Source: Hyalangium ruber | Lineage (GTDB): Bacteria > Myxococcota > Myxococcia > Myxococcales > Myxococcaceae | Direction of reading: 5' to 3' | Length of the DNA: 64,000 bases | Assembly (NCBI RefSeq): GCF_034259325.1 | Contig: NZ_JAXIVS010000020.1 | Location: 62,001-126,000, forward strand | Shown here: in pieces, positions 1 to 64,000 of the stretch | Layout: each line of letters opens with the position of its first letter | Position numbering within the stretch: the stretch's first letter is position 1 | Translations under genes and position numbers: made by a program | The notes under the pieces: model-generated | What the model saw: only the letters and a program-made list of their open reading frames with translations | The model's database searches: none | Told to the model about the DNA's origin: nothing

Positions 1-100
1 ACTCCCGGTAGAGCCCCTCGCCCGCTCTTCGTTGCACCTCCAAGTAATAGACGGAGCCCAAGGTGACCCGGAGGGCCTGGGTGCTGCACAATCCCCCGTG

Positions 101-883
101 ATGAACCTCGAGCAGCTGATGCACGACTTCGTCCAGCGCAGCTCCCTGCTCGCGCTGGGGGCCATTACCGCTGGGGGCTTTGCCCTCATCTACTTCGGCC
201 TGGGTGGCCTGGGCACCCTGCTCACCCGTCGCGTCTTCCCTCGGCTCGGCATCGGCCGCGTCATCGATGCGCACCCCCTGCGCCCTGGCCAGGTGCGCGA
301 GGAGATCGGCTGGTCGCTCGTCTCCATCGCCCTCTTCGGCGGCTATGGCGCCCTCACCGTCTGGCTCGACTCCCTCGGCATCACCCGCATCCGCTGGGAG
401 CTCACCGCCTCCGGCCTGCTCGTGGACCTCGTCGTCCTCACCGCCTGGAACGAAGCCCACTTCTACCTCTGCCACCGGGTGCTCCACACGCGCTGGCTCT
501 TCCGCCACGTCCACGCCATCCACCACCGCTCCCGCGTGCCCACCCCTTTCTCCACCTACAGCTTCCACCCCGTGGAGGCCACGCTGCTCGGCAGCGTCAT
601 GGTCCTGCTCCAGCTCTTCTACGACGTCAGCATCTGGGCCGCCCTCACCTACCCCCTGGTGAGCCTCACCATGAACACCTTGGGCCACCTCAACTACTCG
701 CTCCTGCCCGGCCACTGGTGGACCAAACCGCTGCGCGCCAGCGAGCACCACGGCCTCCACCACCGCAAGGTGAACGGCAACTTCGGCTTCCAGATGCCCG
801 TGTTGGATCTCGCCCTCGGCACCGAGCTGTCTGACGCGCCGCATCAGGCCCAGGTCCGTCTTGCATCTGACCGGGCTCCGTAG
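101..883 (+). CDS. Sterol desaturase / fatty acid hydroxylase family membrane protein
   Basis: Likely integral-membrane di-iron oxygenase that hydroxylates or desaturates a lipid or sterol-like substrate; the substrate cannot be told from sequence. About 260 residues with hydrophobic segments in the first 130. The clustered histidines of the family are present in order: HFYLCHR, HAIHHRS and, near the C-terminus, EHHGLHHR. I chose the ATG at 101 rather than the TTG at 32 because the intervening residues are not hydrophobic and resemble no family N-terminus. It ends 13 nt before the M20 peptidase on the same strand, so the two may be co-transcribed. The family call is solid, the reaction is not. 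Confidence 0.85.
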   Translation: MNLEQLMHDFVQRSSLLALGAITAGGFALIYFGLGGLGTLLTRRVFPRLGIGRVIDAHPLRPGQVREEIGWSLVSIALFGGYGALTVWLDSLGITRIRWELTASGLLVDLVVLTAWNEAHFYLCHRVLHTRWLFRHVHAIHHRSRVPTPFSTYSFHPVEATLLGSVMVLLQLFYDVSIWAALTYPLVSLTMNTLGHLNYSLLPGHWWTKPLRASEHHGLHHRKVNGNFGFQMPVLDLALGTELSDAPHQAQVRLASDRAP

Positions 884-896
884 TGGATAAGGGGGC

Positions 897-2324
897 ATGA
901 ACAACACCACCGCCCTCGCCTCCTCCGACTCCATCTGGGAGAAGGAGATCGTCCCCCAGCTCGAGCGCTACATCCGCATCCCCAACAAGTCCCCCGCCTT
1001 CGAGCCGGACTGGGCCAAGCAGGGACACATGGAGCAGGCGGTGAAGCTCATCGCCGACTGGGCCCAGGGCCAGGCCGCCCACATCCCCGGCCTCAAGGTC
1101 GAGGTGGTGCGGCTCCAGAACGAGAAGGGCGAGCCGCGCACCCCCGTCATCTACATGGAGATTCCCGGCGAGGGGAAGGACACCGTCCTCCTCTACGGCC
1201 ACCTGGACAAGCAGCCCGAGATGGTCGGCTGGCGCCAGGGCCTCAACCCCTGGGAGCCCGTGCGCGAGGGCGACAAGCTCTTCGGCCGCGGCGGCGCCGA
1301 TGACGGCTACTCCTCCTTCGCCTCGCTGGCGGCCATCCGTCTGCTCAAGGAGCAGAAGCTGCCCCACTCCCGCTGCGTCGTCCTCATCGAGGCCTGCGAG
1401 GAGAGCGGCTCCTATGACTTGCCCGCCTACATCGAGGCCCTGGCCCCCCGCATCGGCCAGCCCTCCCTCGTGGTGTGCCTGGACTCGGGCTGTGCCAACT
1501 ACGAGCAGCTGTGGATGACCACCAGCCTGCGCGGCCTCGTCTCCGGCAACCTCCGCGTGGACATCCTCACCGAGGGCGTACACTCGGGCGACGCCAGCGG
1601 CCTGGTCCCCTCCTCCTTCCGCATCCTCCGCCAGCTGCTGGACCGCGTGGATGACGTGGCCACCGGCCGCGTACGCGTCGAGGCCCTGCACGTCCAGATT
1701 CCCCAGGCCCGCCTGGAGCAGGCCAAGGCGGTGGCGCAGGTGCTGGGCACGGAGGTGTACGACCGCTTCCCGTGGACCGAGGGCTCGCGGCCGGTGTCGA
1801 GCGATGGCACCGAGCTGATCCTCAACCGCACCTGGCGCCCGGCCCTCTCCATCACCGGCGCCGAGGGCATGCCGGCCCTGGGCAGCGCGGGCAACGTGCT
1901 GCGGCCCTACACCTCGCTGAAGCTCAGCATGCGCATTCCTCCGCGCGTGGACCCCGTCGCCGCCAGCAAGGCGCTCAAGGAGACGCTGGAGAGCAACCCG
2001 CCCTACGGCGCCAAGGTCACCTTCGATGGCGAGAAGGCCAGCGCTGGCTGGGACGCCCCGGCCCTGGCGCCGTGGCTGGAGAAGGCCACCGCCGACGCCA
2101 GCCAGGCCTTCTTCGGCAAGCCCTTCATGGCCATGGGCGAGGGCGGCACCATCCCCTTCATGGAGATGCTGGGCAAGCGCTTCCCCGAGGCCCAGTTCCT
2201 CATCACCGGAGTGCTCGGGCCGGGCTCCAACGCGCACGGCCCCAACGAGTTCCTGCACATCCCCACTGGCAAGAAGCTCACCGCCAGCGTGGCCAGCGTC
2301 ATCTCCGCGCACTTCAAGCGCTAG
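897..2324 (+). CDS. M20 family zinc metallopeptidase (dipeptidase-like)
   Basis: Predicted cytoplasmic zinc exopeptidase or amidohydrolase of the M20 family, 475 residues, with no signal peptide. Motifs in order: LYGHLDKQPE near residue 100 (metal-binding His and catalytic Asp), GRGGADDGYSS near 130 (bridging Asp), and EACEESGS near 165 (catalytic Glu pair). A dimerisation/lid region follows, then a C-terminal metal-ligand segment around NAHGPNE. Length and motif order fit the dipeptidase/carnosinase-like branch, which usually cleaves dipeptides or acylated amino acids. It faces the convergent membrane-protein gene with only 7 nt between the stops. Confidence 0.9.
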   Translation: MNNTTALASSDSIWEKEIVPQLERYIRIPNKSPAFEPDWAKQGHMEQAVKLIADWAQGQAAHIPGLKVEVVRLQNEKGEPRTPVIYMEIPGEGKDTVLLYGHLDKQPEMVGWRQGLNPWEPVREGDKLFGRGGADDGYSSFASLAAIRLLKEQKLPHSRCVVLIEACEESGSYDLPAYIEALAPRIGQPSLVVCLDSGCANYEQLWMTTSLRGLVSGNLRVDILTEGVHSGDASGLVPSSFRILRQLLDRVDDVATGRVRVEALHVQIPQARLEQAKAVAQVLGTEVYDRFPWTEGSRPVSSDGTELILNRTWRPALSITGAEGMPALGSAGNVLRPYTSLKLSMRIPPRVDPVAASKALKETLESNPPYGAKVTFDGEKASAGWDAPALAPWLEKATADASQAFFGKPFMAMGEGGTIPFMEMLGKRFPEAQFLITGVLGPGSNAHGPNEFLHIPTGKKLTASVASVISAHFKR

Positions 2325-2331
2325 CGGACGG

Positions 2332-3366
2332 CTACTTCGGGGCCGGCTTCTGCCGGTCCTCCGAACCCTCCTCGGGGCTCTTCTCGTGCGGCTTCACCGT
2401 CGAGCGGATGACCATGAACTTGTTCAACAGGTCGAACCAGAACGGGGCCCCGAGCATGATGGCGAAGGCGGTACACAGCCAGCCGAAGATCGGCTGGAAC
2501 ACGTACGCCCAGAGCCAACCCGCGGAGAAGCGCTCGAGCTTCTTGCCCTCGAGCACCTCGCGCTGAGGCCCGGGCCAACCCGCCTCCCAGCCAATCGGCA
2601 GCCCGAGGTTCTGCAGCTCCGTGTACCGCTCGCGCATCGGGAGCTTGGGCTGCGACTCGCCCCGGGCCCGCGCCTCGGCCTCGGCGACGACCGCCTTGCG
2701 GATGGCGTCGTCCTTGGACAGGTAGTCGATCAGGGTCAGCGAGTTCACGTTCAGCGCGATGGTGATGCCCAGGCCCAGGATGAACAGGATGGCCTGCGTC
2801 CGGCGCTTGTACCAACCGGAGACCCGGTCCATCGAGCTGTTGAACCAGCCCTCGATGTTCTTCTGCGCCTGCGCCAGGCTGCCATTGGCCGTGTCGATCG
2901 CGATCAGCAGCGCCCGCTGCACGGCCGCGTTCTTGATTTCACCGACCGACGTGCGCAGCCGCTCCAATGAAATCGTCGGCGCGCTCGCGTCGGCATGGGC
3001 GACGTTGGCCATGTCGCTGCCGCGGGCGACGATGTCCATCAGCGCCAACGCGAAGTTGCTGGCGGGAATGTAGGACGGGAGCTGGGAGCGACCGGGCATC
3101 CGCTGCCGCTTCGGGTCGATCTGCTTCTCGTCGTAGCCCCCCTGGTAGAGGCTGAAGATCAGCGGGTGCTTGTAGAGCGACTGTGCCAGCCCTTCTCCCT
3201 TGAGATCGTGGAGCAGCTCCCGGATTCCCAGCTCCAGGTGGATGGCGCGGCTCTTCATCCACCCCTCCAGGGCTTCTCGGACCGCCGAGCAGATGAGGCT
3301 CAGCAGCAGGTACACCAGGATGAGACCAATCGCGACGTCGAGGATCTCCGAACCGAACATCGACAT
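2332..3366 (-). CDS. Conserved membrane protein of unknown function
   Basis: 344-residue protein with a hydrophobic N-terminal segment (IGLILVYLLLSLICSAV, about residues 13-29) followed by an amphipathic stretch. A second hydrophobic segment lies near residue 190 and one or two more lie between 285 and 320; the tail is charged and rich in Pro, Glu and Lys. The middle is soluble and helix-rich. I recall similar start sequences in uncharacterised proteins from several phyla but no named function. The start is the first of two close ATGs (3366 and 3360). Probably four membrane segments in the inner membrane. Confidence 0.75.
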   Translation of the reverse strand: MSMFGSEILDVAIGLILVYLLLSLICSAVREALEGWMKSRAIHLELGIRELLHDLKGEGLAQSLYKHPLIFSLYQGGYDEKQIDPKRQRMPGRSQLPSYIPASNFALALMDIVARGSDMANVAHADASAPTISLERLRTSVGEIKNAAVQRALLIAIDTANGSLAQAQKNIEGWFNSSMDRVSGWYKRRTQAILFILGLGITIALNVNSLTLIDYLSKDDAIRKAVVAEAEARARGESQPKLPMRERYTELQNLGLPIGWEAGWPGPQREVLEGKKLERFSAGWLWAYVFQPIFGWLCTAFAIMLGAPFWFDLLNKFMVIRSTVKPHEKSPEEGSEDRQKPAPK

Positions 3367-3408
3367 GCCCCCCGCATGAATGGACTGCCTGGATTGTAGC
3401 CGGCTGGG

Positions 3409-5442
3409 TCAGCCGGCGCGACGCGGGCGAGCCAGCGCCAACAGCAGCAGCAGCGCGGCCCATGCAACCGCCCCGCTCTCGTGGGCCCCACAGCCACAGC
3501 CGGACGAGCCCCCCTCTCCGTCTCCATCCTCGAGGAGATCCACCGCCACGTTGAACTGGCACTCCACCTTGTTACCCGAGTTGTCCGAGGCGGTGAGGAC
3601 CACGCGCGTGCTCTCTCCCGGAGGCAATACGGTCCCCGCGGGCGGCTCGAACACGAGCTGCACCGGCGAGGCCTTGTCCGCCACCTTCACCTCGGGGTAG
3701 CGGATCTCCGCGCCCTCGGGGCCGGTGGGCTCGAGGAACATCGACCGGGGACAGGTGATGGCCGGAGGCTCCGTGTCCTGCACCGACACCGGGATGGTGC
3801 AGGTGGCGTTATTGCCCGCCTCGTCCCGCGCCGTCACCGTCACCGGGGTGACTCCCACCGGGAAGGCGCTGCCGGAGGGGTGGCTGTACTCGACGACCGG
3901 GTTCTCCGTGAGGTCATCCGTGACGAACACGGAGTAGTTCACCGTGGCGCCCTCCAGGCTGGTGGCCTCGAAGGAGAAGCCCGGCGGGCAGGTCAGCCTC
4001 GGCGGAGAGCGATCGCAGATGTCGAAGGCCCACAGCTCATCGCCCAACGTCGGCTCGGTCGCGACGAAGAAGAACTTCGAGCCGGCCAGCGTCAGGCCGC
4101 GCGGGTTGGAGCCCGCGTCCCCTGGATAGAGGTCCATGATCTGGACGGTGCCCTCGGGGGTCCCATCGCTCTTCCAGAGCTCTGTTCCATGCACCCCGTC
4201 GCTGGTGGCGAAGTAGAGCGTTCCGCCCACCCCCACCATCTCTTGGAGGTCCGCCTCCTCCACCTGGGGCAGCACGTCCATGAGCGGGTAGGTCCCCGCA
4301 TCCGTCCCGTCGCTCCGCCAGAGCACCTCGCGGTCCTCCTCGGCGAGTCGGAAGAACACCTGGCCGCTGGCACCCGTGAGCTGGCGGGGCCGGGGCCCGA
4401 GGATGCCTTGCGTGAGATCCTTCACCAGCACGGTCCCGTCGGTGGTCCCGTCGCTCACCCACAAGTTGGGGCCGGTGACGCCATCATCCGCGCTGAAATA
4501 CATCCGGTTGCGCGTGACGACCAGGTCGCTCGGCACCGAGTCGGCCAAGCCTCTCCAGATATCCTTGATCCGGAAGGTGCCCGCCGCGGTCCCATCGCTG
4601 GTCCAGAACTCACGCCCCTGGGGCCCATCATCCGCGTTGAAGTAGGCCTTGCCGTTCATGGTGACGAACCAGTCGGGGCCAGAGCTCTCCCGGAACCGGA
4701 GATCCTTCAGCAGCACCGTGGTCTCCGGAGTGCCCCCGCTCTTCCACAGCTCCAGGCCATTGATGGCGTCGTCGCCCGCGAAGAGCAGCGTGTCTCCCAC
4801 CCCGGTCATGATGGGCCCCACGTTGTTCCGAGGAAGGATGATGTCCTTTACCCGCACCGTGCCCCCATCCCTCCCGTTGGTCCTCCACAGCACCGAGTCG
4901 TCCGTGCTGAAGAAAAGCTGCTCGCCCGCAGCCGTCAGGTTGGAGATCACCCCCGGGTTGGCGGGACCCGGCTCGAGATCCTCCACCAACCGCGTCCCCG
5001 CGTCCGTCCCGTCGCTCTTCCACAGCTCTCTGCCGTGGGTGCCATCAAGCGCGGTGAAGTACACCCCGTCGCGGGCCGCCGTCAGGCGCTCGATCGCCGA
5101 GCCCTGAGGGCCCGGCCGGACGTCCATCACCGGGTAGGTGCCTTGTGCCGTGCCGTCACTGCGCCAGAGCTCCTGGCCGGTGGTGCCGTCATTGGCCGCG
5201 AAGTAGAGCACCCCATTGGCCGCGACCCGGGCAGGGACTCCCGCATCCGGGAAAGCACCTACGGGCCCGGGGCGGATGTCGCTGACCCGCTCCGGCGGCG
5301 AGCACTGGTTGTCGAGGGTGCCACGCTGACGCGCCAGGCCTGCCCCGCCGTCATCCTCCGAGAGGGGCCCACAGCCCACGGCGACGCCGTACAGGCCACA
5401 GAGCAGCAGCAGGACCGACCGCCAGATCAGCGTGACTCTCAT
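3409..5442 (-). CDS. ELWxxDGT-repeat lipoprotein with HYR domains and MYXO-CTERM tail
   Basis: 677-residue predicted surface protein. The N-terminus is a lipoprotein signal peptide ending in the lipobox-like AVGC (Cys about residue 24). Residues about 50-470 hold around eight repeats with the signature ELWxSDGTxxGT, each about 45-50 residues, as in beta-propeller-like ELWxxDGT proteins. Two HYR (immunoglobulin-like) modules follow at about 480-560 and 565-645, marked by PPxxTCP openings and TARDEAGN-type closings. The C-terminus has SSGCGCG, a hydrophobic helix and a basic PRRAG end, which is the MYXO-CTERM sorting signal. Likely exposed on the outer surface as an adhesion or structural protein; ligand unknown. 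Confidence 0.88.
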   Translation of the reverse strand: MRVTLIWRSVLLLLCGLYGVAVGCGPLSEDDGGAGLARQRGTLDNQCSPPERVSDIRPGPVGAFPDAGVPARVAANGVLYFAANDGTTGQELWRSDGTAQGTYPVMDVRPGPQGSAIERLTAARDGVYFTALDGTHGRELWKSDGTDAGTRLVEDLEPGPANPGVISNLTAAGEQLFFSTDDSVLWRTNGRDGGTVRVKDIILPRNNVGPIMTGVGDTLLFAGDDAINGLELWKSGGTPETTVLLKDLRFRESSGPDWFVTMNGKAYFNADDGPQGREFWTSDGTAAGTFRIKDIWRGLADSVPSDLVVTRNRMYFSADDGVTGPNLWVSDGTTDGTVLVKDLTQGILGPRPRQLTGASGQVFFRLAEEDREVLWRSDGTDAGTYPLMDVLPQVEEADLQEMVGVGGTLYFATSDGVHGTELWKSDGTPEGTVQIMDLYPGDAGSNPRGLTLAGSKFFFVATEPTLGDELWAFDICDRSPPRLTCPPGFSFEATSLEGATVNYSVFVTDDLTENPVVEYSHPSGSAFPVGVTPVTVTARDEAGNNATCTIPVSVQDTEPPAITCPRSMFLEPTGPEGAEIRYPEVKVADKASPVQLVFEPPAGTVLPPGESTRVVLTASDNSGNKVECQFNVAVDLLEDGDGEGGSSGCGCGAHESGAVAWAALLLLLALARPRRAG

Positions 5443-5505
5443 CCGTGAACGCCCCTGGAGAGGGTGGCGAACTCCGGAGCGAGAGCATAGCCGGCCCGGA
5501 GGCCC

Positions 5506-7872
5506 CTACGCCGCCTCCTCCTCGTACGCGGAGGGCTTGAAGTACAGCTCGAACAGCCCGCCCAGGAAGAAGCGTCCAAAGCGACCCACCGCCTCGAGCT
5601 GCTCCTGCACGTTGGCCGCGTGCGTTACCCGGAAGGTGGACACCTGCCGGGCGAAGTCCTCCACGGAGATGCGCAGCACGCCCTTGTAGGCCAGCGCCCC
5701 CTCGGGGCCCTCGCCCCGCCGCACCGTGACGAAGAGCGTGGTGGTGTCCTCCCAGAAGTCGATGCCGGGGTCGTCGGTCAGCTTCTTGAACCCCTCCAGG
5801 AAGAAGCGCTCGCCCGTGTCCGACAGCAGGTGCATCTTGTAGCGCAGCTGCTTGTAGTCGGGCCGCTCCGGGTCCGGCACCAGCACGTGCAACACCCCGC
5901 GCGTAATCGTCAGCGGGTTGGCGGACAGGGCGGGCGCCTGCACACACCCGGTGAGCCCCATGGGGTGCGTGGGGTCGACGAGCATCGCCCGGAGGTCCTC
6001 CACCATGACGGTGACGATGAAGCGCAGCGAAGAGGCCCCGGGCAGATCCGGGTGGGCGGCCTGCCCGTAGTCAAGGTGTACCGAGGGAGAGATGGTGCCC
6101 TTCAGCGTCTCGGTGAAGCGCAGGCCCAGGCGCGGCGCGGGCGCCGGCAGCACCTCGGGCAGCGGCGTGTAGTCGATGCGCCAGCCGTGCCGTCGCGCGA
6201 ACAGCGCCGCGAAGCGCTCGGAGACCGCGGAGATGGTGAGCAGCGGGTTGATGCCCAGCGAGCGCGGAATCACGGAGCCGTCGCACACGTACAGGCCCTC
6301 GTGGACCGCCGTGCCCTCCTCGCCCGAGAAGACCCGACCCTCGTGGTCCACCACGCCCTGCGTGGCGTCCTCTCCCATGACACAGCCGCCGAGCGGGTGG
6401 GTGACGAGGATGGCGTTGTCCAGCAGCCGCGCACCCACCGGGTTGCGCACGAAGGTGCCCCCGAGCGCCTCGGTCGCCTTGCGCAGCTTGCTCTCCGCGC
6501 GCAGGAAGCTCTCCTGGCGGCCCACGCCGGGCCACACCGCGCGCAGGGAGTCTCCGTCCAGCTTCAGCTCTCCGTCGCCCTCGTCGTGCGTCATGGCGAA
6601 CAGCGTCTGCGTGTTGTGGACGGCGCCGTGGTAGGGCCCGCGCACCAGGCTCTCCGCCACGCGGGCCTGCTCGGTCACCCCGTCCACGAAGCCCTCGTCC
6701 GTGTCCTCGCCGATCAGCGGCGCCACCGCCGCGAACAGCGCGGGCAGGTAGCCCGCCAGCGCGGCCGGCACCGCGCCCTCTTCAATCACCATGCCCTCGT
6801 CGAGGTACGGCGCGTCGCGCTTGTCGATGATGCCGGTGATGCTCGGGCCCACCGGCTCGTGGTTCTTCTCCCGGTGCTCCCCGTACCCCACCGCGTTCAC
6901 CGGCACGTCCAGGTTGTACCCGAACGACATCACGTCCCCGTTGCCGGAGAAGTGCCGGCCCAGCTCCGGCGACAGCGACAGCCCCGCCGCCCGCGAGCGC
7001 AGGAGGAGCTCCGTGGAGCCCAGCGTCCCCGCCGCGAGGACCACGTGGTCGGCGGTGAGGAACTGCAGCGGCGCGTCGAACAGCTCCCGCCCCACGCCCA
7101 CCAGCCGGTAGTACACGCGCCAGTTGTTCGCGCCGCGCTCCACGTGGTGTACGGCCACATGGGTGAACAACTCCGCGCCGTGCAGCTGCGCGTCCGGCAG
7201 GTAGTTCATCTGCACGGTGTTCTTCGCGCCCTCGTTGCAGCCGGTGGCGCAGTCGCCGCACAGCGTACAGGCCCGCTGCCGCAGGCCCGCGGCGTTGAGC
7301 CCCTCCTGGAAGGAGATGGCCAGGGGCGGGCGGTAGAAGCGGCCGCCCGTGAGCGTCGCCGAGCGCTCCAGCGCGTCCATCTTGCGCAGCCTCGGGTGCC
7401 GCTGCGGGTAGGGCTGCGGCGACAGCATCCGCTGGGCGTGGGAGAAGCCGTCCTCGAGCAGGCCGTCGAGGTCCTCGCGGAAACCCCTGGGCCAGCTCTC
7501 GTCATCGAGGACGCGGCGCTCCGGAGGCAGCACCACGCTGGCGTTGATCAGCGAGGTGCCTCCCAGCCCACAGCCGGTGACGACAGCCAGATCCCCCAGC
7601 ATGTGGAGCGAGAGCAGCCCCGTGGGAGAGCCCACCCGGAGCTTGCCCAGCATCGAGCCCCCGGGCCCGGTCATCTGCGTGTCGCGCAGGAGCTGGGAGT
7701 TGTTCCGGGGGAACTCTCCCGGCATCCGCTCCTTGCCGCGCTCCAGCACACAGACCTTCTGACCCGCACGGGCCAGCCGCGAGGCGGTGATGGCGCCTCC
7801 GTAGCCGGAGCCCACCACCACCACGGGCCAATGCCCACTCAACCTGTCCAGAGAAGAAGCCAGCCGTCGCAT
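5506..7872 (-). CDS. GMC oxidoreductase, cholesterol-oxidase-like, with C-terminal extension
   Basis: 788-residue FAD-dependent oxidoreductase. The dinucleotide-binding motif GSGYGG lies near residue 22 and the GMC core ends near residue 560 with the typical SVIPRSLGINPLLTIS block. A Cys-rich motif, CTLCGDCATGC (about residues 200-210), matches the CxxCxxCxxxC pattern I recall from ChoD-like family members and could bind a small iron-sulfur cluster. About 220 residues follow the GMC core and may form an appended lipid-binding domain. It lies 15 nt downstream of the histone/EF-hand gene on the same strand, so the pair is probably an operon. Substrate could be a sterol or another secondary alcohol. 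Confidence 0.85.
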   Translation of the reverse strand: MRRLASSLDRLSGHWPVVVVGSGYGGAITASRLARAGQKVCVLERGKERMPGEFPRNNSQLLRDTQMTGPGGSMLGKLRVGSPTGLLSLHMLGDLAVVTGCGLGGTSLINASVVLPPERRVLDDESWPRGFREDLDGLLEDGFSHAQRMLSPQPYPQRHPRLRKMDALERSATLTGGRFYRPPLAISFQEGLNAAGLRQRACTLCGDCATGCNEGAKNTVQMNYLPDAQLHGAELFTHVAVHHVERGANNWRVYYRLVGVGRELFDAPLQFLTADHVVLAAGTLGSTELLLRSRAAGLSLSPELGRHFSGNGDVMSFGYNLDVPVNAVGYGEHREKNHEPVGPSITGIIDKRDAPYLDEGMVIEEGAVPAALAGYLPALFAAVAPLIGEDTDEGFVDGVTEQARVAESLVRGPYHGAVHNTQTLFAMTHDEGDGELKLDGDSLRAVWPGVGRQESFLRAESKLRKATEALGGTFVRNPVGARLLDNAILVTHPLGGCVMGEDATQGVVDHEGRVFSGEEGTAVHEGLYVCDGSVIPRSLGINPLLTISAVSERFAALFARRHGWRIDYTPLPEVLPAPAPRLGLRFTETLKGTISPSVHLDYGQAAHPDLPGASSLRFIVTVMVEDLRAMLVDPTHPMGLTGCVQAPALSANPLTITRGVLHVLVPDPERPDYKQLRYKMHLLSDTGERFFLEGFKKLTDDPGIDFWEDTTTLFVTVRRGEGPEGALAYKGVLRISVEDFARQVSTFRVTHAANVQEQLEAVGRFGRFFLGGLFELYFKPSAYEEEAA

Positions 7873-7887
7873 TGTTCGCTGCCGCCT

Positions 7888-8511
7888 CTAGCGGCTCGTC
7901 CACCAGTTCTTGAACTGCTTCCAGGAGATCTTCCCGGTGCGCTCGGTGTCGATGATGTCGAGCGCGATCTGAAGCTCTTCGTCCGTCACGTTCTGCCCGA
8001 GCGCCTCCAGGAGCCGAGCGAACTCGGGCGCCTCGATGGAGCCCGTGCGGTTGCGGTCGTACTTCTGGAAGATGTCGAGCAGCTCGTTGCCGGAGCTGGT
8101 CAGATCATCCACAGCCGCATGCTCGGGTGCGAGCGCCTGGGTCCCGGCGGAGGTCGTCTCCACGACCAGGGGCCGATCGACCTCGGGGCTGAAGGAGGCG
8201 CCCGTCTCGCTCGAAGCCGGCGCGGCCTTGGGGCTGGCTTTCTTCTTCGCCTTGGGGCGGGAGGCGCTCTTGCGTGCCGGGGGGGCGGCCTTGCGAGCCG
8301 GCTTCCCGGCTGCCTTCCGGGCAGGCTTCGCGGCAGCCTTGCGCGCGGGCTTCGCGGCGGCCTTGCGCGCCGGCTTCCCCGCGGCCTTCTTGGCGGCCTT
8401 CCGGGGTGACTTCGCGGCGGGCTTCCGAGCCGCCTTCTTGGCGGTGGTGGTGCGCTTCGCAGGCTTCTTCTTCGCGGCAGCGGCCTTACGGGCCGGCTTC
8501 TTCTTGGCCAT
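7888..8511 (-). CDS. Histone H1-like Lys/Ala/Pro-rich tail fused to an EF-hand pair
   Basis: 207-residue protein in two parts. Residues 1-100 are Lys/Ala/Pro/Arg only, with four tandem KPARKAA-type units between 46 and 76, like histone H1 C-terminal tails; this should bind DNA non-specifically. After a short acidic linker, residues 145-205 form two EF-hands. Loop 1 has D152, N154, T156, G157, I159 and E163, close to a working calcium loop. Loop 2 has D188, E190, T192, G193, I195 and ends in Q199 instead of Glu, so it is probably degenerate. The ATG at 8511 is preceded by a GGGAGGGGAT ribosome site. A calcium-responsive nucleoid protein is an inference. Confidence 0.85.
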   Translation of the reverse strand: MAKKKPARKAAAAKKKPAKRTTTAKKAARKPAAKSPRKAAKKAAGKPARKAAAKPARKAAAKPARKAAGKPARKAAPPARKSASRPKAKKKASPKAAPASSETGASFSPEVDRPLVVETTSAGTQALAPEHAAVDDLTSSGNELLDIFQKYDRNRTGSIEAPEFARLLEALGQNVTDEELQIALDIIDTERTGKISWKQFKNWWTSR

Positions 8512-8539
8512 CGTGATCCCCTCCCAACGGTGTGGGGGC

Positions 8540-8569
8540 ATCGTATCTGTCCGGCGCCCAACACGTCAG
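8540..8569 (-). promoter_or_regulatory. Sigma-70-like promoter candidate for the histone/EF-hand gene
   Basis: On the minus strand CTGACG (8569-8564) and TACGAT (8545-8540) are separated by 18 nt and resemble -35 and -10 elements. The predicted start point near 8532 would leave a leader of about 20 nt containing the ribosome site. Weak evidence from two hexamers only. Confidence 0.35.
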
Positions 8570-8688
8570 GGAATTGGCGCTGGCGGCCGCTTCCGGTCCG
8601 TAAGCGAGCGCGTCCCGGGTTGACGCGGGCCCCTTCCCTTCCCCTCGGAAACCCTTGGGAAATGAGCCTTTGGCGCCCCGCGCGGAGG

Positions 8689-8704
8689 TGGCAACCCCCT
8701 TGCA
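8689..8704 (+). promoter_or_regulatory. Sigma-54-type promoter
   Basis: TGGCAACCCCCTTGCA has the invariant GG (8690-8691) and GC (8702-8703) exactly 10 nt apart, with the preferred TGGCA and TTGCA contexts. Transcription would begin near 8715, leaving a short leader with the GAAGGAG ribosome site (8725-8731) before the ATG at 8740. Confidence 0.6.
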
Positions 8705-8739
8705 CAAGGGTTGGGGCGAGGAACGAAGGAGCCCCGCCC

Positions 8740-10245
8740 ATGTCCCGCATCGCGAGCACCGAGATCATCACCCCGAAGGCCCTCTCCGCCGAGGCCCGCG
8801 AGCAGCTCATCGACGCGCTCTACGCCGTCCACCAGCAGATCTTCGACGGGGTGGAGCGGGAGTCCTTCGCCAGGTACGTGGTGCTGTCGAAGGCCGAGCA
8901 CACCTGGATCCAGGTCCACAAGAACGAGGCCCAGGAGATCGTCGGCTACTTCGCCTTCCACATCTTCGAGCGGCGGCTCAACGGGGCGCTCACCGCCGTG
9001 TTCCGGGCGGAGGCGGGCTCGCTGCGCGAGTACCGGGGCAGCAACGTAAACGTGCGCTTCGGGCTGACGCTGGCGCTGCGCTACCTGCTGCGGCACCCGG
9101 GCCGGAAGGCGTTCTACCTGGGCTCGCTGGTACACCCCTCCAGCTACTCGATGTTCGCCAAGTACTGCGGCGAGGTGTGGCCACGTCGCGAGGCACAGAC
9201 GCCTCCGGAGTTGAGCTCCTTCATGGATGGGCTGGCCAATGAGTTCGGCCTGGAGCGGGTGGACCCGGCCAACCCGCTGGTGCGTCAGGTGGGCTGGCAG
9301 ACGCGCGAGACAGAGGCGGAGCGCGAGTACTGGCGGCACTGCGACAAGCCCGCCGCCCGCTTCTTCATCGACGCCAACCCCGGCTACGTCGAGGGGCACG
9401 GGCTGGTGACGGTGGTGCCGGCGACGGCGGCCAACATCCTCCACCTCATCCGCGTGATGGGTGAGCGCAAGCTGCGCCAGCCGGTGCAGGCCGCGGTGTC
9501 CCTCGCGCGACGGCTGCCGATGGGCGCGCGCATGCTGCGCTCGGAGATCGTTCGACAGCTGAAGGCCGCCCCGCTCTTTGCCCACTTCGATGAGGGCACG
9601 CTGAAGGCGGTGGCCGCGCGGGCGCAGATCCTCGACATGCCCGCCGGGCAGTACGTCTTCCGCGAGGGTGACACCAGCAACGAGCTGTACCTGCTGGCCC
9701 GGGGCGCCGCCTACGCGCTGGAGGGCCGCGAGGAGCAGGTGGTGAACGAGATGGGCAGCGGGGCGGTGTTCGGAGAGATCGCCATGCTGGCGGGGGAGCG
9801 CCGCTCGGCCTCCATCCGCACCGCCACGGCTTCGACGCTGGTGCGCATTCCTCGCGAGGCGCTGGTGCCGCTGCTGGAGGGCAACGTGGGCCTGTGCCAG
9901 GGCGTGTGGCAGACGTTCGCCGAGCGCCGCTTCGAGTCGCTGGTGCGCGGCACGGCGCGCTACGGGCAACTGGGCCGCCAGGGGCGTCAGGCGTGGCTGC
10001 GTCAGGGAGAGCACCGCGAGCTGGCGCCGCACCAGGTGCTCACGGTGGAGCCGGGCTCGCACCTGCTGGTGCTGTCGGGCGCGGTGGAGTTCGCCCACGC
10101 GGCGCCGCTCATGGCTCCCCAGGGCGGGCTGCTGCTGGAGGTCGAGCGCCCGCTGCGCGTGGTGGCCCAGGAGTCCGCTCGCGTCGTCCTGCTGCCTCGC
10201 GAGGCCACGCTGCCCCGCGAGGCTTCCCCAGCGCAGGCGGCCTGA
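8740..10245 (+). CDS. Acyltransferase-like domain fused to a cyclic-nucleotide-binding domain
   Basis: 501-residue cytoplasmic protein. Residues about 1-230 resemble GNAT or autoinducer-synthase-like acyltransferase folds (a strand carrying EIVGYFAFHIF, then an RGSNVNVRFGLTLAL helix), but I see no diagnostic catalytic motif. Residues about 275-390 are a clear cyclic-nucleotide-binding beta-roll with the phosphate-binding cassette region GAVFGEIAMLAGERRSASIRT. The last 100 residues are not assigned. The ATG at 8740 follows a good ribosome site. Mycobacterial Pat acetyltransferases combine the same two modules in the opposite order, so cNMP-gated acyl transfer is a reasonable inference. A sigma-54-type promoter lies directly upstream. 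Confidence 0.75.
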   Translation: MSRIASTEIITPKALSAEAREQLIDALYAVHQQIFDGVERESFARYVVLSKAEHTWIQVHKNEAQEIVGYFAFHIFERRLNGALTAVFRAEAGSLREYRGSNVNVRFGLTLALRYLLRHPGRKAFYLGSLVHPSSYSMFAKYCGEVWPRREAQTPPELSSFMDGLANEFGLERVDPANPLVRQVGWQTRETEAEREYWRHCDKPAARFFIDANPGYVEGHGLVTVVPATAANILHLIRVMGERKLRQPVQAAVSLARRLPMGARMLRSEIVRQLKAAPLFAHFDEGTLKAVAARAQILDMPAGQYVFREGDTSNELYLLARGAAYALEGREEQVVNEMGSGAVFGEIAMLAGERRSASIRTATASTLVRIPREALVPLLEGNVGLCQGVWQTFAERRFESLVRGTARYGQLGRQGRQAWLRQGEHRELAPHQVLTVEPGSHLLVLSGAVEFAHAAPLMAPQGGLLLEVERPLRVVAQESARVVLLPREATLPREASPAQAA

Positions 10246-10292
10246 GCTTCACGGCCCCTGCGCGCTGGGGAGGTACAGCGCTCGCTCAATCC

Positions 10293-10499
10293 CTAATCAA
10301 TGCAGATGTTCCGCACGCAGCAGGCCCAACACACATCGTGGCTCCCGCCAGCGGCCTTACAGTCGTAGACGCACTGAGCCATCTCAGGAGTGATGCTGGG
10401 AACGTTGGCTTCCGCGCTGAGGCTGGAGGCGTTGGCCGACGCTCCACCCAGGCCCAGGCCGAACAGAAAAACGGTCGCGGTGATCAGCTTCTTCTTCAT
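10293..10499 (-). CDS. Small Cys-rich secreted protein
   Basis: 68-residue precursor with a clear signal peptide (MKKK start, then a hydrophobic core rich in Leu and Gly, cleavage probably after ANA near residue 24). The mature part of about 44 residues carries five cysteines in CVYDC, CWACC and a final CID, so a compact disulfide- or metal-bound fold is likely. It is divergent from the esterase gene with 64 nt between the starts. I do not recognise the family; myxobacteria encode many such small exported Cys peptides. It could be an extracellular signal, toxin or structural peptide. Confidence 0.7.
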   Translation of the reverse strand: MKKKLITATVFLFGLGLGGASANASSLSAEANVPSITPEMAQCVYDCKAAGGSHDVCWACCVRNICID

Positions 10500-10544
10500 C
10501 TCGAGCTCCTCCCGGAAGTGCGCCCCTCGTCGAGGCGTGGGCAG

Positions 10545-10557
10545 AGCATACTATGCT
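10545..10557. promoter_or_regulatory. 13-bp palindrome in a divergent promoter region
   Basis: AGCATA-C-TATGCT is a perfect inverted repeat between two divergent genes. Its right half, TATGCT, could act as a -10 element that would start transcription close to the ATG at 10564. No ribosome site precedes that ATG, so a leaderless mRNA is possible. It may equally be an operator. Evidence is pattern only. Confidence 0.3.
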
Positions 10558-10563
10558 GCGCAC

Positions 10564-11796
10564 ATGACCGAGCGACGCGCGTTCCGAGTGGCGCTTCTCC
10601 TGTGGCTGGCCGTGGGCTTCGGCGTCTGTGGCAGCGGCCCCACCCCACCCGCGCTGGCCAAGGACCCTCAGCTCACCTTCGAGGTGGCCGTTCCCACCGA
10701 CACTCCCGTCAACGCGGATGTGTGGATCTCCGGCAACCATGCCGCGCTCGGCCAGTGGAACGGCTCGGGCCTGAAGCTGACGCGCGCTCCGGACGGGCGC
10801 TACACCACGAGCCTCTCCCTGCCCTCGGGCACCGCGCTCGAGTTCAAGGTGACTCGCGGCTCTTGGAACACCGTGGAGAAGAGCACCTCCGGCGAGGAGA
10901 CCTCCAACCGCACCCTGCGCGTCGGCACCCGCTCCGAGCGCGTCTCCCTCACCGTCGCCCGGTGGGCCGACTCTTCCAGCCCCCTGCCTCCGCACACCGT
11001 GGCCGGCAACGTTCGCTACCTGCGCGACGTGGCCTCCCGCCACCTGCCTCGCAAGCGCGACGTCATCGTCTGGCTGCCTCCCGACTATGACGCCAACCCC
11101 AAGCGCCGCTACCCCGTGCTCTACATGCACGACGGGCAGAACCTCATGGACTCCGCCACCTCGTTCTCCGGCGAGTGGCGCGTGGATGAGACGGCCCAGC
11201 AGCTCGTGCAGTCCGGCACCGTCGAGCCCCTCATCATCGTCGGCGTCTACAACACCGAGGACCGCTTCTCCGAGTACACCCAGGTCCAGGACACCGGCGA
11301 GTTCGCCCACCTCGGCGGCGGCAACGCGGATGCCTACGGGCGCTTCCTCGTCGAGGAGCTCAAGCCCCTCATCGACAAGACGTTCCGCACCCGGAAGGGC
11401 GCCAGCGACACGGGGCTCGCGGGCTCCTCGCTCGGGGGCCTCGTCACCCTGCACCTGGGCCTCAAGTACCCGAACACCTTCCGCCGCCTGGGCGTGGTGT
11501 CGCCCTCCGTGTTCTGGGGCAACCGGGACATCGTCTCCCGCGTGAAGGCGCTCAAGAAGAAGCCGTCCTCCCGCGTCTGGGTGGACATTGGCACCGAGGA
11601 GTCACGCGGCAGCCAGGAGACCGTGGACGACACCCGCTTGCTGCGCGATGCCCTGGTGGCCCAGGGCTGGGTCGCCGGCAAGGACCTCCACTATGTGGAG
11701 ATCCCCGGCGCCTTCCACACCGAGAGCGCCTGGGCCGAGCGCTTCGACGACATCCTCCAGTTCCTCTACCCCGCTCCCGCTACGCCGGCTCGATGA
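10564..11796 (+). CDS. Exported esterase (esterase D / Fes-like) with N-terminal starch-binding-like domain
   Basis: 410 residues. A signal peptide (VALLLWLAVGFGV) is followed by about 100 residues resembling a CBM20-like beta-sandwich (VWISGNHAALGQWN, ELKVTRGSW-type strands). The alpha/beta-hydrolase domain starts near residue 150: YPVLYMHDGQNLMD, then the nucleophile elbow GSSLGGL near 290 and a C-terminal His in GAFHTESAWAERF. This matches the esterase D family (enterochelin-esterase-like enzymes, feruloyl esterases). The ATG at 10564 begins the signal peptide, so the longer reading upstream is rejected. Its 3' end overlaps the convergent VOC gene by 17 nt. Substrate unknown. Confidence 0.85.
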   Translation: MTERRAFRVALLLWLAVGFGVCGSGPTPPALAKDPQLTFEVAVPTDTPVNADVWISGNHAALGQWNGSGLKLTRAPDGRYTTSLSLPSGTALEFKVTRGSWNTVEKSTSGEETSNRTLRVGTRSERVSLTVARWADSSSPLPPHTVAGNVRYLRDVASRHLPRKRDVIVWLPPDYDANPKRRYPVLYMHDGQNLMDSATSFSGEWRVDETAQQLVQSGTVEPLIIVGVYNTEDRFSEYTQVQDTGEFAHLGGGNADAYGRFLVEELKPLIDKTFRTRKGASDTGLAGSSLGGLVTLHLGLKYPNTFRRLGVVSPSVFWGNRDIVSRVKALKKKPSSRVWVDIGTEESRGSQETVDDTRLLRDALVAQGWVAGKDLHYVEIPGAFHTESAWAERFDDILQFLYPAPATPAR

Positions 11797-12151
11797 AGTT
11801 CAGCCGGTAGCCGTCCGGATCCGTGAGGACGATCTCCCGCGTGTGCCAGGGCTGGCTGGTGGGCCCTTCCACGTCCACCCCCTGCGCCAGCGCTCGGGAG
11901 GCCACCGCGTTGATGCCCCCTTCTCCCGCCCGAAACCCCACCAGCACGCCAAGGCCCCGCCGGCCCTCCAGCCCCGCCCCCGTTGGCACGGAGACCAGAT
12001 AGACGTCCGCGCTCTCGCCCCACCGCAGGTGGATGAAGGGCGGCTCCGCCTGCACCCGCTCGAAGCCCAGCCCCTCGTAGAACCGCGCCGAGCGCTCGGC
12101 GTCCGAGACCAACAGCTTCACGAAAGACATCATCCCCGCATCGATCGCCAT
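11780..12151 (-). CDS. VOC superfamily (glyoxalase/bleomycin-resistance-like) protein
   Basis: 123 residues, the usual length of a single-module VOC protein with paired beta-alpha-beta-beta-beta units. It begins MAIDAGMMSFVKLLVSD and contains the typical ARFYEGLGFE segment near residue 25 and the closing ADP-like block TDPDGYRLNFIEPA. Members bind metal through His/Glu positions or sequester small molecules; function here is open. Its last 17 nt overlap the end of the esterase gene on the other strand. Confidence 0.85.
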   Translation of the reverse strand: MAIDAGMMSFVKLLVSDAERSARFYEGLGFERVQAEPPFIHLRWGESADVYLVSVPTGAGLEGRRGLGVLVGFRAGEGGINAVASRALAQGVDVEGPTSQPWHTREIVLTDPDGYRLNFIEPA

Positions 12152-12204
12152 GCCTGCTCTCTAACGAAGGGCGGCGATGAAGGCCAGAGCCCGGCCACGT
12201 GCGT

Positions 12205-12891
12205 TCACTGGCCGCGGCTCAGCCGCTGCACATCCACGAAGGGTCCTGCCTGGAGCGAGCGGGTGAGTTCGGCCCATCCCTCGGGGTCGCCCGTCACCTC
12301 CGCGAGCAGATCGCGGGGCACGGTGAGGCTCTCCAACGACTGGCCCTGACGGTCCAGCACGGTGAAGTCCAAATCTCCCGTATCCGACGCCACGCCGGTG
12401 AGCCGCAGCTCGGCGCCCAGGGGCAGCGGCGGCTCCTGCATGTCGCGCAGCAGCAGCAGCTTGAGCTCCTCCAACGCCACATCGTCCAGCCCCGCGTCAA
12501 AGGCCAGGAGCTTCTCGCGCAAGGCCTCCCAGCTGAAGACGACGCGCGCCTTCAGGGCGTCGCCCAGTTCGCGCTCGGCGGCGCTGGCACCCGCCCCAAA
12601 TGCCCTGTTGAAGCTGTCGAGGGCGCTGGCTTCCAGGGCCTTCCAGTCGTCGACCTTGTTACGCGGAAAGGCCGCCATCCACTGGCCGCGTCCCACGTCC
12701 AGGTAGCTGAGCCTCGGCTCCATGCGGACGGTGCCCTGGCAGTGCGGACACGTTGCTCGCTGGAAGGTCTCATCGAGGATGGCCTGGCGCAGGTCGGGCC
12801 GCCGGTCCGCGTTGACGCTGGCGCACAGCTCGAAGGAAAAGGAGCGGTCGCAGCTCGGGCAGTTCAGGTCGGTCGGGTTGAACAGGGACAC
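12205..12891 (-). CDS. CpXC domain protein
   Basis: 228 residues with a GTG start preceded by an AAAGGACG ribosome site. The first 60 residues form a CpXC-type zinc-ribbon module: CPSC near residue 11, a second pair CPHC near 48, and the surrounding ATCPHCQGTVRMEP block typical of the family. The rest is helix-rich and unassigned. CpXC proteins are widespread but uncharacterised; metal binding is likely from the cysteine pairs. It sits downstream of the GH43-like gene on the same strand with 24 nt between them. Confidence 0.75.
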   Translation of the reverse strand: MSLFNPTDLNCPSCDRSFSFELCASVNADRRPDLRQAILDETFQRATCPHCQGTVRMEPRLSYLDVGRGQWMAAFPRNKVDDWKALEASALDSFNRAFGAGASAAERELGDALKARVVFSWEALREKLLAFDAGLDDVALEELKLLLLRDMQEPPLPLGAELRLTGVASDTGDLDFTVLDRQGQSLESLTVPRDLLAEVTGDPEGWAELTRSLQAGPFVDVQRLSRGQ

Positions 12892-12915
12892 GGAGCGTCC
12901 TTTCTGGGGTGGGGC

Positions 12916-14688
12916 TCAGGGGATGACGATGGGCACGTGCATGCTCTTGCCGTCGTAGGCGGTGGCACCGCAGCGCGCGTGGGCCCAGTCGCCTCCCACC
13001 GCCGAGCAGATGCGGAAGGTGCTGATGTTGGAGATGGGCACGTTGATCCCCGGCGTGTCGCAGCGCCCGCTGTAGCTCCAGGAGAGGCTGCGGTTGACGG
13101 AGTTGACGCCGATGCACGGGCCAATCCACGCGCCGGTGTCGCGCCGCTGCACGTCGATGGAGTACTGGGCGCCCGTCTCCTCCTCGCTCCAGCTCAGGTC
13201 CACGAAGGGCGTGGTGCCCCCGGGGAGCTGCAGGAAGACATCGTCGGAGACCCCATCGTAGGCCGTCTCGACGAACGGTCCCCACGTACCGTTGTTCGAA
13301 TAGAAGATGCGGAAGGCGGCGATGTCTCCCTTGTTCACCATGCGGCTGCCCGCGCTTGGGCACACGCCGTTGAACTGGGTCTTGTTCGCCGTTCCGATGA
13401 GGCCCGTGTAGATGCACGGGCCCACCACCGAGCCATCGCGCAGGACGAGATCGAGCGAGTAGCTGTACCCGCTCAGCCGGGTCCACCGGACCGAGACCTG
13501 GTTGAGCGAGTGCATCGCGCCGTCGGGCTTGAAGGCGATGCGCTGCTTGTACGTGCTGCGCGAGGTGAAGTTCCCCGCGGGCTCGAAGGCCCCCACGTGG
13601 AAGATGTTGAAGTACTCGCCTCGGCGATCCACCACCACGTTGTGGCCATGGCTCTGGATCAACGCCCCGGACGCATTGCGCATCGCCTGCGAGAGCGGCC
13701 GCACCGCACGCGCCCGGGTGAGCTGGGTCACGGAGTCCGCCATGATGTAGTTCATCGCGTACTGGCTGTTGAACCAGCCCGTGCTGAAGAGCAGGTAGTA
13801 GATGCCATTGCGCTTGAAGAGCTCGGGGGCCTCGTTGATGCCCTCCTCGTGGCCAGGGAGGGCGTAGAGCGCCGGGCCCGCGTGGTTGTAGACCGTGCCG
13901 GGCGCCGCCGTGTTGAACGAGGAGATGTTGTTGCCCCGGTCGAACCACACATAGAAGAGCCAGCGGCCCGAGGTGTCATTGAAGGTGGCCGAGTCGATGC
14001 GGATGTTGCGGTTGCAGCCCTGCGCCGTACAGGCCGAGCCGATGGTGGTGCGCGGATAGGTCGTGTTCGGGTTGATCGGCTGGGGCGCACCGAAGTTGAG
14101 GTTCAGGTCGGACGCCGTGGCCACGAAGGTCGTCACGTCCTGGCCGGAAGCCGGGCACGCCGCACCGTTGGGGACCCTCTGGGCCGAGAAGTAGAGCTGG
14201 TAGAGGCCGTTGAACTTGCCCAGGTCCGGCGCCCAGACCATGCAGTAGTCGTAGGTGGGATCGGCCGAGGAGGGGTTGTAGCCGCGCTTGTAGTGGAAGC
14301 TCGTGAGGTCGCTGCTCTCGTAGAGGGGGATGGACCACGCGTCTCCCGTGCCGGTGAGGAAGAACAGGTCATCGTGTTCCTTGTGGACGTCGGGGTCGGC
14401 CAGCCCCCCCACCAACAGCGAGCGCGCGTAGAAGTTGGCGCCACGCGTGGTGCAGGAAGCACCCTGGAAGCCCTCGTCACAGACGCAGACCGGGCTGCCG
14501 GCGTTGTCCTTACAGACGCCATGTCCGCCACAGGTGACGCCAGTACATACCGCGGCCGCCGCCAGCTCGGAGGACACCGCAGCGCCGCTGGGAGTGGGCT
14601 CGGGGCTGTCGTCCTCCATGCCGGCACAACCGAGGAGCGCCGCGAGGGCGATGAACGAGGCGAGTGTCGATGGAAGTCTGGGATGCAT
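12916..14688 (-). CDS. GH43-like (five-bladed propeller) lipoprotein with EGF-like module
   Basis: 590 residues. A lipoprotein signal peptide ends in ALLGC (Cys near residue 20), followed by an EGF-like module (CTGVTCGGHGVCKDN to CDEGFQGASC). The propeller domain shows the three acid positions of GH43 glycosidases: Asp in GLADPDV, Asp in VWAPDL and Glu in NEAPELF. This suggests an arabinanase/xylosidase-type enzyme anchored on the cell surface. The last 200 residues are a second beta-rich region with two similar sub-repeats (SYSLDLVLRDGSVVGPCI and YSIDVQRRDTGAWIGPCI), perhaps a binding domain. The ATG at 14688 gives the signal peptide; a GAGAGGGA ribosome site precedes it. Confidence 0.8.
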   Translation of the reverse strand: MHPRLPSTLASFIALAALLGCAGMEDDSPEPTPSGAAVSSELAAAAVCTGVTCGGHGVCKDNAGSPVCVCDEGFQGASCTTRGANFYARSLLVGGLADPDVHKEHDDLFFLTGTGDAWSIPLYESSDLTSFHYKRGYNPSSADPTYDYCMVWAPDLGKFNGLYQLYFSAQRVPNGAACPASGQDVTTFVATASDLNLNFGAPQPINPNTTYPRTTIGSACTAQGCNRNIRIDSATFNDTSGRWLFYVWFDRGNNISSFNTAAPGTVYNHAGPALYALPGHEEGINEAPELFKRNGIYYLLFSTGWFNSQYAMNYIMADSVTQLTRARAVRPLSQAMRNASGALIQSHGHNVVVDRRGEYFNIFHVGAFEPAGNFTSRSTYKQRIAFKPDGAMHSLNQVSVRWTRLSGYSYSLDLVLRDGSVVGPCIYTGLIGTANKTQFNGVCPSAGSRMVNKGDIAAFRIFYSNNGTWGPFVETAYDGVSDDVFLQLPGGTTPFVDLSWSEEETGAQYSIDVQRRDTGAWIGPCIGVNSVNRSLSWSYSGRCDTPGINVPISNISTFRICSAVGGDWAHARCGATAYDGKSMHVPIVIP

Positions 14689-14776
14689 GGTCCCTCTCAA
14701 AGCCTTGGAGTGTAGATTGGCTCGTACACCGGGCATGGCCTTGATTTCCAGCTTTTCACAGGAAAACTAATTTAGA

Positions 14777-15484
14777 ATGCATCCCTCCGACACCGTCATG
14801 CGGGAGCTGGCCCAGGCCGCCGATCCCGAGAAGGCCGCCTTCCTTCCCCGGTTCTTCAAGACAGGCCCCGGGGAGTACGCCGAGGGGGACCGCTTCCTCG
14901 GGGTGACTGTTCCCCTCCAGCGCCGCATCGCCAAGCGCCACCGGGACATGCCCCTGGCCGAGCTCGAGGCGCTGGTGCGCAGCCCCATCCACGAGCACCG
15001 CTTCACCGGCTTCCTCATCCTCATCGAGCAGTTCCAGGCCGCCGAGGCGCCCACCCGCGCGCGCCTCTTCGCCTTCTGCCGCAAGCACCTGAAGCAGCTG
15101 AACAACTGGGACCTCGTGGACCTGGTGGCTCCCAAGCTCATCGGGGCGCACCTGATCGAACACCCGGAGCTTCGGCCCATGCTCCACACGTTCGCCGGCT
15201 CTCCCTCGCTGTGGCGGCGGCGCATCGCCATCATCACCACCCAGGCGTTCATCCGGCGGAGAGATCTCCAGGAGACGCTGGTGCTCGCCGAGCGCCTCCT
15301 GGATGACCCGCACGACCTGATCCACAAGGCCGTCGGGTGGATGCTGCGCGAGGTGGGCCAGAAGGACCTGACCGCGCTGGAGTCCTTCCTGGAGCGCCAT
15401 GCCCAGAGGATGCCGCGCACCATGCTGCGCTACGCCCTGGAACGCCTGCCGCCTCAGCGCCGCCAGGACTTCATGGCGCGGTAG
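14777..15484 (+). CDS. alkD: DNA alkylation repair enzyme, AlkD family
   Basis: 235 residues made of HEAT-like helix pairs, the normal length for AlkD, which removes 3-methyl and 7-methyl purines and bulky cationic lesions without base flipping. The motif NNWDLVDL near residue 114 matches the region holding the catalytic Asp and a DNA-contacting Trp; a second Trp lies in KAVGWMLREVG near 190. No ribosome site precedes the ATG. An AT-rich stretch with TAATTT (14768-14773) and an inverted repeat TTTTC-ACAG-GAAAA lie just upstream, so the start or leader is uncertain. Its end overlaps the convergent peptidase gene by 14 nt. Confidence 0.88.
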   Translation: MHPSDTVMRELAQAADPEKAAFLPRFFKTGPGEYAEGDRFLGVTVPLQRRIAKRHRDMPLAELEALVRSPIHEHRFTGFLILIEQFQAAEAPTRARLFAFCRKHLKQLNNWDLVDLVAPKLIGAHLIEHPELRPMLHTFAGSPSLWRRRIAIITTQAFIRRRDLQETLVLAERLLDDPHDLIHKAVGWMLREVGQKDLTALESFLERHAQRMPRTMLRYALERLPPQRRQDFMAR

Positions 15485-16721
15485 CGGGCTTGCGGCCGTA
15501 CTTCTTCAGGGCCTCCATCAATCGGTCCTGCGGCATCGCGAAGACTCGAATTCCATCCGCTCCCGTCATCGTCTCCGCGGCGAGCATGGCGTTGAGGATG
15601 GCCTCCTGCGTGGCCTGCACGGTGGCCTCGAAGAGCGGGTTCATCCGGTCGTTGGCGAGCATGGAGACCGTCGAGACCGGGGCCTCCGCCGCCAGCGTGG
15701 TCTGCGTCGAGAAGGCCAGGAAGATGTCTCCCGAGGAGTCCTCTCCCAGCCCTCCCATCCTCGAGATGCCCAGGGGCACCCGCCGGGCGATTCGCTCCAG
15801 TTGGTGCGACAGCAGCGGCGCATCGGTGGCGACCACGACGATGATTGAACCCGAGCCCTCGGGGAAGGACGCCTTGGAGGCTCCCTTCGGCGTACATTTG
15901 GGCATGCGGGTGATGAGCGGGTTGGAGGGCGGCTGGTCGCTCGTCGTACAGGCCTGGAGGTCCGAGATCTCCTCGCCCACCGGCACGCCCGCCACGGTGA
16001 GTTGGTGGCGCTTGCCGTAGTTGCACTGCACGAGCACTCCGACCGTGTAGCCGCCTTGCGCCTCGGAGAGCTTGCGCGAGGCCGTGCCGATACCGCCCTT
16101 GAAGCCGTGGCACATCATCCCCGTCCCGCCTCCCACCCCGCCCTCCGCGACCGGGCCCTTGCTGGCGCCGTCCATCGCGCGGAAGACGTGCTCGGGTTTG
16201 ACGTGGAAGCCCTCCACGTCGTTCAGGATGCCGTCGTACGTCTCCGCCACCACCGGCAGGCCGAAGTCCCACGAGAGCCCGCGCTTCACCGCCCAGGCGA
16301 TGACGGATTGATGCACCGTGCCCACGCTGAAGGTGTTGGTCAGCATCACCGGGCCGTAGAGGAAGCCCGACTCGTCCAGCCAATGCGAGCCCGTCATCTC
16401 CCCGTTGCCATTGAGCGCGTACTTCGCCGCGAAGACGGGCGCGGCCGAGGCCTTGCCTCGGGGCCACACGGCGGTGACTCCCGTGCGCGCCGGGCCCTTG
16501 CCCACCACGAGCTTGCCCTGGCCGGAGATCACCGTGGTGTGGCCCACCTCGACGCCCGGCACGTCGGTGATGGCATCCAACGGCCCCGGCTGTCCCCCGA
16601 GGGGGATTCCAAGGTCCCGGGCCCGAGGCTTCGCGGGCGCGTTCTGGGCGGCGCCCTCGCGGGACAGCCCCAGCAGGCAGAGCACGAGGAGCGGGAGGAG
16701 CAACGTCCGGCACGGTCTCAT
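15471..16721 (-). CDS. P1 family peptidase (DmpA-type, self-processing aminopeptidase)
   Basis: 416 residues with a signal peptide ending near residue 25. The family block DITDVPGVEVGHTT-like opening and the GGVGGGTGMMCHGFKGG loop are present. The autoprocessing site of the family, Gly before a Ser that becomes the N-terminal nucleophile of the beta chain, is seen at GSG followed by SIIVVVATDAP near residue 285. The precursor should self-cleave into alpha and beta chains and act as an Ntn-fold D- or beta-aminopeptidase, here in the periplasm. Length is typical. A GGAGGTTC ribosome site precedes the ATG. Confidence 0.9.
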   Translation of the reverse strand: MRPCRTLLLPLLVLCLLGLSREGAAQNAPAKPRARDLGIPLGGQPGPLDAITDVPGVEVGHTTVISGQGKLVVGKGPARTGVTAVWPRGKASAAPVFAAKYALNGNGEMTGSHWLDESGFLYGPVMLTNTFSVGTVHQSVIAWAVKRGLSWDFGLPVVAETYDGILNDVEGFHVKPEHVFRAMDGASKGPVAEGGVGGGTGMMCHGFKGGIGTASRKLSEAQGGYTVGVLVQCNYGKRHQLTVAGVPVGEEISDLQACTTSDQPPSNPLITRMPKCTPKGASKASFPEGSGSIIVVVATDAPLLSHQLERIARRVPLGISRMGGLGEDSSGDIFLAFSTQTTLAAEAPVSTVSMLANDRMNPLFEATVQATQEAILNAMLAAETMTGADGIRVFAMPQDRLMEALKKYGRKPATAP

Positions 16722-16783
16722 GGGGAACCTCCTAACAGGCGCACGCTTTGGAGCGAAGCACGGTGATAGGGTGCGCGCCCCGT

Positions 16784-18157
16784 ATGCTCCCCGAGTCCAT
16801 TCGCAAAGCCATCTTCTGGGCCAGTGACTTCGTCTGGGGTCCTTGGACGATGGCCCTCCTCCTGGGAGCGGGCCTGTTCCTGACGTTCCGCTACCGCTTC
16901 GTCCAGGTGACCCGCTTCCCCGAGGCGGCGCGGACCCTCATCCCCGCGCAGCAGGAGGGCGCGAAGGGAGCCCTCTCCCCCTTCCAGGCCTTCATGACGG
17001 CGCTGGGAGCCTCCATCGGCACGGGCAACATCGCCGGTGTGGCCACCGCCGTGGTGTCCGGTGGGCCGGGCGCCGTGTTCTGGATCTGGTGCTACGGGTT
17101 CTTCGCCACCGTCATCAAGCTCACCGAGGCCGTGCTGGGCATCCGCTACCGGAAGATTTTGCCCAACGGGCACGTGTCGGCCGGGCCCATGCACTACCTG
17201 CGCGACGGGCTCCGGGCGCCGCGCCTGGCGTGGATCTATGCGCTGGTGGCTGGCGTGGCGGCCCTCACCACCACGCCCTTCACCCAGCCCAACTCCATGG
17301 CCGTGGTGCTGGAGAGTCAGTTCCGCATTCCCACGTGGGCCTCGGGCGTTGGCATCGCCGTGCTCGCCTGGCTCGTCATCATCGGCGGGGTGCGCTCCAT
17401 CGGCCGCGTGGCCGAGAAGCTGGCTCCGCTGAAGGTGGGGCTGTACCTGGCCGGCGGGCTGTGGGTCATCCTGTTCCACGCGGCGGAGGTGCCCGCGGTG
17501 TTCTCCCTCATCTTCCGCGAGGCCTTCTCGCTGGAGGCGGCTGGAGGCGGCGCCGCGGGCGTGGGAATCATGGTCGCCATGCGCTACGGCATCGCCCGGG
17601 GCATCTACGCCAACGAGGCCGGGTACGGCACGGCAGCGGTGGCCTATGGCAGCGCGCGCAGCGAGCAGCCGGTGCAGCAGGGGCTCAACGCGGTCATGGA
17701 GGTGTTCATCGTCTCCTTCGTCACCTCCTCCATCAGCGCGCTCACGGTGCTGGTAAGTGGGGTGTGGCGCTCGGGGCTGACGAGCACGGCGCTGGTGGCC
17801 TCGGCGTTCAATACCGCGCTGCCCACCGTGGGCGGCTGGGTGGTGGCCTTCTGCTCGTTCCTGTTCGGCTACACCACGCTGATCGGCTGGGCGTACTACG
17901 GCGAGCAGTTCCTCGAGTACATCTTGGGCACGAAGGTGGCCAAGCCCTACCGCTGGGTGTACTGCGGCCTCATCTACTTCGGCGCCGTGGGCAAACCCGA
18001 GACCGTGTGGGCCTGGGGTGACCTGATGAACGGGTTGCAGATCTTCCCCAACCTGGTGGGACTGCTTGGGCTCACGGGTGTGGTGGTGGCGGCCCTGCGT
18101 AAGCACGCGAAGGCGCAGCCCTCGGCGGCCGTGGACCGGGGTGAGCCCTCAGCGTAG
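16784..18157 (+). CDS. Amino acid carrier, alanine/glycine:cation symporter (AGCS) family
   Basis: 457-residue polytopic inner-membrane transporter of the AGCS family, importing small amino acids with sodium. About ten or eleven hydrophobic segments are visible. Family blocks include LGASIGTGNIAGVATAVVSGGPGAVFW near residue 80 and the conserved GIYANEAGYGTAA block near 275. The ATG at 16784 begins MLPESIRKAIFW, which fits the family start better than the upstream TTG. It overlaps the convergent sitI-like gene by 9 nt. No riboswitch-like structure was evident in the 62 nt upstream. Confidence 0.9.
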   Translation: MLPESIRKAIFWASDFVWGPWTMALLLGAGLFLTFRYRFVQVTRFPEAARTLIPAQQEGAKGALSPFQAFMTALGASIGTGNIAGVATAVVSGGPGAVFWIWCYGFFATVIKLTEAVLGIRYRKILPNGHVSAGPMHYLRDGLRAPRLAWIYALVAGVAALTTTPFTQPNSMAVVLESQFRIPTWASGVGIAVLAWLVIIGGVRSIGRVAEKLAPLKVGLYLAGGLWVILFHAAEVPAVFSLIFREAFSLEAAGGGAAGVGIMVAMRYGIARGIYANEAGYGTAAVAYGSARSEQPVQQGLNAVMEVFIVSFVTSSISALTVLVSGVWRSGLTSTALVASAFNTALPTVGGWVVAFCSFLFGYTTLIGWAYYGEQFLEYILGTKVAKPYRWVYCGLIYFGAVGKPETVWAWGDLMNGLQIFPNLVGLLGLTGVVVAALRKHAKAQPSAAVDRGEPSA

Positions 18158-18859
18158 GGGCAGCTCTCGGAAGACGATGTCCTGCTCGTAGCCCAGGCGC
18201 CGCGCTGTCTCCACGAAGCGCTCGCTGCCGACGATCATCTGCATGAAGTCGCTCATCCGAAACAAGTCCAGGTCCTGAGGAAGGGAGGTCGCCTCCAGGA
18301 TGGGCTCGTCCGGGAGCTTCCACGCCACGCGGCCACACTTCACGCACGGAGCAGGCCGATCGGCGGGCAAGCAGTCCGGATGCACCCGTCCCCGGGGCAG
18401 CAACTCCATCTCCAACAACTCGGGTGGGTCCTTCCGTCGATAGCGCAGTTCGGTGCGGCAGCCCTTCAGTCCTTGCAGACCTTCGGATTGCAGGCGCTCC
18501 AGCGCCTCGCGCTTCATCAACAGCGCCCAGCAGTACTCCATCACCAGCGGGCAGAACTCGCCTTGGGCCTTACCCACCAGCGGGCCCAAAAGGGCTCCAG
18601 GCCGGAGGGGGACACCAGGGGGCGCCAGCGGACGCACCTGCTCGCGCAGTCGCTCGAACTCCGCATAGTCCTCTTCCAGCCTCGCCAGGTACTTATCCCG
18701 CTCGGGCAGTTGGGACAGGTCCACCGAGGGGTAGCGCTCCGAGCCAGAAGACCAGATGGCGTCACACACAGGGCAATGCACCCCTGGCAGCCCCCACTTG
18801 TTCGCAGCGTCGTAGGAGTAACGCCGAACACGCGCCTCATCGACCCAGTAGAACCTCAT
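18149..18859 (-). CDS. SitI6-type double-CXXCG immunity protein
   Basis: 236-residue cytoplasmic protein of the myxobacterial paralogous double-CXXCG family. Cys pairs are at 29/32 (CPVCD, the first motif lacking Gly) and 172/175 (CVKCG), and the opening MRFYW and the KWGLPGVHCP block are typical of the family. These proteins are encoded directly after SitA6 lipoprotein toxins and protect the producer. Here the ATG lies 9 nt after the toxin stop. A GTG at 18868 would add three residues but the ATG gives the family start. Specific pairing with the upstream toxin is inferred from gene order. Confidence 0.85.
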   Translation of the reverse strand: MRFYWVDEARVRRYSYDAANKWGLPGVHCPVCDAIWSSGSERYPSVDLSQLPERDKYLARLEEDYAEFERLREQVRPLAPPGVPLRPGALLGPLVGKAQGEFCPLVMEYCWALLMKREALERLQSEGLQGLKGCRTELRYRRKDPPELLEMELLPRGRVHPDCLPADRPAPCVKCGRVAWKLPDEPILEATSLPQDLDLFRMSDFMQMIVGSERFVETARRLGYEQDIVFRELPLR

Positions 18860-18868
18860 GTGCCTCAC

Positions 18869-19600
18869 TCAATCACTGTCGAGCAGGTTTGAAGGCAACC
18901 GCTTCAGTTGGCACCGGTATGGCACAACGATGCCGTACAGGTTGAACTCGTAGATGAGCTGCCCAGCGTGGAGTTCGATCTCCTGTTTCGTCGCCCCGTC
19001 ATTGGCCCTCGTGTACCGGCGCCACGCTTCGTTCCATGGCCCACCGTTCGCGCCCCGATGGATGCGTCGGTGCTCCTCCACTTTCAACACCAGCGTCCAC
19101 TGGTGAATATCGATGCCCTTTCGCACGAACCACCGCTTGAGATCCTCCGCCTGCGGAAAGATGTGGTGCCGCTCGTAGGGCTCGCACCGCTGCGCCTCCA
19201 CCTCTGCCAGCGCCTGCACCTCGCCCGCTGGCAGCGCGGGCTGCGCCTTCCATGGGATGACGAAGACCGGCTGATTCTTGCCGGGTGGAGACTGCGCACT
19301 GCCCCAGTACCGCTGCGCTTCTCCGCGGGGAGGCCTTGTCGCCCACACGCCTCGCGTGCGCACCACCTGGCCGACCCGTGGGTGCTCAACCACCTCGCGA
19401 CAGCGGTACACGCCACACTGCTCGCCAGCGCATAGCGCCAGCAGGCTCCCGTTCTCTTCGCATACCTCCTCGAAGAGGACCGCCTCCGCCGAGGACTCGC
19501 AGCCCCCCTCTTCTCCGTACAGCAGTGAAGGCGTGGCCGCGCACGCCGTCAGCACGGCGCTCAGCAGCAGCCATGCCCACCCGCGCAGGGGGTTGCTCAT
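18869..19600 (-). CDS. SitA6-type polymorphic toxin lipoprotein
   Basis: 243 residues. The signal peptide ends in lipobox LTAC (Cys20). A Cys-rich middle (residues 34-67) is followed by a C-terminal toxin domain with HHIFPQ (His145-His146), IDIHQW and EEHRRIH (His177, His181). This resembles the AHH/HNH-type nuclease fold assigned to the Myxococcus paralogous lipoprotein family. SitA lipoproteins pass between kin by TraA/TraB outer-membrane exchange and kill recipients that lack the matching SitI. The ATG at 19600 has a GGGGAGGG ribosome site and lies 10 nt after the P450 stop. Nuclease activity is inferred from the histidine pattern. Confidence 0.85.
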   Translation of the reverse strand: MSNPLRGWAWLLLSAVLTACAATPSLLYGEEGGCESSAEAVLFEEVCEENGSLLALCAGEQCGVYRCREVVEHPRVGQVVRTRGVWATRPPRGEAQRYWGSAQSPPGKNQPVFVIPWKAQPALPAGEVQALAEVEAQRCEPYERHHIFPQAEDLKRWFVRKGIDIHQWTLVLKVEEHRRIHRGANGGPWNEAWRRYTRANDGATKQEIELHAGQLIYEFNLYGIVVPYRCQLKRLPSNLLDSD

Positions 19601-19610
19601 GGCCCTCCCC

Positions 19611-20945
19611 TTACGCCGCCTTCTTGAGCGTTTGCCGTCCCTCATAGAGCAGCGGCACGCCGTCCTCCGGGGCCATTGTTACGTTGCGGCGCACTGGCCG
19701 GATCGGCCGATCGTGTGCCAGCGAGAAGCGGTGCGCCGACAGCAGCGTGCCCAGCACCACCTTCATCTCGAAGAGCGCGAACGCCGCTCCCAGGCACCGC
19801 CGCGCGCCTCCTCCAAAGGGCAGGTACTCGAATGGCGAGTACTTGCGCTCCAGGAACCGCTCCGGCCGGAAGCGCCCCGGCTCCGGGAAGACCGTCGGAT
19901 TCGAATGGGCCAGGGTGATTGCCGCCATGATCCCCATGCCCGCCGGCAGTTCGTGCCCCTTCACCACGAGCGGCGACAGGAGCTTGCGCGACACCAGCGC
20001 CACCACCGGGAACAACCGCAGCGTCTCGTCACACACCGCCGACAGGTAGGGCAGCCGCGACAGCGCCTCCGGCTCCGGGTCCGTCCCCAGCGCCCCCAGC
20101 TCCTCGTCCAGCCGCTGCTTCGCCTCGGGCGTTCGCAACAACCAGTACAGCGCCCACGCCATGCCGATCGCCGTCGTCTCGTGGCCCGCGATCAACATGG
20201 TGAGCAGCTCGTCCTTCAGCTCCCGATCCGACAGCGGCTGGCCTTCCTCGTCCCGCGCCGACAACAGCAGCGCGAGGATGTCCTGCCCGTTCTGGCTGTC
20301 CGCGCGCCGCCGGGCGATCTGCTCCGTCAGCAGCGCGTCCAACGCCTGGGTGTTCCGCTGGAAGCGAGCCCAAGGCCCCATGCCTCCGAACGCGCGCCGC
20401 ATCGGCACCATCAACATCAGCAGCGGCGTGTAGGACTCCATGTAGGCCGCGATCGCCTCGCCAAACCGCCGCACCCGCTCCGGCTCCTCCACGCCGAACA
20501 CGGCGCGGATGATGATCTCCAGCGAGAGCGTCTGCGTCATCCGCAGCGCCACCAGCGGCTCTCCCGGGCGCAGCCCCTCCGTGGCCTGCAGGACGCTCTT
20601 CCGCATCAGCTCGCCATACGCGCGCATCCGCTCGCCGTGGAACGGTGGCATCAACAGCCGCCGCTCCCGCCGGTGGCGCTCGCCTCCCAACAGCAGCAGC
20701 GAGTTCGCACCCACCACCGGCTCCAGCACCACGCGGGACAACGGCTCGAACACCGCTGGATCCGCGGAGAAGATCTCCCGCAGTCCCTCCGGATCTCCCG
20801 TCACCGCGATGGTGCCCATGGGCAGCTTGGCGATAAACGGATCTCCGTAGCGCTCGGCACACTCGCGGAAGAAGCCCGCAGTGTCCTTCATGAAGTGCAG
20901 CGTTTGCAGCGGCGGGAACCGGGGCCCTCGGAGTTGCGCGGGCAT
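19611..20945 (-). CDS. Cytochrome P450
   Basis: 444-residue soluble P450. The heme-binding loop FGGGARRC places the axial Cys near residue 384. The oxygen-binding I-helix has AGHETTA (about 254-260), and ExxR appears in DETLRLF. A PERF-type block (RFRPERFLE) precedes the heme loop. No membrane anchor is present, as usual for bacterial enzymes. The sequence style (CYP102/110-like, with DTAGFFRECAERYGDPF at the start) suggests a fatty-acid or terpenoid hydroxylase, but substrate is not deducible. It follows the GST gene by 19 nt and precedes sitA by 10 nt. Confidence 0.93.
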   Translation of the reverse strand: MPAQLRGPRFPPLQTLHFMKDTAGFFRECAERYGDPFIAKLPMGTIAVTGDPEGLREIFSADPAVFEPLSRVVLEPVVGANSLLLLGGERHRRERRLLMPPFHGERMRAYGELMRKSVLQATEGLRPGEPLVALRMTQTLSLEIIIRAVFGVEEPERVRRFGEAIAAYMESYTPLLMLMVPMRRAFGGMGPWARFQRNTQALDALLTEQIARRRADSQNGQDILALLLSARDEEGQPLSDRELKDELLTMLIAGHETTAIGMAWALYWLLRTPEAKQRLDEELGALGTDPEPEALSRLPYLSAVCDETLRLFPVVALVSRKLLSPLVVKGHELPAGMGIMAAITLAHSNPTVFPEPGRFRPERFLERKYSPFEYLPFGGGARRCLGAAFALFEMKVVLGTLLSAHRFSLAHDRPIRPVRRNVTMAPEDGVPLLYEGRQTLKKAA

Positions 20946-20964
20946 GGATGCACCTCGTGGTGGA

Positions 20965-21696
20965 CTAGCGCCGAGCCGCTGCGGCCAGCTCGGGGAAGTA
21001 GCGCTCGCGCATCCGCTGGCAGTAGCGCACCAGGTTTTCGCGCGAGCGGCCGAAATCCTTTACAGGGCTGGGCAACCCCATGTCGATCATGCTCGACACA
21101 TAGGCATACACCGTCGCGTCCACCGTGCTCGGCCGCTCCCCCAGGAAGAAGGCCTTGGCGCCCAGGAAGTCCGAGACCGCCCCAAGGTCCTCCCTTCCAA
21201 TCCGGTAGACCTCCTCGGGCGTGTGCCGACCCAGGCCCTGGCCCTGGAGTTGATCCACCAGCAGCTTGCGGTACGCGTCCGCGGCAGGCACCCGCTGCTC
21301 CTCGGGCAGGAAGTGCAACCGCTCCGCGAGCACCTCCCGGTACGGAGGCCAGTTGCGCTCATCCTTGTACCGCTCGTGGATGATGACCCAGTAGAAGTTC
21401 TCCTTGAGCATGCGCCGGAACGCCACCGTGATGGCGCGCTGCTCGGCCGTCAGCCCCGCGTCCGGATCCACCCCGCGCGTGGCCTTCAGGTGCTCGATGA
21501 TGAAGGTCGAGTCTCCGAGGAGCGTGCCGTCCTCCTCGATGACATAGGGGATCTTCCCCTTGGGCGCCTGCGTCATGTCCAGCGGGGCCACCGTGTACGG
21601 CACCCCCGCCATGCGCAGCCACGTCTCGAGCTTCATGCACGCGGGACTGATGTTGGGCAGCCCCCAGGCACCCTCGATCTGTACCAGACGGAGCAT
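20965..21696 (-). CDS. Glutathione S-transferase-like protein
   Basis: 243 residues with an N-terminal thioredoxin-like half and a helical C-terminal half. The N-terminus (SPACMKLETWLRMAGVPY) and the cis-Pro block (KIPYVIEEDGTLLGDST) match the Failed-axon-connections/metaxin-like GST branch, in which the enzyme is little studied. The N-terminal Cys, in SPAC, is in the place of the usual Ser/Cys nucleophile. It lies 45 nt after the amine oxidase gene and 19 nt before the P450 gene, so the three may act on one pathway or simply share a transcript. Confidence 0.85.
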   Translation of the reverse strand: MLRLVQIEGAWGLPNISPACMKLETWLRMAGVPYTVAPLDMTQAPKGKIPYVIEEDGTLLGDSTFIIEHLKATRGVDPDAGLTAEQRAITVAFRRMLKENFYWVIIHERYKDERNWPPYREVLAERLHFLPEEQRVPAADAYRKLLVDQLQGQGLGRHTPEEVYRIGREDLGAVSDFLGAKAFFLGERPSTVDATVYAYVSSMIDMGLPSPVKDFGRSRENLVRYCQRMRERYFPELAAAARR

Positions 21697-21741
21697 TGCT
21701 TCCTCCCACGGCGAGCTTCCCGGGAGGATAGCCGGAAGCCC

Positions 21742-23430
21742 TTACCCCGCGCGACGCCGGACTGAACGGCGGACCGCGTCCAACCACCGGCCATGCACCC
21801 GCGCCGCGCGCGCTCGCGCCAGGATGCGCGCCCCCGGCCCCAGCCGCGCCTCCTCCGCCAGGCCGAGATCCTCCGCCACCTCGGTGGCCGCCATCGCTCC
21901 GGTGAGCGCCGCGCCCTCCATGTACCCCTGGGCGTCCAGGCTCGTGTGCTCGCCGCAGAAGTGCAGGTTGCCCACCCGCTCGATCTCCGCGCCCGCGATC
22001 GTCGTGAACTGCCCCACTTTGTAGGCCGAGTAGCTGCCGAGCGTCAGCGGGTGGCTGGGCCAGTGCATGCGCGCTACACGGCCATTGGCAGCGGCCTTCA
22101 CTCCGGGAAACACCGCCTCGAAGCCCTCGAGGAACGCGGCGGCCTGCTGCTCCGGCGTGCCCTCGCCCAGCGCCAGGCCCTTCTGGCCTCCCGTGTACTG
22201 GGTGAGGATGCCCGCGCTGCCCGGCTGCAGGCGGCTCGTCTCCCACGTCTGCATGTAGCCCGTGTCCGAGTAGGTGCTGCCCTCGGAGAGGTGCGGCGCC
22301 GCACGCCACGGGCGCGAGGAGAAGCCCACCATCAGCTTCGCGTTCGTCCCGTAGCCCAGCTCCGCGATGGCCTTGCGCTTCGCCGCGGGCAATTCCACCC
22401 GAACGTCCACCTGCCGCAGCAGCGTGAAGGGCAGCGCGAGCACCACATGCTCCGCCTTCACCTCCCGGGTGCCCCCCGGGCTGGAGAAGCTCAGCCGGTA
22501 ACGGCCGTCGGACAGCGCATGGAGCGACTCCAGCCGGTGCTCGAGCTGGATCTGCCCCGGCTCCAGGCGCTCGGCGAGCCGCTGGGTGAAGGTGTCATTG
22601 CCCTCCTTCGCGTGGAAGCGCTCGTCGGACTCGCCGAAGAGCTCCAGGCGGGTGGCGTCCGTGGAGATGAAGGTCAGCAGGTTGAGGCAGTTGCACTCAT
22701 CCGCGTCCAGCCCGAACTCGCCCACGTAGGCCAGCTCGATGAGCCGCCGCACGGGGTTCGTCGCGGGGATGCCCTCGCCATCCATCCATGCGCTCAGCGA
22801 GAGCTGATCCAGCGCCTCGGCGCCGTTGGGCGTCCGATAGGTGACGTACTCCTCGGGATCCGCCAACGCCCCCAGCGCCACGTCGATGCGCTCGGCGATG
22901 GGGCCGAAGCCGTTCAGAATCTCCTCCTCACTGAGCCGGTGTCCGTCGAAGTAGGCCACCAGTCGGGCCAGCTCCGGAGCGTCCTGGTTGTAGTCCAGCA
23001 GCTCGATCTCCAGCTCCTGCGCCAGGTCGTGCATCGTCTCGTGGCCGGTGTCGATGAACTCACCGCCCAGCTCGCAGTGCTGGCCCTCGGGGAAGACGCC
23101 GCGCGCGGAGAACATCCGCCCCCCCGTGCGCGTCGACGCCTCGTAGATGCGCGCCGTGACGCCCAACTGCTGGAGCCGGTAGGCGCAGTGCAGGCCCGCC
23201 ATGCCGCCTCCGACGATGGCCACGCTCTCCATCTCGGGATCCTCGCCACATGCGGTGAGCGCCGCCGCTCCCGCCATTCCCCCAGTGAGGTGAAGGAAGG
23301 TGCGCCGATCGAACTGGGCGCGCCCCTGTTGCCTCGCCGCGTACTCCGAGACCGACACTCCCGCGGCGGAAGCCTTTCGTGCCGTGCGAAGCGCGCGCAG
23401 GACAAGGTTCATCAGGTGGGTTCGGGCCAT
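21742..23430 (-). CDS. Flavin monoamine oxidase family protein with Tat/lipoprotein-like leader
   Basis: 562 residues from the ATG at 23430, which has a GAGGAAC ribosome site; the longer reading upstream is rejected. An RR-containing leader (FDRRTFLHLTGGMAG, then LTAC) suggests Tat export with lipidation. The FAD-binding motif GGGMAGLHCAYRLQQLG lies near residue 75 and the C-terminal FAD block FCGEHTSLDAQGYMEGA near 505. Family members oxidise amines, polyamines or amino acids; the substrate pocket cannot be read. Divergent from the msrA-like gene with 185 nt between starts. Confidence 0.88.
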   Translation of the reverse strand: MARTHLMNLVLRALRTARKASAAGVSVSEYAARQQGRAQFDRRTFLHLTGGMAGAAALTACGEDPEMESVAIVGGGMAGLHCAYRLQQLGVTARIYEASTRTGGRMFSARGVFPEGQHCELGGEFIDTGHETMHDLAQELEIELLDYNQDAPELARLVAYFDGHRLSEEEILNGFGPIAERIDVALGALADPEEYVTYRTPNGAEALDQLSLSAWMDGEGIPATNPVRRLIELAYVGEFGLDADECNCLNLLTFISTDATRLELFGESDERFHAKEGNDTFTQRLAERLEPGQIQLEHRLESLHALSDGRYRLSFSSPGGTREVKAEHVVLALPFTLLRQVDVRVELPAAKRKAIAELGYGTNAKLMVGFSSRPWRAAPHLSEGSTYSDTGYMQTWETSRLQPGSAGILTQYTGGQKGLALGEGTPEQQAAAFLEGFEAVFPGVKAAANGRVARMHWPSHPLTLGSYSAYKVGQFTTIAGAEIERVGNLHFCGEHTSLDAQGYMEGAALTGAMAATEVAEDLGLAEEARLGPGARILARARAARVHGRWLDAVRRSVRRRAG

Positions 23431-23615
23431 CCAGTTCCTCGCTGTGGGGGGTGTGATGAATTTACAGGCTGCTCCCCGGCCTTGGGGCACGATATCGACC
23501 CACGGAGCGCACGCTCCGGAACCGTTGCTTGACGAACATGCCCTGGAGGAAGTCTCTCGGGAAGAGGGGTAACCTCTCCCCGGATTCACCCGTACAGGCA
23601 CGTGGAGGAAGCATC

Positions 23616-24278
23616 ATGACGCCAGCCCTGCCCCTGGATGCCGAGGCCCCCACGCTCGTGGAGACCGCCACCTTCTCGTTGGGTTGATTCTGGGGCCCTG
23701 ACGCCCGGTTCGGGTGTCTACCTGGAGTCCTCCGCACACGCGTCGGCTACACCGGCGGCGCACAGCCGAACCCCACCTACGAGCGCCTCGGGGACCACAC
23801 GGAGTCTCTGCAGATCGACTACGACCCGCGCCGCATCTCGTACGAGAAGCTGCTGGAGCTCTTCTGGCGAGAGCATGACCCCTCCGAGAGGCCCTACAGC
23901 CGCCAGTACATGGCCGCCGTGTTCCACGCCAACAAGGAGCAGTGGGCACTGGCGCTGGAGACGGGGCGGCGGCACCTGGCGGGAAAGACCGTGACGCTGC
24001 GCACGCCCGTCCTCCCGCTGTCCACCTTCTACCGGGCCGAGGACTACCACCAGAAGTACTACCTCCGCCGGCATGCGGAGCTGGTGCGTGAGTTCAGCGG
24101 CTACGGGGAGCAGCAGTTCACCGACTCCACCGTGGCGGCCCGCCTCAACGCCTACGTCAGCGGCCACGGCACGCTGGAAGCAATGGAGGCGGAGTTCGAT
24201 CGCTTCGGGTTATCAGCGGCCGGCGGCAAGCGGCTTCGGGAGCTTGCCGCGGCGGCCCTGTCACGTCGGCGGCGCTGA
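23616..24278 (+). CDS. msrA: Peptide methionine sulfoxide reductase A with TGA at the catalytic position (candidate selenoprotein)
   Basis: One 220-residue reading frame interrupted only by TGA at 23685-23687 (codon 24). Translated through, it reads TFSLG-X-FWGPD then GYTGG, DHTES, DYDP and FWREHDP, a clear MsrA. X is exactly the active-site Cys of the GCFWG motif, so TGA probably encodes selenocysteine, as in selenoprotein MsrA of some other bacteria and algae. GTGGAGGAA provides a strong ribosome site before the ATG. There is no other stop or shift to the terminal TGA. Cys34 could be a resolving thiol. The alternative is a pseudogene made by one substitution at that codon. No selA, selB or selC lies in the window. 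Confidence 0.72.
23685..23718 (+). promoter_or_regulatory. SECIS-like hairpin after the in-frame TGA
   Basis: Directly after TGA (23685-23687), bases 23700-23706 (GACGCCC) pair with 23712-23718 (GGGTGTC) in seven pairs, one of them G-U, closing a GGTTC loop at 23707-23711. The loop begins 20 nt after the TGA and starts with GGU, as in the SelB-binding loop of E. coli fdhF. Codons here (CCT, GGG, TGT, CTA, CCT, GGA) are unusually poor in C/G-ending synonyms preferred elsewhere in the window, suggesting RNA-level constraint. Confidence 0.55.
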
Positions 24279-24280
24279 GC

Positions 24281-24691
24281 CTACAGCACGGCCTCGAGGA
24301 CGGTGGTGATCCGCTTGGTGTAGTCGGTCACGCTGCCGTCGCTGCGCTCGTAGGACGGGTCCGCGTCGACATGCAGCGTGTCGCCGTTTACCTTCGCCTC
24401 CAGGGAGCACCAGCTCCGGGTGCTGGTGATCTGCACCTTCTTGATCTTCGCCTTGAGCGCGTCGCGCCCCAGATCATCCTGACAGATCGACTTCAGCGCC
24501 CCTTCCAACGGCTGGAAGAAGTTGTAGTCGAACATGTTGCCGTACTCGGCCGAGTAGCCCTCCTTGGCGAGCTGATCCCAGGCGATGTCCAGCTCCAGCT
24601 CGATTCCGGAGATCTCGTTCAGCTTCTGCTTCCAGCCCGGAAACTTATCCTTCTGATAGGCCGCGACGGCACGCTTCTCTGCAAGACCCAA
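24281..24691 (-). CDS. Hypothetical protein
   Basis: 136-residue soluble protein without signal peptide or recognised motif. It has mixed helix and strand, including ELELDIAWDQLAKEGYS and a single Cys pair region (SICQDD, RSWCSLE). It begins at a TTG preceded at good distance by CAGGAGGGC, so this start is credible. Its stop lies 2 nt from the convergent msrA-like gene. I recall similar uncharacterised proteins in other bacteria but no function. Confidence 0.6.
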   Translation of the reverse strand: MGLAEKRAVAAYQKDKFPGWKQKLNEISGIELELDIAWDQLAKEGYSAEYGNMFDYNFFQPLEGALKSICQDDLGRDALKAKIKKVQITSTRSWCSLEAKVNGDTLHVDADPSYERSDGSVTDYTKRITTVLEAVL

Positions 24692-25027
24692 GCTGCGCCC
24701 TCCTGGTGTGGGAAGGCCCGCACTATAGGATCAGCCCTTCCTGGGCGGACATGCGTTCGGACGCTGGCAGCGCTCCGCGTGAAAGAAGGCCGAGCCAGGG
24801 AGAGCCATGAGCCTGCCTATTTGCTCAATGCGTCAAACCCCGACTCTCGGTGCTCGAGTTCCGCGCGACACGGATTACTCCAGTCTCACTCAACCGGAGG
24901 GCCCCTCTCGACGGCGGAGACGGCTCCCTTGGCTGACCCAGCAGGCGAGCAGGCCGGCGAGCCTCCGTCGGAGCCACGCTCGCGCCATGATCCAGCCCCC
25001 CGGCACCTCGGGTAACGTTAGCGCCGC
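24692..25027. other. 336-nt intergenic region
   Basis: No convincing gene. A 74-codon frame (ATG 24807 to TGA 25031) has a GGGAGAG ribosome site and its stop overlaps the next ATG as ATGA, so it could be a leader peptide coupled to the hydrolase gene. Its composition (Arg, Pro and Ser rich, no hydrophobic core) looks like non-coding sequence. No terminator or palindrome stood out. Confidence 0.4.
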
Positions 25028-25876
25028 ATGAACCACAGGGAAGACGCATTCGAGGGAGCCGGAGGCATCCGGCTCTTCTCCCAGCTCTGGCGGCCCGAGG
25101 GAAAACCCCGCGCCGTGCTGGCCATCGTCCACGGCTTTGGCGAGCACAGCGGCCGCTACCTCAACATCGCCCGCCGCTATGTGCCGCTGGGCTACGCCGT
25201 CCACGCGTTCGACCTGCGGGGCCATGGGCGCTCACCGGGCCAGCGCGGCCACGTGAACGCCTGGGCCGAGTACCGCGAGGACCTGCAGGCCTTCCTCGCC
25301 TACAGCGCCAAGAAGGCTCCCGGCTGCCCCGTGTTCCTCTTCGGCCACAGCCTGGGCTCGCTCATCGCCCTGGACTACGTGCTGCACCACCCCGAGGGAG
25401 TTCAGGGCCTGATCCTCAGTGGCACCGCCGTGGATCCGGTCGCCGTGGCCAAGCCTCTGCTGGTAGCCATCGCCCGGTTCCTCTCGCGCTTCTGGCCGAG
25501 CTTCCGCTTGAAGGTGAAGCTGGATCCGGGCGCGCTGTCCCGGCTGCCGAACATCGCCGGCGAGTACCTCTCGGATCCGCTGGTCCATGGAGACGCCTCG
25601 GCCCGCTGGGGCACCGAGGCCCTGGGCGCCATCGCCTGGGTGAAGGCCCATGCCTCGGAGCTGAAGCTGCCGCTGCTGGTGCTCCACGGCGAGGCGGACC
25701 GCCTCAACTCGCTGGCCGGCGCGCAGCAGGTCTTCGACGCGGCCGGCTCCTCGGAGAAGCGCCTGGCCCTGCTGCCCGGCGGCTTCCACGAGCCCCACAA
25801 CGACTCCGGCCGCGAGAAGATCTTCATGGTGCTGGAGGAGTTCCTGGGCGCACGCCTCGCGGCGGCCGCGGCCTGA
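25028..25876 (+). CDS. Alpha/beta hydrolase, monoacylglycerol-lipase-like (serine aminopeptidase S33 / Hydrolase_4)
   Basis: 282 residues, cytoplasmic. Motif order matches the Hydrolase_4 family: VHGFGEHSGRY (oxyanion region) near residue 35, DLRGHGRSPGQRGH near 65, nucleophile elbow FGHSLGSL near 105, an Asp in LHGEADRL near 223, and a C-terminal His in GGFHEPHND. Enzymes of this type hydrolyse monoacylglycerols or lysophospholipids. The ATG at 25028 follows a weak ribosome site. A GC-rich hairpin lies just after the stop. Confidence 0.88.
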   Translation: MNHREDAFEGAGGIRLFSQLWRPEGKPRAVLAIVHGFGEHSGRYLNIARRYVPLGYAVHAFDLRGHGRSPGQRGHVNAWAEYREDLQAFLAYSAKKAPGCPVFLFGHSLGSLIALDYVLHHPEGVQGLILSGTAVDPVAVAKPLLVAIARFLSRFWPSFRLKVKLDPGALSRLPNIAGEYLSDPLVHGDASARWGTEALGAIAWVKAHASELKLPLLVLHGEADRLNSLAGAQQVFDAAGSSEKRLALLPGGFHEPHNDSGREKIFMVLEEFLGARLAAAAA

Positions 25877-25885
25877 GCGGAGGTG

Positions 25886-25904
25886 CTCCGGCCCCGCGCC
25901 GGAG
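25886..25904 (+). terminator. Possible terminator hairpin
   Basis: CTCCGGC pairs perfectly with GCCGGAG around a CCCGC loop, 10 nt after the hydrolase stop and 19 nt before the next ATG. There is no U-tract, so termination may be weak or Rho-dependent. It could separate the hydrolase from the MoxR operon. Confidence 0.35.
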
Positions 25905-25922
25905 TGCTACGCTGCGCGGTGA

Positions 25923-27458
25923 ATGGCCAACCAGGACTGGGTCTCACGGCTGCTGTCAGGACGCGCCTCGGCGGACAAGGGGCTGAGCGTCCACCTCTCC
26001 GAGCGCGACGGCGGCGGACTGCACGACAAGATGCGGCAGGCGTATTGGTGGATCACCAACAACGCCGTCATCTGCCCCTACTACGACATCGAGTTCGGGC
26101 AGCCCGCCTCGCTGAAGACTCCCGCCGGCGAGGAGGTCCACCTGCCCGAGGACATGAGCTACAGCTCGTTCGTCCTCATTCCCCTGCTCACCCTCTTCAC
26201 CTGTCGCCGGGCGCTGCTGGTGGGCGGCCCGGGGCGAGGGAAGACCACCTCCGCCCTGCTCATGGCGCTCTTGTCCGGCATGGGCCGCGACGAGGTACAC
26301 CGCGGCATCCAGCGCGGCCACCCGCAGCTGTCCATCGCGGACCTGCTGGGCGCTCCGCTGCCCTCGGACATGCTCAAGGCCGAGGACCTGTCCGCCGTGA
26401 AGGTGAGCTGGCGCAAGTGGATCAGCCAGCGCGTGAAGATCATCGACGAGTACAACCGCATCCCCACCAAGACGCAGTCCGCCCTGCTCTCGCTCATGGC
26501 CGAGGGCTACGCGGAGATGATGGACCAGTACGTCTACGCGGGCCGCTCCAGCTGGTTCCTCACCGCCAATGATGACCAGGGCGGCGGCACCTTCCAGGTG
26601 ATTGAAGCGCTCAAGGACCGCATCGACGTGGTGGTGCGCGCGGTGCCCTTCAACTCGAACTTCATCGACACGCTCCTGCAGCGCATCGAGGCGGACCGCT
26701 CGCCCGAGGAGCTGCTGCCCCAGGAGATTGTCTTCACCCCGGGCGAGCTGGAGAAGGCCTATACCTCCATCCTCCAGGTGGAGGTACCCAAGGACGTGCT
26801 GGAGCGGGTGGCCTTCTTCCTGGGCCAGCTCGACTTCTGCCGGCGGGCCTCGCCGCGCTTCGAGTTCAAGCACAAGGACACGCTGAAGCTGGCCGGGCAG
26901 ACGGTGGCCGCCGTGTGCAACGAGCAGTGCCCGCTCGATAAGAAGGTCCACCTGTGTACGCAGACGGAGAACGGCGTGAGCGTGCGCGCCTACCAGACGA
27001 TTCTCCACTACGCCAAGGCGCTGGCCTTCTTCCGGGGGCGCACCGCCGTGGAGCTGGAGGACTTCCGGCAGATCGCCCCGTGGGTGCTGCACGAGAAGCT
27101 GACGCCCAACGTGCGCAGCCCCTTCTTCGAGGCGAAGGACCACCGGATGCTGTTGCAGGACCGGGTGGCGTGGATCCGCCACATGTTCGACATGGCCACG
27201 GCGCAGTACGGCGTGCATGCGCCGGTGCGCCGCAAGGTGGGCGTGCTGCGGCAGGAGCTGGACAAGGGGCTGGCGGGCGTGGACCTGCGCACCACGGAGA
27301 AGCGGCTGCAGCAGGTGACGGTGCTGATGAACGAGCTGCTCACCAAGAATGAGCTGTCCGGCCCGGTGTACGAGGACCTCATCCACCTCAAGTCCATGTA
27401 CAGCCGCTACCGCAACTACGCCACGTGGCTGAAGGAGAACCCGGGCGGGCGGCCATGA
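25923..27458 (+). CDS. MoxR family AAA+ ATPase
   Basis: 511 residues. A roughly 90-residue N-terminal segment precedes the AAA+ core: Walker A GGPGRGKTTSA near residue 102, Walker B/sensor region VKIIDEYNRIPTKTQSALL near 175, and the TANDDQGGGTF and ALKDRIDVVV blocks (sensor 1 and Arg-finger region). The C-terminal lid and a helical extension follow. MoxR ATPases act as chaperone-like machines together with VWA-domain partners. The downstream genes are coupled: the stop overlaps the next ATG as ATGA. Confidence 0.9.
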   Translation: MANQDWVSRLLSGRASADKGLSVHLSERDGGGLHDKMRQAYWWITNNAVICPYYDIEFGQPASLKTPAGEEVHLPEDMSYSSFVLIPLLTLFTCRRALLVGGPGRGKTTSALLMALLSGMGRDEVHRGIQRGHPQLSIADLLGAPLPSDMLKAEDLSAVKVSWRKWISQRVKIIDEYNRIPTKTQSALLSLMAEGYAEMMDQYVYAGRSSWFLTANDDQGGGTFQVIEALKDRIDVVVRAVPFNSNFIDTLLQRIEADRSPEELLPQEIVFTPGELEKAYTSILQVEVPKDVLERVAFFLGQLDFCRRASPRFEFKHKDTLKLAGQTVAAVCNEQCPLDKKVHLCTQTENGVSVRAYQTILHYAKALAFFRGRTAVELEDFRQIAPWVLHEKLTPNVRSPFFEAKDHRMLLQDRVAWIRHMFDMATAQYGVHAPVRRKVGVLRQELDKGLAGVDLRTTEKRLQQVTVLMNELLTKNELSGPVYEDLIHLKSMYSRYRNYATWLKENPGGRP

Positions 27459-28285
27459 GCACCCTCGAGTTCGTACAAGCGCTGGAGGCCAACGCCCAGG
27501 GCCGCTTCGTGCGGTGGCACCCGCTGCTGTGGCGCGAGCTGCTGGACGGCTCGGCGCAGCGGCTGGCGGAGGCGCTGGATGCGACGGGCTCGGATGCGGG
27601 CGAGGCCGAGGCGCTCTGGCGCACCTACCTGAAGCTGGGCGCGGAGGCCATTGGCCTGGGCTACCTGTACCCGGAGTCCGCGGGCCGGAAGAACTTCTTC
27701 ACCCTGGCCTGGTCGAACCTCGTGCCACGGCTGCTGGCCCAGGTGTCACCCACCGAGCGCCCCCAGGTGCTCGCGCAGCTGTGGAACCTGGGAGAGAACC
27801 TGGAGTCAGCGCCCCCCTGGGTGCAGCGCCTCTTCTGCCGCGTGGGCGAGGAGCTGCCCTCGCTGGAGAACATCGAATCCCGGCTGCGCGAGCGCACCGC
27901 CACGGCGATGGAGGAGCCGGAGAAGCAGGTGGGCTACAGCGCCCACGTCCACTGGGTGGACCTGTCTCGCGAGGACGGGCGCTTCCTGCCGGGCCCCCTG
28001 CACTTCCTGGCTCCCTCCGTGGTGTGCGTACACGACCGGCACCGGGGCGCCGTGGCGGGGCGCGAGGCGGCCACTCAGGGTGTGTGGCTGACTGAGCAGC
28101 CGATGCTGCTGGGGGCCATGGGCTGCTCCGAGACGCCTGAGGTGGAAAAGCAGGGCATGGGGCTCCTCTCGGACGTGGAGCGGGGAGACCCGCGCACCGG
28201 AGAGTGGTTCTCCTCGGCGGCCAACACGTGGCGCGTGGCGGCCACCCTGCACACCTCGCAGTGGCTCGTGGTGCTCGTGCCCTGA
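27455..28285 (+). CDS. Unknown protein in the MoxR-VWA operon
   Basis: 276 residues, soluble, no motif recognised. Helix-rich to about residue 160 (FTLAWSNLVPRLLAQVSP, VQRLFCRVGEELPSLENIESRL), then a more strand-rich half ending in WLVVLVP. The start overlaps the MoxR stop by 4 nt (ATGA) and its own stop overlaps the next start by 1 nt (TGATG), so it is translated with its neighbours. It probably works in the same complex, but there is no direct evidence for a role. Confidence 0.8.
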   Translation: MSTLEFVQALEANAQGRFVRWHPLLWRELLDGSAQRLAEALDATGSDAGEAEALWRTYLKLGAEAIGLGYLYPESAGRKNFFTLAWSNLVPRLLAQVSPTERPQVLAQLWNLGENLESAPPWVQRLFCRVGEELPSLENIESRLRERTATAMEEPEKQVGYSAHVHWVDLSREDGRFLPGPLHFLAPSVVCVHDRHRGAVAGREAATQGVWLTEQPMLLGAMGCSETPEVEKQGMGLLSDVERGDPRTGEWFSSAANTWRVAATLHTSQWLVVLVP

Positions 28286-29946
28286 TGAGCCTGGCGCGCT
28301 TCACTCCCGAGCAGGTGGACCGGTGCTGGAAGGAGGCACTGGCGCTGTGGGACGTGCGCGTTCAGCTCACTCCGCCCGAGCCTCACGCGGCCTCCTTCGG
28401 GAAGGAGGCGCCCGAGAACGAGCCCCTGGCCTACATCGATCTCGTGAAGCGCCAGGTGTTCGTGAACTTCGAGCTGCTCTCGCGCATGGGGGCCGAAGAG
28501 AGCCTCATGGCGGTGCTCGCGCATGAGATTGGCCACCACGTGCGCTTCCCGCACACGCTGGGGTGGGACGCGGAGCTGCGGGCGCTGGAGCAGCGGCTCA
28601 TCCCCGGGCTGAAGCAGTCGCTCACCAACCTCTTCTTCGATCTCCAGGTGAACGAGGTGGTGGGCCGCACGCACGCCGAGGCGCTGTGCGAGGTGTACCG
28701 AGGCTTCCTGCGCGTCCGGCCGGACGTTCCGGTGAGCCCGCTGTTCTTCTTCTACCTGTCGCTCTACGAGGAGCTGTGGATCCGCCCTCCGGGGGACCTG
28801 GTGCCCTCGGGGCAGATTGGCCCCATGGAGGAGGCGTTCCCCGGCTGCCGCGCCGAGGCGCGGATGTTCGTGCAGACCTTCTACGCGCTGCCGGACATGC
28901 GGCAGCAGTTCCTCTATTTCTGCGCCACCTTCATCCGCTTCATCGACCAGCCGGACGGGCTGGAGTTCTGCATCCCCCTGGCCGGAGACGTGCCGCTGCC
29001 GGATGAGGATGACCTGGATGCGGCCGCCCACGGCGGAGACCGTTGGGACGATGCGCTGAAGGACGCCAAGGAGCGCGGCTGGCTGGCCGAATCCCACGAC
29101 ACGAAGGATCTGGATCCGCTCGCCACCATCGCCCGCGTCACCGAGCACCGTCCGGGCAAGGGCGGCGGCGTGCTGCGCCGGGCGCTGGTCAGCCGGCACT
29201 ACCGGCGGCTGGTGGACCAGTACGTGCTGAAGCTTCCCTCGGCGCCCTCGCGGCCCGAGCCCTACCTGCGCACCACCCCCGAAGCCTGGGAGTACGGGGA
29301 TGATCCGTCCACCATCGACTGGACGCTCACGGTGCTCTCCCAGGGCCCGCTGGCGGCGGTGGCGCCGCTGCGCCGCGAGCTCGAGGCGGACGTGCCGCCT
29401 CCTTCGGAGCTGGGCGTGCCCGCGGTGGAGATCTACCTCGACACGAGCGGCTCCATGCCCAACCCGCAGAACCAGCTCAACGCCATGACCCTGGCGGCGC
29501 AGGTGCTGTCGGCCACGGCGATTCGCAAGCGCGCCACGGTGCGCGCCATCGTCTACTCGGACGGAGCGCCGCTGGTGTCTCCGTGGATGTACGACGAGGA
29601 GACGGCCCGCGACTTCCTGCTGCACTACATCGGCGGCGGGACGATGTTCCCCTTCGAGCGGCTCACCGAGCTGTCACGGGAGCGGCCGGACGCGCTGCGG
29701 ATCATCATCTCCGACTCGGACTTCCTGTCGAACGTGGCGGATGTGCCGAGCCTGCATCGGCTGGTGGAGGCGGTGCGGCGCTCTCGCGCGGTGGTGGCGT
29801 TCCTGGCGGTGCCGGACGAGCAGCGGACGCGCAAGGCGCTCAAGCTCGCGCTGGCCGACCGGCGCTTCCGCCTCGTCACCGTGCAGTGGATGTCGGAGTT
29901 CGGGCCCGCGGCCGCCGCGCTGTCCCAGGCCCTGTTGGAGGATTGA
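28285..29946 (+). CDS. VWA-like protein with N-terminal HExxH metallopeptidase-like domain (DUF2201-like)
   Basis: 553 residues. Residues about 40-300 contain a zinc-peptidase motif, LAHEIGHHVRFPH near residue 77. Residues about 370-550 are a VWA-like domain with the MIDAS opening DTSGSMPNPQN near 393 and an SDSDF motif late in the domain, which could complete metal binding. This two-domain architecture is known from uncharacterised partners of MoxR ATPases. The start overlaps the previous stop by one base. A role as the metal-dependent adaptor or protease of the MoxR machine is inferred. Confidence 0.85.
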   Translation: MSLARFTPEQVDRCWKEALALWDVRVQLTPPEPHAASFGKEAPENEPLAYIDLVKRQVFVNFELLSRMGAEESLMAVLAHEIGHHVRFPHTLGWDAELRALEQRLIPGLKQSLTNLFFDLQVNEVVGRTHAEALCEVYRGFLRVRPDVPVSPLFFFYLSLYEELWIRPPGDLVPSGQIGPMEEAFPGCRAEARMFVQTFYALPDMRQQFLYFCATFIRFIDQPDGLEFCIPLAGDVPLPDEDDLDAAAHGGDRWDDALKDAKERGWLAESHDTKDLDPLATIARVTEHRPGKGGGVLRRALVSRHYRRLVDQYVLKLPSAPSRPEPYLRTTPEAWEYGDDPSTIDWTLTVLSQGPLAAVAPLRRELEADVPPPSELGVPAVEIYLDTSGSMPNPQNQLNAMTLAAQVLSATAIRKRATVRAIVYSDGAPLVSPWMYDEETARDFLLHYIGGGTMFPFERLTELSRERPDALRIIISDSDFLSNVADVPSLHRLVEAVRRSRAVVAFLAVPDEQRTRKALKLALADRRFRLVTVQWMSEFGPAAAALSQALLED

Positions 29947-30509
29947 TGGCGTTCGATCTGGATCAACTCCGGGAGCAACTGGCGGCCGTGCCGCTGGTGT
30001 CGCCCTACTCGCATGACCTGGCGGTGGCGATCATCTGCGACACGTTCCGGCTGGGAAGCGCGCGGCCTCCGTCGCTCGAGCAGTGGCAGGCGTTTCCGCA
30101 ACGCTTCGTGAGCCCGCTGTGGCGCGAGCAGGTCGGCATGCTGGCCCACGTGCTGGCCTCCTCGTCCCTGCGCGAGGAGACCGTGCGGCTGCTGAACCCT
30201 CGCTTCGACGCGATGGAGGCGCTCAATCGCTTCTTCGAGATCCTCGGACCGCTGACAGCGGAGATGGTGCGCTCGAACAAGTTCCGGCAGGAGGAGTTCC
30301 TCCGAAAGTGGATCTTCGCCCTGGGCGGAGAGGTGAAGGGCGAGCGGCCGAAGGAGTCCCTGCAGCGGATGAACCAACTGGACTACCGCAAGGCCATGAA
30401 GGACTTCGAGAAGGCCGAGGCGGCGCGCAAGGCGGAGGCCCAGAAGCGCGAGAAGATGCTGCAGGAGGCGGCCCAGAAGGCCGCGGACGCCCGAGGCTGG
30501 CGCGAGTGA
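29946..30509 (+). CDS. Small coiled-coil-tailed protein of the MoxR-VWA operon
   Basis: 187 residues. The N-terminal 120 residues are a helical domain (FDLDQLREQLAAVPL start, FFEILGPLTAEMVRSNKF). The last 50 residues form a charged Ala/Glu/Lys coiled coil (KAMKDFEKAEAARKAEAQ and onward). The ATG overlaps the VWA stop by one base (TGATG), and its TGA overlaps a GTG start of the ligase gene. Unrecognised family; likely a structural subunit or adaptor of the ATPase-VWA complex. Confidence 0.8.
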   Translation: MAFDLDQLREQLAAVPLVSPYSHDLAVAIICDTFRLGSARPPSLEQWQAFPQRFVSPLWREQVGMLAHVLASSSLREETVRLLNPRFDAMEALNRFFEILGPLTAEMVRSNKFRQEEFLRKWIFALGGEVKGERPKESLQRMNQLDYRKAMKDFEKAEAARKAEAQKREKMLQEAAQKAADARGWRE

Positions 30510-31810
30510 GTCGGCCTCCCCACCTGGGGGTGGCCCCCAGGGCGCGCATCCGGAGGGATACTTCCTCCCAGCGTCCGCACATCGAATGGGCCGAGTCCAT
30601 CGCTCGGGACCTGGCCCGGTTCGCGAGGCTTCCGGACGAGGCGCTCGCCCGCGCGGAGCTGGAGGCCCGCCTGGAGGCGTTCCGAGCGGCCCTGCGGGAC
30701 TCTCCGTTCCATGCGCAGCGGCTGCACGCGGCGGGGTTGCACCCCGGGGACTTGCGCTCGCTGGAGGACTTGCGCCACCTGCCCACCCTGGACCGTGCGG
30801 AGCTCGCGCGCTCCTGGGACGCGGTGCCCACCCTGGCACCCGAGAACGCCGAGTGCGTGGTGGTGAAGAGCTCGGGCACGACGGGCGACCCCGTGAATGT
30901 GGTGCGGGACCGGCGCGACTGCCTGCACATGTGGGCGGGGCTGCGGTTCTTCGCGGAGCGCGCGGGCGTGGAGCTGCCCTCCCGGCCTCGCGTCGTGCTC
31001 CTGGATGCGCTGCCCGGAGGCCTGGAGTACTCGGTGCGGCTGCCCATCCTGTACGACGGGGCGCTCCACCGTATCTCCGTGCTCCGGGCGGATGCGCGAG
31101 AGCGCCTGGAGCGCGTGAAGCCCGCCGTCATCTTCTCGGACCCGGAGGGGCTGCGCTGGCTCGTGGAGCAGCAAGGCCTGCCCGCGCCGCGCCTCCTCTT
31201 GAGCTCGGCGCAGCACCTGTCCACGGAGCTGCGTGCGGCGCTGGGGCGTGTGGTGGGTGCGCCCGTCCTCAACTACTACGCGACGACGGAGACGGGCCCC
31301 CTGGCCTGGGAGTGCCTGGCGCACACGGGCCACTTCCACGTGATGGCGCCGGATGTCTGGGTGGAGCCAGGGCTCCAGGAGGTGGTGGTGACGCGGCTGC
31401 GCCCCAGCGTGCTGCCCCTGTTGCGCTACCGTCCGGGAGACGCGGGCACGGTGCGGCGTGACGCGTGCTCCTGTGGCTTCCAGGGCTGGACGCTGGAGGG
31501 CTTTGGCGGACGCGGGGCTTGCCACTTCCTCACGCCCGCGGGCCGAGCCGTGGATGCCTGGCAGCTCGCGTGGGTGTTCAAGCACCACACGCTTCGCGCC
31601 TTCCGGCTGACGCAGGTGGAGCCCGAGCGCTTCGCGCTGGAGCTGGCGGGAGCGTCGGAGGGAGACACGGGTCCGCTGTGCGAGCGCCTCACGGCCGCGC
31701 TGCGCAACCTCGGCTGGGAGCGCCCTCGGGTGGATCTCCGCCATGTCGCTCCGGCGGTGCTCGGCACGGGCGCCAAGCCGCTGCCCTTTCGCGCGCTCGG
31801 GTCGGGTTAG
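30506..31810 (+). CDS. Adenylate-forming ligase (phenylacetate-CoA ligase-like)
   Basis: 434 residues from a GTG that overlaps the preceding TGA (GTGA); a GTG at 30530 is also possible. The ATP-binding P-loop appears as SSGTTGDPVN near residue 122, the adenine/acid motif as YYATTETGP near 258 and the hinge-type RYRPGDAG near 310. A CSCGF pair follows. This matches the PaaK/coenzyme F390 synthetase branch, which activates carboxylic acids as acyl-AMP. Coupling to the MoxR operon upstream is notable. Its end overlaps the convergent radical-SAM gene by 4 nt. The acid substrate is unknown. Confidence 0.82.
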   Translation: MSRPPHLGVAPRARIRRDTSSQRPHIEWAESIARDLARFARLPDEALARAELEARLEAFRAALRDSPFHAQRLHAAGLHPGDLRSLEDLRHLPTLDRAELARSWDAVPTLAPENAECVVVKSSGTTGDPVNVVRDRRDCLHMWAGLRFFAERAGVELPSRPRVVLLDALPGGLEYSVRLPILYDGALHRISVLRADARERLERVKPAVIFSDPEGLRWLVEQQGLPAPRLLLSSAQHLSTELRAALGRVVGAPVLNYYATTETGPLAWECLAHTGHFHVMAPDVWVEPGLQEVVVTRLRPSVLPLLRYRPGDAGTVRRDACSCGFQGWTLEGFGGRGACHFLTPAGRAVDAWQLAWVFKHHTLRAFRLTQVEPERFALELAGASEGDTGPLCERLTAALRNLGWERPRVDLRHVAPAVLGTGAKPLPFRALGSG

Positions 31811-32595
31811 ACGAGGGCCCGTGGGAGCTGGGCGTGGGGCTCCCATGGCCCGCTGCCGCCGAGACAGTAGCGACAGGAAGCCAGGGGCTCCTCACGCTCC
31901 AGGTACGTGAGCATCCGCGCGAGCAACTCCGGCCCGTCCAGGGACAGACCATCCACTTCCGCCAGCGCGGGCATCTCGGGGTGCTGGGGGCCCAGCACCG
32001 TGGCCACATGGGGCGGGCGCGTACACGTGTAGAAGTGCCCGCGGTACACCATGTGGCAGCGCGCCTTCATCCAGCAGCGCGCGTGGACGGTGCGCACCTC
32101 CGCCTCGGTCGCCAGGGGCGCATCCGGGGTGAGCTTCTGGAAGGCGTCAATGCGCTTCACCGTGAGCAGTACGCCGTGCCGCTCGCAGCGCTCGGTGATG
32201 CGCGCGATGGAGCGCTCGGGCAGCGGCGCGGAGGTGTAGACGGACAACGTCATCCGGTCGAGCCGCTCGTACACCGCGTCCGGCGCGCTCTGGGCCAGGA
32301 ATCCATTGGTGGTGATGGACACCTGCTCGGAGATGCCCGAGGCACGCACCGCGTCCAGCACGCTCGGGAGATCCGGGTGCAGGAAGGGCTCTCCGCCAGT
32401 CAGCTTGAAGATGCCGGGCTGGAGCACCCGCGCCAGGCGCCGCAGGTCCTCGCCGAGCGCCGCGGGCTCCATGGCCCAGGTGGGCAGGTGCGGCGACAAC
32501 GGGCAGCACTGCACGCAGCGCAGGTTGCAGTGCGTGGTGACGTGCGCCTCCAGCGACCAGGTGAGGATGCGGCCGTCATGGAGTTCGTAGCGCAC
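31807..32595 (-). CDS. Radical SAM protein with SPASM-like C-terminal cysteines
   Basis: 262 residues. The 4Fe-4S/SAM motif CNLRCVQC lies at residues 23-30 and is followed by TGGEPFLHPDL (the GGE SAM-binding motif). C-terminal Cys positions (CWMKARC, YTCTRP, CRYC) look like a second iron-sulfur cluster site as in SPASM or twitch domains, which modify peptides or sugar substrates. It is divergent from the asparagine-synthetase gene with 55 nt between the starts, suggesting a shared promoter region. The reaction is unknown. Confidence 0.88.
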   Translation of the reverse strand: MRYELHDGRILTWSLEAHVTTHCNLRCVQCCPLSPHLPTWAMEPAALGEDLRRLARVLQPGIFKLTGGEPFLHPDLPSVLDAVRASGISEQVSITTNGFLAQSAPDAVYERLDRMTLSVYTSAPLPERSIARITERCERHGVLLTVKRIDAFQKLTPDAPLATEAEVRTVHARCWMKARCHMVYRGHFYTCTRPPHVATVLGPQHPEMPALAEVDGLSLDGPELLARMLTYLEREEPLASCRYCLGGSGPWEPHAQLPRALV

Positions 32596-32650
32596 GCAGG
32601 AGGACTATACCGGGGTTGCCCGGCCTGGCGTCGCTTGCCACGATGCGCCC

Positions 32651-33946
32651 GTGTCCCGCGCCCCTGGCGAGGGGAGCGGCCCGCTCGCCTCCCTGCCCCG
32701 CTACCAGTCAGCAGCCGCACCTGAGCGCTCGGCCGACTCCGTGTGGCCCCTGCTCGTGACTCCCGGCTCCGGGCTGGATCCGCACGCCGTGGCCGCGTTC
32801 CTGCGTCACCTTCTGGCTCCTCCGGAGAGCCTGTTCAGCGGGGTGCTCCGGTTGCCCGCGCCGCTCCCCGTCACGGCGCGCGGACACGCCCCCATGCGCG
32901 CGCTCGAGCGCCTCACCGGGGTGCTCCTGACAGCCTGGGTGGACACCGTCCGCGACCACCTCGCGGCGGGCGCCCGGGACGTCAGCCTGAGCGGAGGGCT
33001 GGACAGTGCGGCCCTGTGCGCCATGGCCGCCCAGTACGCCCCGAGCCAGGTGCGGGCATGGACCATGGATGTCCACTTCGCCGACGAGACGGAGCGGCGC
33101 AACGCCGGGCTCGTGGCGCGTACCGCGGGTGTCCCGCTCGTCGAGCTCTCCATTCCGGACGCCGTGCTGCCGGACCTGTTCGAGCTCGCGGTCCTCGCCA
33201 ACGAGACGGCCATCATCAACGCCCGCGCCGTGGCCAGCTTCGCCTTCTATGCGGAGGCCCGGAAGCAAGGGGCCACGGTGATGCTGAGCGGCGCGGGAGC
33301 GGATGAAGTCCTGATGGGCAATCCGGGCGCGCTGGCGGGAGCACGGGCCCGCGTCGCGGAGGACCGGGCGCTGGCGGACCGGGTGCTTCGAGCTCCAGGG
33401 CCTGGGGAGTGGAAGGACAGCTGGGAGGAGCCCCACGCTCCGGGTGCCACGGAGGAGCTTCGCTATGCCGCGTGGGTGCTGCGGGAGCTGGTGCTTCCTC
33501 CGGAGCTGCGCGGTGCCCTGGCCCATGGCATCACCCTGCGCACCCCGTACCTCGACTCGCGCTTCGCCGACGTGGCGCTCGGCCTCCCGGCGGACCTGCT
33601 CCTGCGCGAGGAGACTGGGAAGTGGCTCTTCCGCCACGCGCTGCGCTCGCTCGTCCCCAAGGAGGTCCGCTTCGCGCGCAAGATGCCCCGCTATGCCCTC
33701 ACCGCGCTCTCCAGCCCCGTCCGTGAGCGATGGCTGGAGCTGTACCGCGCATGGCTCTCCCCCGCCCGACTCCAGCCCCTGGAGTGCGTCGATCCCTCCG
33801 CCACACTCGCGCTGCTGGACCAGTACGTCCGACTCGCTCCCGAGGACTCCCAGGCCAGCGCCATGGATCGGCTGTTGATGCGACTCGTGTCCCTCGCCAT
33901 GCTCCACGCCCGCGCCGAGGCACCTCCCCCATGTCCCGAATCCTGA
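32651..33946 (+). CDS. Asparagine-synthetase-like amidotransferase, synthetase domain only
   Basis: 431 residues from a GTG with no clear ribosome site. The PP-loop ATP motif SGGLDSA is at 114-120, followed by the adenylation region SGAGADEVLMGN near 213 and the RTPYLDSRF block near 298. The N-terminal Ntn glutaminase domain of AsnB is missing; residues 1-90 are a short unrelated segment. Such stand-alone synthetase domains occur in beta-lactam synthetases and lasso-peptide cyclases, which form amide bonds on small molecules or peptides. It overlaps the glycosyltransferase gene by 16 nt. Confidence 0.85.
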   Translation: MSRAPGEGSGPLASLPRYQSAAAPERSADSVWPLLVTPGSGLDPHAVAAFLRHLLAPPESLFSGVLRLPAPLPVTARGHAPMRALERLTGVLLTAWVDTVRDHLAAGARDVSLSGGLDSAALCAMAAQYAPSQVRAWTMDVHFADETERRNAGLVARTAGVPLVELSIPDAVLPDLFELAVLANETAIINARAVASFAFYAEARKQGATVMLSGAGADEVLMGNPGALAGARARVAEDRALADRVLRAPGPGEWKDSWEEPHAPGATEELRYAAWVLRELVLPPELRGALAHGITLRTPYLDSRFADVALGLPADLLLREETGKWLFRHALRSLVPKEVRFARKMPRYALTALSSPVRERWLELYRAWLSPARLQPLECVDPSATLALLDQYVRLAPEDSQASAMDRLLMRLVSLAMLHARAEAPPPCPES

Positions 33947-35127
33947 TCGCCACCTCGCCCGAGAAGGGCCACCTCAACCCCATGGTGGGCGTCGTCCAGT
34001 GGCTGCGCCGCATGGGCCACACCGTGGGCTGGCTGTGCCTCCCCGAACCCTCGCCCCAGCTCGAGCAACTCGGCGTGGAGGTGCTCCACTTGCCCCACGC
34101 GGCCGCTCCCGCCGCGCCCATCGAGACTGGAGGCGAGGCCCTTGCCCGCCTCGTGCGCGATGAGGTGGCGCTGGGCCGGTGGATTCGAGGCCTGCTGATT
34201 GACGCCGCCCCCGCGCAGATCGCTCCCGTGCGCGAGGTGGTCCGCCGATTCAAGCCCGACGTCATGGCCCTGGATGGTATGCAGTACGCGGCCGTGCTCG
34301 CCGCCCATCTGGAGCAGGTACCTTGGGCCGGAGTGTCCTCCGCGCTCACGTTGCTGGAGCCCGAGATCGACCTGGCCCTGCTGCGCAATGTGCGAGCCCT
34401 CGCCGCGGACCGCGACGCGCTGTTCGCCTCCCACGGTTTTCCCGCCCGGTTCCGCACCTGTGAGTGCCTCTCGCCCCGCCTCAACACCCTCTTCGCCACC
34501 GAGACCTTCGTGGGCCCTGAGGCGCGCATCCCGCCCGCCACGTACCTCGTGGGCCCGTCCCTGCCGCCCGAGGCCCGGGGTGACGAGGTGGACTTCCCCT
34601 GGGAGCGGCTGGGCACCCGGCCCGTGGTGTACGTCTCCTTTGGCAGTCAGATCTCCTGGCAGCCCGACCTCTTCCGCCTCATCGCCGAGGCCACCGCGCC
34701 GCTCGGAGTGACGCTCGTGCTCAGCGCCGGAGAGCTGGCGGAAAACACCGACTTCCTCCGCTCGCTGCCGGGAGAGGTAGTCGCCGTGCCGTACGCGCCC
34801 CAGCGGCAGCTACTGCCCCGCGTCTCCGCCTTCGTCACCCACGGCGGAGCCAACTCCGTCATGGAGGCGCTCACCGAGGGCGTGCCGCTCCTGCTGCTGC
34901 CCATCTGCAACGACCAGCCCGTGCAGGCCCACTTCCTCACGAAGGCCGGCGCGGGTCTCGCGCTGGACCCACGCACCCTGACCGTGGAGGACTGCCGCGC
35001 CGCGCTCACCCGCCTGCTGGAGCCGGGCACACCGTTGCGCGCGAAGGTGGCGGAGATCTCTGCCTCCTACCGGGCCCGCGATGGCGCGAAGGAGTGCGCC
35101 GAACGCATCGCCGGACTCGCCCCATGA
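33931..35127 (+). CDS. UGT/MGT-type glycosyltransferase
   Basis: 398-residue GT-B fold glycosyltransferase (GT1 family). It opens MSRILIATSPEKGHLNPMVG, the usual acceptor-domain start. The donor-binding signature THGGANSVMEAL through the GVPLLLLPICNDQPVQA block lies near residues 305-335. Members transfer a sugar from a nucleotide donor to natural products. The ATG at 33931 overlaps the upstream gene by 16 nt and the stop overlaps the next start by 4 nt (ATGA), so these three genes are one operon. Confidence 0.9.
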   Translation: MSRILIATSPEKGHLNPMVGVVQWLRRMGHTVGWLCLPEPSPQLEQLGVEVLHLPHAAAPAAPIETGGEALARLVRDEVALGRWIRGLLIDAAPAQIAPVREVVRRFKPDVMALDGMQYAAVLAAHLEQVPWAGVSSALTLLEPEIDLALLRNVRALAADRDALFASHGFPARFRTCECLSPRLNTLFATETFVGPEARIPPATYLVGPSLPPEARGDEVDFPWERLGTRPVVYVSFGSQISWQPDLFRLIAEATAPLGVTLVLSAGELAENTDFLRSLPGEVVAVPYAPQRQLLPRVSAFVTHGGANSVMEALTEGVPLLLLPICNDQPVQAHFLTKAGAGLALDPRTLTVEDCRAALTRLLEPGTPLRAKVAEISASYRARDGAKECAERIAGLAP

Positions 35128-35981
35128 GCGTGTCGGGCTGGGACGTCCAGCGCTACCGGCCCACCGGTGTCACGCCTCTGGAGGTCTGGAACCTCCCGGT
35201 CTCCGGACACGAGCTGTGGGAGCTGCTGGGCACCCCTCGCATGGAGTCGGACCGGCGGCACGGAATGTCGGAGGAGCTGGTCGTCGCGCGCCAATGCCTG
35301 ACGCTCATCGAAGCGCTCCAGTTGCTGCTCTCGGAGCACCGCGTGGATGCGGTGTACCTGACCGGAGGAATCGCCGCCTTGGAGGGCATTACCTCCGCGC
35401 GAGAGGTGCTCGCCAACTCACTGCCGTGCCCCGTGTACATCGCCCAGGGGCCGCGCTTCGCCTCCGTGCGTGCCGGGTTGCAGCTCCTGGAGGACCTGCG
35501 ACCCACGAGCCCGCTCTGCGTGGACGTGGGCCAGACGAGTATCAAATGCGCGAGCCGCACGCGGCTCCACGTCTTCGAGCGCGACACGACGGTGCTGCCC
35601 CGGCTCTTCATCGGAATGCCGCGCCCGGCGGACGGACACCATGTGACTTCGGCGGTCCGCTTCATCGCCGGGGCGCTGCACACCACCGCCCTGGGGCTCG
35701 TCCCACCCGTGGATGCGATCTGCCTCGCCCTGCCCTCTCCGGTGGATGACGCGCTCGTCCCGGGAGGCTGCACCTACGGCTGGGAAGAGCACGCCTCGCT
35801 GGTCATGGACATCCTTGACGCCGCGAAGCTCACGGCGCCCAGGTGTACCGTGCGGGTCCTCAACGACGCGGAGCTGGCCGCGGAGGCAGCCCGGAATGAT
35901 TCCCGCGTCACGGGCCAGCGCGTGCTGTGCCTCACGCTCGGCTTCGGCCCGGGAGGCGCGCTGCTCGAGCGTGGAGGCTGA
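35124..35981 (+). CDS. ROK/actin-fold kinase-like protein with apparently permuted motif order
   Basis: 285 residues. Actin-fold ATPase motifs are seen: phosphate-1-like CVDVGQTSIK (132-141), a hexokinase-type ND at 247-248 in VLNDAEL, and phosphate-2-like TLGFGPGGALL (271-281). Unusually, a block resembling the C-terminal adenosine-binding element of such ATPases, YLTGGIAALEG through RFASVRAGLQLL (78-122), lies before phosphate 1. This suggests circular permutation or a composite. A sugar-kinase role would fit next to a glycosyltransferase. Start overlaps the GT stop (ATGA). Confidence 0.65.
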   Translation: MSVSGWDVQRYRPTGVTPLEVWNLPVSGHELWELLGTPRMESDRRHGMSEELVVARQCLTLIEALQLLLSEHRVDAVYLTGGIAALEGITSAREVLANSLPCPVYIAQGPRFASVRAGLQLLEDLRPTSPLCVDVGQTSIKCASRTRLHVFERDTTVLPRLFIGMPRPADGHHVTSAVRFIAGALHTTALGLVPPVDAICLALPSPVDDALVPGGCTYGWEEHASLVMDILDAAKLTAPRCTVRVLNDAELAAEAARNDSRVTGQRVLCLTLGFGPGGALLERGG

Positions 35982-36069
35982 GCCCGACTGTTCGCTAGTG
36001 GAGCCCCCGCCTTCCACTTTCCGGATCAAGGCTTAGCTTTGCGCCGCCAAGGACTACGGGAGCGTGCGC

Positions 36070-38316
36070 ATGCGGCGGCAGATCTGGGTCATGGTCCTGC
36101 TGGGGATGTGGCTGGGCTGTAGCCGTGGCACGATGGAGGAGATACCCCCTCCTGTCCCCGCGCCCCAGCCTGAGACTCCCGCGACGTGTACGCCCACCAC
36201 CTGCGCCGTGCTGGGCAGAAACTGCGGAGAGGCTCCCGACGGCTGCGGAGGAACGCTCCAGTGCGGCGACTGCTCCCAGCCCCAGGCGTGCGTGCCCACG
36301 GCCTGCGCCGAGTACGGGGGCAACGCGTGTGGCCTCATCTCCGATGGCTGCGGGAGGCAGGTGCAATGCGGTACCTGCTCCGGAGACGCGGTGTGCGGCG
36401 GCATCGGCATCCCCAACCTGTGCGCCATCCCGCCCCAGCTTGCCTCATGCACCGAGGTTCGGGGAGGCAAGGCGCTGGAGCCCGTGGGAGGAGGCATCCA
36501 GGGCCTGCGCCAATGCCAGGGCAACGGGTGGTGCGCGAACAACAGCTACATGGGCGCGCGGCTCGAGGATCTCTGGGGCTTCTCCGAGGACGATGTATGG
36601 GCCGTCGGGAGCATGGTGCGCGGCGTCGCCCTGCACTGGAACGGGACAGCCTGGACCCAGGTGGCGCTGCCCTCGCCCTCGGCCCTGCGAGGCGTCTGGG
36701 GAGCCTCGCCGAGGGACGTGTGGGCCGTGGGAGCGCAGGGCACGGTGCTCCGGTGGAACGGCACCGAGTGGCGACGCATCCCCGCTCCGACCTCCGAGCA
36801 CCTGACGGCCGTGTCCGGGACCTCCGCCAACGATGTCTGGCTGGTGGGCCTCGGGGTTGCCCTCCACTGGGACGGAGTGGCGCTGCGCGAGACGCCAGGC
36901 TGGACGCCCGTCCAAATCGATCCCAACGAAGAATCCCCTCCGAGCCGGATGAGCGTCTGGGCCCTCTCCGCGACAGACGTGGTGGCCGCGGGAGGGCGCG
37001 TCTGCCAGCGCTGGAACGGAGAGACCTGGAGCACGACGGAGTGCGGCCTGCGGCGGGCCACGGATGTGTGGGCCAGTGGTCCCGATGACATCTGGGTCGT
37101 GGGGGAATACTTCCAGGGCTTCGACTCCTACTCCGAGCGGGCACACTGGGACGGACAGCAGTGGACCACGGAGTCCTTCTCGAGCTTCCACAACCTCGAC
37201 TTCGAGCGCTTCCGCTCGCTGTGGGGCTCCGCCCGAGACGATGTCTGGCTCAACGGCACCTGGCACTTCGATGGGCGGAAGTGGAACCGCATCTGCCGAG
37301 GCACCGACCTGGGAGCCCTCTGGGGAACATCCTCCGGCCGCCTCTTCGGGGTGAAGGAGGGCCAAGGGCTCACGAGCTTCGACGGACAGGGATGGACCTT
37401 CCAGGCAGGGACCCACTTCCTCCACCCCTCCTTCGGCCGGGCGGACTCGGGGAGCGGCTGGGGAATCGGCTCCAGCGGCGCCCTCATCCAGTACGAAGGG
37501 CAACGCTGGAGCCGGCGCCCCGGTCCGGACGGAAGCAGCGAGTCCCATACGTTCTACGCTCCCTTCGGCACCTCGCCGGACGATGCCTGGGCCATCTCCA
37601 ATAGCCGCGCGCTCTTCCGCTGGAACGGCCAGCAGTGGGTCGCCTCCGGGCCGGGTTCCAACATTGGAATCCACATGGGCTGGGCCCTGAGCCCCACGGA
37701 TGCCTTCGTCGTGGGCGGCGGCTCCCACCGCTGGAGCATGTGGCGCTGGAACGGGCAGACCTGGAACCCGATGGACATCAACCTGGGTCAGGATGAGCTG
37801 CTCGAGCTGTGGGGCAGCGGCCCGGATGACGTCTGGGCCGTGGGATGGCGCGCACCGCCGGGAGGAACCTCGTGTGCAGGCTGCGCCGACTCCATCGGTG
37901 TCATCTGGCACTGGGATGGCCAGCAGTGGACGCGGGTGTACGAGCAGGCCGGGCACTACTTCAAGCGCGTGTTCGGCACGTCCCGCTCGAACGTCTGGGT
38001 GCTGGACTTCCGCAACGGCAGCCCCACCACGGCGTGGGCGCTGCGCTGGAATGGCAGCACCTTCGAGCGCACCGGCGAGTTCAACGACACCTCCTACGTC
38101 GAGCACCTCGCCGGCACGGGCCCGGGGGACATGTGGGTCGCGGCGGGGATGACACCGGACTTCCGCACGCGCCTGTACCACTTCGACGGGCAGCGCTGGA
38201 GCGAGCAGGATCCCCTGCCCGGGCGCATCCGCGACATGGGCGCCATTCCCGGGCAGGTCACCTTCGCCACGACGGAGGACGGCATCCTCTACGAACGCCG
38301 CTTCCAGCCCCAATAG
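36070..38316 (+). CDS. Lipoprotein with DVWAVG/WNG propeller repeats
   Basis: 748 residues from the ATG at 36070 (a GTG at 36064 is possible). The signal peptide ends at lipobox MWLGC (Cys near residue 18). A Cys-rich region (about 35-150) with CGDC, CGTC and CGG patterns precedes roughly twelve repeats of about 45 residues with the signature DVWAVG...WNGxxW, which form beta-propeller-like blades. Such proteins are common on myxobacterial surfaces and likely bind polysaccharide or act in adhesion; no enzyme motif was seen. It ends 3 nt before the convergent thiolase gene. Confidence 0.82.
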   Translation: MRRQIWVMVLLGMWLGCSRGTMEEIPPPVPAPQPETPATCTPTTCAVLGRNCGEAPDGCGGTLQCGDCSQPQACVPTACAEYGGNACGLISDGCGRQVQCGTCSGDAVCGGIGIPNLCAIPPQLASCTEVRGGKALEPVGGGIQGLRQCQGNGWCANNSYMGARLEDLWGFSEDDVWAVGSMVRGVALHWNGTAWTQVALPSPSALRGVWGASPRDVWAVGAQGTVLRWNGTEWRRIPAPTSEHLTAVSGTSANDVWLVGLGVALHWDGVALRETPGWTPVQIDPNEESPPSRMSVWALSATDVVAAGGRVCQRWNGETWSTTECGLRRATDVWASGPDDIWVVGEYFQGFDSYSERAHWDGQQWTTESFSSFHNLDFERFRSLWGSARDDVWLNGTWHFDGRKWNRICRGTDLGALWGTSSGRLFGVKEGQGLTSFDGQGWTFQAGTHFLHPSFGRADSGSGWGIGSSGALIQYEGQRWSRRPGPDGSSESHTFYAPFGTSPDDAWAISNSRALFRWNGQQWVASGPGSNIGIHMGWALSPTDAFVVGGGSHRWSMWRWNGQTWNPMDINLGQDELLELWGSGPDDVWAVGWRAPPGGTSCAGCADSIGVIWHWDGQQWTRVYEQAGHYFKRVFGTSRSNVWVLDFRNGSPTTAWALRWNGSTFERTGEFNDTSYVEHLAGTGPGDMWVAAGMTPDFRTRLYHFDGQRWSEQDPLPGRIRDMGAIPGQVTFATTEDGILYERRFQPQ

Positions 38317-38319
38317 GGC

Positions 38320-39498
38320 TCAGTCGCGGCGGTAGAGCGTCATGACGCAGGCGCCGCCCAGCCCCAGGTTGTGCTGGAGGGCGACACGCGCGTCCTCCAC
38401 CTGGCGCTGCTCGGCCTGGCCCCGGAGCTGCCACACCAGCTCGGTACACTGGGCCAGCCCCGTGGCACCCAGCGGGTGGCCCTTGGAGAGCAGCCCGCCC
38501 GAGGGGTTGGTGACGAACTTGCCGCCGAAGGTGTTGTCCCCGTCCCAGATGAACTTCTCGGCCTCGCCCTCCTTGCACAGGCCGATCGCCTCGTAGGTGA
38601 GCAGCTCGTTGGCGGTGAAGCAGTCGTGCAGCTCCACCACGTCCACATCCTCGGGGCCCACTCCGGCGCGCTCGTAGAGCCCCCGGGCCGCCTTCGCCGA
38701 CATGTCGTAGCCGATCATCTTGATCATGCTGTCCCCGAAGCTCGAGGGCAGATCGGTCGCCATGGTCTGCGCGGCGATGTACACCGGCCGGTTGATTCCG
38801 TGCTTGCGGGCGAACTCGTCCGAGCACAGCACCGCCGCCGCGGCGCCGCAGGTGGGCGGGCAGCACTGGTAACGCGTCAGCGGATCGAAGACCTCTTCCG
38901 AGGCGAGGATCTCCTCCACGGTGAGCGGCTGGCTGAAGAGTGCGTAGGGGTTCTTCGAGGCGTGCTTGCGCGCCTTCTCGGCGATCTTCGCGAACGTCTC
39001 CCGCTTGGTGCCGTACTTCCAACGGTACTCGCGGCCCGCGCCGCCGAACATCTGCGCCGTGAGGGGCCCCTTGGCGAAGCCCTGGGTGCGGCTCATCACA
39101 TCCGCGTGCTTCTCGATGGGGTTGGCCCGGTCATCGAACTTCGAGCCCAGGGCGCCCTTCTCCATCTTCTCGAAGCCCAGCGCCAACACGCACTCGGCCA
39201 GGCCGCCTTCAATCGCCTGCCGCGCCAGGAACAGCGCGGTAGAGCCCGTGGAGCAGTTGTTGTTGACGTTGATGACGGGGATGCCCGTCATGCCCAGCCC
39301 GTACACGGCGCGCTGGCCGCAGGTGCTGTCGCCGTAGACGTAGCCGACGAAGGCCTGCTCGATCTCGTCGTAGCGCACGCCCGCGTCCTGCAGCGCCGCC
39401 TGGCCCGCCTTGGCCGCCATCACGTCGTATTCCTCGCTCGCCCCCGGCTTGGCGAACTTGATCATCCCGACACCAGCGACATTGACTCGACGACCCAT
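38320..39498 (-). CDS. SCPx-type thiolase / lipid-transfer protein
   Basis: 392 residues of the thiolase superfamily. The nucleophile Cys is in [12 protein letters not shown] near residue 82, the active-site [11 protein letters not shown] lies near 345, and the C-terminal GGACVMTL carries the second Cys position. This pattern is that of the sterol-carrier-protein X thiolase (lipid-transfer protein) group, which cleaves branched or steroid side-chain 3-ketoacyl-CoAs. It follows the MFE-2-like gene by 30 nt on the same strand, so both should act in one beta-oxidation-like route. Confidence 0.88.
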
Positions 39499-39528
39499 CG
39501 CTCGTCTCCCTTGCTTCCTAGAGGTGCG

Positions 39529-42123
39529 TCACACCAGGTTCTTGAGGAACCCCAGCCGCTGAGCGACACGGGTGTCGCCATCGACGCGCAGCTTACCCTT
39601 CATGTACAGCTCCCTGGCAGACTCGGGAGCCTTGACCAGCGCCAGCAGCTCCTCGTCCGCCAGCGTCAGTGTGGCCGCGGGCTCGGCCACGGTCCCCTGC
39701 TTCACCGAGCCCGGGGCGGTACGCAGATCCACCACCCAGGCCCCCTCGGGCGAGGTGAGCTTGAACTGGAGCAGCGCCCCAACTCCCGCCGCTTGATCCG
39801 GGCTCTTGGCCAGACGCTCCTGGAGCGCCTGGAAGATGGCGGGAGCGGAGGCCGCGCCCATGTTCGGAGCCTCACCCGCCGGCTTGCTCGATACCGGAGC
39901 AGGCGCGGCGGAGGCAGAGGCCTCCTTGGGATCGATCTTCTGGAGGAAGTTGAGCTTCTGCGACGCCATCACGTTGCCGGCGATCTTCAGCTTGCCGCCG
40001 AAGTAGAGCTTCTGGGGATCGGCCTTCCCGGAGGTCATCGCCAGGAAGTCGGCATCGGTCAGCTCCAGCGTGCAGTCGGCCTTGCCCACCGCGCCCTGCG
40101 TCACGCTGCCCTGCCCGTTCTTGAGATCCAGCGTCCAGGCGCTGTCCGGCTGGGTGAGCTTGAAGAGGTAGACGTGAGCCACCTTGCCCACCAGCTCCGG
40201 GTGCTTGTCCACGTGGCTCCGGATGGCGGCGAACACCTGCGCGCTGGCGCTGCCCTGTCCGGACGCGGCGGCGGGCTTGGACTCAGCGGCGGCCTGAGGC
40301 GCGGGAGCGGCCTTGGGCAGCTCCGTGTGCAGCTCGATGGCGGCATTGCTGATCACCACCTTGTCGCGCTCGAGCACCCGGCACCGGAAGACGATCCGGG
40401 TGGGCGACTCACGCCACATCTCCGTGCGCAGCGTCTCGCCGGGGAACACGGACTCGGCGAAGCGGACCTTGATGCTCTTGAAGAAGCGGGCGTCGCCCTC
40501 GCGGAAGGCCTTGAGCACGTGGCGCGCCGCGTGGCCGAAGGTACACAGCCCGTGGAGAATGGGCTTGGGGAAGCCGAACGCGCTGGCGAACGAGGGATCC
40601 GCGTGCAGCGGGTTCCAGTCTCCCGACAGCCGATAGAGGAGCGCCTGGTTCTCGTTCGTCTTCTCGGTGATGACCTCGTCCGGCGCGCGCTCCGGCGGCA
40701 CGTTGATGTCGCTGGAGGGCCCTCGGTCCCCACCCCAGCCGCCAGCGCCGCGCACGAACACCGTCAGCTCGTTGCGGACCAGCTCCTCGCCCGTGTCCGC
40801 GTTGAAGGTGCGGATGTCGGTGACGACCAGGGCGTTCTTGCCCTTGTCGAAGATGTCCTTGATGCGCCCCTTGTGGCGCAGCTTCGCGTGCGGAGGCAGC
40901 GGCCGCAGCAGCTCCGTGTACTGCTCGCCGTGCAGCACGCGGTCCAGCCCGTAGTTCAACCCGGGGGCCTGCTTGCCCTCGGCCATGAGCTTGAGCACGG
41001 AGTTCACCGCGGGGATGACCGCGTAGGTGGGCAGGGGCATGAAGCCCTCGCCGTGGTTCTCGTAGACGTAGCGCAGCTCCTTGGCGTCCAGCGGATCGCG
41101 CGCCGCGCCCACACCCAGCGCATACAGGGCCAGGTCCCGCTCGTCATACGCGGACGTGGTGGGCGGGAACTCGTAGCCCAGCGCCGCGTCGACATCGATG
41201 AGCTCGTTGCCTCCCCGGCTCTTGGAGCCGAGGTTGTCCATCACCGGCTGCATCGCCGAGGTGACGTCCTCCGGGTAGGTGGCCTTCTCGAAATCGGTGA
41301 TGCGCTGCCAGGAGCCCTGGACGAGGTCGGGCGTGACGTTGCGCCCCAGCTTGAAGCTCACGCCCTCGGTGCGCTGCCAGCGCAGCTTCGCCATGAAGCC
41401 GCCGCCTACCTCGAACAGTCCGCCGTTCTCCTGGCAGCTCTCGTGGGCCAGCACCGCCACCAGGGGGCTGACGTACTCGGGCTTGAGGGCCTCGGTCACC
41501 TCCTTGGGGAGGATCGTCTCGGTGAGCCGCGAGCCGGCAATGGGAGCGATGACATTGACGAGGATGTTCTTCTTGCTGCCCTCGGCGGCCAGCGTGCGGG
41601 CAAAGCCCACGAGCCCCAGCTTCGCCATGCTGTAGTTGGCCTGGCCGAAGTTGCCGTAGATGCCCGCGGCCGAGGAGGTGAAGAGCACGCGCCCATAACC
41701 CGCCTCGCGCATGTGGGGCCAGGCGGCGTGGGTGACGCGGAAGGCGCCAAGCAGGTGGACGCGGTAGATGAGCTCCCAGTCCTGCTCGCTCATCTTGTGG
41801 AAGCTGGTGTCGCGCAGGATGCCGGCGTTGTTGATGACGATGTCCACGCGCTTGAAGTGGTCGAGCGCGGCCTGGACGATCTTGGCGCCCTCCTCCACCG
41901 AGTCGTAGTTGGCCACCGCCTCGCCGCCGGCCGCCTTGATCTCGGCCACCACCTTGTCGGCAGCCTCCGAGCTCTTGCCCCCGCCCGTGGAAGAGCCTCC
42001 GAGATCATTCACCACGACCTTGGCGCCACGGCTGGCAAGCAGCAGCGCGTGGGACCGGCCCAGCCCCTGGCCAGCACCGGTGACGATTGCGACCCTTCCA
42101 TCGAAGCGAAGCTCGTTGGCCAT
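39529..42123 (-). CDS. Multifunctional enzyme type 2-like (SDR + hydratase 2 + two SCP2 domains)
   Basis: 864 residues in four modules. Residues about 5-300: short-chain dehydrogenase with TGAGQGLGRSH and the active-site YSMAK. About 310-610: hot-dog-fold enoyl-CoA hydratase 2, with the signature SGDWNPLHADP near 500. About 635-735 and 755-864: two SCP2 lipid-transfer domains. The order matches peroxisomal MFE-2 (HSD17B4), with an extra SCP2 copy. It would hydrate 2-enoyl-CoA and oxidise the 3R-hydroxyacyl-CoA. The ATG at 42123 has a GGGAGACG ribosome site. Substrate could be branched-chain or sterol-derived acyl-CoA. Confidence 0.9.
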   Translation of the reverse strand: MANELRFDGRVAIVTGAGQGLGRSHALLLASRGAKVVVNDLGGSSTGGGKSSEAADKVVAEIKAAGGEAVANYDSVEEGAKIVQAALDHFKRVDIVINNAGILRDTSFHKMSEQDWELIYRVHLLGAFRVTHAAWPHMREAGYGRVLFTSSAAGIYGNFGQANYSMAKLGLVGFARTLAAEGSKKNILVNVIAPIAGSRLTETILPKEVTEALKPEYVSPLVAVLAHESCQENGGLFEVGGGFMAKLRWQRTEGVSFKLGRNVTPDLVQGSWQRITDFEKATYPEDVTSAMQPVMDNLGSKSRGGNELIDVDAALGYEFPPTTSAYDERDLALYALGVGAARDPLDAKELRYVYENHGEGFMPLPTYAVIPAVNSVLKLMAEGKQAPGLNYGLDRVLHGEQYTELLRPLPPHAKLRHKGRIKDIFDKGKNALVVTDIRTFNADTGEELVRNELTVFVRGAGGWGGDRGPSSDINVPPERAPDEVITEKTNENQALLYRLSGDWNPLHADPSFASAFGFPKPILHGLCTFGHAARHVLKAFREGDARFFKSIKVRFAESVFPGETLRTEMWRESPTRIVFRCRVLERDKVVISNAAIELHTELPKAAPAPQAAAESKPAAASGQGSASAQVFAAIRSHVDKHPELVGKVAHVYLFKLTQPDSAWTLDLKNGQGSVTQGAVGKADCTLELTDADFLAMTSGKADPQKLYFGGKLKIAGNVMASQKLNFLQKIDPKEASASAAPAPVSSKPAGEAPNMGAASAPAIFQALQERLAKSPDQAAGVGALLQFKLTSPEGAWVVDLRTAPGSVKQGTVAEPAATLTLADEELLALVKAPESARELYMKGKLRVDGDTRVAQRLGFLKNLV

Positions 42124-42189
42124 TGCGTCTCCCGTTGGAACGTCCATGCGTTCTGACAGCGCACTGGCCCAGCGTCAACGGGGGGTTGA

Positions 42190-42600
42190 TTCTGGAATCA
42201 GGCGGCGTTCCTCCTTCGCGAATTTCACGCGGAGTGCGGAATCTCTCCCTGTACGCCGACCCATCTCGACGCCTCCAGTGTCACCCGTCAGGGCTCGGAA
42301 ACGCCCGTAATCAGGCGGCGGGTCCCAGATATCTGGGAGTGAAGCCACACGCAGCCGACTGCGCGGCTGGTCCCAGATATCTGGGAGTGAAGCCACATCC
42401 TGGCCGGCTGCACGGCTGGTCCTGGATATCCAGGAGTGGAGGCACACCGCGCTGACTGCACGGCTGGTCCTAGATATCTGGGAGTGAAGGCACATCCTGG
42501 CCGGCTGCGCGGCTGGTACCGGTCATCCAGGAGTGGGCGGCTGGTACCGGTCAACCGGGACTGGACGGCTGGCGGCGATTCCTGCTTCGCGCCTTTCTGG
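42190..42600. repeat. Tandem 48/49-bp repeat array with palindromic cores
   Basis: Fills most of the 477-nt gap between the MFE-2-like and kinase genes. Palindromic 14-mers sit at 42324, 42372, 42421 and 42469 (spacing 48, 49, 48), a degenerate fifth copy at 42518 and a partial sixth 28 nt on. Cores are CCCAGATATCTGGG (twice), CCTGGATATCCAGG and CCTAGATATCTGGG. The third copy changed both arms together, so pairing is kept; the fourth forms a T-G pair. Similar flanking sequences occur at 42201-42226 and 42571-42597. No coding sense. Confidence 0.8.
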
Positions 42601-43983
42601 CTACGGGGATTCCGAGGTGGGGGGAGGTCTCAGCCCGAGGACCGGGTAGTAGCAGACGCCCTTCCACTCGAAGTCGCCCTCGCCACATGGCGGCTTCGAA
42701 TCTTCAGGCCGCCCCCAACAGCCTCCGTTGATCGCCACCTCGTGCTTCCGACAAGGGGGCCGTGACTGTCCTGGGAACGGCGTCTTCGGTACCTCGACGC
42801 CGACTGCCCCCCGTCGGGGTGCGGGGCTCTCCACGTTGGCGCTGACTGAGCGCGCGTCCTTGGCGAGGCCCGAAGTGCCCGCCTCCTCCATACCTCCCTC
42901 GGACGGCACCACCGGCTGCCGCCGCGCCGTCCACCACACAGCGAGAGACACGGCAGCAAGAACGCCTACCGCCACGGCGAGCCTCGGCCTCCGGCCATGC
43001 GCGGGCTGCCTCGTGCCCGAGGAGTCAGTACGCGCCAGGGCACCCAGCGCTGAGCGTTGGGTGAAGGGCAGATCCGCCTCGGGTCCCGCCGATTCCGCTG
43101 CGTGTTCGAGCGCCTGGGCCAACTCCGCAGCGCTGCCCCGGGCCGAAGGTTCCTCCGAGAGCATCTGGCGGATGAGTCCCGCCAGGTCCGGGGACAGCGC
43201 AGCCGAAACCTCGGCCGACCCGGACACGGAACCGGTCGTGGGCACGTCATCCACTTCTGCCTCGGGCGCTCCTCCGGGAGGCGGATAACTGCCAGTCACG
43301 AGGCGATAGGCTGTCACGCCCAGCGCGTACACGTCATCCGCAGGGCCCGGCTCATAGGAGAGCCCGCGCTGGCGCCAGTAGCGCCACTGAAAGCGCAGCG
43401 CCTCGATGCTGCGGTAGGGAGGCGTTCCGGGAGGCAGCACCTCGCGCGTGAGCGTGCGAGCCCCGAGAAAGTCCCCTGCTCCGAAATCCAGGAGCACCGC
43501 CCACGCATCCTCGGGCCGTATCCGCACGTTGGCGCCCTTCACATCCCGATGCACGCCGTCCACTCCATGCGTGGCCTTCAGCGCCCGAGCCACCTGGGCC
43601 AGCACCCGCATTACCTGCCGCGAGCTGAGGTTGCGCCCTTCGGCCCAATCATACAGCGGCACGCCCTGCACCCACTCCATGACGAGGAAGGGGAAAGAGC
43701 CCGCCGGATGGGCCCACAACCCACAGTCCCGTAGGCGTGGCACATGGGGATGATCGCGGAGGCGCGAGAGCAGTTCCACCTCGCGCTCGAAGCGCGGATC
43801 CATCGGGTGCAGGGCCAGCTTCAGTGCGCAAGGCGCGGCACCGCCTGCCCCCATAGGCTCGACGCGGTAGACCGCCCCGAAGGCGCCCTTCCCGCACAGT
43901 TCCAGCACTCGCCAGGCCCCTACCTCCGTCCCTGATGGGAGGTTGGAGGGTTCCAGCTCGCAAACGGTCCAGCGTGGCGCCAT
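42601..43983 (-). CDS. Eukaryote-like Ser/Thr protein kinase with TM segment
   Basis: 460 residues. The kinase domain (about 20-280) has the glycine loop GKGAFGAVY, a Lys in CALKLAL, catalytic HRDVKGANVRI and metal-binding DFG. A transmembrane helix lies near residue 335 (AVAVGVLAAVSLAVWW). The C-terminal, presumably periplasmic, tail has four Cys in NGGCWG, PPCGEG and GVCYY. Like other myxobacterial PknB-type kinases it should phosphorylate proteins in response to an external cue. The ATG follows GAGAGGAG. The upstream partner is unknown. Confidence 0.92.
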   Translation of the reverse strand: MAPRWTVCELEPSNLPSGTEVGAWRVLELCGKGAFGAVYRVEPMGAGGAAPCALKLALHPMDPRFEREVELLSRLRDHPHVPRLRDCGLWAHPAGSFPFLVMEWVQGVPLYDWAEGRNLSSRQVMRVLAQVARALKATHGVDGVHRDVKGANVRIRPEDAWAVLLDFGAGDFLGARTLTREVLPPGTPPYRSIEALRFQWRYWRQRGLSYEPGPADDVYALGVTAYRLVTGSYPPPGGAPEAEVDDVPTTGSVSGSAEVSAALSPDLAGLIRQMLSEEPSARGSAAELAQALEHAAESAGPEADLPFTQRSALGALARTDSSGTRQPAHGRRPRLAVAVGVLAAVSLAVWWTARRQPVVPSEGGMEEAGTSGLAKDARSVSANVESPAPRRGAVGVEVPKTPFPGQSRPPCRKHEVAINGGCWGRPEDSKPPCGEGDFEWKGVCYYPVLGLRPPPTSESP

Positions 43984-44026
43984 CGGCTCCTCTCGGAGGT
44001 GACACCCTGCCTCCGCTCGACCCAGC

Positions 44027-44260
44027 CTACCTCAGCGGTAGCCAGGCGCGCACCCACCTCGAACATGGGGCAGAGGAGCTATTGATACACCCGCACTTCG
44101 CGGGAGGCGGCATGGCGAGCAACTGCTGCTCCCACGTGTAGCTGGTGCCGACCACGCCCATATGGTCCACGAGGAGCTGGGCGGCGCCGGAAAGGGTGGC
44201 TGTGCGCGACCAGTCCCGCTGGAGCTCGCGTGCGAAAGGCCACTGGAACGAGCGCCACAC
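44027..44260 (-). pseudogene. Possible small or remnant ORF
   Basis: A 77-codon frame starting at GTG 44260, 4 nt after the stop of the larger upstream gene. Residues (LVDHMGVVGTSYTWEQQLL, then AMPPPAKCGC) look protein-like rather than random, but I recognise no family and there is no good ribosome site. It could be a truncated C-terminal remnant. Nothing else is visible in the 281 nt between the two flanking genes. Confidence 0.3.
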
Positions 44261-44264
44261 CCGC

Positions 44265-45428
44265 TCAACCGCTCAAGAGCGCCGCACGCGCCGACTCGAA
44301 TTCTTCGTACAAACAGTCCCTGGGAATCCCCGCCTCCCCCAGGTGACGCGCCGCCGGAGCGTTCACCCACCACACCGTGCGCCCCATGCGCGCGTGGAAC
44401 CGCGCGAAGAGCGGATGCAGCAACGTGCCCATCCCCTCCGAGTTGGAGAGATCCATCAGGACCGGCTCGCCTGGGCCCACCGAGTCGAAGAGCGATTGGA
44501 GCGCCTCCAGATGGTACGAGGACAGCCCTCCGAAGAGCCGGATGCGCCGGGGCGTCTCCTCGAACACCTTCACGGGCAATTCCGAACTGACATACCCGAA
44601 TACCTGCTCCAGGTACTCCACGGTGGCTGGCACCTGGGCCACATCCATGGCCAGCCGGAACAGCGCCATCACGAAACCGTGCTGCCGGGGGGAGCTGTCC
44701 GGACTGGGGCTCCAGGCGAAGAACCGGTGGTTGCCCCGCGCTTCCTGGACGAGGCACTCCAGGGAGATTCCATCCAGGCCCAGCGATGACACATCCGGAA
44801 TGCCCAGCGGGTCCAGGGCGGTGACTTCCTCGAGGAACTGGAGTCCCCTCGCGTTGGGAACATCCACGGTCTCCGCAGTCGAAGGTCCGCAGGCGATGGA
44901 CACGGCACTGCCTGCCGGGCCGAAGGTCGCGAGGATGTGGCCCTTGTCGTCAAAGGAGGGGGAAAGGCGGACGCAATAGCCCGTCATCCCCGAGCCGGGA
45001 CGAGGAAGCCTCACCCGGGGCCTGTCCTCTCCTCGAGACCGCACATCCACCGTGAAGCCGCGCGCCTCTGCCTCCTTGCGAAGCTCCCGTGCCGCAGGCT
45101 CGGACAGGCCGTCGAGCTTCCACTCCGCCCCTCTTCCAAGCTGCTGGCGCACCTCGGAGATGGACTCCTGACGGAAGCTGGGAATGAACTGCTTCAGGAG
45201 GGCAGCCTCCTTCAGGGAGGCGGTTCCCCCAGCCCAGCGAATGATGAGGCGCCAGCCTGAGGCAAAGGGCAACCCGAAGGCCGAGTCGGCGTCAGGCGCC
45301 AGCATCACGTAGTCACACGAGAGGCAGGGGAAGGAGACGCTTACCGTGGGAGACCCCCACTCCATCCAGGCCTCTCCGAAGAGGCCTCCACAGCGGGGAC
45401 ATCTCGACTCTTCCGTTGGCTTCTCCAT
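44265..45428 (-). CDS. Unknown protein with zinc-ribbon-like N-terminus
   Basis: 387 residues from the ATG at 45428, chosen because the shorter product begins directly before a Cys motif. CPRCGG (about 11-16) and CLSCDY (about 36-41) form a two-Cys-pair zinc ribbon. The remainder is mixed and ends with a STAS-like or Rossmann-like region (VLMDLSNSEGMGTLLHPLF, about 325-345). No enzyme motif is certain. It follows a 192-residue unknown gene by 19 nt, so the two are likely co-transcribed. Probably myxobacteria-specific. Confidence 0.65.
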   Translation of the reverse strand: MEKPTEESRCPRCGGLFGEAWMEWGSPTVSVSFPCLSCDYVMLAPDADSAFGLPFASGWRLIIRWAGGTASLKEAALLKQFIPSFRQESISEVRQQLGRGAEWKLDGLSEPAARELRKEAEARGFTVDVRSRGEDRPRVRLPRPGSGMTGYCVRLSPSFDDKGHILATFGPAGSAVSIACGPSTAETVDVPNARGLQFLEEVTALDPLGIPDVSSLGLDGISLECLVQEARGNHRFFAWSPSPDSSPRQHGFVMALFRLAMDVAQVPATVEYLEQVFGYVSSELPVKVFEETPRRIRLFGGLSSYHLEALQSLFDSVGPGEPVLMDLSNSEGMGTLLHPLFARFHARMGRTVWWVNAPAARHLGEAGIPRDCLYEEFESARAALLSG

Positions 45429-45447
45429 GCTTGAGGATCCGGAGTGA

Positions 45448-46026
45448 CTACCAGAGCCGATCCGTGAAGAGGCAGTGGATGAGCTGGGCGCGACCCAAAT
45501 CCAGGTTTCCAACTTGGATGTCTGGTACTGGCGTGAAGAGAAGCTCGTTGGACAGCCTTGAGGTCCCCAACACGGCCTGTGCGAGCGAACTCAATCGAGC
45601 CTCCAATGATTGATATTCGGGTGGAAGTGGCGCATGCCAGAGCCGCTGTTCAACGACGTGTTTGCTTTCGATTCGTTGGAAGGACGCGTAGATATGGTGA
45701 ACAGGCGCCAGGATGCTGACGAGAAGTACCACGGCTTTTTGCTCGGGCGCACCCACGGGGGAGTCCGCGAGCGAAACTCGAACACAGCGGCAGGGATCGT
45801 AAAGCAGAGAGGGGAGTTCCCAGACGCTACATCCGGGCAGCTCCTCATGGATGCGTTGGAGGAGCGTATTCCATGCGCTGCTCTCCTCTTGGGCTGCTTT
45901 CCTGAGTTCGCGCAGTCTTAGCGCTTCTGCCTGTGAGTCGTAACGTGCGTCCGTGGTGTGAACATTCCTAGGGTAGAAGTGGTGGATCAGGTCCAGCAGG
46001 CGGGTGGCAGTGAGCGACGTACTCAT
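45448..46026 (-). CDS. Hypothetical protein
   Basis: 192 residues from the ATG at 46026, which has GGGGAGACG before it. Soluble, with a helical N-terminal half (TATRLLDLIHHFYPRN, then an Arg/Glu-rich helix) and a strand-rich second half around CRCVRVSLADS. I recall similar proteins only from myxobacteria and no function. It lies 19 nt downstream of a putative micro-lipoprotein and 19 nt before the zinc-ribbon gene, so the three could form an operon. Confidence 0.65.
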   Translation of the reverse strand: MSTSLTATRLLDLIHHFYPRNVHTTDARYDSQAEALRLRELRKAAQEESSAWNTLLQRIHEELPGCSVWELPSLLYDPCRCVRVSLADSPVGAPEQKAVVLLVSILAPVHHIYASFQRIESKHVVEQRLWHAPLPPEYQSLEARLSSLAQAVLGTSRLSNELLFTPVPDIQVGNLDLGRAQLIHCLFTDRLW

Positions 46027-46045
46027 GGAATCGTCTCCCCTGGCA

Positions 46046-46117
46046 TTACCTGTTGCCAATGGTGGCGCAGGCCCCCAACACGAGGGAGGCGACCATGAGA
46101 GCGACTGTTCTCAGCAT
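46046..46117 (-). CDS. Putative micro-lipoprotein (23 residues)
   Basis: ATG at 46117 with GGAAG at short spacing; an ATG at 46135 would add six residues. The frame is a basic start, a hydrophobic core (VALMVASLVLGAC) and a lipobox LGAC, then only ATIGNR and TAA. If exported and processed, the mature lipopeptide would have seven residues. It may be a real lipopeptide, or the head left by deletion of a longer toxin-type lipoprotein gene. Confidence 0.4.
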   Translation of the reverse strand: MLRTVALMVASLVLGACATIGNR

Positions 46118-46242
46118 GCGCTTCCAGTGAGTCATGACGCTGGGATGGCCAGTTCCCCGAGGCGAGTGCCGCCCCAGCATATCTCTCCCGAATCGCTTCC
46201 CGAATCCTGGATGCACATGGCGGAGAGGTATGCTCACGGCCC

Positions 46243-47013
46243 ATGAACCTCGACCGCGCACTCCTGAAGCGCACGTGGATCGCCGGGTGTGCCCTGGCCC
46301 TGGTGAGCCTGTCGAGCCTGGCCGCACCGCCCCTCGAGGCGCGCACGGTGCGCTTCGCGGGCACGGACTTCCATGTCGTCACCGTGGACCTCGATCGCGC
46401 CTCGCTGCGGCTGCTCCGCCAGGATGACAAGGGCCAGGAGCTGAAGACCTTCGCGGCGCTGGAGGCCTGGCTCGCGCGGCGAGGCGAGCGTCTCCTGGCC
46501 GCCACCAACGCAGGCATCTTCGAGCCAGGCGAGGTGCCAACCGGCCTCTTCATCCAGGAGGGCCGCGAGCTGGCGCCGCTCAACCTTCGAGACGGCAAGG
46601 GCAACTTCTACTGGAAGCCCAACGGCGTCTTCCTGCTCGGCCCACAGGGCGCGGCGGTGCTCGAGGCCTCGCGCTTTCGGCCCGAGAGCGGAGCGAAACA
46701 GGCGACGCAGTCCGGACCGCTGCTGCTCGCGGAGGGCAAGGTGCATCCGGGCTTCGCCAGCTCGAAGGGCCTGGCCACCCGGAGCGGCGTGGGCGTGGAT
46801 GCCCGCTCCCCCCGCCGTGTGTACCTCGTCCTGTCCCAAGAGCCGGTACGGCTGGCGACGTTCGCCGCGCTCTTCCAGACTCAGCTCGGATGCACCGACG
46901 CGCTCTACATGGACGGCAACATCTCCCGGCTGTATCCGCCCGCGCTCCAGGGAGGAGTCACGGATACGGGCGGAGCGTTCAGCGGGTTCCTCGCCGTCGT
47001 CGAGAAGAAGTAG
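46243..47013 (+). CDS. Exported phosphodiester glycosidase (NAGPA-like) family protein
   Basis: 256 residues with a signal peptide (LALVSLSSLA, cleaved near residue 28). The domain matches the NAGPA/DUF2233 fold, with ATNAGIFEPGEVPTGLFI near residue 85, TQSGPLLLAEG and RSGVGVDARSP in the middle, and the late block ALYMDGNISRLYPP. Family members cleave phosphodiester-linked sugars or act in cell-envelope and spore-surface polysaccharide metabolism. It overlaps the convergent downstream gene by 35 nt, an unusually long antisense overlap here. Confidence 0.85.
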   Translation: MNLDRALLKRTWIAGCALALVSLSSLAAPPLEARTVRFAGTDFHVVTVDLDRASLRLLRQDDKGQELKTFAALEAWLARRGERLLAATNAGIFEPGEVPTGLFIQEGRELAPLNLRDGKGNFYWKPNGVFLLGPQGAAVLEASRFRPESGAKQATQSGPLLLAEGKVHPGFASSKGLATRSGVGVDARSPRRVYLVLSQEPVRLATFAALFQTQLGCTDALYMDGNISRLYPPALQGGVTDTGGAFSGFLAVVEKK

Positions 47014-47572
47014 CGTCCGTCTCCCACGCCTCGGGCCGCACCGCGTGGTGCTCCTCCACCCACCGCCGGGCCTCCGCGAGCGTGGTCTTCAAGCGCGCCT
47101 CAGGGCCGGCGGTCAGGCAACGGCCATTCACCACGCGCGAGCCGAAGTGGTAGCGCACGAAGTGGAGCGGCTTCGGGGCGTACTGGACCACCTCAATCCG
47201 TTCGAGTGGAAGCTGCCGGGCCGTGAGCCGCACCCGCGCACGCACGACGGGGCGGAGCTTTCGGTAGGCCTCGACCAGCTCGAAGAAGTGCTCCGCCGCG
47301 GCCTGCTCGTCCTTCGTATGGCTCGTGATGGCATGAGCCCACCCCAGCGAGAGCGACCAGGACCGGTACCTGTAGCGCAGCCAGGTACTGAAGTGAGAGG
47401 TCATCTCGGGAACGTCCTCGTGAATCGCATGCACCGCCAGCCCAGCGTAATAGCCGTAGACCATGTTCTCGAGCTGCCCGAGGCGTGAGAAGAACATGCT
47501 GGGGCGGAGCCGCACCTGCTCCAACCAGTCGAAGATGTGACGCAACTGGGGCGGGGGGTACGTCTTGGGCAT
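46979..47572 (-). CDS. Hypothetical protein
   Basis: 197 residues from the ATG at 47572, which has GGAGGAGCG directly before it. Soluble; helical, with an aromatic-rich N-terminal half (HIFDWLEQVRLRPSMFF, then GYYAGLAVHAIHEDV) and a basic tail (SSRRRRGTR). The Arg/His-rich end lies in the 35-nt overlap with the NAGPA-like gene. No recognised family; the style resembles small immunity-type proteins, but there is no adjacent toxin. Confidence 0.65.
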   Translation of the reverse strand: MPKTYPPPQLRHIFDWLEQVRLRPSMFFSRLGQLENMVYGYYAGLAVHAIHEDVPEMTSHFSTWLRYRYRSWSLSLGWAHAITSHTKDEQAAAEHFFELVEAYRKLRPVVRARVRLTARQLPLERIEVVQYAPKPLHFVRYHFGSRVVNGRCLTAGPEARLKTTLAEARRWVEEHHAVRPEAWETDATSSRRRRGTR

Positions 47573-47659
47573 CGCTCCTCCGGACATGCGCTTCGGCAGC
47601 GGATTATATTTTCGGCGTGCCTGGCACCCTACGCCTTCGCGCACGCAAGGATCGACCTC

Positions 47660-47974
47660 ATGCCCTCCAGCCACTTCTTCGTTCGCCTTGTCGCCCATCG
47701 TCCCAACTTCGCGATGTCCATGACCGCTGACGAGCAGGCCGCGATGCGCGCGCATACCGAGTTCCTCCTGGGCCAGCTCACGGCCGGCAAGCTCGTCGTG
47801 GCGGGCCCGGTGATGGACCCCACGGGCGTCTTCGGAATGGGCGTGTTCGAGGCGGAGTCGATCGACGAGGTCCGCCGCCTCCTGGAGAGCGATCCCGCCA
47901 AGGCGATTGGGCGCCACGAGGTCTCTCCCATGGGGCCGACCATCGCCCGCTCCGCGCGTCCCTCGGGCTCCTGA
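47660..47974 (+). CDS. YCII-related domain protein
   Basis: 104 residues with the YCII ferredoxin-like fold: FVRLVAHRPNF start, AHTEFLLGQLTAGKLVVAGPV in the middle and FEAESIDEVRRLLESDP near the end. These small dimeric proteins are often muconolactone-isomerase-like, but most have no known reaction. The ATG at 47660 gives the usual length. An AT-rich patch (GGATTATATTTTCGG) about 45 nt upstream may belong to its promoter. It probably shares a transcript with the aldo/keto reductase, 43 nt downstream. Confidence 0.85.
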   Translation: MPSSHFFVRLVAHRPNFAMSMTADEQAAMRAHTEFLLGQLTAGKLVVAGPVMDPTGVFGMGVFEAESIDEVRRLLESDPAKAIGRHEVSPMGPTIARSARPSGS

Positions 47975-48017
47975 GCCAGGTGAAGTGAACCCTTCCTCCC
48001 CTTCACAGGCGAACCCC

Positions 48018-49010
48018 ATGCCCGATACCTCCAGACGCTTCGCGCCCCCCGGTCCCCTCGGCTTCGGGGGTGCCCCGCTGGGCAACATGTTCAACCGCGT
48101 CGATGACGCGACGGCCGAGGGCGCCCTGCTCGGGGCCTGGGAGTCCGGCATCCGGTACTTCGACACGGCGCCCATGTACGGGGCGGGCCTGTCCGAGCAC
48201 CGCTTCGGCCACGCGCTCCGCCGCTTCAAGCGCGATGAGTACGTGCTCTCCACCAAGGTCGGCCGCATGTTGACCCCCGACCCGAAAGCGCCCGAGAACC
48301 TGGGGCCCTTCATCGGAGTGCTCCCCTTCCGGGATAGCTTCGACTACTCCGCCGACGGCACGCGCCGCTCCATCGAGGACAGCCTGCAGCGCCTGGGCAT
48401 GGGGCGAATCGACATCGCCTACATCCATGACATCGCCGAGGACCACCACGGCCCGATCTGGAAGGAGGTCTTCGCCACCGCCATGCAAGGGGCGGCGAAG
48501 GCGCTCACCCGGCTGCGCGAGGAGGGCGTCATCCGCGCCTGGGGGCTGGGGGTGAACCGGGTGGAAGCCTGCCAGAAGGCGCTGGAGGAGTCGGACCCCG
48601 ACGTGTTCCTGCTCGCCGGGCGCTACAGCCTGCTGGACCTCTCGGCGCTGGACACGCTGTTCCCTGCCTGCGCCGCGCGGGGCGTGAAAGTGGTCGTGGG
48701 AGGGCCCTTCAACTCCGGCCTGCTCGCTGGGGGGAAAACCTTCGAGTACGCGGAGGCCCCCGCTGAGCAGGTGGCCGCGCGCGACCGCATCGCCGCCGTG
48801 TGCCAGCAGCATGGCGTGGACATCAAGGCGGCGGCCCTGCAGTTCTGCGCCGCGCACCCCGTGGTGGCCTCGGTCATTCCCGGCGCCAAGAGCGCCGAGC
48901 GGGTGCGCCAGAACATGGAGTTGATGCGTCAGCCCATCCCCGCCGCGTTCTGGCAGGCGCTGAAGCAGCAGGGAATCCTGCCCGCGCACGCCCCGACTCC
49001 GGAGAAGTGA
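48018..49010 (+). CDS. Aldo/keto reductase
   Basis: 330-residue NAD(P)H-dependent aldo/keto reductase with TIM-barrel fold. Catalytic-region motifs are DTAPMYGAGLSEHRFG (Asp and Tyr) near residue 45, a Lys in VLSTKVGR near 78, and a His in IAYIHDIAEDHHG near 135. Nucleotide-binding VIPGAKSAERVRQN is near 290. The style matches L-fucose/D-threo-aldose dehydrogenase-like enzymes. The ATG at 48018 starts the usual N-terminus. Substrate likely a sugar or other aldehyde. Confidence 0.88.
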   Translation: MPDTSRRFAPPGPLGFGGAPLGNMFNRVDDATAEGALLGAWESGIRYFDTAPMYGAGLSEHRFGHALRRFKRDEYVLSTKVGRMLTPDPKAPENLGPFIGVLPFRDSFDYSADGTRRSIEDSLQRLGMGRIDIAYIHDIAEDHHGPIWKEVFATAMQGAAKALTRLREEGVIRAWGLGVNRVEACQKALEESDPDVFLLAGRYSLLDLSALDTLFPACAARGVKVVVGGPFNSGLLAGGKTFEYAEAPAEQVAARDRIAAVCQQHGVDIKAAALQFCAAHPVVASVIPGAKSAERVRQNMELMRQPIPAAFWQALKQQGILPAHAPTPEK

Positions 49011-49028
49011 GCGCCTGGAGGGCCTGCC

Positions 49029-50726
49029 TCACCCGATGAACTGGGACAGGGGCTTCATCCAGACGACGACGGCCGCCGCCCCGGCGTCGGGAACACCGAG
49101 GGCGCGCTCGCCGAGATAGCTGGCGCGCCCCAGCCGAGGCTTCATCCGCGTGGTGGCCTCGGCGCCCTTCTCCGCCTCCAGGACGCTGGCCTCCCAGGCC
49201 TGGGCGGGCGACTGGCCGCTCTTGAGGGCTCGCGCGAACATGTCCGCGGCCGGATGCAGGGCATCGAGCATCGTCCGGTCTCCGGGCCGGGCGCCGCCGA
49301 GCTCCGCCACGGCCTCGACAGCGACCCGGAAGGCCTCGGCCCAGGCCATGGCATTCGGCGTCTCGTCCGCCAGGTGACGGGCGGCGCGCAGCAACGCGGT
49401 GGCGTAGAAGGGCCCCGAGCTCCCGCCAATGCTGCGGCGCAGGGCATTGCCGATCGCCGTCAGGGCCCGGTGGGGACTGCTCCAAGAGGACTCGGGCAGG
49501 GCACGCAGGGCCGCGGCACCGCGCGCCAGGCTGATGCCGAGATCGCCATCCCCCGCCGCGCTGTCGAGCTCGGTCAAGCGCGTCTCGGCCGCCTCGAACG
49601 CGTCGGCGACCGCCAGGACGGCTTGTTTGAAGCGAACCATCCCAGGGTGCTCGGGGTGAGCCTCCACGGCGGCCGGCTGCGCGGGTGCCCGGGGCGAGAC
49701 TCGACGTACGGGAGCGAGCTTGCCGTTGCGCGGCCAGGCGGGTGCGGAGGTCTCCGCGTCGAGCTGGCGCAGCCGCGCGTCATCCACCTTCAACAGGGTC
49801 AGCGAGCAGCCCGGCATCTCCAGGGCCGTCAGGAACGAGCCGCTCCAGGCCCGCTCCACGAGGACCTCCCGCTCGCGCAGCACGGCCAGGGCGCGGCGGG
49901 CGACGATCGCCAGCTCCATGGGCGGAGTGCCTCCCAGCCCATTGACCAGCAAGGCCACGCGGTCCCCGGCGCCAATGCGTCGATCCTCGAGGATGGTCGC
50001 CAGCAGGGTGTCCACCAGCGCGTCGGCCGGCTGCAGCGGCACGCGCCGCACGCCCTGCTCGCCATGGATGCCCAGCCCCAGCTCCATCTCCCCCGGGTCG
50101 AGCGTGAAGCCCGGCCGACCCGCCGCGGGCACGGTGCAGGGGCCCAGCGCGACGCCCATGGTGCCCAGCTCGGCGGCGGTGGCGGCAGCCTCTCGTGCCA
50201 CCTCCGCGAGCGAGGCGCCCAAGGCAGCGGCGGCGCCAGCCACCTTGTGTACCAGGACCGTCCCGGCGATTCCCCGGCGGCGCGCGGGCTCGACGGTGTC
50301 TCGCAGGGCAACATCGTCGGCGACGACGACCACCTCCGTGGGGATGCCCTCGGCGCGCGCCAGCTCGGCGGCGAGGCCGAAGTTCAGCCGGTCCCCGGTG
50401 TAGTTCTTCACGACCAGGAGCGCGCCAGCCGGCCCCGCGACCGCGCGAATCGCGGCCAGGACGGCGTCGGTGCTGGGCGAGGTGAACACGTCCCCGGCGA
50501 CCGCCGCGTGCAGCATGCCGGGGCCCACATAGCCCGCGTGCGCCGGTTCGTGTCCACTGCCGCCGCCGGAGATGACCGCGACCTCGCGCCGATGGACCTC
50601 GGCGGGGATGTCGGAGCGGACCACCACGGACTCGCCCTCCAGCAGCGCCTGCTCTGGAGAGAGCGAGACCAGACCCTCGAGCATCTCCCCCACGACGGCG
50701 CGGGGGGCATTGACGAGCTTCTTCAT
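49029..50726 (-). CDS. ATP-dependent dihydroxyacetone kinase (DhaK-DhaL fusion)
   Basis: 565 residues combining DhaK (about 1-330) and DhaL (about 375-560). DhaK has GGGSGHEPAHAGYVG near residue 50 and the substrate-binding His in MELGLGIHGEQG near 210, which binds dihydroxyacetone covalently. DhaL has the metal/ATP region DSAAGDGDLGISLARG near 415 and GGSSGPFYATA near 455. The single-chain form uses ATP rather than the PEP-dependent DhaM system. The ATG at 50726 starts the DhaK family N-terminus. Role: glycerol/dihydroxyacetone utilisation. Confidence 0.92.
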   Translation of the reverse strand: MKKLVNAPRAVVGEMLEGLVSLSPEQALLEGESVVVRSDIPAEVHRREVAVISGGGSGHEPAHAGYVGPGMLHAAVAGDVFTSPSTDAVLAAIRAVAGPAGALLVVKNYTGDRLNFGLAAELARAEGIPTEVVVVADDVALRDTVEPARRRGIAGTVLVHKVAGAAAALGASLAEVAREAAATAAELGTMGVALGPCTVPAAGRPGFTLDPGEMELGLGIHGEQGVRRVPLQPADALVDTLLATILEDRRIGAGDRVALLVNGLGGTPPMELAIVARRALAVLREREVLVERAWSGSFLTALEMPGCSLTLLKVDDARLRQLDAETSAPAWPRNGKLAPVRRVSPRAPAQPAAVEAHPEHPGMVRFKQAVLAVADAFEAAETRLTELDSAAGDGDLGISLARGAAALRALPESSWSSPHRALTAIGNALRRSIGGSSGPFYATALLRAARHLADETPNAMAWAEAFRVAVEAVAELGGARPGDRTMLDALHPAADMFARALKSGQSPAQAWEASVLEAEKGAEATTRMKPRLGRASYLGERALGVPDAGAAAVVVWMKPLSQFIG

Positions 50727-50891
50727 GCGCTCACGGTGGCCGCACGGCCCAAGCCCCGTCAAGCACGGCACGGCCAGCACCCGAGCGCCCCCGAGAGGCG
50801 GGGCCCAGAGTCCCCATCCCCCAGGCTCAGGGCGAGCGGCGCCTGGGGTGCGCAGTCCCCAGGCATTCGAGTCATTTCGCATACTTGGCGC

Positions 50892-50907
50892 TGGCCACCC
50901 GCTTGCT
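50892..50907 (+). promoter_or_regulatory. Sigma-54-type promoter for the PP2C-FHA pair
   Basis: TGGCCACCCGCTTGCT has GG (50893-50894) and GC (50905-50906) exactly 10 nt apart in a good context. Transcription would begin near 50918, placing the AGGAGG ribosome site (50923-50927) in a very short leader before the ATG at 50934. Confidence 0.6.
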
Positions 50908-50933
50908 CTTCCCAGGGCAACCAGGAGGTCACC

Positions 50934-51680
50934 ATGCGAATCGAGAGCGCGGGGCAGACGCACATCGGGCGTCGGACTCAGAACGAGGATGCGTACAGCA
51001 TGCGGCCGGAGTTGGGACTGTTCGTGGTCGCGGACGGGCTTGGCGGGCAGGAAGGCGGAGAGGTCGCCAGCCAGTGCGTCGTGGAAGCCTTCACCGAGTT
51101 CCGCGAGCGGCTGGCGCGAGACGCCGAGGCGACGTGGCCGCACAAGCCAAGCCCCCGGCGCAGCCCGGAGGAGCGGCTGCTCGTGGCCTGCACGGAGCTG
51201 GCGCAGCGCGCGGTGGTCTCCCGCCGCGTGGGGCCCTTGCGGGAGATGGGCTCCACGGTGGTGGCGCTCGCCCTGGGGCCCCACGGCGCGGCGGTGGCGC
51301 ACGTGGGGGACAGCCGCCTCTACCGGCTGCGAGACGGGCGGCTGGAGGCGCTCACGCGGGACCACTCCATCACGGAGGAGATGCGCGCGGCCGGAATGGA
51401 GCCGCCACCTCGGGGGCAGAGCACCTTCGGCCACATCATCACCCGGGCCCTGGGCACGGAGCGCGCGGAGCCCACGGTGCAGCGGCTGGAACTCCAGCCC
51501 GGGGATGTGTACCTGCTGTGCTCGGACGGCCTGTACGAGCCGCTGGGGGCGGAGGGGCTCGCCGCGCGGATGGCACAGGGCAGCGTCACCGAGGCTTGCG
51601 AGTCCCTGGTTTCCGGTGCCTACGATGCCGGGGGCCGTGACAACATCACCGCCGTGGTGCTGCGTGTCACTGCCGCGTGA
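50934..51680 (+). CDS. PP2C-family Ser/Thr protein phosphatase
   Basis: 248 residues with the PPM motif set: RTQNEDAY (metal Asp), VVADGLGGQEGGEVAS (metal Asp-Gly), VAHVGDSRLYRLR near residue 123, LLCSDGLYEP near 196 and GGRDNITAVV near the end. No membrane segment, so it is a soluble metal-dependent phosphatase that could oppose Ser/Thr kinases such as the one at 42.6 kb. The ATG is preceded by AGGAGG. It is followed 15 nt later by an FHA gene, so phosphothreonine binding and removal are paired here. Confidence 0.92.
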   Translation: MRIESAGQTHIGRRTQNEDAYSMRPELGLFVVADGLGGQEGGEVASQCVVEAFTEFRERLARDAEATWPHKPSPRRSPEERLLVACTELAQRAVVSRRVGPLREMGSTVVALALGPHGAAVAHVGDSRLYRLRDGRLEALTRDHSITEEMRAAGMEPPPRGQSTFGHIITRALGTERAEPTVQRLELQPGDVYLLCSDGLYEPLGAEGLAARMAQGSVTEACESLVSGAYDAGGRDNITAVVLRVTAA

Positions 51681-51695
51681 AGGGACGGACCCCAG

Positions 51696-52223
51696 GTGAT
51701 TTCAGTCAAGGAACTGCGAGCGCTCGGCGCATCTCTGTCGGAGGAGAAGTTCCGCCACCAGCTGGGGCCCTTCGCGCTCGTGCAGCGCCCCGTGCGCCCG
51801 GGAGAGACCGAGGAGCTGGCCACCACGCACACGGCCAGCCCGGGGACGATCGAGCAGGGGATGCTCTCGCTCATCTTCGAGTTCGAGAACCTGTTGGTGG
51901 CGACGCTGCCGCCGCTGGGGGAGACGGACTCGCTGATGATCGGTCGGCTGCCGGACTGCGAGCTGGTGCTCGAGGACGGCTCGGTGTCCAAGCAGCACGC
52001 GGTGCTGCACTGGAACCAGGCCGAGGGCGTCTGCACGCTCAAGGATCTGGGCTCGCGCAACGGCACGTTCGTGAACGGGGTGATCATCATGAAGCGCGAG
52101 AAGGCGCTGCGTGACGGAGACATCCTGAGCTTCGGCAACGTGCCGTTCTGGTTCCTGCTGACGAAGACGCTCTACGCGCGGCTCCAGAAGCTGCCGGGTG
52201 GCCCGGGCTCGCACGGCGGCTGA
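51696..52223 (+). CDS. FHA domain protein
   Basis: 175 residues from a GTG start. An N-terminal region of about 65 residues precedes a classic FHA domain (about 75-150): MIGRLPDCELVLEDGSVSKQHA (Arg and Ser/His loop positions) and LKDLGSRNGTFVNG (Asn-Gly). The domain binds phosphothreonine peptides, so the protein likely reads out Ser/Thr kinase activity and is tuned by the adjacent PP2C phosphatase. No effector domain was seen. It lies on the sigma-54-type transcript. Confidence 0.9.
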   Translation: MISVKELRALGASLSEEKFRHQLGPFALVQRPVRPGETEELATTHTASPGTIEQGMLSLIFEFENLLVATLPPLGETDSLMIGRLPDCELVLEDGSVSKQHAVLHWNQAEGVCTLKDLGSRNGTFVNGVIIMKREKALRDGDILSFGNVPFWFLLTKTLYARLQKLPGGPGSHGG

Positions 52224-52232
52224 GCGCCCGGG

Positions 52233-54908
52233 CTACTCTGCCCGGAGCGTGACGGCCGGCGGCACGCGCGTGGCCCGCCGTGCTGGCAACCAGCTGGCGA
52301 GCACCGCCACCGCGAGCAGCCCCGCCACCACGCAGGCGAAGGTGAGGGGGTCGTGCGCGCGCACCCCATAGAGCACGCTCTCCATGAGCCGCGCGAGCGC
52401 GAGCGCACCGGCCAGGCCCAGTGCGACGCCCGCCCCCACCAGCCGCAGGCCTCCGCCCATCACCATCCGCAGCACATCCCCGGGCGTGGCGCCGAGCGCC
52501 AGCCGGACGCCAATCTCCCGGCGCCGCTGGCTCACGGTGTACGCGAGCACCCCGTAGATGCCCACCGCGCCGAGCAGGAGCCCGAGCGCCGCGAACAGGC
52601 CCATCAGCACGGCGAGGAGCCTCGGGCGTGCCACTCCCTCGCGCATCACCTGCTCCAGGGTGGTGACGCGGTTGATGGTCTGGTTCGGGTCCACGCTCCA
52701 CACCGCCTTCTGCACATCGGCCGCCACCCGCATCGGGTCGCCACGGCCGCGCACCATCAGGTTCACGCTGGAGCGGCTGTTCTGGAGCACGTGGACGTAG
52801 AGCATCGGCTCGACGGGCTCGGAGGGGCCTGCCTGCCGGGTGTCTCCCACCACGCCGACGATGGTCACCGGATCGCCGCCGAGCGTGAGCGTCTGCTCGA
52901 CCGGGTCGCCCTCCAGTCCGTAGCGGCGCACGAACGCCTCGTTGACCACCACCACGAACCGGGACTGCTTGCCCTCCCGGTCATCGTCGGTGAAGTCGCG
53001 GCCGGCCTTCACGGGGATGTGCAGGGTGCGGAAGTAGTCGCGGCTGATGTGCTGGATGTTGACGCGCATCAGCTCGTCGGGCTTGCCGGGCACGGCCAGG
53101 CGGATCATCTCCACATCGGACTGCCCGGGCAGCGTCTTGGCGGCGCCGACCGACTCCACGCCGGGCAGCGCGCGCACCGCCTCGAGCACCCGCTGGTAGT
53201 ACGCCGTCCGCTCATTGTCGTGCGCGGAGCCGATGCTGAAGTGGACGACGGAGACGCCCTGTGGGTCGAAGCCCATGTCCGTGGACAGCAGGTGCGAAAG
53301 GCTGCGCGCCGCGAGCCCCGCCCCGCTGGCGAGCACCACCGCGAGCGCCACCTCCACCACCACCAACCCACCCCGCAGGCGCCGCCCGCCACCCGCTCCC
53401 TGGCCCGGAGAAGCGCCCTTGAGCAAGGGTTGCAGTGACGGCGACGACGCCCGGAGCGCGGGCAGCAGCCCGAACAGCACCCCGGTGGCAGCAGACAGGC
53501 CCAGCGTGAACGCGAGCACCGCGCCGTCCAGCCGCACCTCGCTCGCGCGAGGCAGCCGCCCGGCCGCCAGCTGCACCAGCCCCTCGGCTCCGAGCACCGC
53601 GACGACGAGGCCCAGCAGCCCGCCAGCGACGGCAAGCAGGAGGCTCTCGGTGAGCAACTGGCGCATGAGCCGCCCGGGAGAGGCCCCCAGCGCCGTGCGG
53701 ACCGCCAGCTCCTGCGCGCGCACCGTGCCGCGCGCCAGCAGCAGGTTGGCGAGGTTGGCGCAGGCGATGAGCAGGATGAAGGCCACCGCGCCCAGCAGCA
53801 CCAGCAGGCTCGTCTTCACCTCCCCCACCATCGCCTCGTGCAGAGGCACGACGGTGGCGCCGACGAAGCGTGCGTTGGAGGCGGGGTGCTCGGCCTCGAG
53901 CGCGCGAGACACGCCCTCGAGCTCCGCGCGGGCCGAGTCCACCGTCACCCCGGGCTTGAGCCGGCCCACGCCCATCAACCAGCGAGACCCACGCTGCTGC
54001 CACGGCACACTGTCCTGCGTGAGCCAGGCCACGGGCAGCCACACCTCTGTCGCGGGCGACGGGAAGTCGAAGCCGCGAGGCATGACGCCCAGCACCGTGT
54101 GGGGCTTGCCCTCGAGCGTGACGGAGCGGCCCACCACGTCCTGCGCGCCGCCGAAGCGCCGCTGCCACAGCCCATGGCTGAGCACCACCACGTCCGCCTG
54201 TCCGGGCACGTGGTCCTGGGCCTGGAACGGCCGCCCGAGCAGGGGGGCGCTGCCGAGCGTCTGGAAGAAGCCGTCCGAGACGTAGGCGGCCGACAGGCGC
54301 TGGGGCTCGCCATCGCCGAGCAGGTCCACGCCAGTCCGGCCCTCGGCGTAGAAGTAGGCGCCAGCGGACTCCAGGGACTTCGACTGGGTGCGCCAGTCCT
54401 CGAAGTCCGGGAAGGAGAAGACGCCCCGGGGCGTCTCGGGCGCCCGCTGCCACAACTGCACCAGGCGCTCGGGCGCGGGGTACGGCAGCTCGCGCAGGAG
54501 CACCCCGCGCACCACGCCGAAGATGGCCGTGTTGGCGCCGATGCCCAGCGCCAGCGTCAGCACCGCCACCAGCGTGAAGCCCGGCGTGCGCAGCAGGCCA
54601 CGCACCCCATACCGCACGTCCTGCACCAGCGCGCCCCATCGCCTTGCCCGGCCCACTTCCTGCTCCCTTCGGCGGCTCAGCTCCACGCAGGTGTCGCGGT
54701 AGTTGGCCACATCCCCGAAGCGCCGCAGCGCCTCCTGGCGCGCAGCTTCCGGCGTCATCCCGCTCTTCACGAGCCGCTCCACGCTCAGCTCGAGGTGGAA
54801 GCGCATCTCCTCGTCCACGTCCTGCTCGGGAGCGGGAGGCCGCACCGCCAGGCGCAACAAGCGCCGGAACGGCCACGGGAGCGCGCGTCGAGAATCACCT
54901 TCGGCCAT
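52233..54908 (-). CDS. ABC transporter permease, ADOP type (MacB/FtsX-like)
   Basis: 891 residues. The N-terminus has the permease-prefix block (EEMRFHLELSVERLVKSGMTPEAA), followed by a TM segment, a MacB-type periplasmic domain, and two FtsX-like permease blocks with several TM helices, one near residues 370-400 and one in the last 150 residues. This is the duplicated orphan permease (ADOP) layout common in Acidobacteria and myxobacteria. No ATPase is encoded here, so it must pair with one elsewhere. It follows the PadR gene by 15 nt. Confidence 0.88.
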   Translation of the reverse strand: MAEGDSRRALPWPFRRLLRLAVRPPAPEQDVDEEMRFHLELSVERLVKSGMTPEAARQEALRRFGDVANYRDTCVELSRRREQEVGRARRWGALVQDVRYGVRGLLRTPGFTLVAVLTLALGIGANTAIFGVVRGVLLRELPYPAPERLVQLWQRAPETPRGVFSFPDFEDWRTQSKSLESAGAYFYAEGRTGVDLLGDGEPQRLSAAYVSDGFFQTLGSAPLLGRPFQAQDHVPGQADVVVLSHGLWQRRFGGAQDVVGRSVTLEGKPHTVLGVMPRGFDFPSPATEVWLPVAWLTQDSVPWQQRGSRWLMGVGRLKPGVTVDSARAELEGVSRALEAEHPASNARFVGATVVPLHEAMVGEVKTSLLVLLGAVAFILLIACANLANLLLARGTVRAQELAVRTALGASPGRLMRQLLTESLLLAVAGGLLGLVVAVLGAEGLVQLAAGRLPRASEVRLDGAVLAFTLGLSAATGVLFGLLPALRASSPSLQPLLKGASPGQGAGGGRRLRGGLVVVEVALAVVLASGAGLAARSLSHLLSTDMGFDPQGVSVVHFSIGSAHDNERTAYYQRVLEAVRALPGVESVGAAKTLPGQSDVEMIRLAVPGKPDELMRVNIQHISRDYFRTLHIPVKAGRDFTDDDREGKQSRFVVVVNEAFVRRYGLEGDPVEQTLTLGGDPVTIVGVVGDTRQAGPSEPVEPMLYVHVLQNSRSSVNLMVRGRGDPMRVAADVQKAVWSVDPNQTINRVTTLEQVMREGVARPRLLAVLMGLFAALGLLLGAVGIYGVLAYTVSQRRREIGVRLALGATPGDVLRMVMGGGLRLVGAGVALGLAGALALARLMESVLYGVRAHDPLTFACVVAGLLAVAVLASWLPARRATRVPPAVTLRAE

Positions 54909-54923
54909 GGCTCACCCCCGCGC

Positions 54924-55256
54924 TCAAGCCGAGCGAAGGACGCGCGTGACGGCGTCCGAGTAGGCCAGCCAGTGCTGGGTGCCGGCGCGAAGCTGCGCGC
55001 GGCCCTCCCCCGTCAGCCGGTAGAACTTGGCGCGCCGGTTGTTCTCCGACACGCCCCACTCGGCCTCGAGCCAGCCGCGCCGCTCCAACCGGTGCAGCGC
55101 GGGGTAGAGCGCGCCCTCGTCCACCTTGAGCGCCTCGCCGCTGTGCATGCGAATGAGCTCGGCGACGCCATAGCCATGCTGGGGCCCCCACGAGACGGCC
55201 TTGAGCACCAGCACATCCAGCGTGCCCTGCAACAGCTCCAGCGACGTGTCACCCAT
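54924..55256 (-). CDS. PadR family transcriptional regulator
   Basis: 110 residues, the length of a minimal PadR winged-helix dimer: LLQGTLDVLVLKAVSWGPQHGYGVAELI (helix region) and DEGALYPALHRLERRGWLEAEWG (recognition and wing). PadR proteins repress transcription, often of a transporter next to them, and respond to small ligands. Here the ADOP permease gene follows on the same strand by 15 nt. Two inverted repeats upstream (55262-55286 and 55297-55317) could be its operators. Confidence 0.9.
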   Translation of the reverse strand: MGDTSLELLQGTLDVLVLKAVSWGPQHGYGVAELIRMHSGEALKVDEGALYPALHRLERRGWLEAEWGVSENNRRAKFYRLTGEGRAQLRAGTQHWLAYSDAVTRVLRSA

Positions 55257-55261
55257 GAAGC

Positions 55262-55286
55262 TCTCCCCTAGACGGCTTAGGGGAGA
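55262..55286 (-). promoter_or_regulatory. Perfect 9-bp inverted repeat overlapping the PadR ribosome site
   Basis: Arms TCTCCCCTA (55262-55270) and TAGGGGAGA (55278-55286) are perfect, with a 7-nt spacer. On the PadR transcript one arm is the ribosome site GGGGAGA, 5 nt before the ATG. The site could be a repressor operator or an RNA hairpin that hides the ribosome site. Confidence 0.55.
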
Positions 55287-55296
55287 ATGCCGGGCT

Positions 55297-55317
55297 TCCC
55301 CTAAGACGTCAAGGGGA
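55297..55317 (-). promoter_or_regulatory. Second inverted repeat overlapping a -35-like element
   Basis: TCCCCT (55297-55302) and AGGGGA (55312-55317) repeat the first site's arms; centres of the two sites are about 33 nt apart. On the minus strand TTGACG (55312-55307) and, 17 nt on, CATTCT (55289-55284) resemble -35 and -10. This layout would suit two repressor dimers covering a promoter. Confidence 0.45.
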
Positions 55318-55357
55318 GCAGCCGCAACCGCACTGTTCGCCCGAGCCCGCGCTCAGG

Positions 55358-56218
55358 TCAGAGGTTGCGGATGAAGCTGGTGATCAAGTCGGCGCAGACC
55401 TGCGGCGCTTCGTGCTGCGGGCCATGCCCCATCTGCGGGAACACCATCAGATGTACGGCCTGGGTCTGCGGCGTCACGTCGAACCAGTTCTCGACCGGGA
55501 AGACGATCTCCTTATCGCCGGAGATGACCAGAGAGGGAATGCGGGTCGTCTTGAGGAAGTCGAGATAGCCGTTGTCATCGACGAAGATGTCGTCGCCCTG
55601 GGTCTCGGCCAGGAGCTTCATGACGGTGGCGATGGGAATCGCCGGGCTGACATCCGTGGTGCGCGCGGCGATCCGGCGGTGCGAAGCCAGCGCGGCGTCG
55701 CGGGACTTCTGCGAGTCGGGGTGGAAGAACAGGACGATCTCGTCATCCAGGTCGTTCACGGGCTTCAGGGCGCGCTCATAGAAGACGGGCTTCGCCCCCA
55801 GGCGCACCTTGCCCGGCGGGGTGGTGCCAATCAGCACGTTCGCGAGGATGCGTTGCGGATGCAGGCGCGTCACCACCTGCGACGCGATTCCGCCCAGCGA
55901 CCAGCCGCCGATGACGAAGCGCTCGAGGCCCAGCGCGTCGGCCAGATCGACCGCGTCCTGCGCCATCTTCGTGCGCACATAGCTGGGCTGGCCGGTCGAC
56001 AGGCCGAGGCCGGAGTAGTCGAAGGTGATGACGCGGTGGTGGACCGCCAGCGCATCGAGAAAGGCGGGGTCCCACGAGTCGAGGATGCCGCGAAACCGCA
56101 GGCACAGGATGAGGGGCACGCCCTTGCCGATGTCGCGATAGGCGAGGCGGCGGCCCTTCACCTCGACGAAGCGGGTGGGCGTGTTGACGGCGGTGGAAAC
56201 GGTGGCAGGCGCATCCAT
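55358..56218 (-). CDS. Alpha/beta hydrolase
   Basis: 286 residues from the ATG at 56218 (GAGAGGAG before it). Fold markers: VPLILCLRFRG near residue 35, where most members have HG; DYSGLGLSTGQ near 65; nucleophile elbow GGWSLGG near 103; a possible acid Asp in LVISGDKEIV near 233; and a C-terminal His in QMGHGPQHE near 264. The usual oxyanion HG is replaced by FRG, so activity may differ from ordinary esterases. It has no signal peptide. Substrate unknown; haloperoxidase/esterase-like. Confidence 0.85.
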   Translation of the reverse strand: MDAPATVSTAVNTPTRFVEVKGRRLAYRDIGKGVPLILCLRFRGILDSWDPAFLDALAVHHRVITFDYSGLGLSTGQPSYVRTKMAQDAVDLADALGLERFVIGGWSLGGIASQVVTRLHPQRILANVLIGTTPPGKVRLGAKPVFYERALKPVNDLDDEIVLFFHPDSQKSRDAALASHRRIAARTTDVSPAIPIATVMKLLAETQGDDIFVDDNGYLDFLKTTRIPSLVISGDKEIVFPVENWFDVTPQTQAVHLMVFPQMGHGPQHEAPQVCADLITSFIRNL

Positions 56219-56312
56219 GGTCAGGCTCCTCTCAGGGGAACGCATCGAACTCCGTGGGGGTTGAGCGGCTTGAACCTTGGTATAGCCCGTGACGAAGCCC
56301 TTGGAGGTCCTC

Positions 56313-59603
<3,291 letters not shown>

Positions 59604-59696
59604 GGTGGCCGTCACCGGCGACCTTCTCCGAGGAGGGTGCTTCGGCTACCCTCCGCCGGCCCCGCGCCTGTTGCGGTCGCCAACCAAGCCCACCGG

Positions 59697-61523
59697 ATGC
59701 CCAACGTCCTCGCCATGAGCTTCGAGGGGGAACTGGCCCCCTCGTTCGATCTGCGTTGTCTGAGCCCTCAGCACAAGCCACCCGACGGCTGGGGCATCGG
59801 CTACTACCCGGGAGGGGACCTGGCGGCGGAGGTGCTCAAGGAGGCGGCGCCGCCGCCCGGCTCCATCCGCAGCGAGCTGGTGCGGGCCTGGGAGCACCTG
59901 GCCTCCTCGGTGTTCATGCTCCACGTCCGGACGGCGACGTGGGGGCAGATCTCCGCCGCTAACACCCAGCCCTTCCGCCGCTCCTGGGGGGGACGCGACT
60001 GGCTGATGGCGCACTCGGGCAGCCTGTCCCACCGCGTCGAGCCCACCGTTCCGCAGCGCTTCGAGCCCATCGGCTCAACGGACACCGAGCTCATCTTCTG
60101 CCAGTTGATGTCGATGATCTCCAACAAGGGGTGGCGCACCCTGGGAGACATCGATCCGGAGGTCCTCCGCGCCTTCTTCGCCGAGATCAACGCGCACGGC
60201 TCGCTCACGACCGTGCTCACCGACGGGCGCGACCTGTGTGTGTACGCGGACCGCGACCCGGCGCACGAGGTGCATGTCTGGACGCTGCACCCGCCGCACG
60301 ACAGCCTCGTCTTCGGCGATGACGATCTGTTGGTGGACCTGACCAAGCGCGGCATCAAGAGCCGCAAGGGCGTCATCATCTGCTCCAATCCCCTCCAGCC
60401 CGAGGGGAACGCCAAGGTGGACTGGAAGCGGCTCGCGCCGGGAACGCTCCTGCGCATTCGGCAGGGCGCGGTCACTGCGGAGGCGAAGCCCCCCGCTCCG
60501 ACACCGCAGGTGGAGGCGCAGGCGCAGCCGATCCAACAGCAGGTCCCGGACACGCAGACGGCGGCGCTGGCGCCGGTGGCTCCCGCCGTGCCGCCTGCCC
60601 AGACGCACTTCGTCGCTCGGGTGCGGGACTTCAAGCTGCCCTCGAATGCGGAGGTGCAGCGCTTCTCGGTGGTTCACCGCACCGTCTACCGCTACCAGAC
60701 GCCCATCGAGCGAAGCACCCACATGCTCCGGCTACGGCCGATGCACGACGAGCTGCAGGCAGTGATCGGGCACGAGCTCCACCTGTCCGTGGATGGCAAG
60801 CGCCGCGACTACGACGACGTGTTCGGCAATCGGGCCACGCGGGTGCATATCGAGACGCCCTATACGGAGCTGGCCATCGAGGCGCGCTCGACGGTGGAGC
60901 TCTACGACACGGATCCGCTCCAATTCCGTGCGCCCAAGGAGCGCGGCACCATCCCGCTGGTGTGGATGCCCTGGCAGCAGCAGGTGCTTCAGCCCTTCCT
61001 GCTGCCGCAGGAGCTACCGGAGAGTCAGTTGGTGGAGCTCACGGAGTACGCGATGAGCTTCGTGAAGCGGAACGACTACGACCTGCTGGACACGCTGCTG
61101 GACATCAACTCGACCATCTTCCGCGAGTACGAGTACCGGCAGGGCTCGACGACGGTGTACACGACGCCCTTCGACGTGTACGCGAACCGGCGCGGCGTCT
61201 GCCAGGACTTCACCAACCTGTTCATCTGCATGGCGCGGCTGCTGGGCGTACCGGCGCGCTACACGTGCGGCTACATCTACTGTGGTCCGCAGAGTACAAA
61301 TCAGCGGCAGGCCGAAGCGTCCCATGCGTGGTTGCAGCTCTACCTGCCCGAGGTGGGCTGGCGAGGCTTCGACCCGACCAACGGCATCCTCACGCAGACC
61401 TCGCACGTGCGGGTCGCGGTAGGGCGCGGCTACGGTGACGCCACCCCCACCTCGGGGACCATCTTCGTTGGAGGTGGACCCGAGACGCTGGAGGTGGACG
61501 TGCGGGTGGACCGGATCGCCTAG
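59697..61523 (+). CDS. Class II glutaminase-like domain (catalytic Cys absent) fused to transglutaminase
   Basis: 608 residues. Residues 1-260 match class II (Ntn) glutamine amidotransferases: PDGWGIGYYPGG, HVRTATWGQ and NTQPFRR. But residue 2, normally the catalytic Cys, is Pro (MPNVLAMSF), and the HNG oxyanion motif reads AHSGSL. The glutaminase is therefore probably inactive. A Pro/Gln-rich linker (about 265-310) leads to a transglutaminase module with Cys502 in RRGVCQDF, a His in ASHAWLQL and an Asp in GFDPTNG. It follows the DUF2126 gene by 93 nt. The active half likely hydrolyses or transfers amide bonds. Confidence 0.85.
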   Translation: MPNVLAMSFEGELAPSFDLRCLSPQHKPPDGWGIGYYPGGDLAAEVLKEAAPPPGSIRSELVRAWEHLASSVFMLHVRTATWGQISAANTQPFRRSWGGRDWLMAHSGSLSHRVEPTVPQRFEPIGSTDTELIFCQLMSMISNKGWRTLGDIDPEVLRAFFAEINAHGSLTTVLTDGRDLCVYADRDPAHEVHVWTLHPPHDSLVFGDDDLLVDLTKRGIKSRKGVIICSNPLQPEGNAKVDWKRLAPGTLLRIRQGAVTAEAKPPAPTPQVEAQAQPIQQQVPDTQTAALAPVAPAVPPAQTHFVARVRDFKLPSNAEVQRFSVVHRTVYRYQTPIERSTHMLRLRPMHDELQAVIGHELHLSVDGKRRDYDDVFGNRATRVHIETPYTELAIEARSTVELYDTDPLQFRAPKERGTIPLVWMPWQQQVLQPFLLPQELPESQLVELTEYAMSFVKRNDYDLLDTLLDINSTIFREYEYRQGSTTVYTTPFDVYANRRGVCQDFTNLFICMARLLGVPARYTCGYIYCGPQSTNQRQAEASHAWLQLYLPEVGWRGFDPTNGILTQTSHVRVAVGRGYGDATPTSGTIFVGGGPETLEVDVRVDRIA

Positions 61524-61531
61524 CCCGACGA

Positions 61532-61984
61532 TCACTTCAGCCGGGTCGCATAGAAGTCGTGGAGCTTCTGGCGCGTCGCCTTGCCTGGGACGTTGATGAC
61601 CTTTCGATCCTCGCCAGCCATCTGGATCGACACTCCACCGAAGATCCAGAAGCCCACCTGGATGGCGAACCGCTCCAGCTGGTCGACTGGGAAGATGCGC
61701 CGCTGGGACTTGTCCTTGGAGAGCACCGTCGTCAGCTCCTTCTCGAGCTTCTCCAGGGAGAGCTTCTCCGAGAGGAACTTCTCTACGGCCTCGGGCATCT
61801 CGTCCGGGCTCACCTTCCAGCGCGTGCTGGTGGGGGTGTTCTCTAGAAACTCCCGCGCGTGGTGTGGGAAGAGGAAGAGGAAGCCGGGGGTGCCCACGAG
61901 GCACGCGTGGGTGATCTGCCCGACGGTGATGCCCTCGTTCACGTTGATCCGGGGCACGAAGACCACATCTGTCCGCTGCGTCAT
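61532..61984 (-). CDS. Hypothetical protein
   Basis: 150 residues, cytoplasmic. A pleckstrin-like or YcxB-like layout is possible: a strand region (VGTPGFLFLFPHHAREF) then helices rich in Lys/Glu (EKFLSEKLSLEKLEKEL) and a late strand block (FWIFGGVSIQMAGED). No motif is diagnostic. It faces the transglutaminase gene with 8 nt between stops and is 42 nt upstream, on the same strand, of nothing obviously related. Confidence 0.6.
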   Translation of the reverse strand: MTQRTDVVFVPRINVNEGITVGQITHACLVGTPGFLFLFPHHAREFLENTPTSTRWKVSPDEMPEAVEKFLSEKLSLEKLEKELTTVLSKDKSQRRIFPVDQLERFAIQVGFWIFGGVSIQMAGEDRKVINVPGKATRQKLHDFYATRLK

Positions 61985-62026
61985 CCGCGCATTATGGGCC
62001 AGCGCTCGCCTCGCGCGACAACCCTC

Positions 62027-62899
62027 TCATCCCGTCCGGGAGAGCAGGGACCGAAGGATGTCCTCGCTGTGTGTCCACAGCAGCGCGGAGCCGACCTGTG
62101 GCAGGAGCTGGCGCCGCGCCGTGGGAATCCTCCGCGCGAGGGTCTCGCCCTGGTCGGGAGAGTGGACGGTGCTCGTATCGAGGCCGCCGTACCACAGGTC
62201 CACGGGGACGCGGATGGCTCCCGGGTCGAACGGCCACCGGGACATCGCCAGAACGGTGTCACGCGCATAGCCCGCCGAGCCCTGCATAAAACCTTCGTCC
62301 AGGGCGCGCCGGTAGGCCTCGGCGAAGCGCGGCGCGGTGAACACGGCGCGGTCGGACTCAGAGCTCATGCCGATGACCATGTCCCACATCATCTGCACGC
62401 TCATCCCAGCGAAGAATGCCTCGGCGCGGGCCGGCTCGGCGGCGGAGAGGTCCACCAGCTTCGCGACCTCCGGATGGAGCATTCCGCGCAGCGCCGGGTA
62501 GGCCAGCTCATCACCACCCGCGACGAGGGCGACGCCCGTCACCACGCCCTTGGCCGCACAGGCCAGCGCGAAGGGCGCCCCCTGGGAGTAGCCCACCACC
62601 GGGAGCCGCTCCAGCCCCTGGGCGGCGGCGAAGCCCCGAACATCCTCCGCCCAGTCGAGCAGCCCTCGCCCCGGAGCGGGCGTGGAGGCGCCGAGCCCAG
62701 GCCGGTCGAGCGAGATGAGCCGAACCTTCAATCCCTCGAGGACGTCAGCGCCAAACCCCAGCCAGCGACTCATGGCCGCGCCAGGGCAGAAGAGCACGGG
62801 TGTGCCCGACGTCGGGCCCCACTCTCCCCACCCCAGCAGCCTCCCGTCGGACAGCCGCGTTGTCCCCGTGCGCGCGGGCCCCTGAACCAGTGTGTTCAT
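62027..62899 (-). CDS. Alpha/beta hydrolase
   Basis: 290 residues from the ATG at 62899. It has LFCPGAAMSRW near residue 35 (oxyanion strand loop), SLDRPGLGAST near 65, nucleophile elbow GYSQGAPFA near 103 and an Asp in LWYGGLDTST near 240; a late His in WTHSEDI completes a triad. Sequence is typical of uncharacterised actinobacterial and myxobacterial hydrolases related to proline iminopeptidases and haloperoxidases. Its gene is 55 nt after the beta-helix gene on the same strand. Confidence 0.85.
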   Translation of the reverse strand: MNTLVQGPARTGTTRLSDGRLLGWGEWGPTSGTPVLFCPGAAMSRWLGFGADVLEGLKVRLISLDRPGLGASTPAPGRGLLDWAEDVRGFAAAQGLERLPVVGYSQGAPFALACAAKGVVTGVALVAGGDELAYPALRGMLHPEVAKLVDLSAAEPARAEAFFAGMSVQMMWDMVIGMSSESDRAVFTAPRFAEAYRRALDEGFMQGSAGYARDTVLAMSRWPFDPGAIRVPVDLWYGGLDTSTVHSPDQGETLARRIPTARRQLLPQVGSALLWTHSEDILRSLLSRTG

Positions 62900-62954
62900 G
62901 CCGCGAAGCGTCCCACGCGGCCCCGGACCAGGGAAGCCATTCTCGGCGAGCGCC

Positions 62955-64000
62955 TCAAGGAGGGGCGCAGACGACGCCGGCACAGTTCCCCATGCCGTTG
63001 CCTCCCGCCACGTTCCCTCCTCCGTCGATCGCTCCCTCCGCGTGGAGACCCCAGCCCGTGTTGCCGATCGCGGTGTTGCCCGACACCGTGAGGCTGTTGG
63101 GAACCAGCACCCGGAGGCCGTCCCCCGCGTTCTGGAGGAAGCGGTTGCCACTGACCGTGCCAGTGAGCTCGGGAGGCACATACTCCTCCAGGTGGCCCAG
63201 GCTCAGCCCACCGCCGTTGCGCCGAAGGGTGGAGCCCTGGATGTCGACCGTCCGGGACTGGACCCGCATGCCGCCTGCGTTGTCGGAGACCTGCGAGTCG
63301 CGCAGCACGAAGTCGAACGCATCCCAGGTCGGCCACTCCGCGGGAGCGAGCGCATCGTTGTGCAAGAACAACGTGTTGACGAACGACGCCTGGGAACAAA
63401 AGCCGTAGCCGAACTCGCCGAGGGTGATTCGCCCCACGACCGAGTTGAAGGCGATGCGGCTCGACGTGAACGAGACGCCGCCGTAGGGACACCAGACCAC
63501 CATGTCGTTGAACGTGAAGTTCGAGCGGACCACCTCCACGTCGTGGCTGTTGGCGGAGAGCGCGAGCCGGTTGGCGAGGAAATAGGACGCAATCACCTCG
63601 AACTTGCCGCTGCTCGCGTCCTGCTCACTGCCCACCGCCGAGCCGTTGGCGATGAAGTAGCTGTTGGAGATGGTGAACGTCGCGGAGCCACTCCGGTTGT
63701 ACACGGCGGCCCGGTTGTCGATGAACGTGAGCTTCGACAACCAAACGTGGTCCGGGAAGTGGCTCGCGTCGTAGTCGAGCACGTACCCCAGGTCGAACCC
63801 CTGGATCGTCCCGTTCTTCACCGTGCTGTTGGCCAGGACGGCGATGCCCTCCGACAGCCCCGGCTCCGAGCCCACCCGGCGCACGGTATGTCCCCCGAGA
63901 TCGAGCACGACGCCCGTGCCGACAACCCGGAGCGCGGGGGCCTCCGTACCGGAGCACTCGAGATCGTGGGTGAGCCGGGTGTTGGTGGTGATCGTATCGC
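62955..64000 (-). CDS. Right-handed parallel beta-helix repeat protein, 5' end outside window
   Basis: The frame stays open to the right edge (reads DTITTNTRLTHDLECSG before the first internal start), so the N-terminus and probable signal peptide lie beyond the window. At least 347 residues remain. They carry Asn/Ser-rich short strands with alternating VSGN, ISNS and SDNAGG patterns, as in NosD/pectate-lyase-like beta-helices, and end in NCAGVVCAPP with two Cys. Likely a secreted or surface protein that binds or cleaves polysaccharide; no catalytic residue can be identified. Confidence 0.82.
   Translation of the reverse strand, partial: DTITTNTRLTHDLECSGTEAPALRVVGTGVVLDLGGHTVRRVGSEPGLSEGIAVLANSTVKNGTIQGFDLGYVLDYDASHFPDHVWLSKLTFIDNRAAVYNRSGSATFTISNSYFIANGSAVGSEQDASSGKFEVIASYFLANRLALSANSHDVEVVRSNFTFNDMVVWCPYGGVSFTSSRIAFNSVVGRITLGEFGYGFCSQASFVNTLFLHNDALAPAEWPTWDAFDFVLRDSQVSDNAGGMRVQSRTVDIQGSTLRRNGGGLSLGHLEEYVPPELTGTVSGNRFLQNAGDGLRVLVPNSLTVSGNTAIGNTGWGLHAEGAIDGGGNVAGGNGMGNCAGVVCAPP

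Follow-up and report, generated by a model that had tools for sequence, protein, structure and literature searches.

Does the TGA that interrupts an msrA reading frame of Hyalangium ruber, exactly where the codon for the catalytic cysteine belongs, end translation, or does it encode selenocysteine (Sec)? We analysed this locus within a 64,000-nt stretch of the genome (hereafter the window), in which standard open reading frame (ORF) calling leaves just a 122-aa remnant of the frame, starting at an inner ATG at 23910, much as the initial annotation had foreseen when it expected a truncated MsrA to be reported from that position. The computational evidence comprises the frame and its conservation, the machinery genes, a co-varying hairpin and the predicted fold. 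It makes us nearly certain that msrA is intact and encodes a peptide-methionine (S)-S-oxide reductase of the Clostridium oremlandii type, a selenoprotein in which UGA codon 24 is read as Sec through a downstream hairpin.

Reading frame, domains and active site

The genome that carries the gene comprises 43 contigs totalling 10.77 Mb; the main features of the gene in the window are as follows.

23616-24278, + strand: msrA selenoprotein gene, 220 codons plus stop, with codon 24 as the proposed Sec codon
23604-23608, + strand: GGAGG ribosome-binding site, 7 nt 5′ of the ATG (from the sequence)
23685-23687, + strand: UGA codon 24, proposed Sec, at the catalytic Cys place of GCFWG (from translation and alignment)
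23664-24077, + strand: catalytic PMSR domain, residues 17-154 (Pfam match)
24114-24215, + strand: C-terminal helical domain of selenoprotein MsrA, residues 167-200 matched (Pfam match and predicted fold)

Translated with the TGA as a residue, the frame gives 220 amino acids and closes with a terminal TGA; its sole internal TGA is codon 24, set in FSLG-U-FWGPDARFG (motif GxFWGPDA). The GGAGG bears out the strong ribosome site claimed earlier for this start and also precedes the ATG in H. versicolor and in the Myxococcota genomes G007, G103 and G130; in the upstream strings compared, it was not found before the ATG in G008 or G075.

With the TGA read as Cys, the protein scores 126.6 bits against Pfam PMSR (PF01625, cut-off 23.7) and 29.5 bits against MsrA_helical (PF20939, cut-off 23.7), which Pfam's own description calls the helical domain of selenoprotein MsrA. 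Translation, Pfam and alignment together uphold the initial annotation in its claim of a full-length MsrA frame with one TGA at the catalytic Cys. The window protein also matches TIGR00401 (113.5 bits, cut-off 108.1). PF20939 is matched at E 0.001 in 5 of 12 members carrying the TGA; judged by sequence, the helical domain of the other seven would be diverged or is not shown. Residues 13-97 (window 23652-23906, + strand) give a weak hit to the VPGUxxT thioredoxin-like (seleno)protein model NCBIfam NF041383 (36.4 bits, cut-off 275), which hints that this model may contain an MsrA-like stretch.

In the seven best PDB sequence rows, the two best of which were inspected as alignments, residue 24 falls opposite residue 16 of C. 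oremlandii MsrA (CoMsrA) chains; residue 16 is described as the catalytic Sec/Cys of that enzyme (PMC4479559). The same account gives Glu55 as essential and places W18, Y47, Y90, Y140 and Y141 in or around the active site (PMC4479559). In the PDB alignment, E55, W18, Y47, Y90, Y140 and Y141 correspond to identical residues here: E63, W26, Y55, Y98, Y148 and Y149. The predicted fold of the window protein (mean pLDDT 96.8, model built from 40 sequences) matches 4LWJ over nearly the full length (TM 0.83/0.89); the seven PDB rows that match this fold best are chains of C. oremlandii MsrA. Among the seven PDB rows, 7c13_A comes from an entry whose title names glutaredoxin, the chain itself being named MsrA; the other six titles name C. 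oremlandii MsrA. The window protein is a member of the C. oremlandii selenoprotein-MsrA subfamily.

Recurrence of the TGA and selection on the codons behind it

If codon 24 were a nonsense mutation, the TGA would end translation and the downstream part would be decaying. The genome contains two further MsrA matches (on contigs C10 and C5), both without an internal stop, so that a loss here would be tolerable. Against this reading stands the recurrence of the same TGA in full-length frames of other genera. The initial annotation had proposed aligning orthologs of relatives at this codon: among the best 80 of 247 related loci in named genomes, the catalytic codon is TGA in nine and a Cys codon (TGC or TGT) in 71, the TGC locus L140 being counted with the latter. 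The TGA carriers among these 80 are Hyalangium versicolor (Archangiaceae in its NCBI record), Dethiosulfatarculus sandiegensis and metagenome bins of Desulfobacterota, Myxococcota and Chloroflexota. Frameshifts or decay near the codon, which the initial annotation had named as signs against its proposal, were not seen in the relatives, where the same TGA stands in intact frames.

The TGA form is present in 3 of 60 relatives' genomes, the window's own included. A profile search of 195 Myxococcota genomes gave 38 with a match at 1e-40, and seven of the genomes have the TGA form: that of the window (G000), G007, G008, G075, G103, G130 and G132. The other 34 match rows listed lack an internal stop and run to about position 150 of 207, which is what would be expected of an ordinary MsrA. 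G132 gave the same protein as H. versicolor and was taken as the same genome, which leaves 15 distinct TGA genes. Kinship with TGA relatives in the same family, this H. versicolor genome among them, is the ground for calling the window host a fruiting myxobacterium. The internal stop at the place of codon 24 is always TGA among the matches listed, none of which has TAA or TAG inside, a further point against a decaying gene; because this stop recurs in several unrelated assemblies, chance is excluded.

The same recurrence bears on a sequencing or assembly error at codon 24, to which we assign next to no probability. The codon is also TGA in H. versicolor, G007, G008, G103, G130 and G075, each of them with differences from the window at other places in the gene, and a base-calling error is very unlikely given the same TGA in other assemblies. 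A quick tree in which the catalytic residue was masked places six TGA-bearing family members together (SH-aLRT 90); on it the Sec label requires four changes against a shuffled mean of 14.1, with 33 of 86 inner branches open and the TGA rows L108 and L011 long-branched.

Selection on the codons behind the TGA was estimated as dN/dS by simple counting in ten pairs from five myxobacterial genes (window, H. versicolor, G007, G130 and G103), the more diverged G008 and G075 being left out. Over all codons after the TGA, dN/dS is 0.26-0.57. For codons 25-98, between the TGA and the inner ATG, it is 0.15-0.34 in 10 of 10 pairs; for codons 99-220 alone it reaches up to 0.84 (pair window/G007). Purifying selection on codons 25-98 argues against the TGA as a stop, as these codons would then be untranslated. 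Together with the shared TGA, it refutes in practice the reading of the gene as a pseudogene, which we regard as extremely improbable.

Two neighbours of msrA in the window have relatives near the gene in other genomes.

21742-23601, − strand: flavin amine oxidase ORF, divergent neighbour (coordinates from its longest start; translation probably begins further in)
19611-20945, − strand: cytochrome P450 (ORF and Pfam comparison)

Nine ORFs of the window were compared with the surroundings of msrA in related genomes. H. versicolor and G130 have relatives of the flavin amine oxidase and the P450 near msrA; none was found within about 19.5 kb around msrA in G007, G008, G103 and G075, a pattern that fits inheritance in one sub-lineage and moves or losses elsewhere. 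Directly 3′ of msrA, on the other strand, lies a 136-aa frame (window 24281-24691, − strand) with no Pfam match.

Selenocysteine machinery and the hairpin behind the UGA

All four genes that the initial annotation had proposed to look for in the same genome, selB and the tRNA-Sec gene among them, are present. The tRNA-Sec scores 72.4 bits (cut-off 47) and is also called by ARAGORN, with anticodon TCA; selB scores 306.9 bits (cut-off 242.25), selA 566.8 bits (cut-off 267.9) and selD 385.9 bits (cut-off 125). The selD frame itself has one in-frame TGA, and a second frame elsewhere in the genome resembles a Sec peroxiredoxin, for which TxxU is a described form (PMC13188914).

G000:C7:62733-63659, − strand: selD (L155), in-frame TGA near the N-terminus, CAG-stop-AAK
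G000:C22:25366-25731, − strand: peroxiredoxin frame (L203), TGA in TPG-TGA-T where the catalytic Cys is expected

The peroxiredoxin frame is likely to be a further selenoprotein of this genome, which thus likely holds at least three selenoprotein genes (msrA, selD and the peroxiredoxin). Formate dehydrogenase was considered as the main reason for keeping a Sec system and rejected: of its five matches none is over the cut-off or has an internal stop, and no alpha subunit passes.

tRNA-Sec is over the cut-off in 7 of 7 Myxococcota genomes with the TGA form. In 24 genomes of the named loci, comprising all nine TGA genomes and 15 of the 71 Cys genomes picked by hand, it passes in 8 of 9 and 2 of 15, respectively, at a cut-off that is not clean, since 5 of 14 control genomes also exceed it. 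Three genomes break the pattern: L076, a metagenome bin with the TGA, has no tRNA-Sec over the cut-off, and two Cys bins have one, clear in L081 (75.3 bits) and near the threshold in L077 (50.6 bits). G007 has two tRNA-Sec matches over the cut-off about 22 kb apart (C1:5182915-5183007 and 5204985-5205079; 59.5 and 73.2 bits).

The presence of the complete Sec machinery also speaks against the UGA being read through by another route. A related alternative is that a short product from the inner ATG is functional, since that ATG does open a 122-aa frame. Such a product would begin too late to contain the catalytic residue and would miss half of the catalytic domain, and codons 25-98, which lie 5′ of that start, are conserved. 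We consider these two alternatives, taken together, highly unlikely, and retain Sec decoding of codon 24.

Sec decoding in bacteria uses an mRNA hairpin (SECIS), and the predicted fold behind the UGA has two parts.

23700-23718, + strand: SECIS apical hairpin, 8 bp stem, GUU loop at 23708-23710, 20 nt from UGA to loop
23686-23729, + strand: lower stem of the predicted SECIS fold, 23686-23694 with 23721-23729

The published bacterial SECIS model describes a loop of 3-9 nt on a 4-16 bp stem with a G in the first two loop positions, 16-37 nt from the UGA and with a minimum free energy of at most −7.5 kcal/mol (PMC13188914), and the msrA hairpin agrees with it. The energy of the 51-nt SECIS fold, −24.6 kcal/mol (z −2.37), is reached by 6 of 200 shuffles. 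The lower stem is also predicted in H. versicolor, G007, G130 and partly G103; G008 folds differently. We rejected the hairpin alone as proof: under minimum-energy folding, 271 of the 1252 TGA triplets in the window match the same model, 29 of them with a stem of at least 8 bp, and in GC-rich DNA such a hairpin is by itself weak evidence.

Co-variation is stronger evidence than the fit of the hairpin. When the 15 TGA sites were folded singly, ten gave the hairpin in register, one fits the model via another hairpin and four fit none. Across the 14 distinct TGA sequences, 88.4% of cells are paired and ten cells show two-sided changes, with exchanges at two stem pairs (G-C/U-A and G-C/A-U). The paired cells, the cells with a two-sided change and the covariation score all exceed 500 of 500 shuffles, which ignore the relatedness of the sequences; the numbers of pairs with a two-sided change (476/500) and of further pair types (433/500) are not above all shuffles. 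Sliding the stem partners lowers pairing in the TGA sequences to 23-55%, and in the Cys control (69 distinct sequences) the same columns are 38.2% paired, with no excess over shuffles. The GUU hairpin persists next to the Cys codon of one TGC locus, L081 (676-720), from a Syntrophobacterales bin whose genome has tRNA-Sec; this locus looks like a recent Sec-to-Cys change, with a possible fossil SECIS.

Proposed mechanism and known relatives

By analogy with characterised relatives, Sec insertion, catalysis and recycling may proceed as follows. SelD and SelA would make the Sec, and the mRNA hairpin just 3′ of the UGA would bind SelB, which would deliver Sec-tRNA-Sec. Sec24 would then attack the sulfoxide of oxidised methionine, with Glu63 assisting, and the resulting selenenic acid would be re-reduced, probably by glutaredoxin, as no resolving Cys is conserved among the TGA proteins (the 1-Cys type). 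Five of 12 TGA proteins have no further Cys, and the genome has five glutaredoxin-domain matches as candidate reductants for MsrA. Cys34 of the window protein was rejected as a conserved resolving residue, being found in only 2 of 15 TGA proteins (window and G008). In the predicted model it comes after helix 26-33 and, by simple geometry along that helix, would lie about 15 Å from residue 24. That this Cys, ten residues after the Sec (U-x9-C), serves as resolving Cys in these two proteins by forming a selenenylsulfide seems improbable to us; if it did, a 1-Sec glutaredoxin-dependent enzyme would have become, in myxobacteria, a two-residue enzyme reducible by thioredoxin.

A seemingly truncated gene would on our reading be a catalytic repair enzyme, a genuine protein that standard gene calls for these genomes miss. 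MsrA joins the likely selenoproteins of fruiting myxobacteria and gives a manageable system in which to ask why a genome with two stop-free MsrA copies also retains the Sec form. The TGA form is confined to just 7 of the 195 Myxococcota genomes, although in the set of 60 relatives' genomes selB is over the cut-off in 44 and tRNA-Sec in 47. The initial annotation knew of no such enzyme in a fruiting myxobacterium, and in the open-licence literature, judged mostly by title and start of abstract, we likewise found no report of one; its novelty is tempered in that bacterial selenoprotein MsrA is already a recognised family, listed as such in PMC13188914 and PMC9312934, in whose main texts the string 'myxococc' is absent.

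Green algae have Sec-MsrA with Sec at the catalytic position, made by eukaryotic decoding. In eukaryotes the SECIS sits in the 3′ UTR (PMC1088965), and an MsrA selenoprotein from sea water was taken as eukaryotic by its authors (PMC1088965). Cys MsrA proteins of the same subfamily (Haloarcula, Halanaerobium, Planococcus and others) align over most of their length with 40-52% identity to the window protein; in contrast to it, they have TGC or TGT at the catalytic codon and no co-varying hairpin, and tRNA-Sec was over the cut-off in 2 of 15 tested genomes. For the deltaproteobacterium Syntrophobacter fumaroxidans a selenoprotein MsrA is listed (PMC1794560, Table 3); MsrA is absent from the 11 selenoproteins that the same table gives for Anaeromyxobacter dehalogenans. 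The closest counterpart is the characterised selenoprotein MsrA of C. oremlandii (PMC4333827, PMC4479559; structures 4LWJ and 4U66), which shares with the window protein the Sec position, GxFWGPDA, the lack of a conserved resolving Cys, the helical domain and the active-site residues, at about 40% identity in the structural alignment. CoMsrA, as described, has no Cys, whereas the window protein has one, the poorly conserved Cys34; C. oremlandii is an anaerobic Clostridium, and the host of the predicted enzyme of the window is a myxobacterium. The window msrA is thus an added example of a known bacterial enzyme kind, in fruiting myxobacteria.
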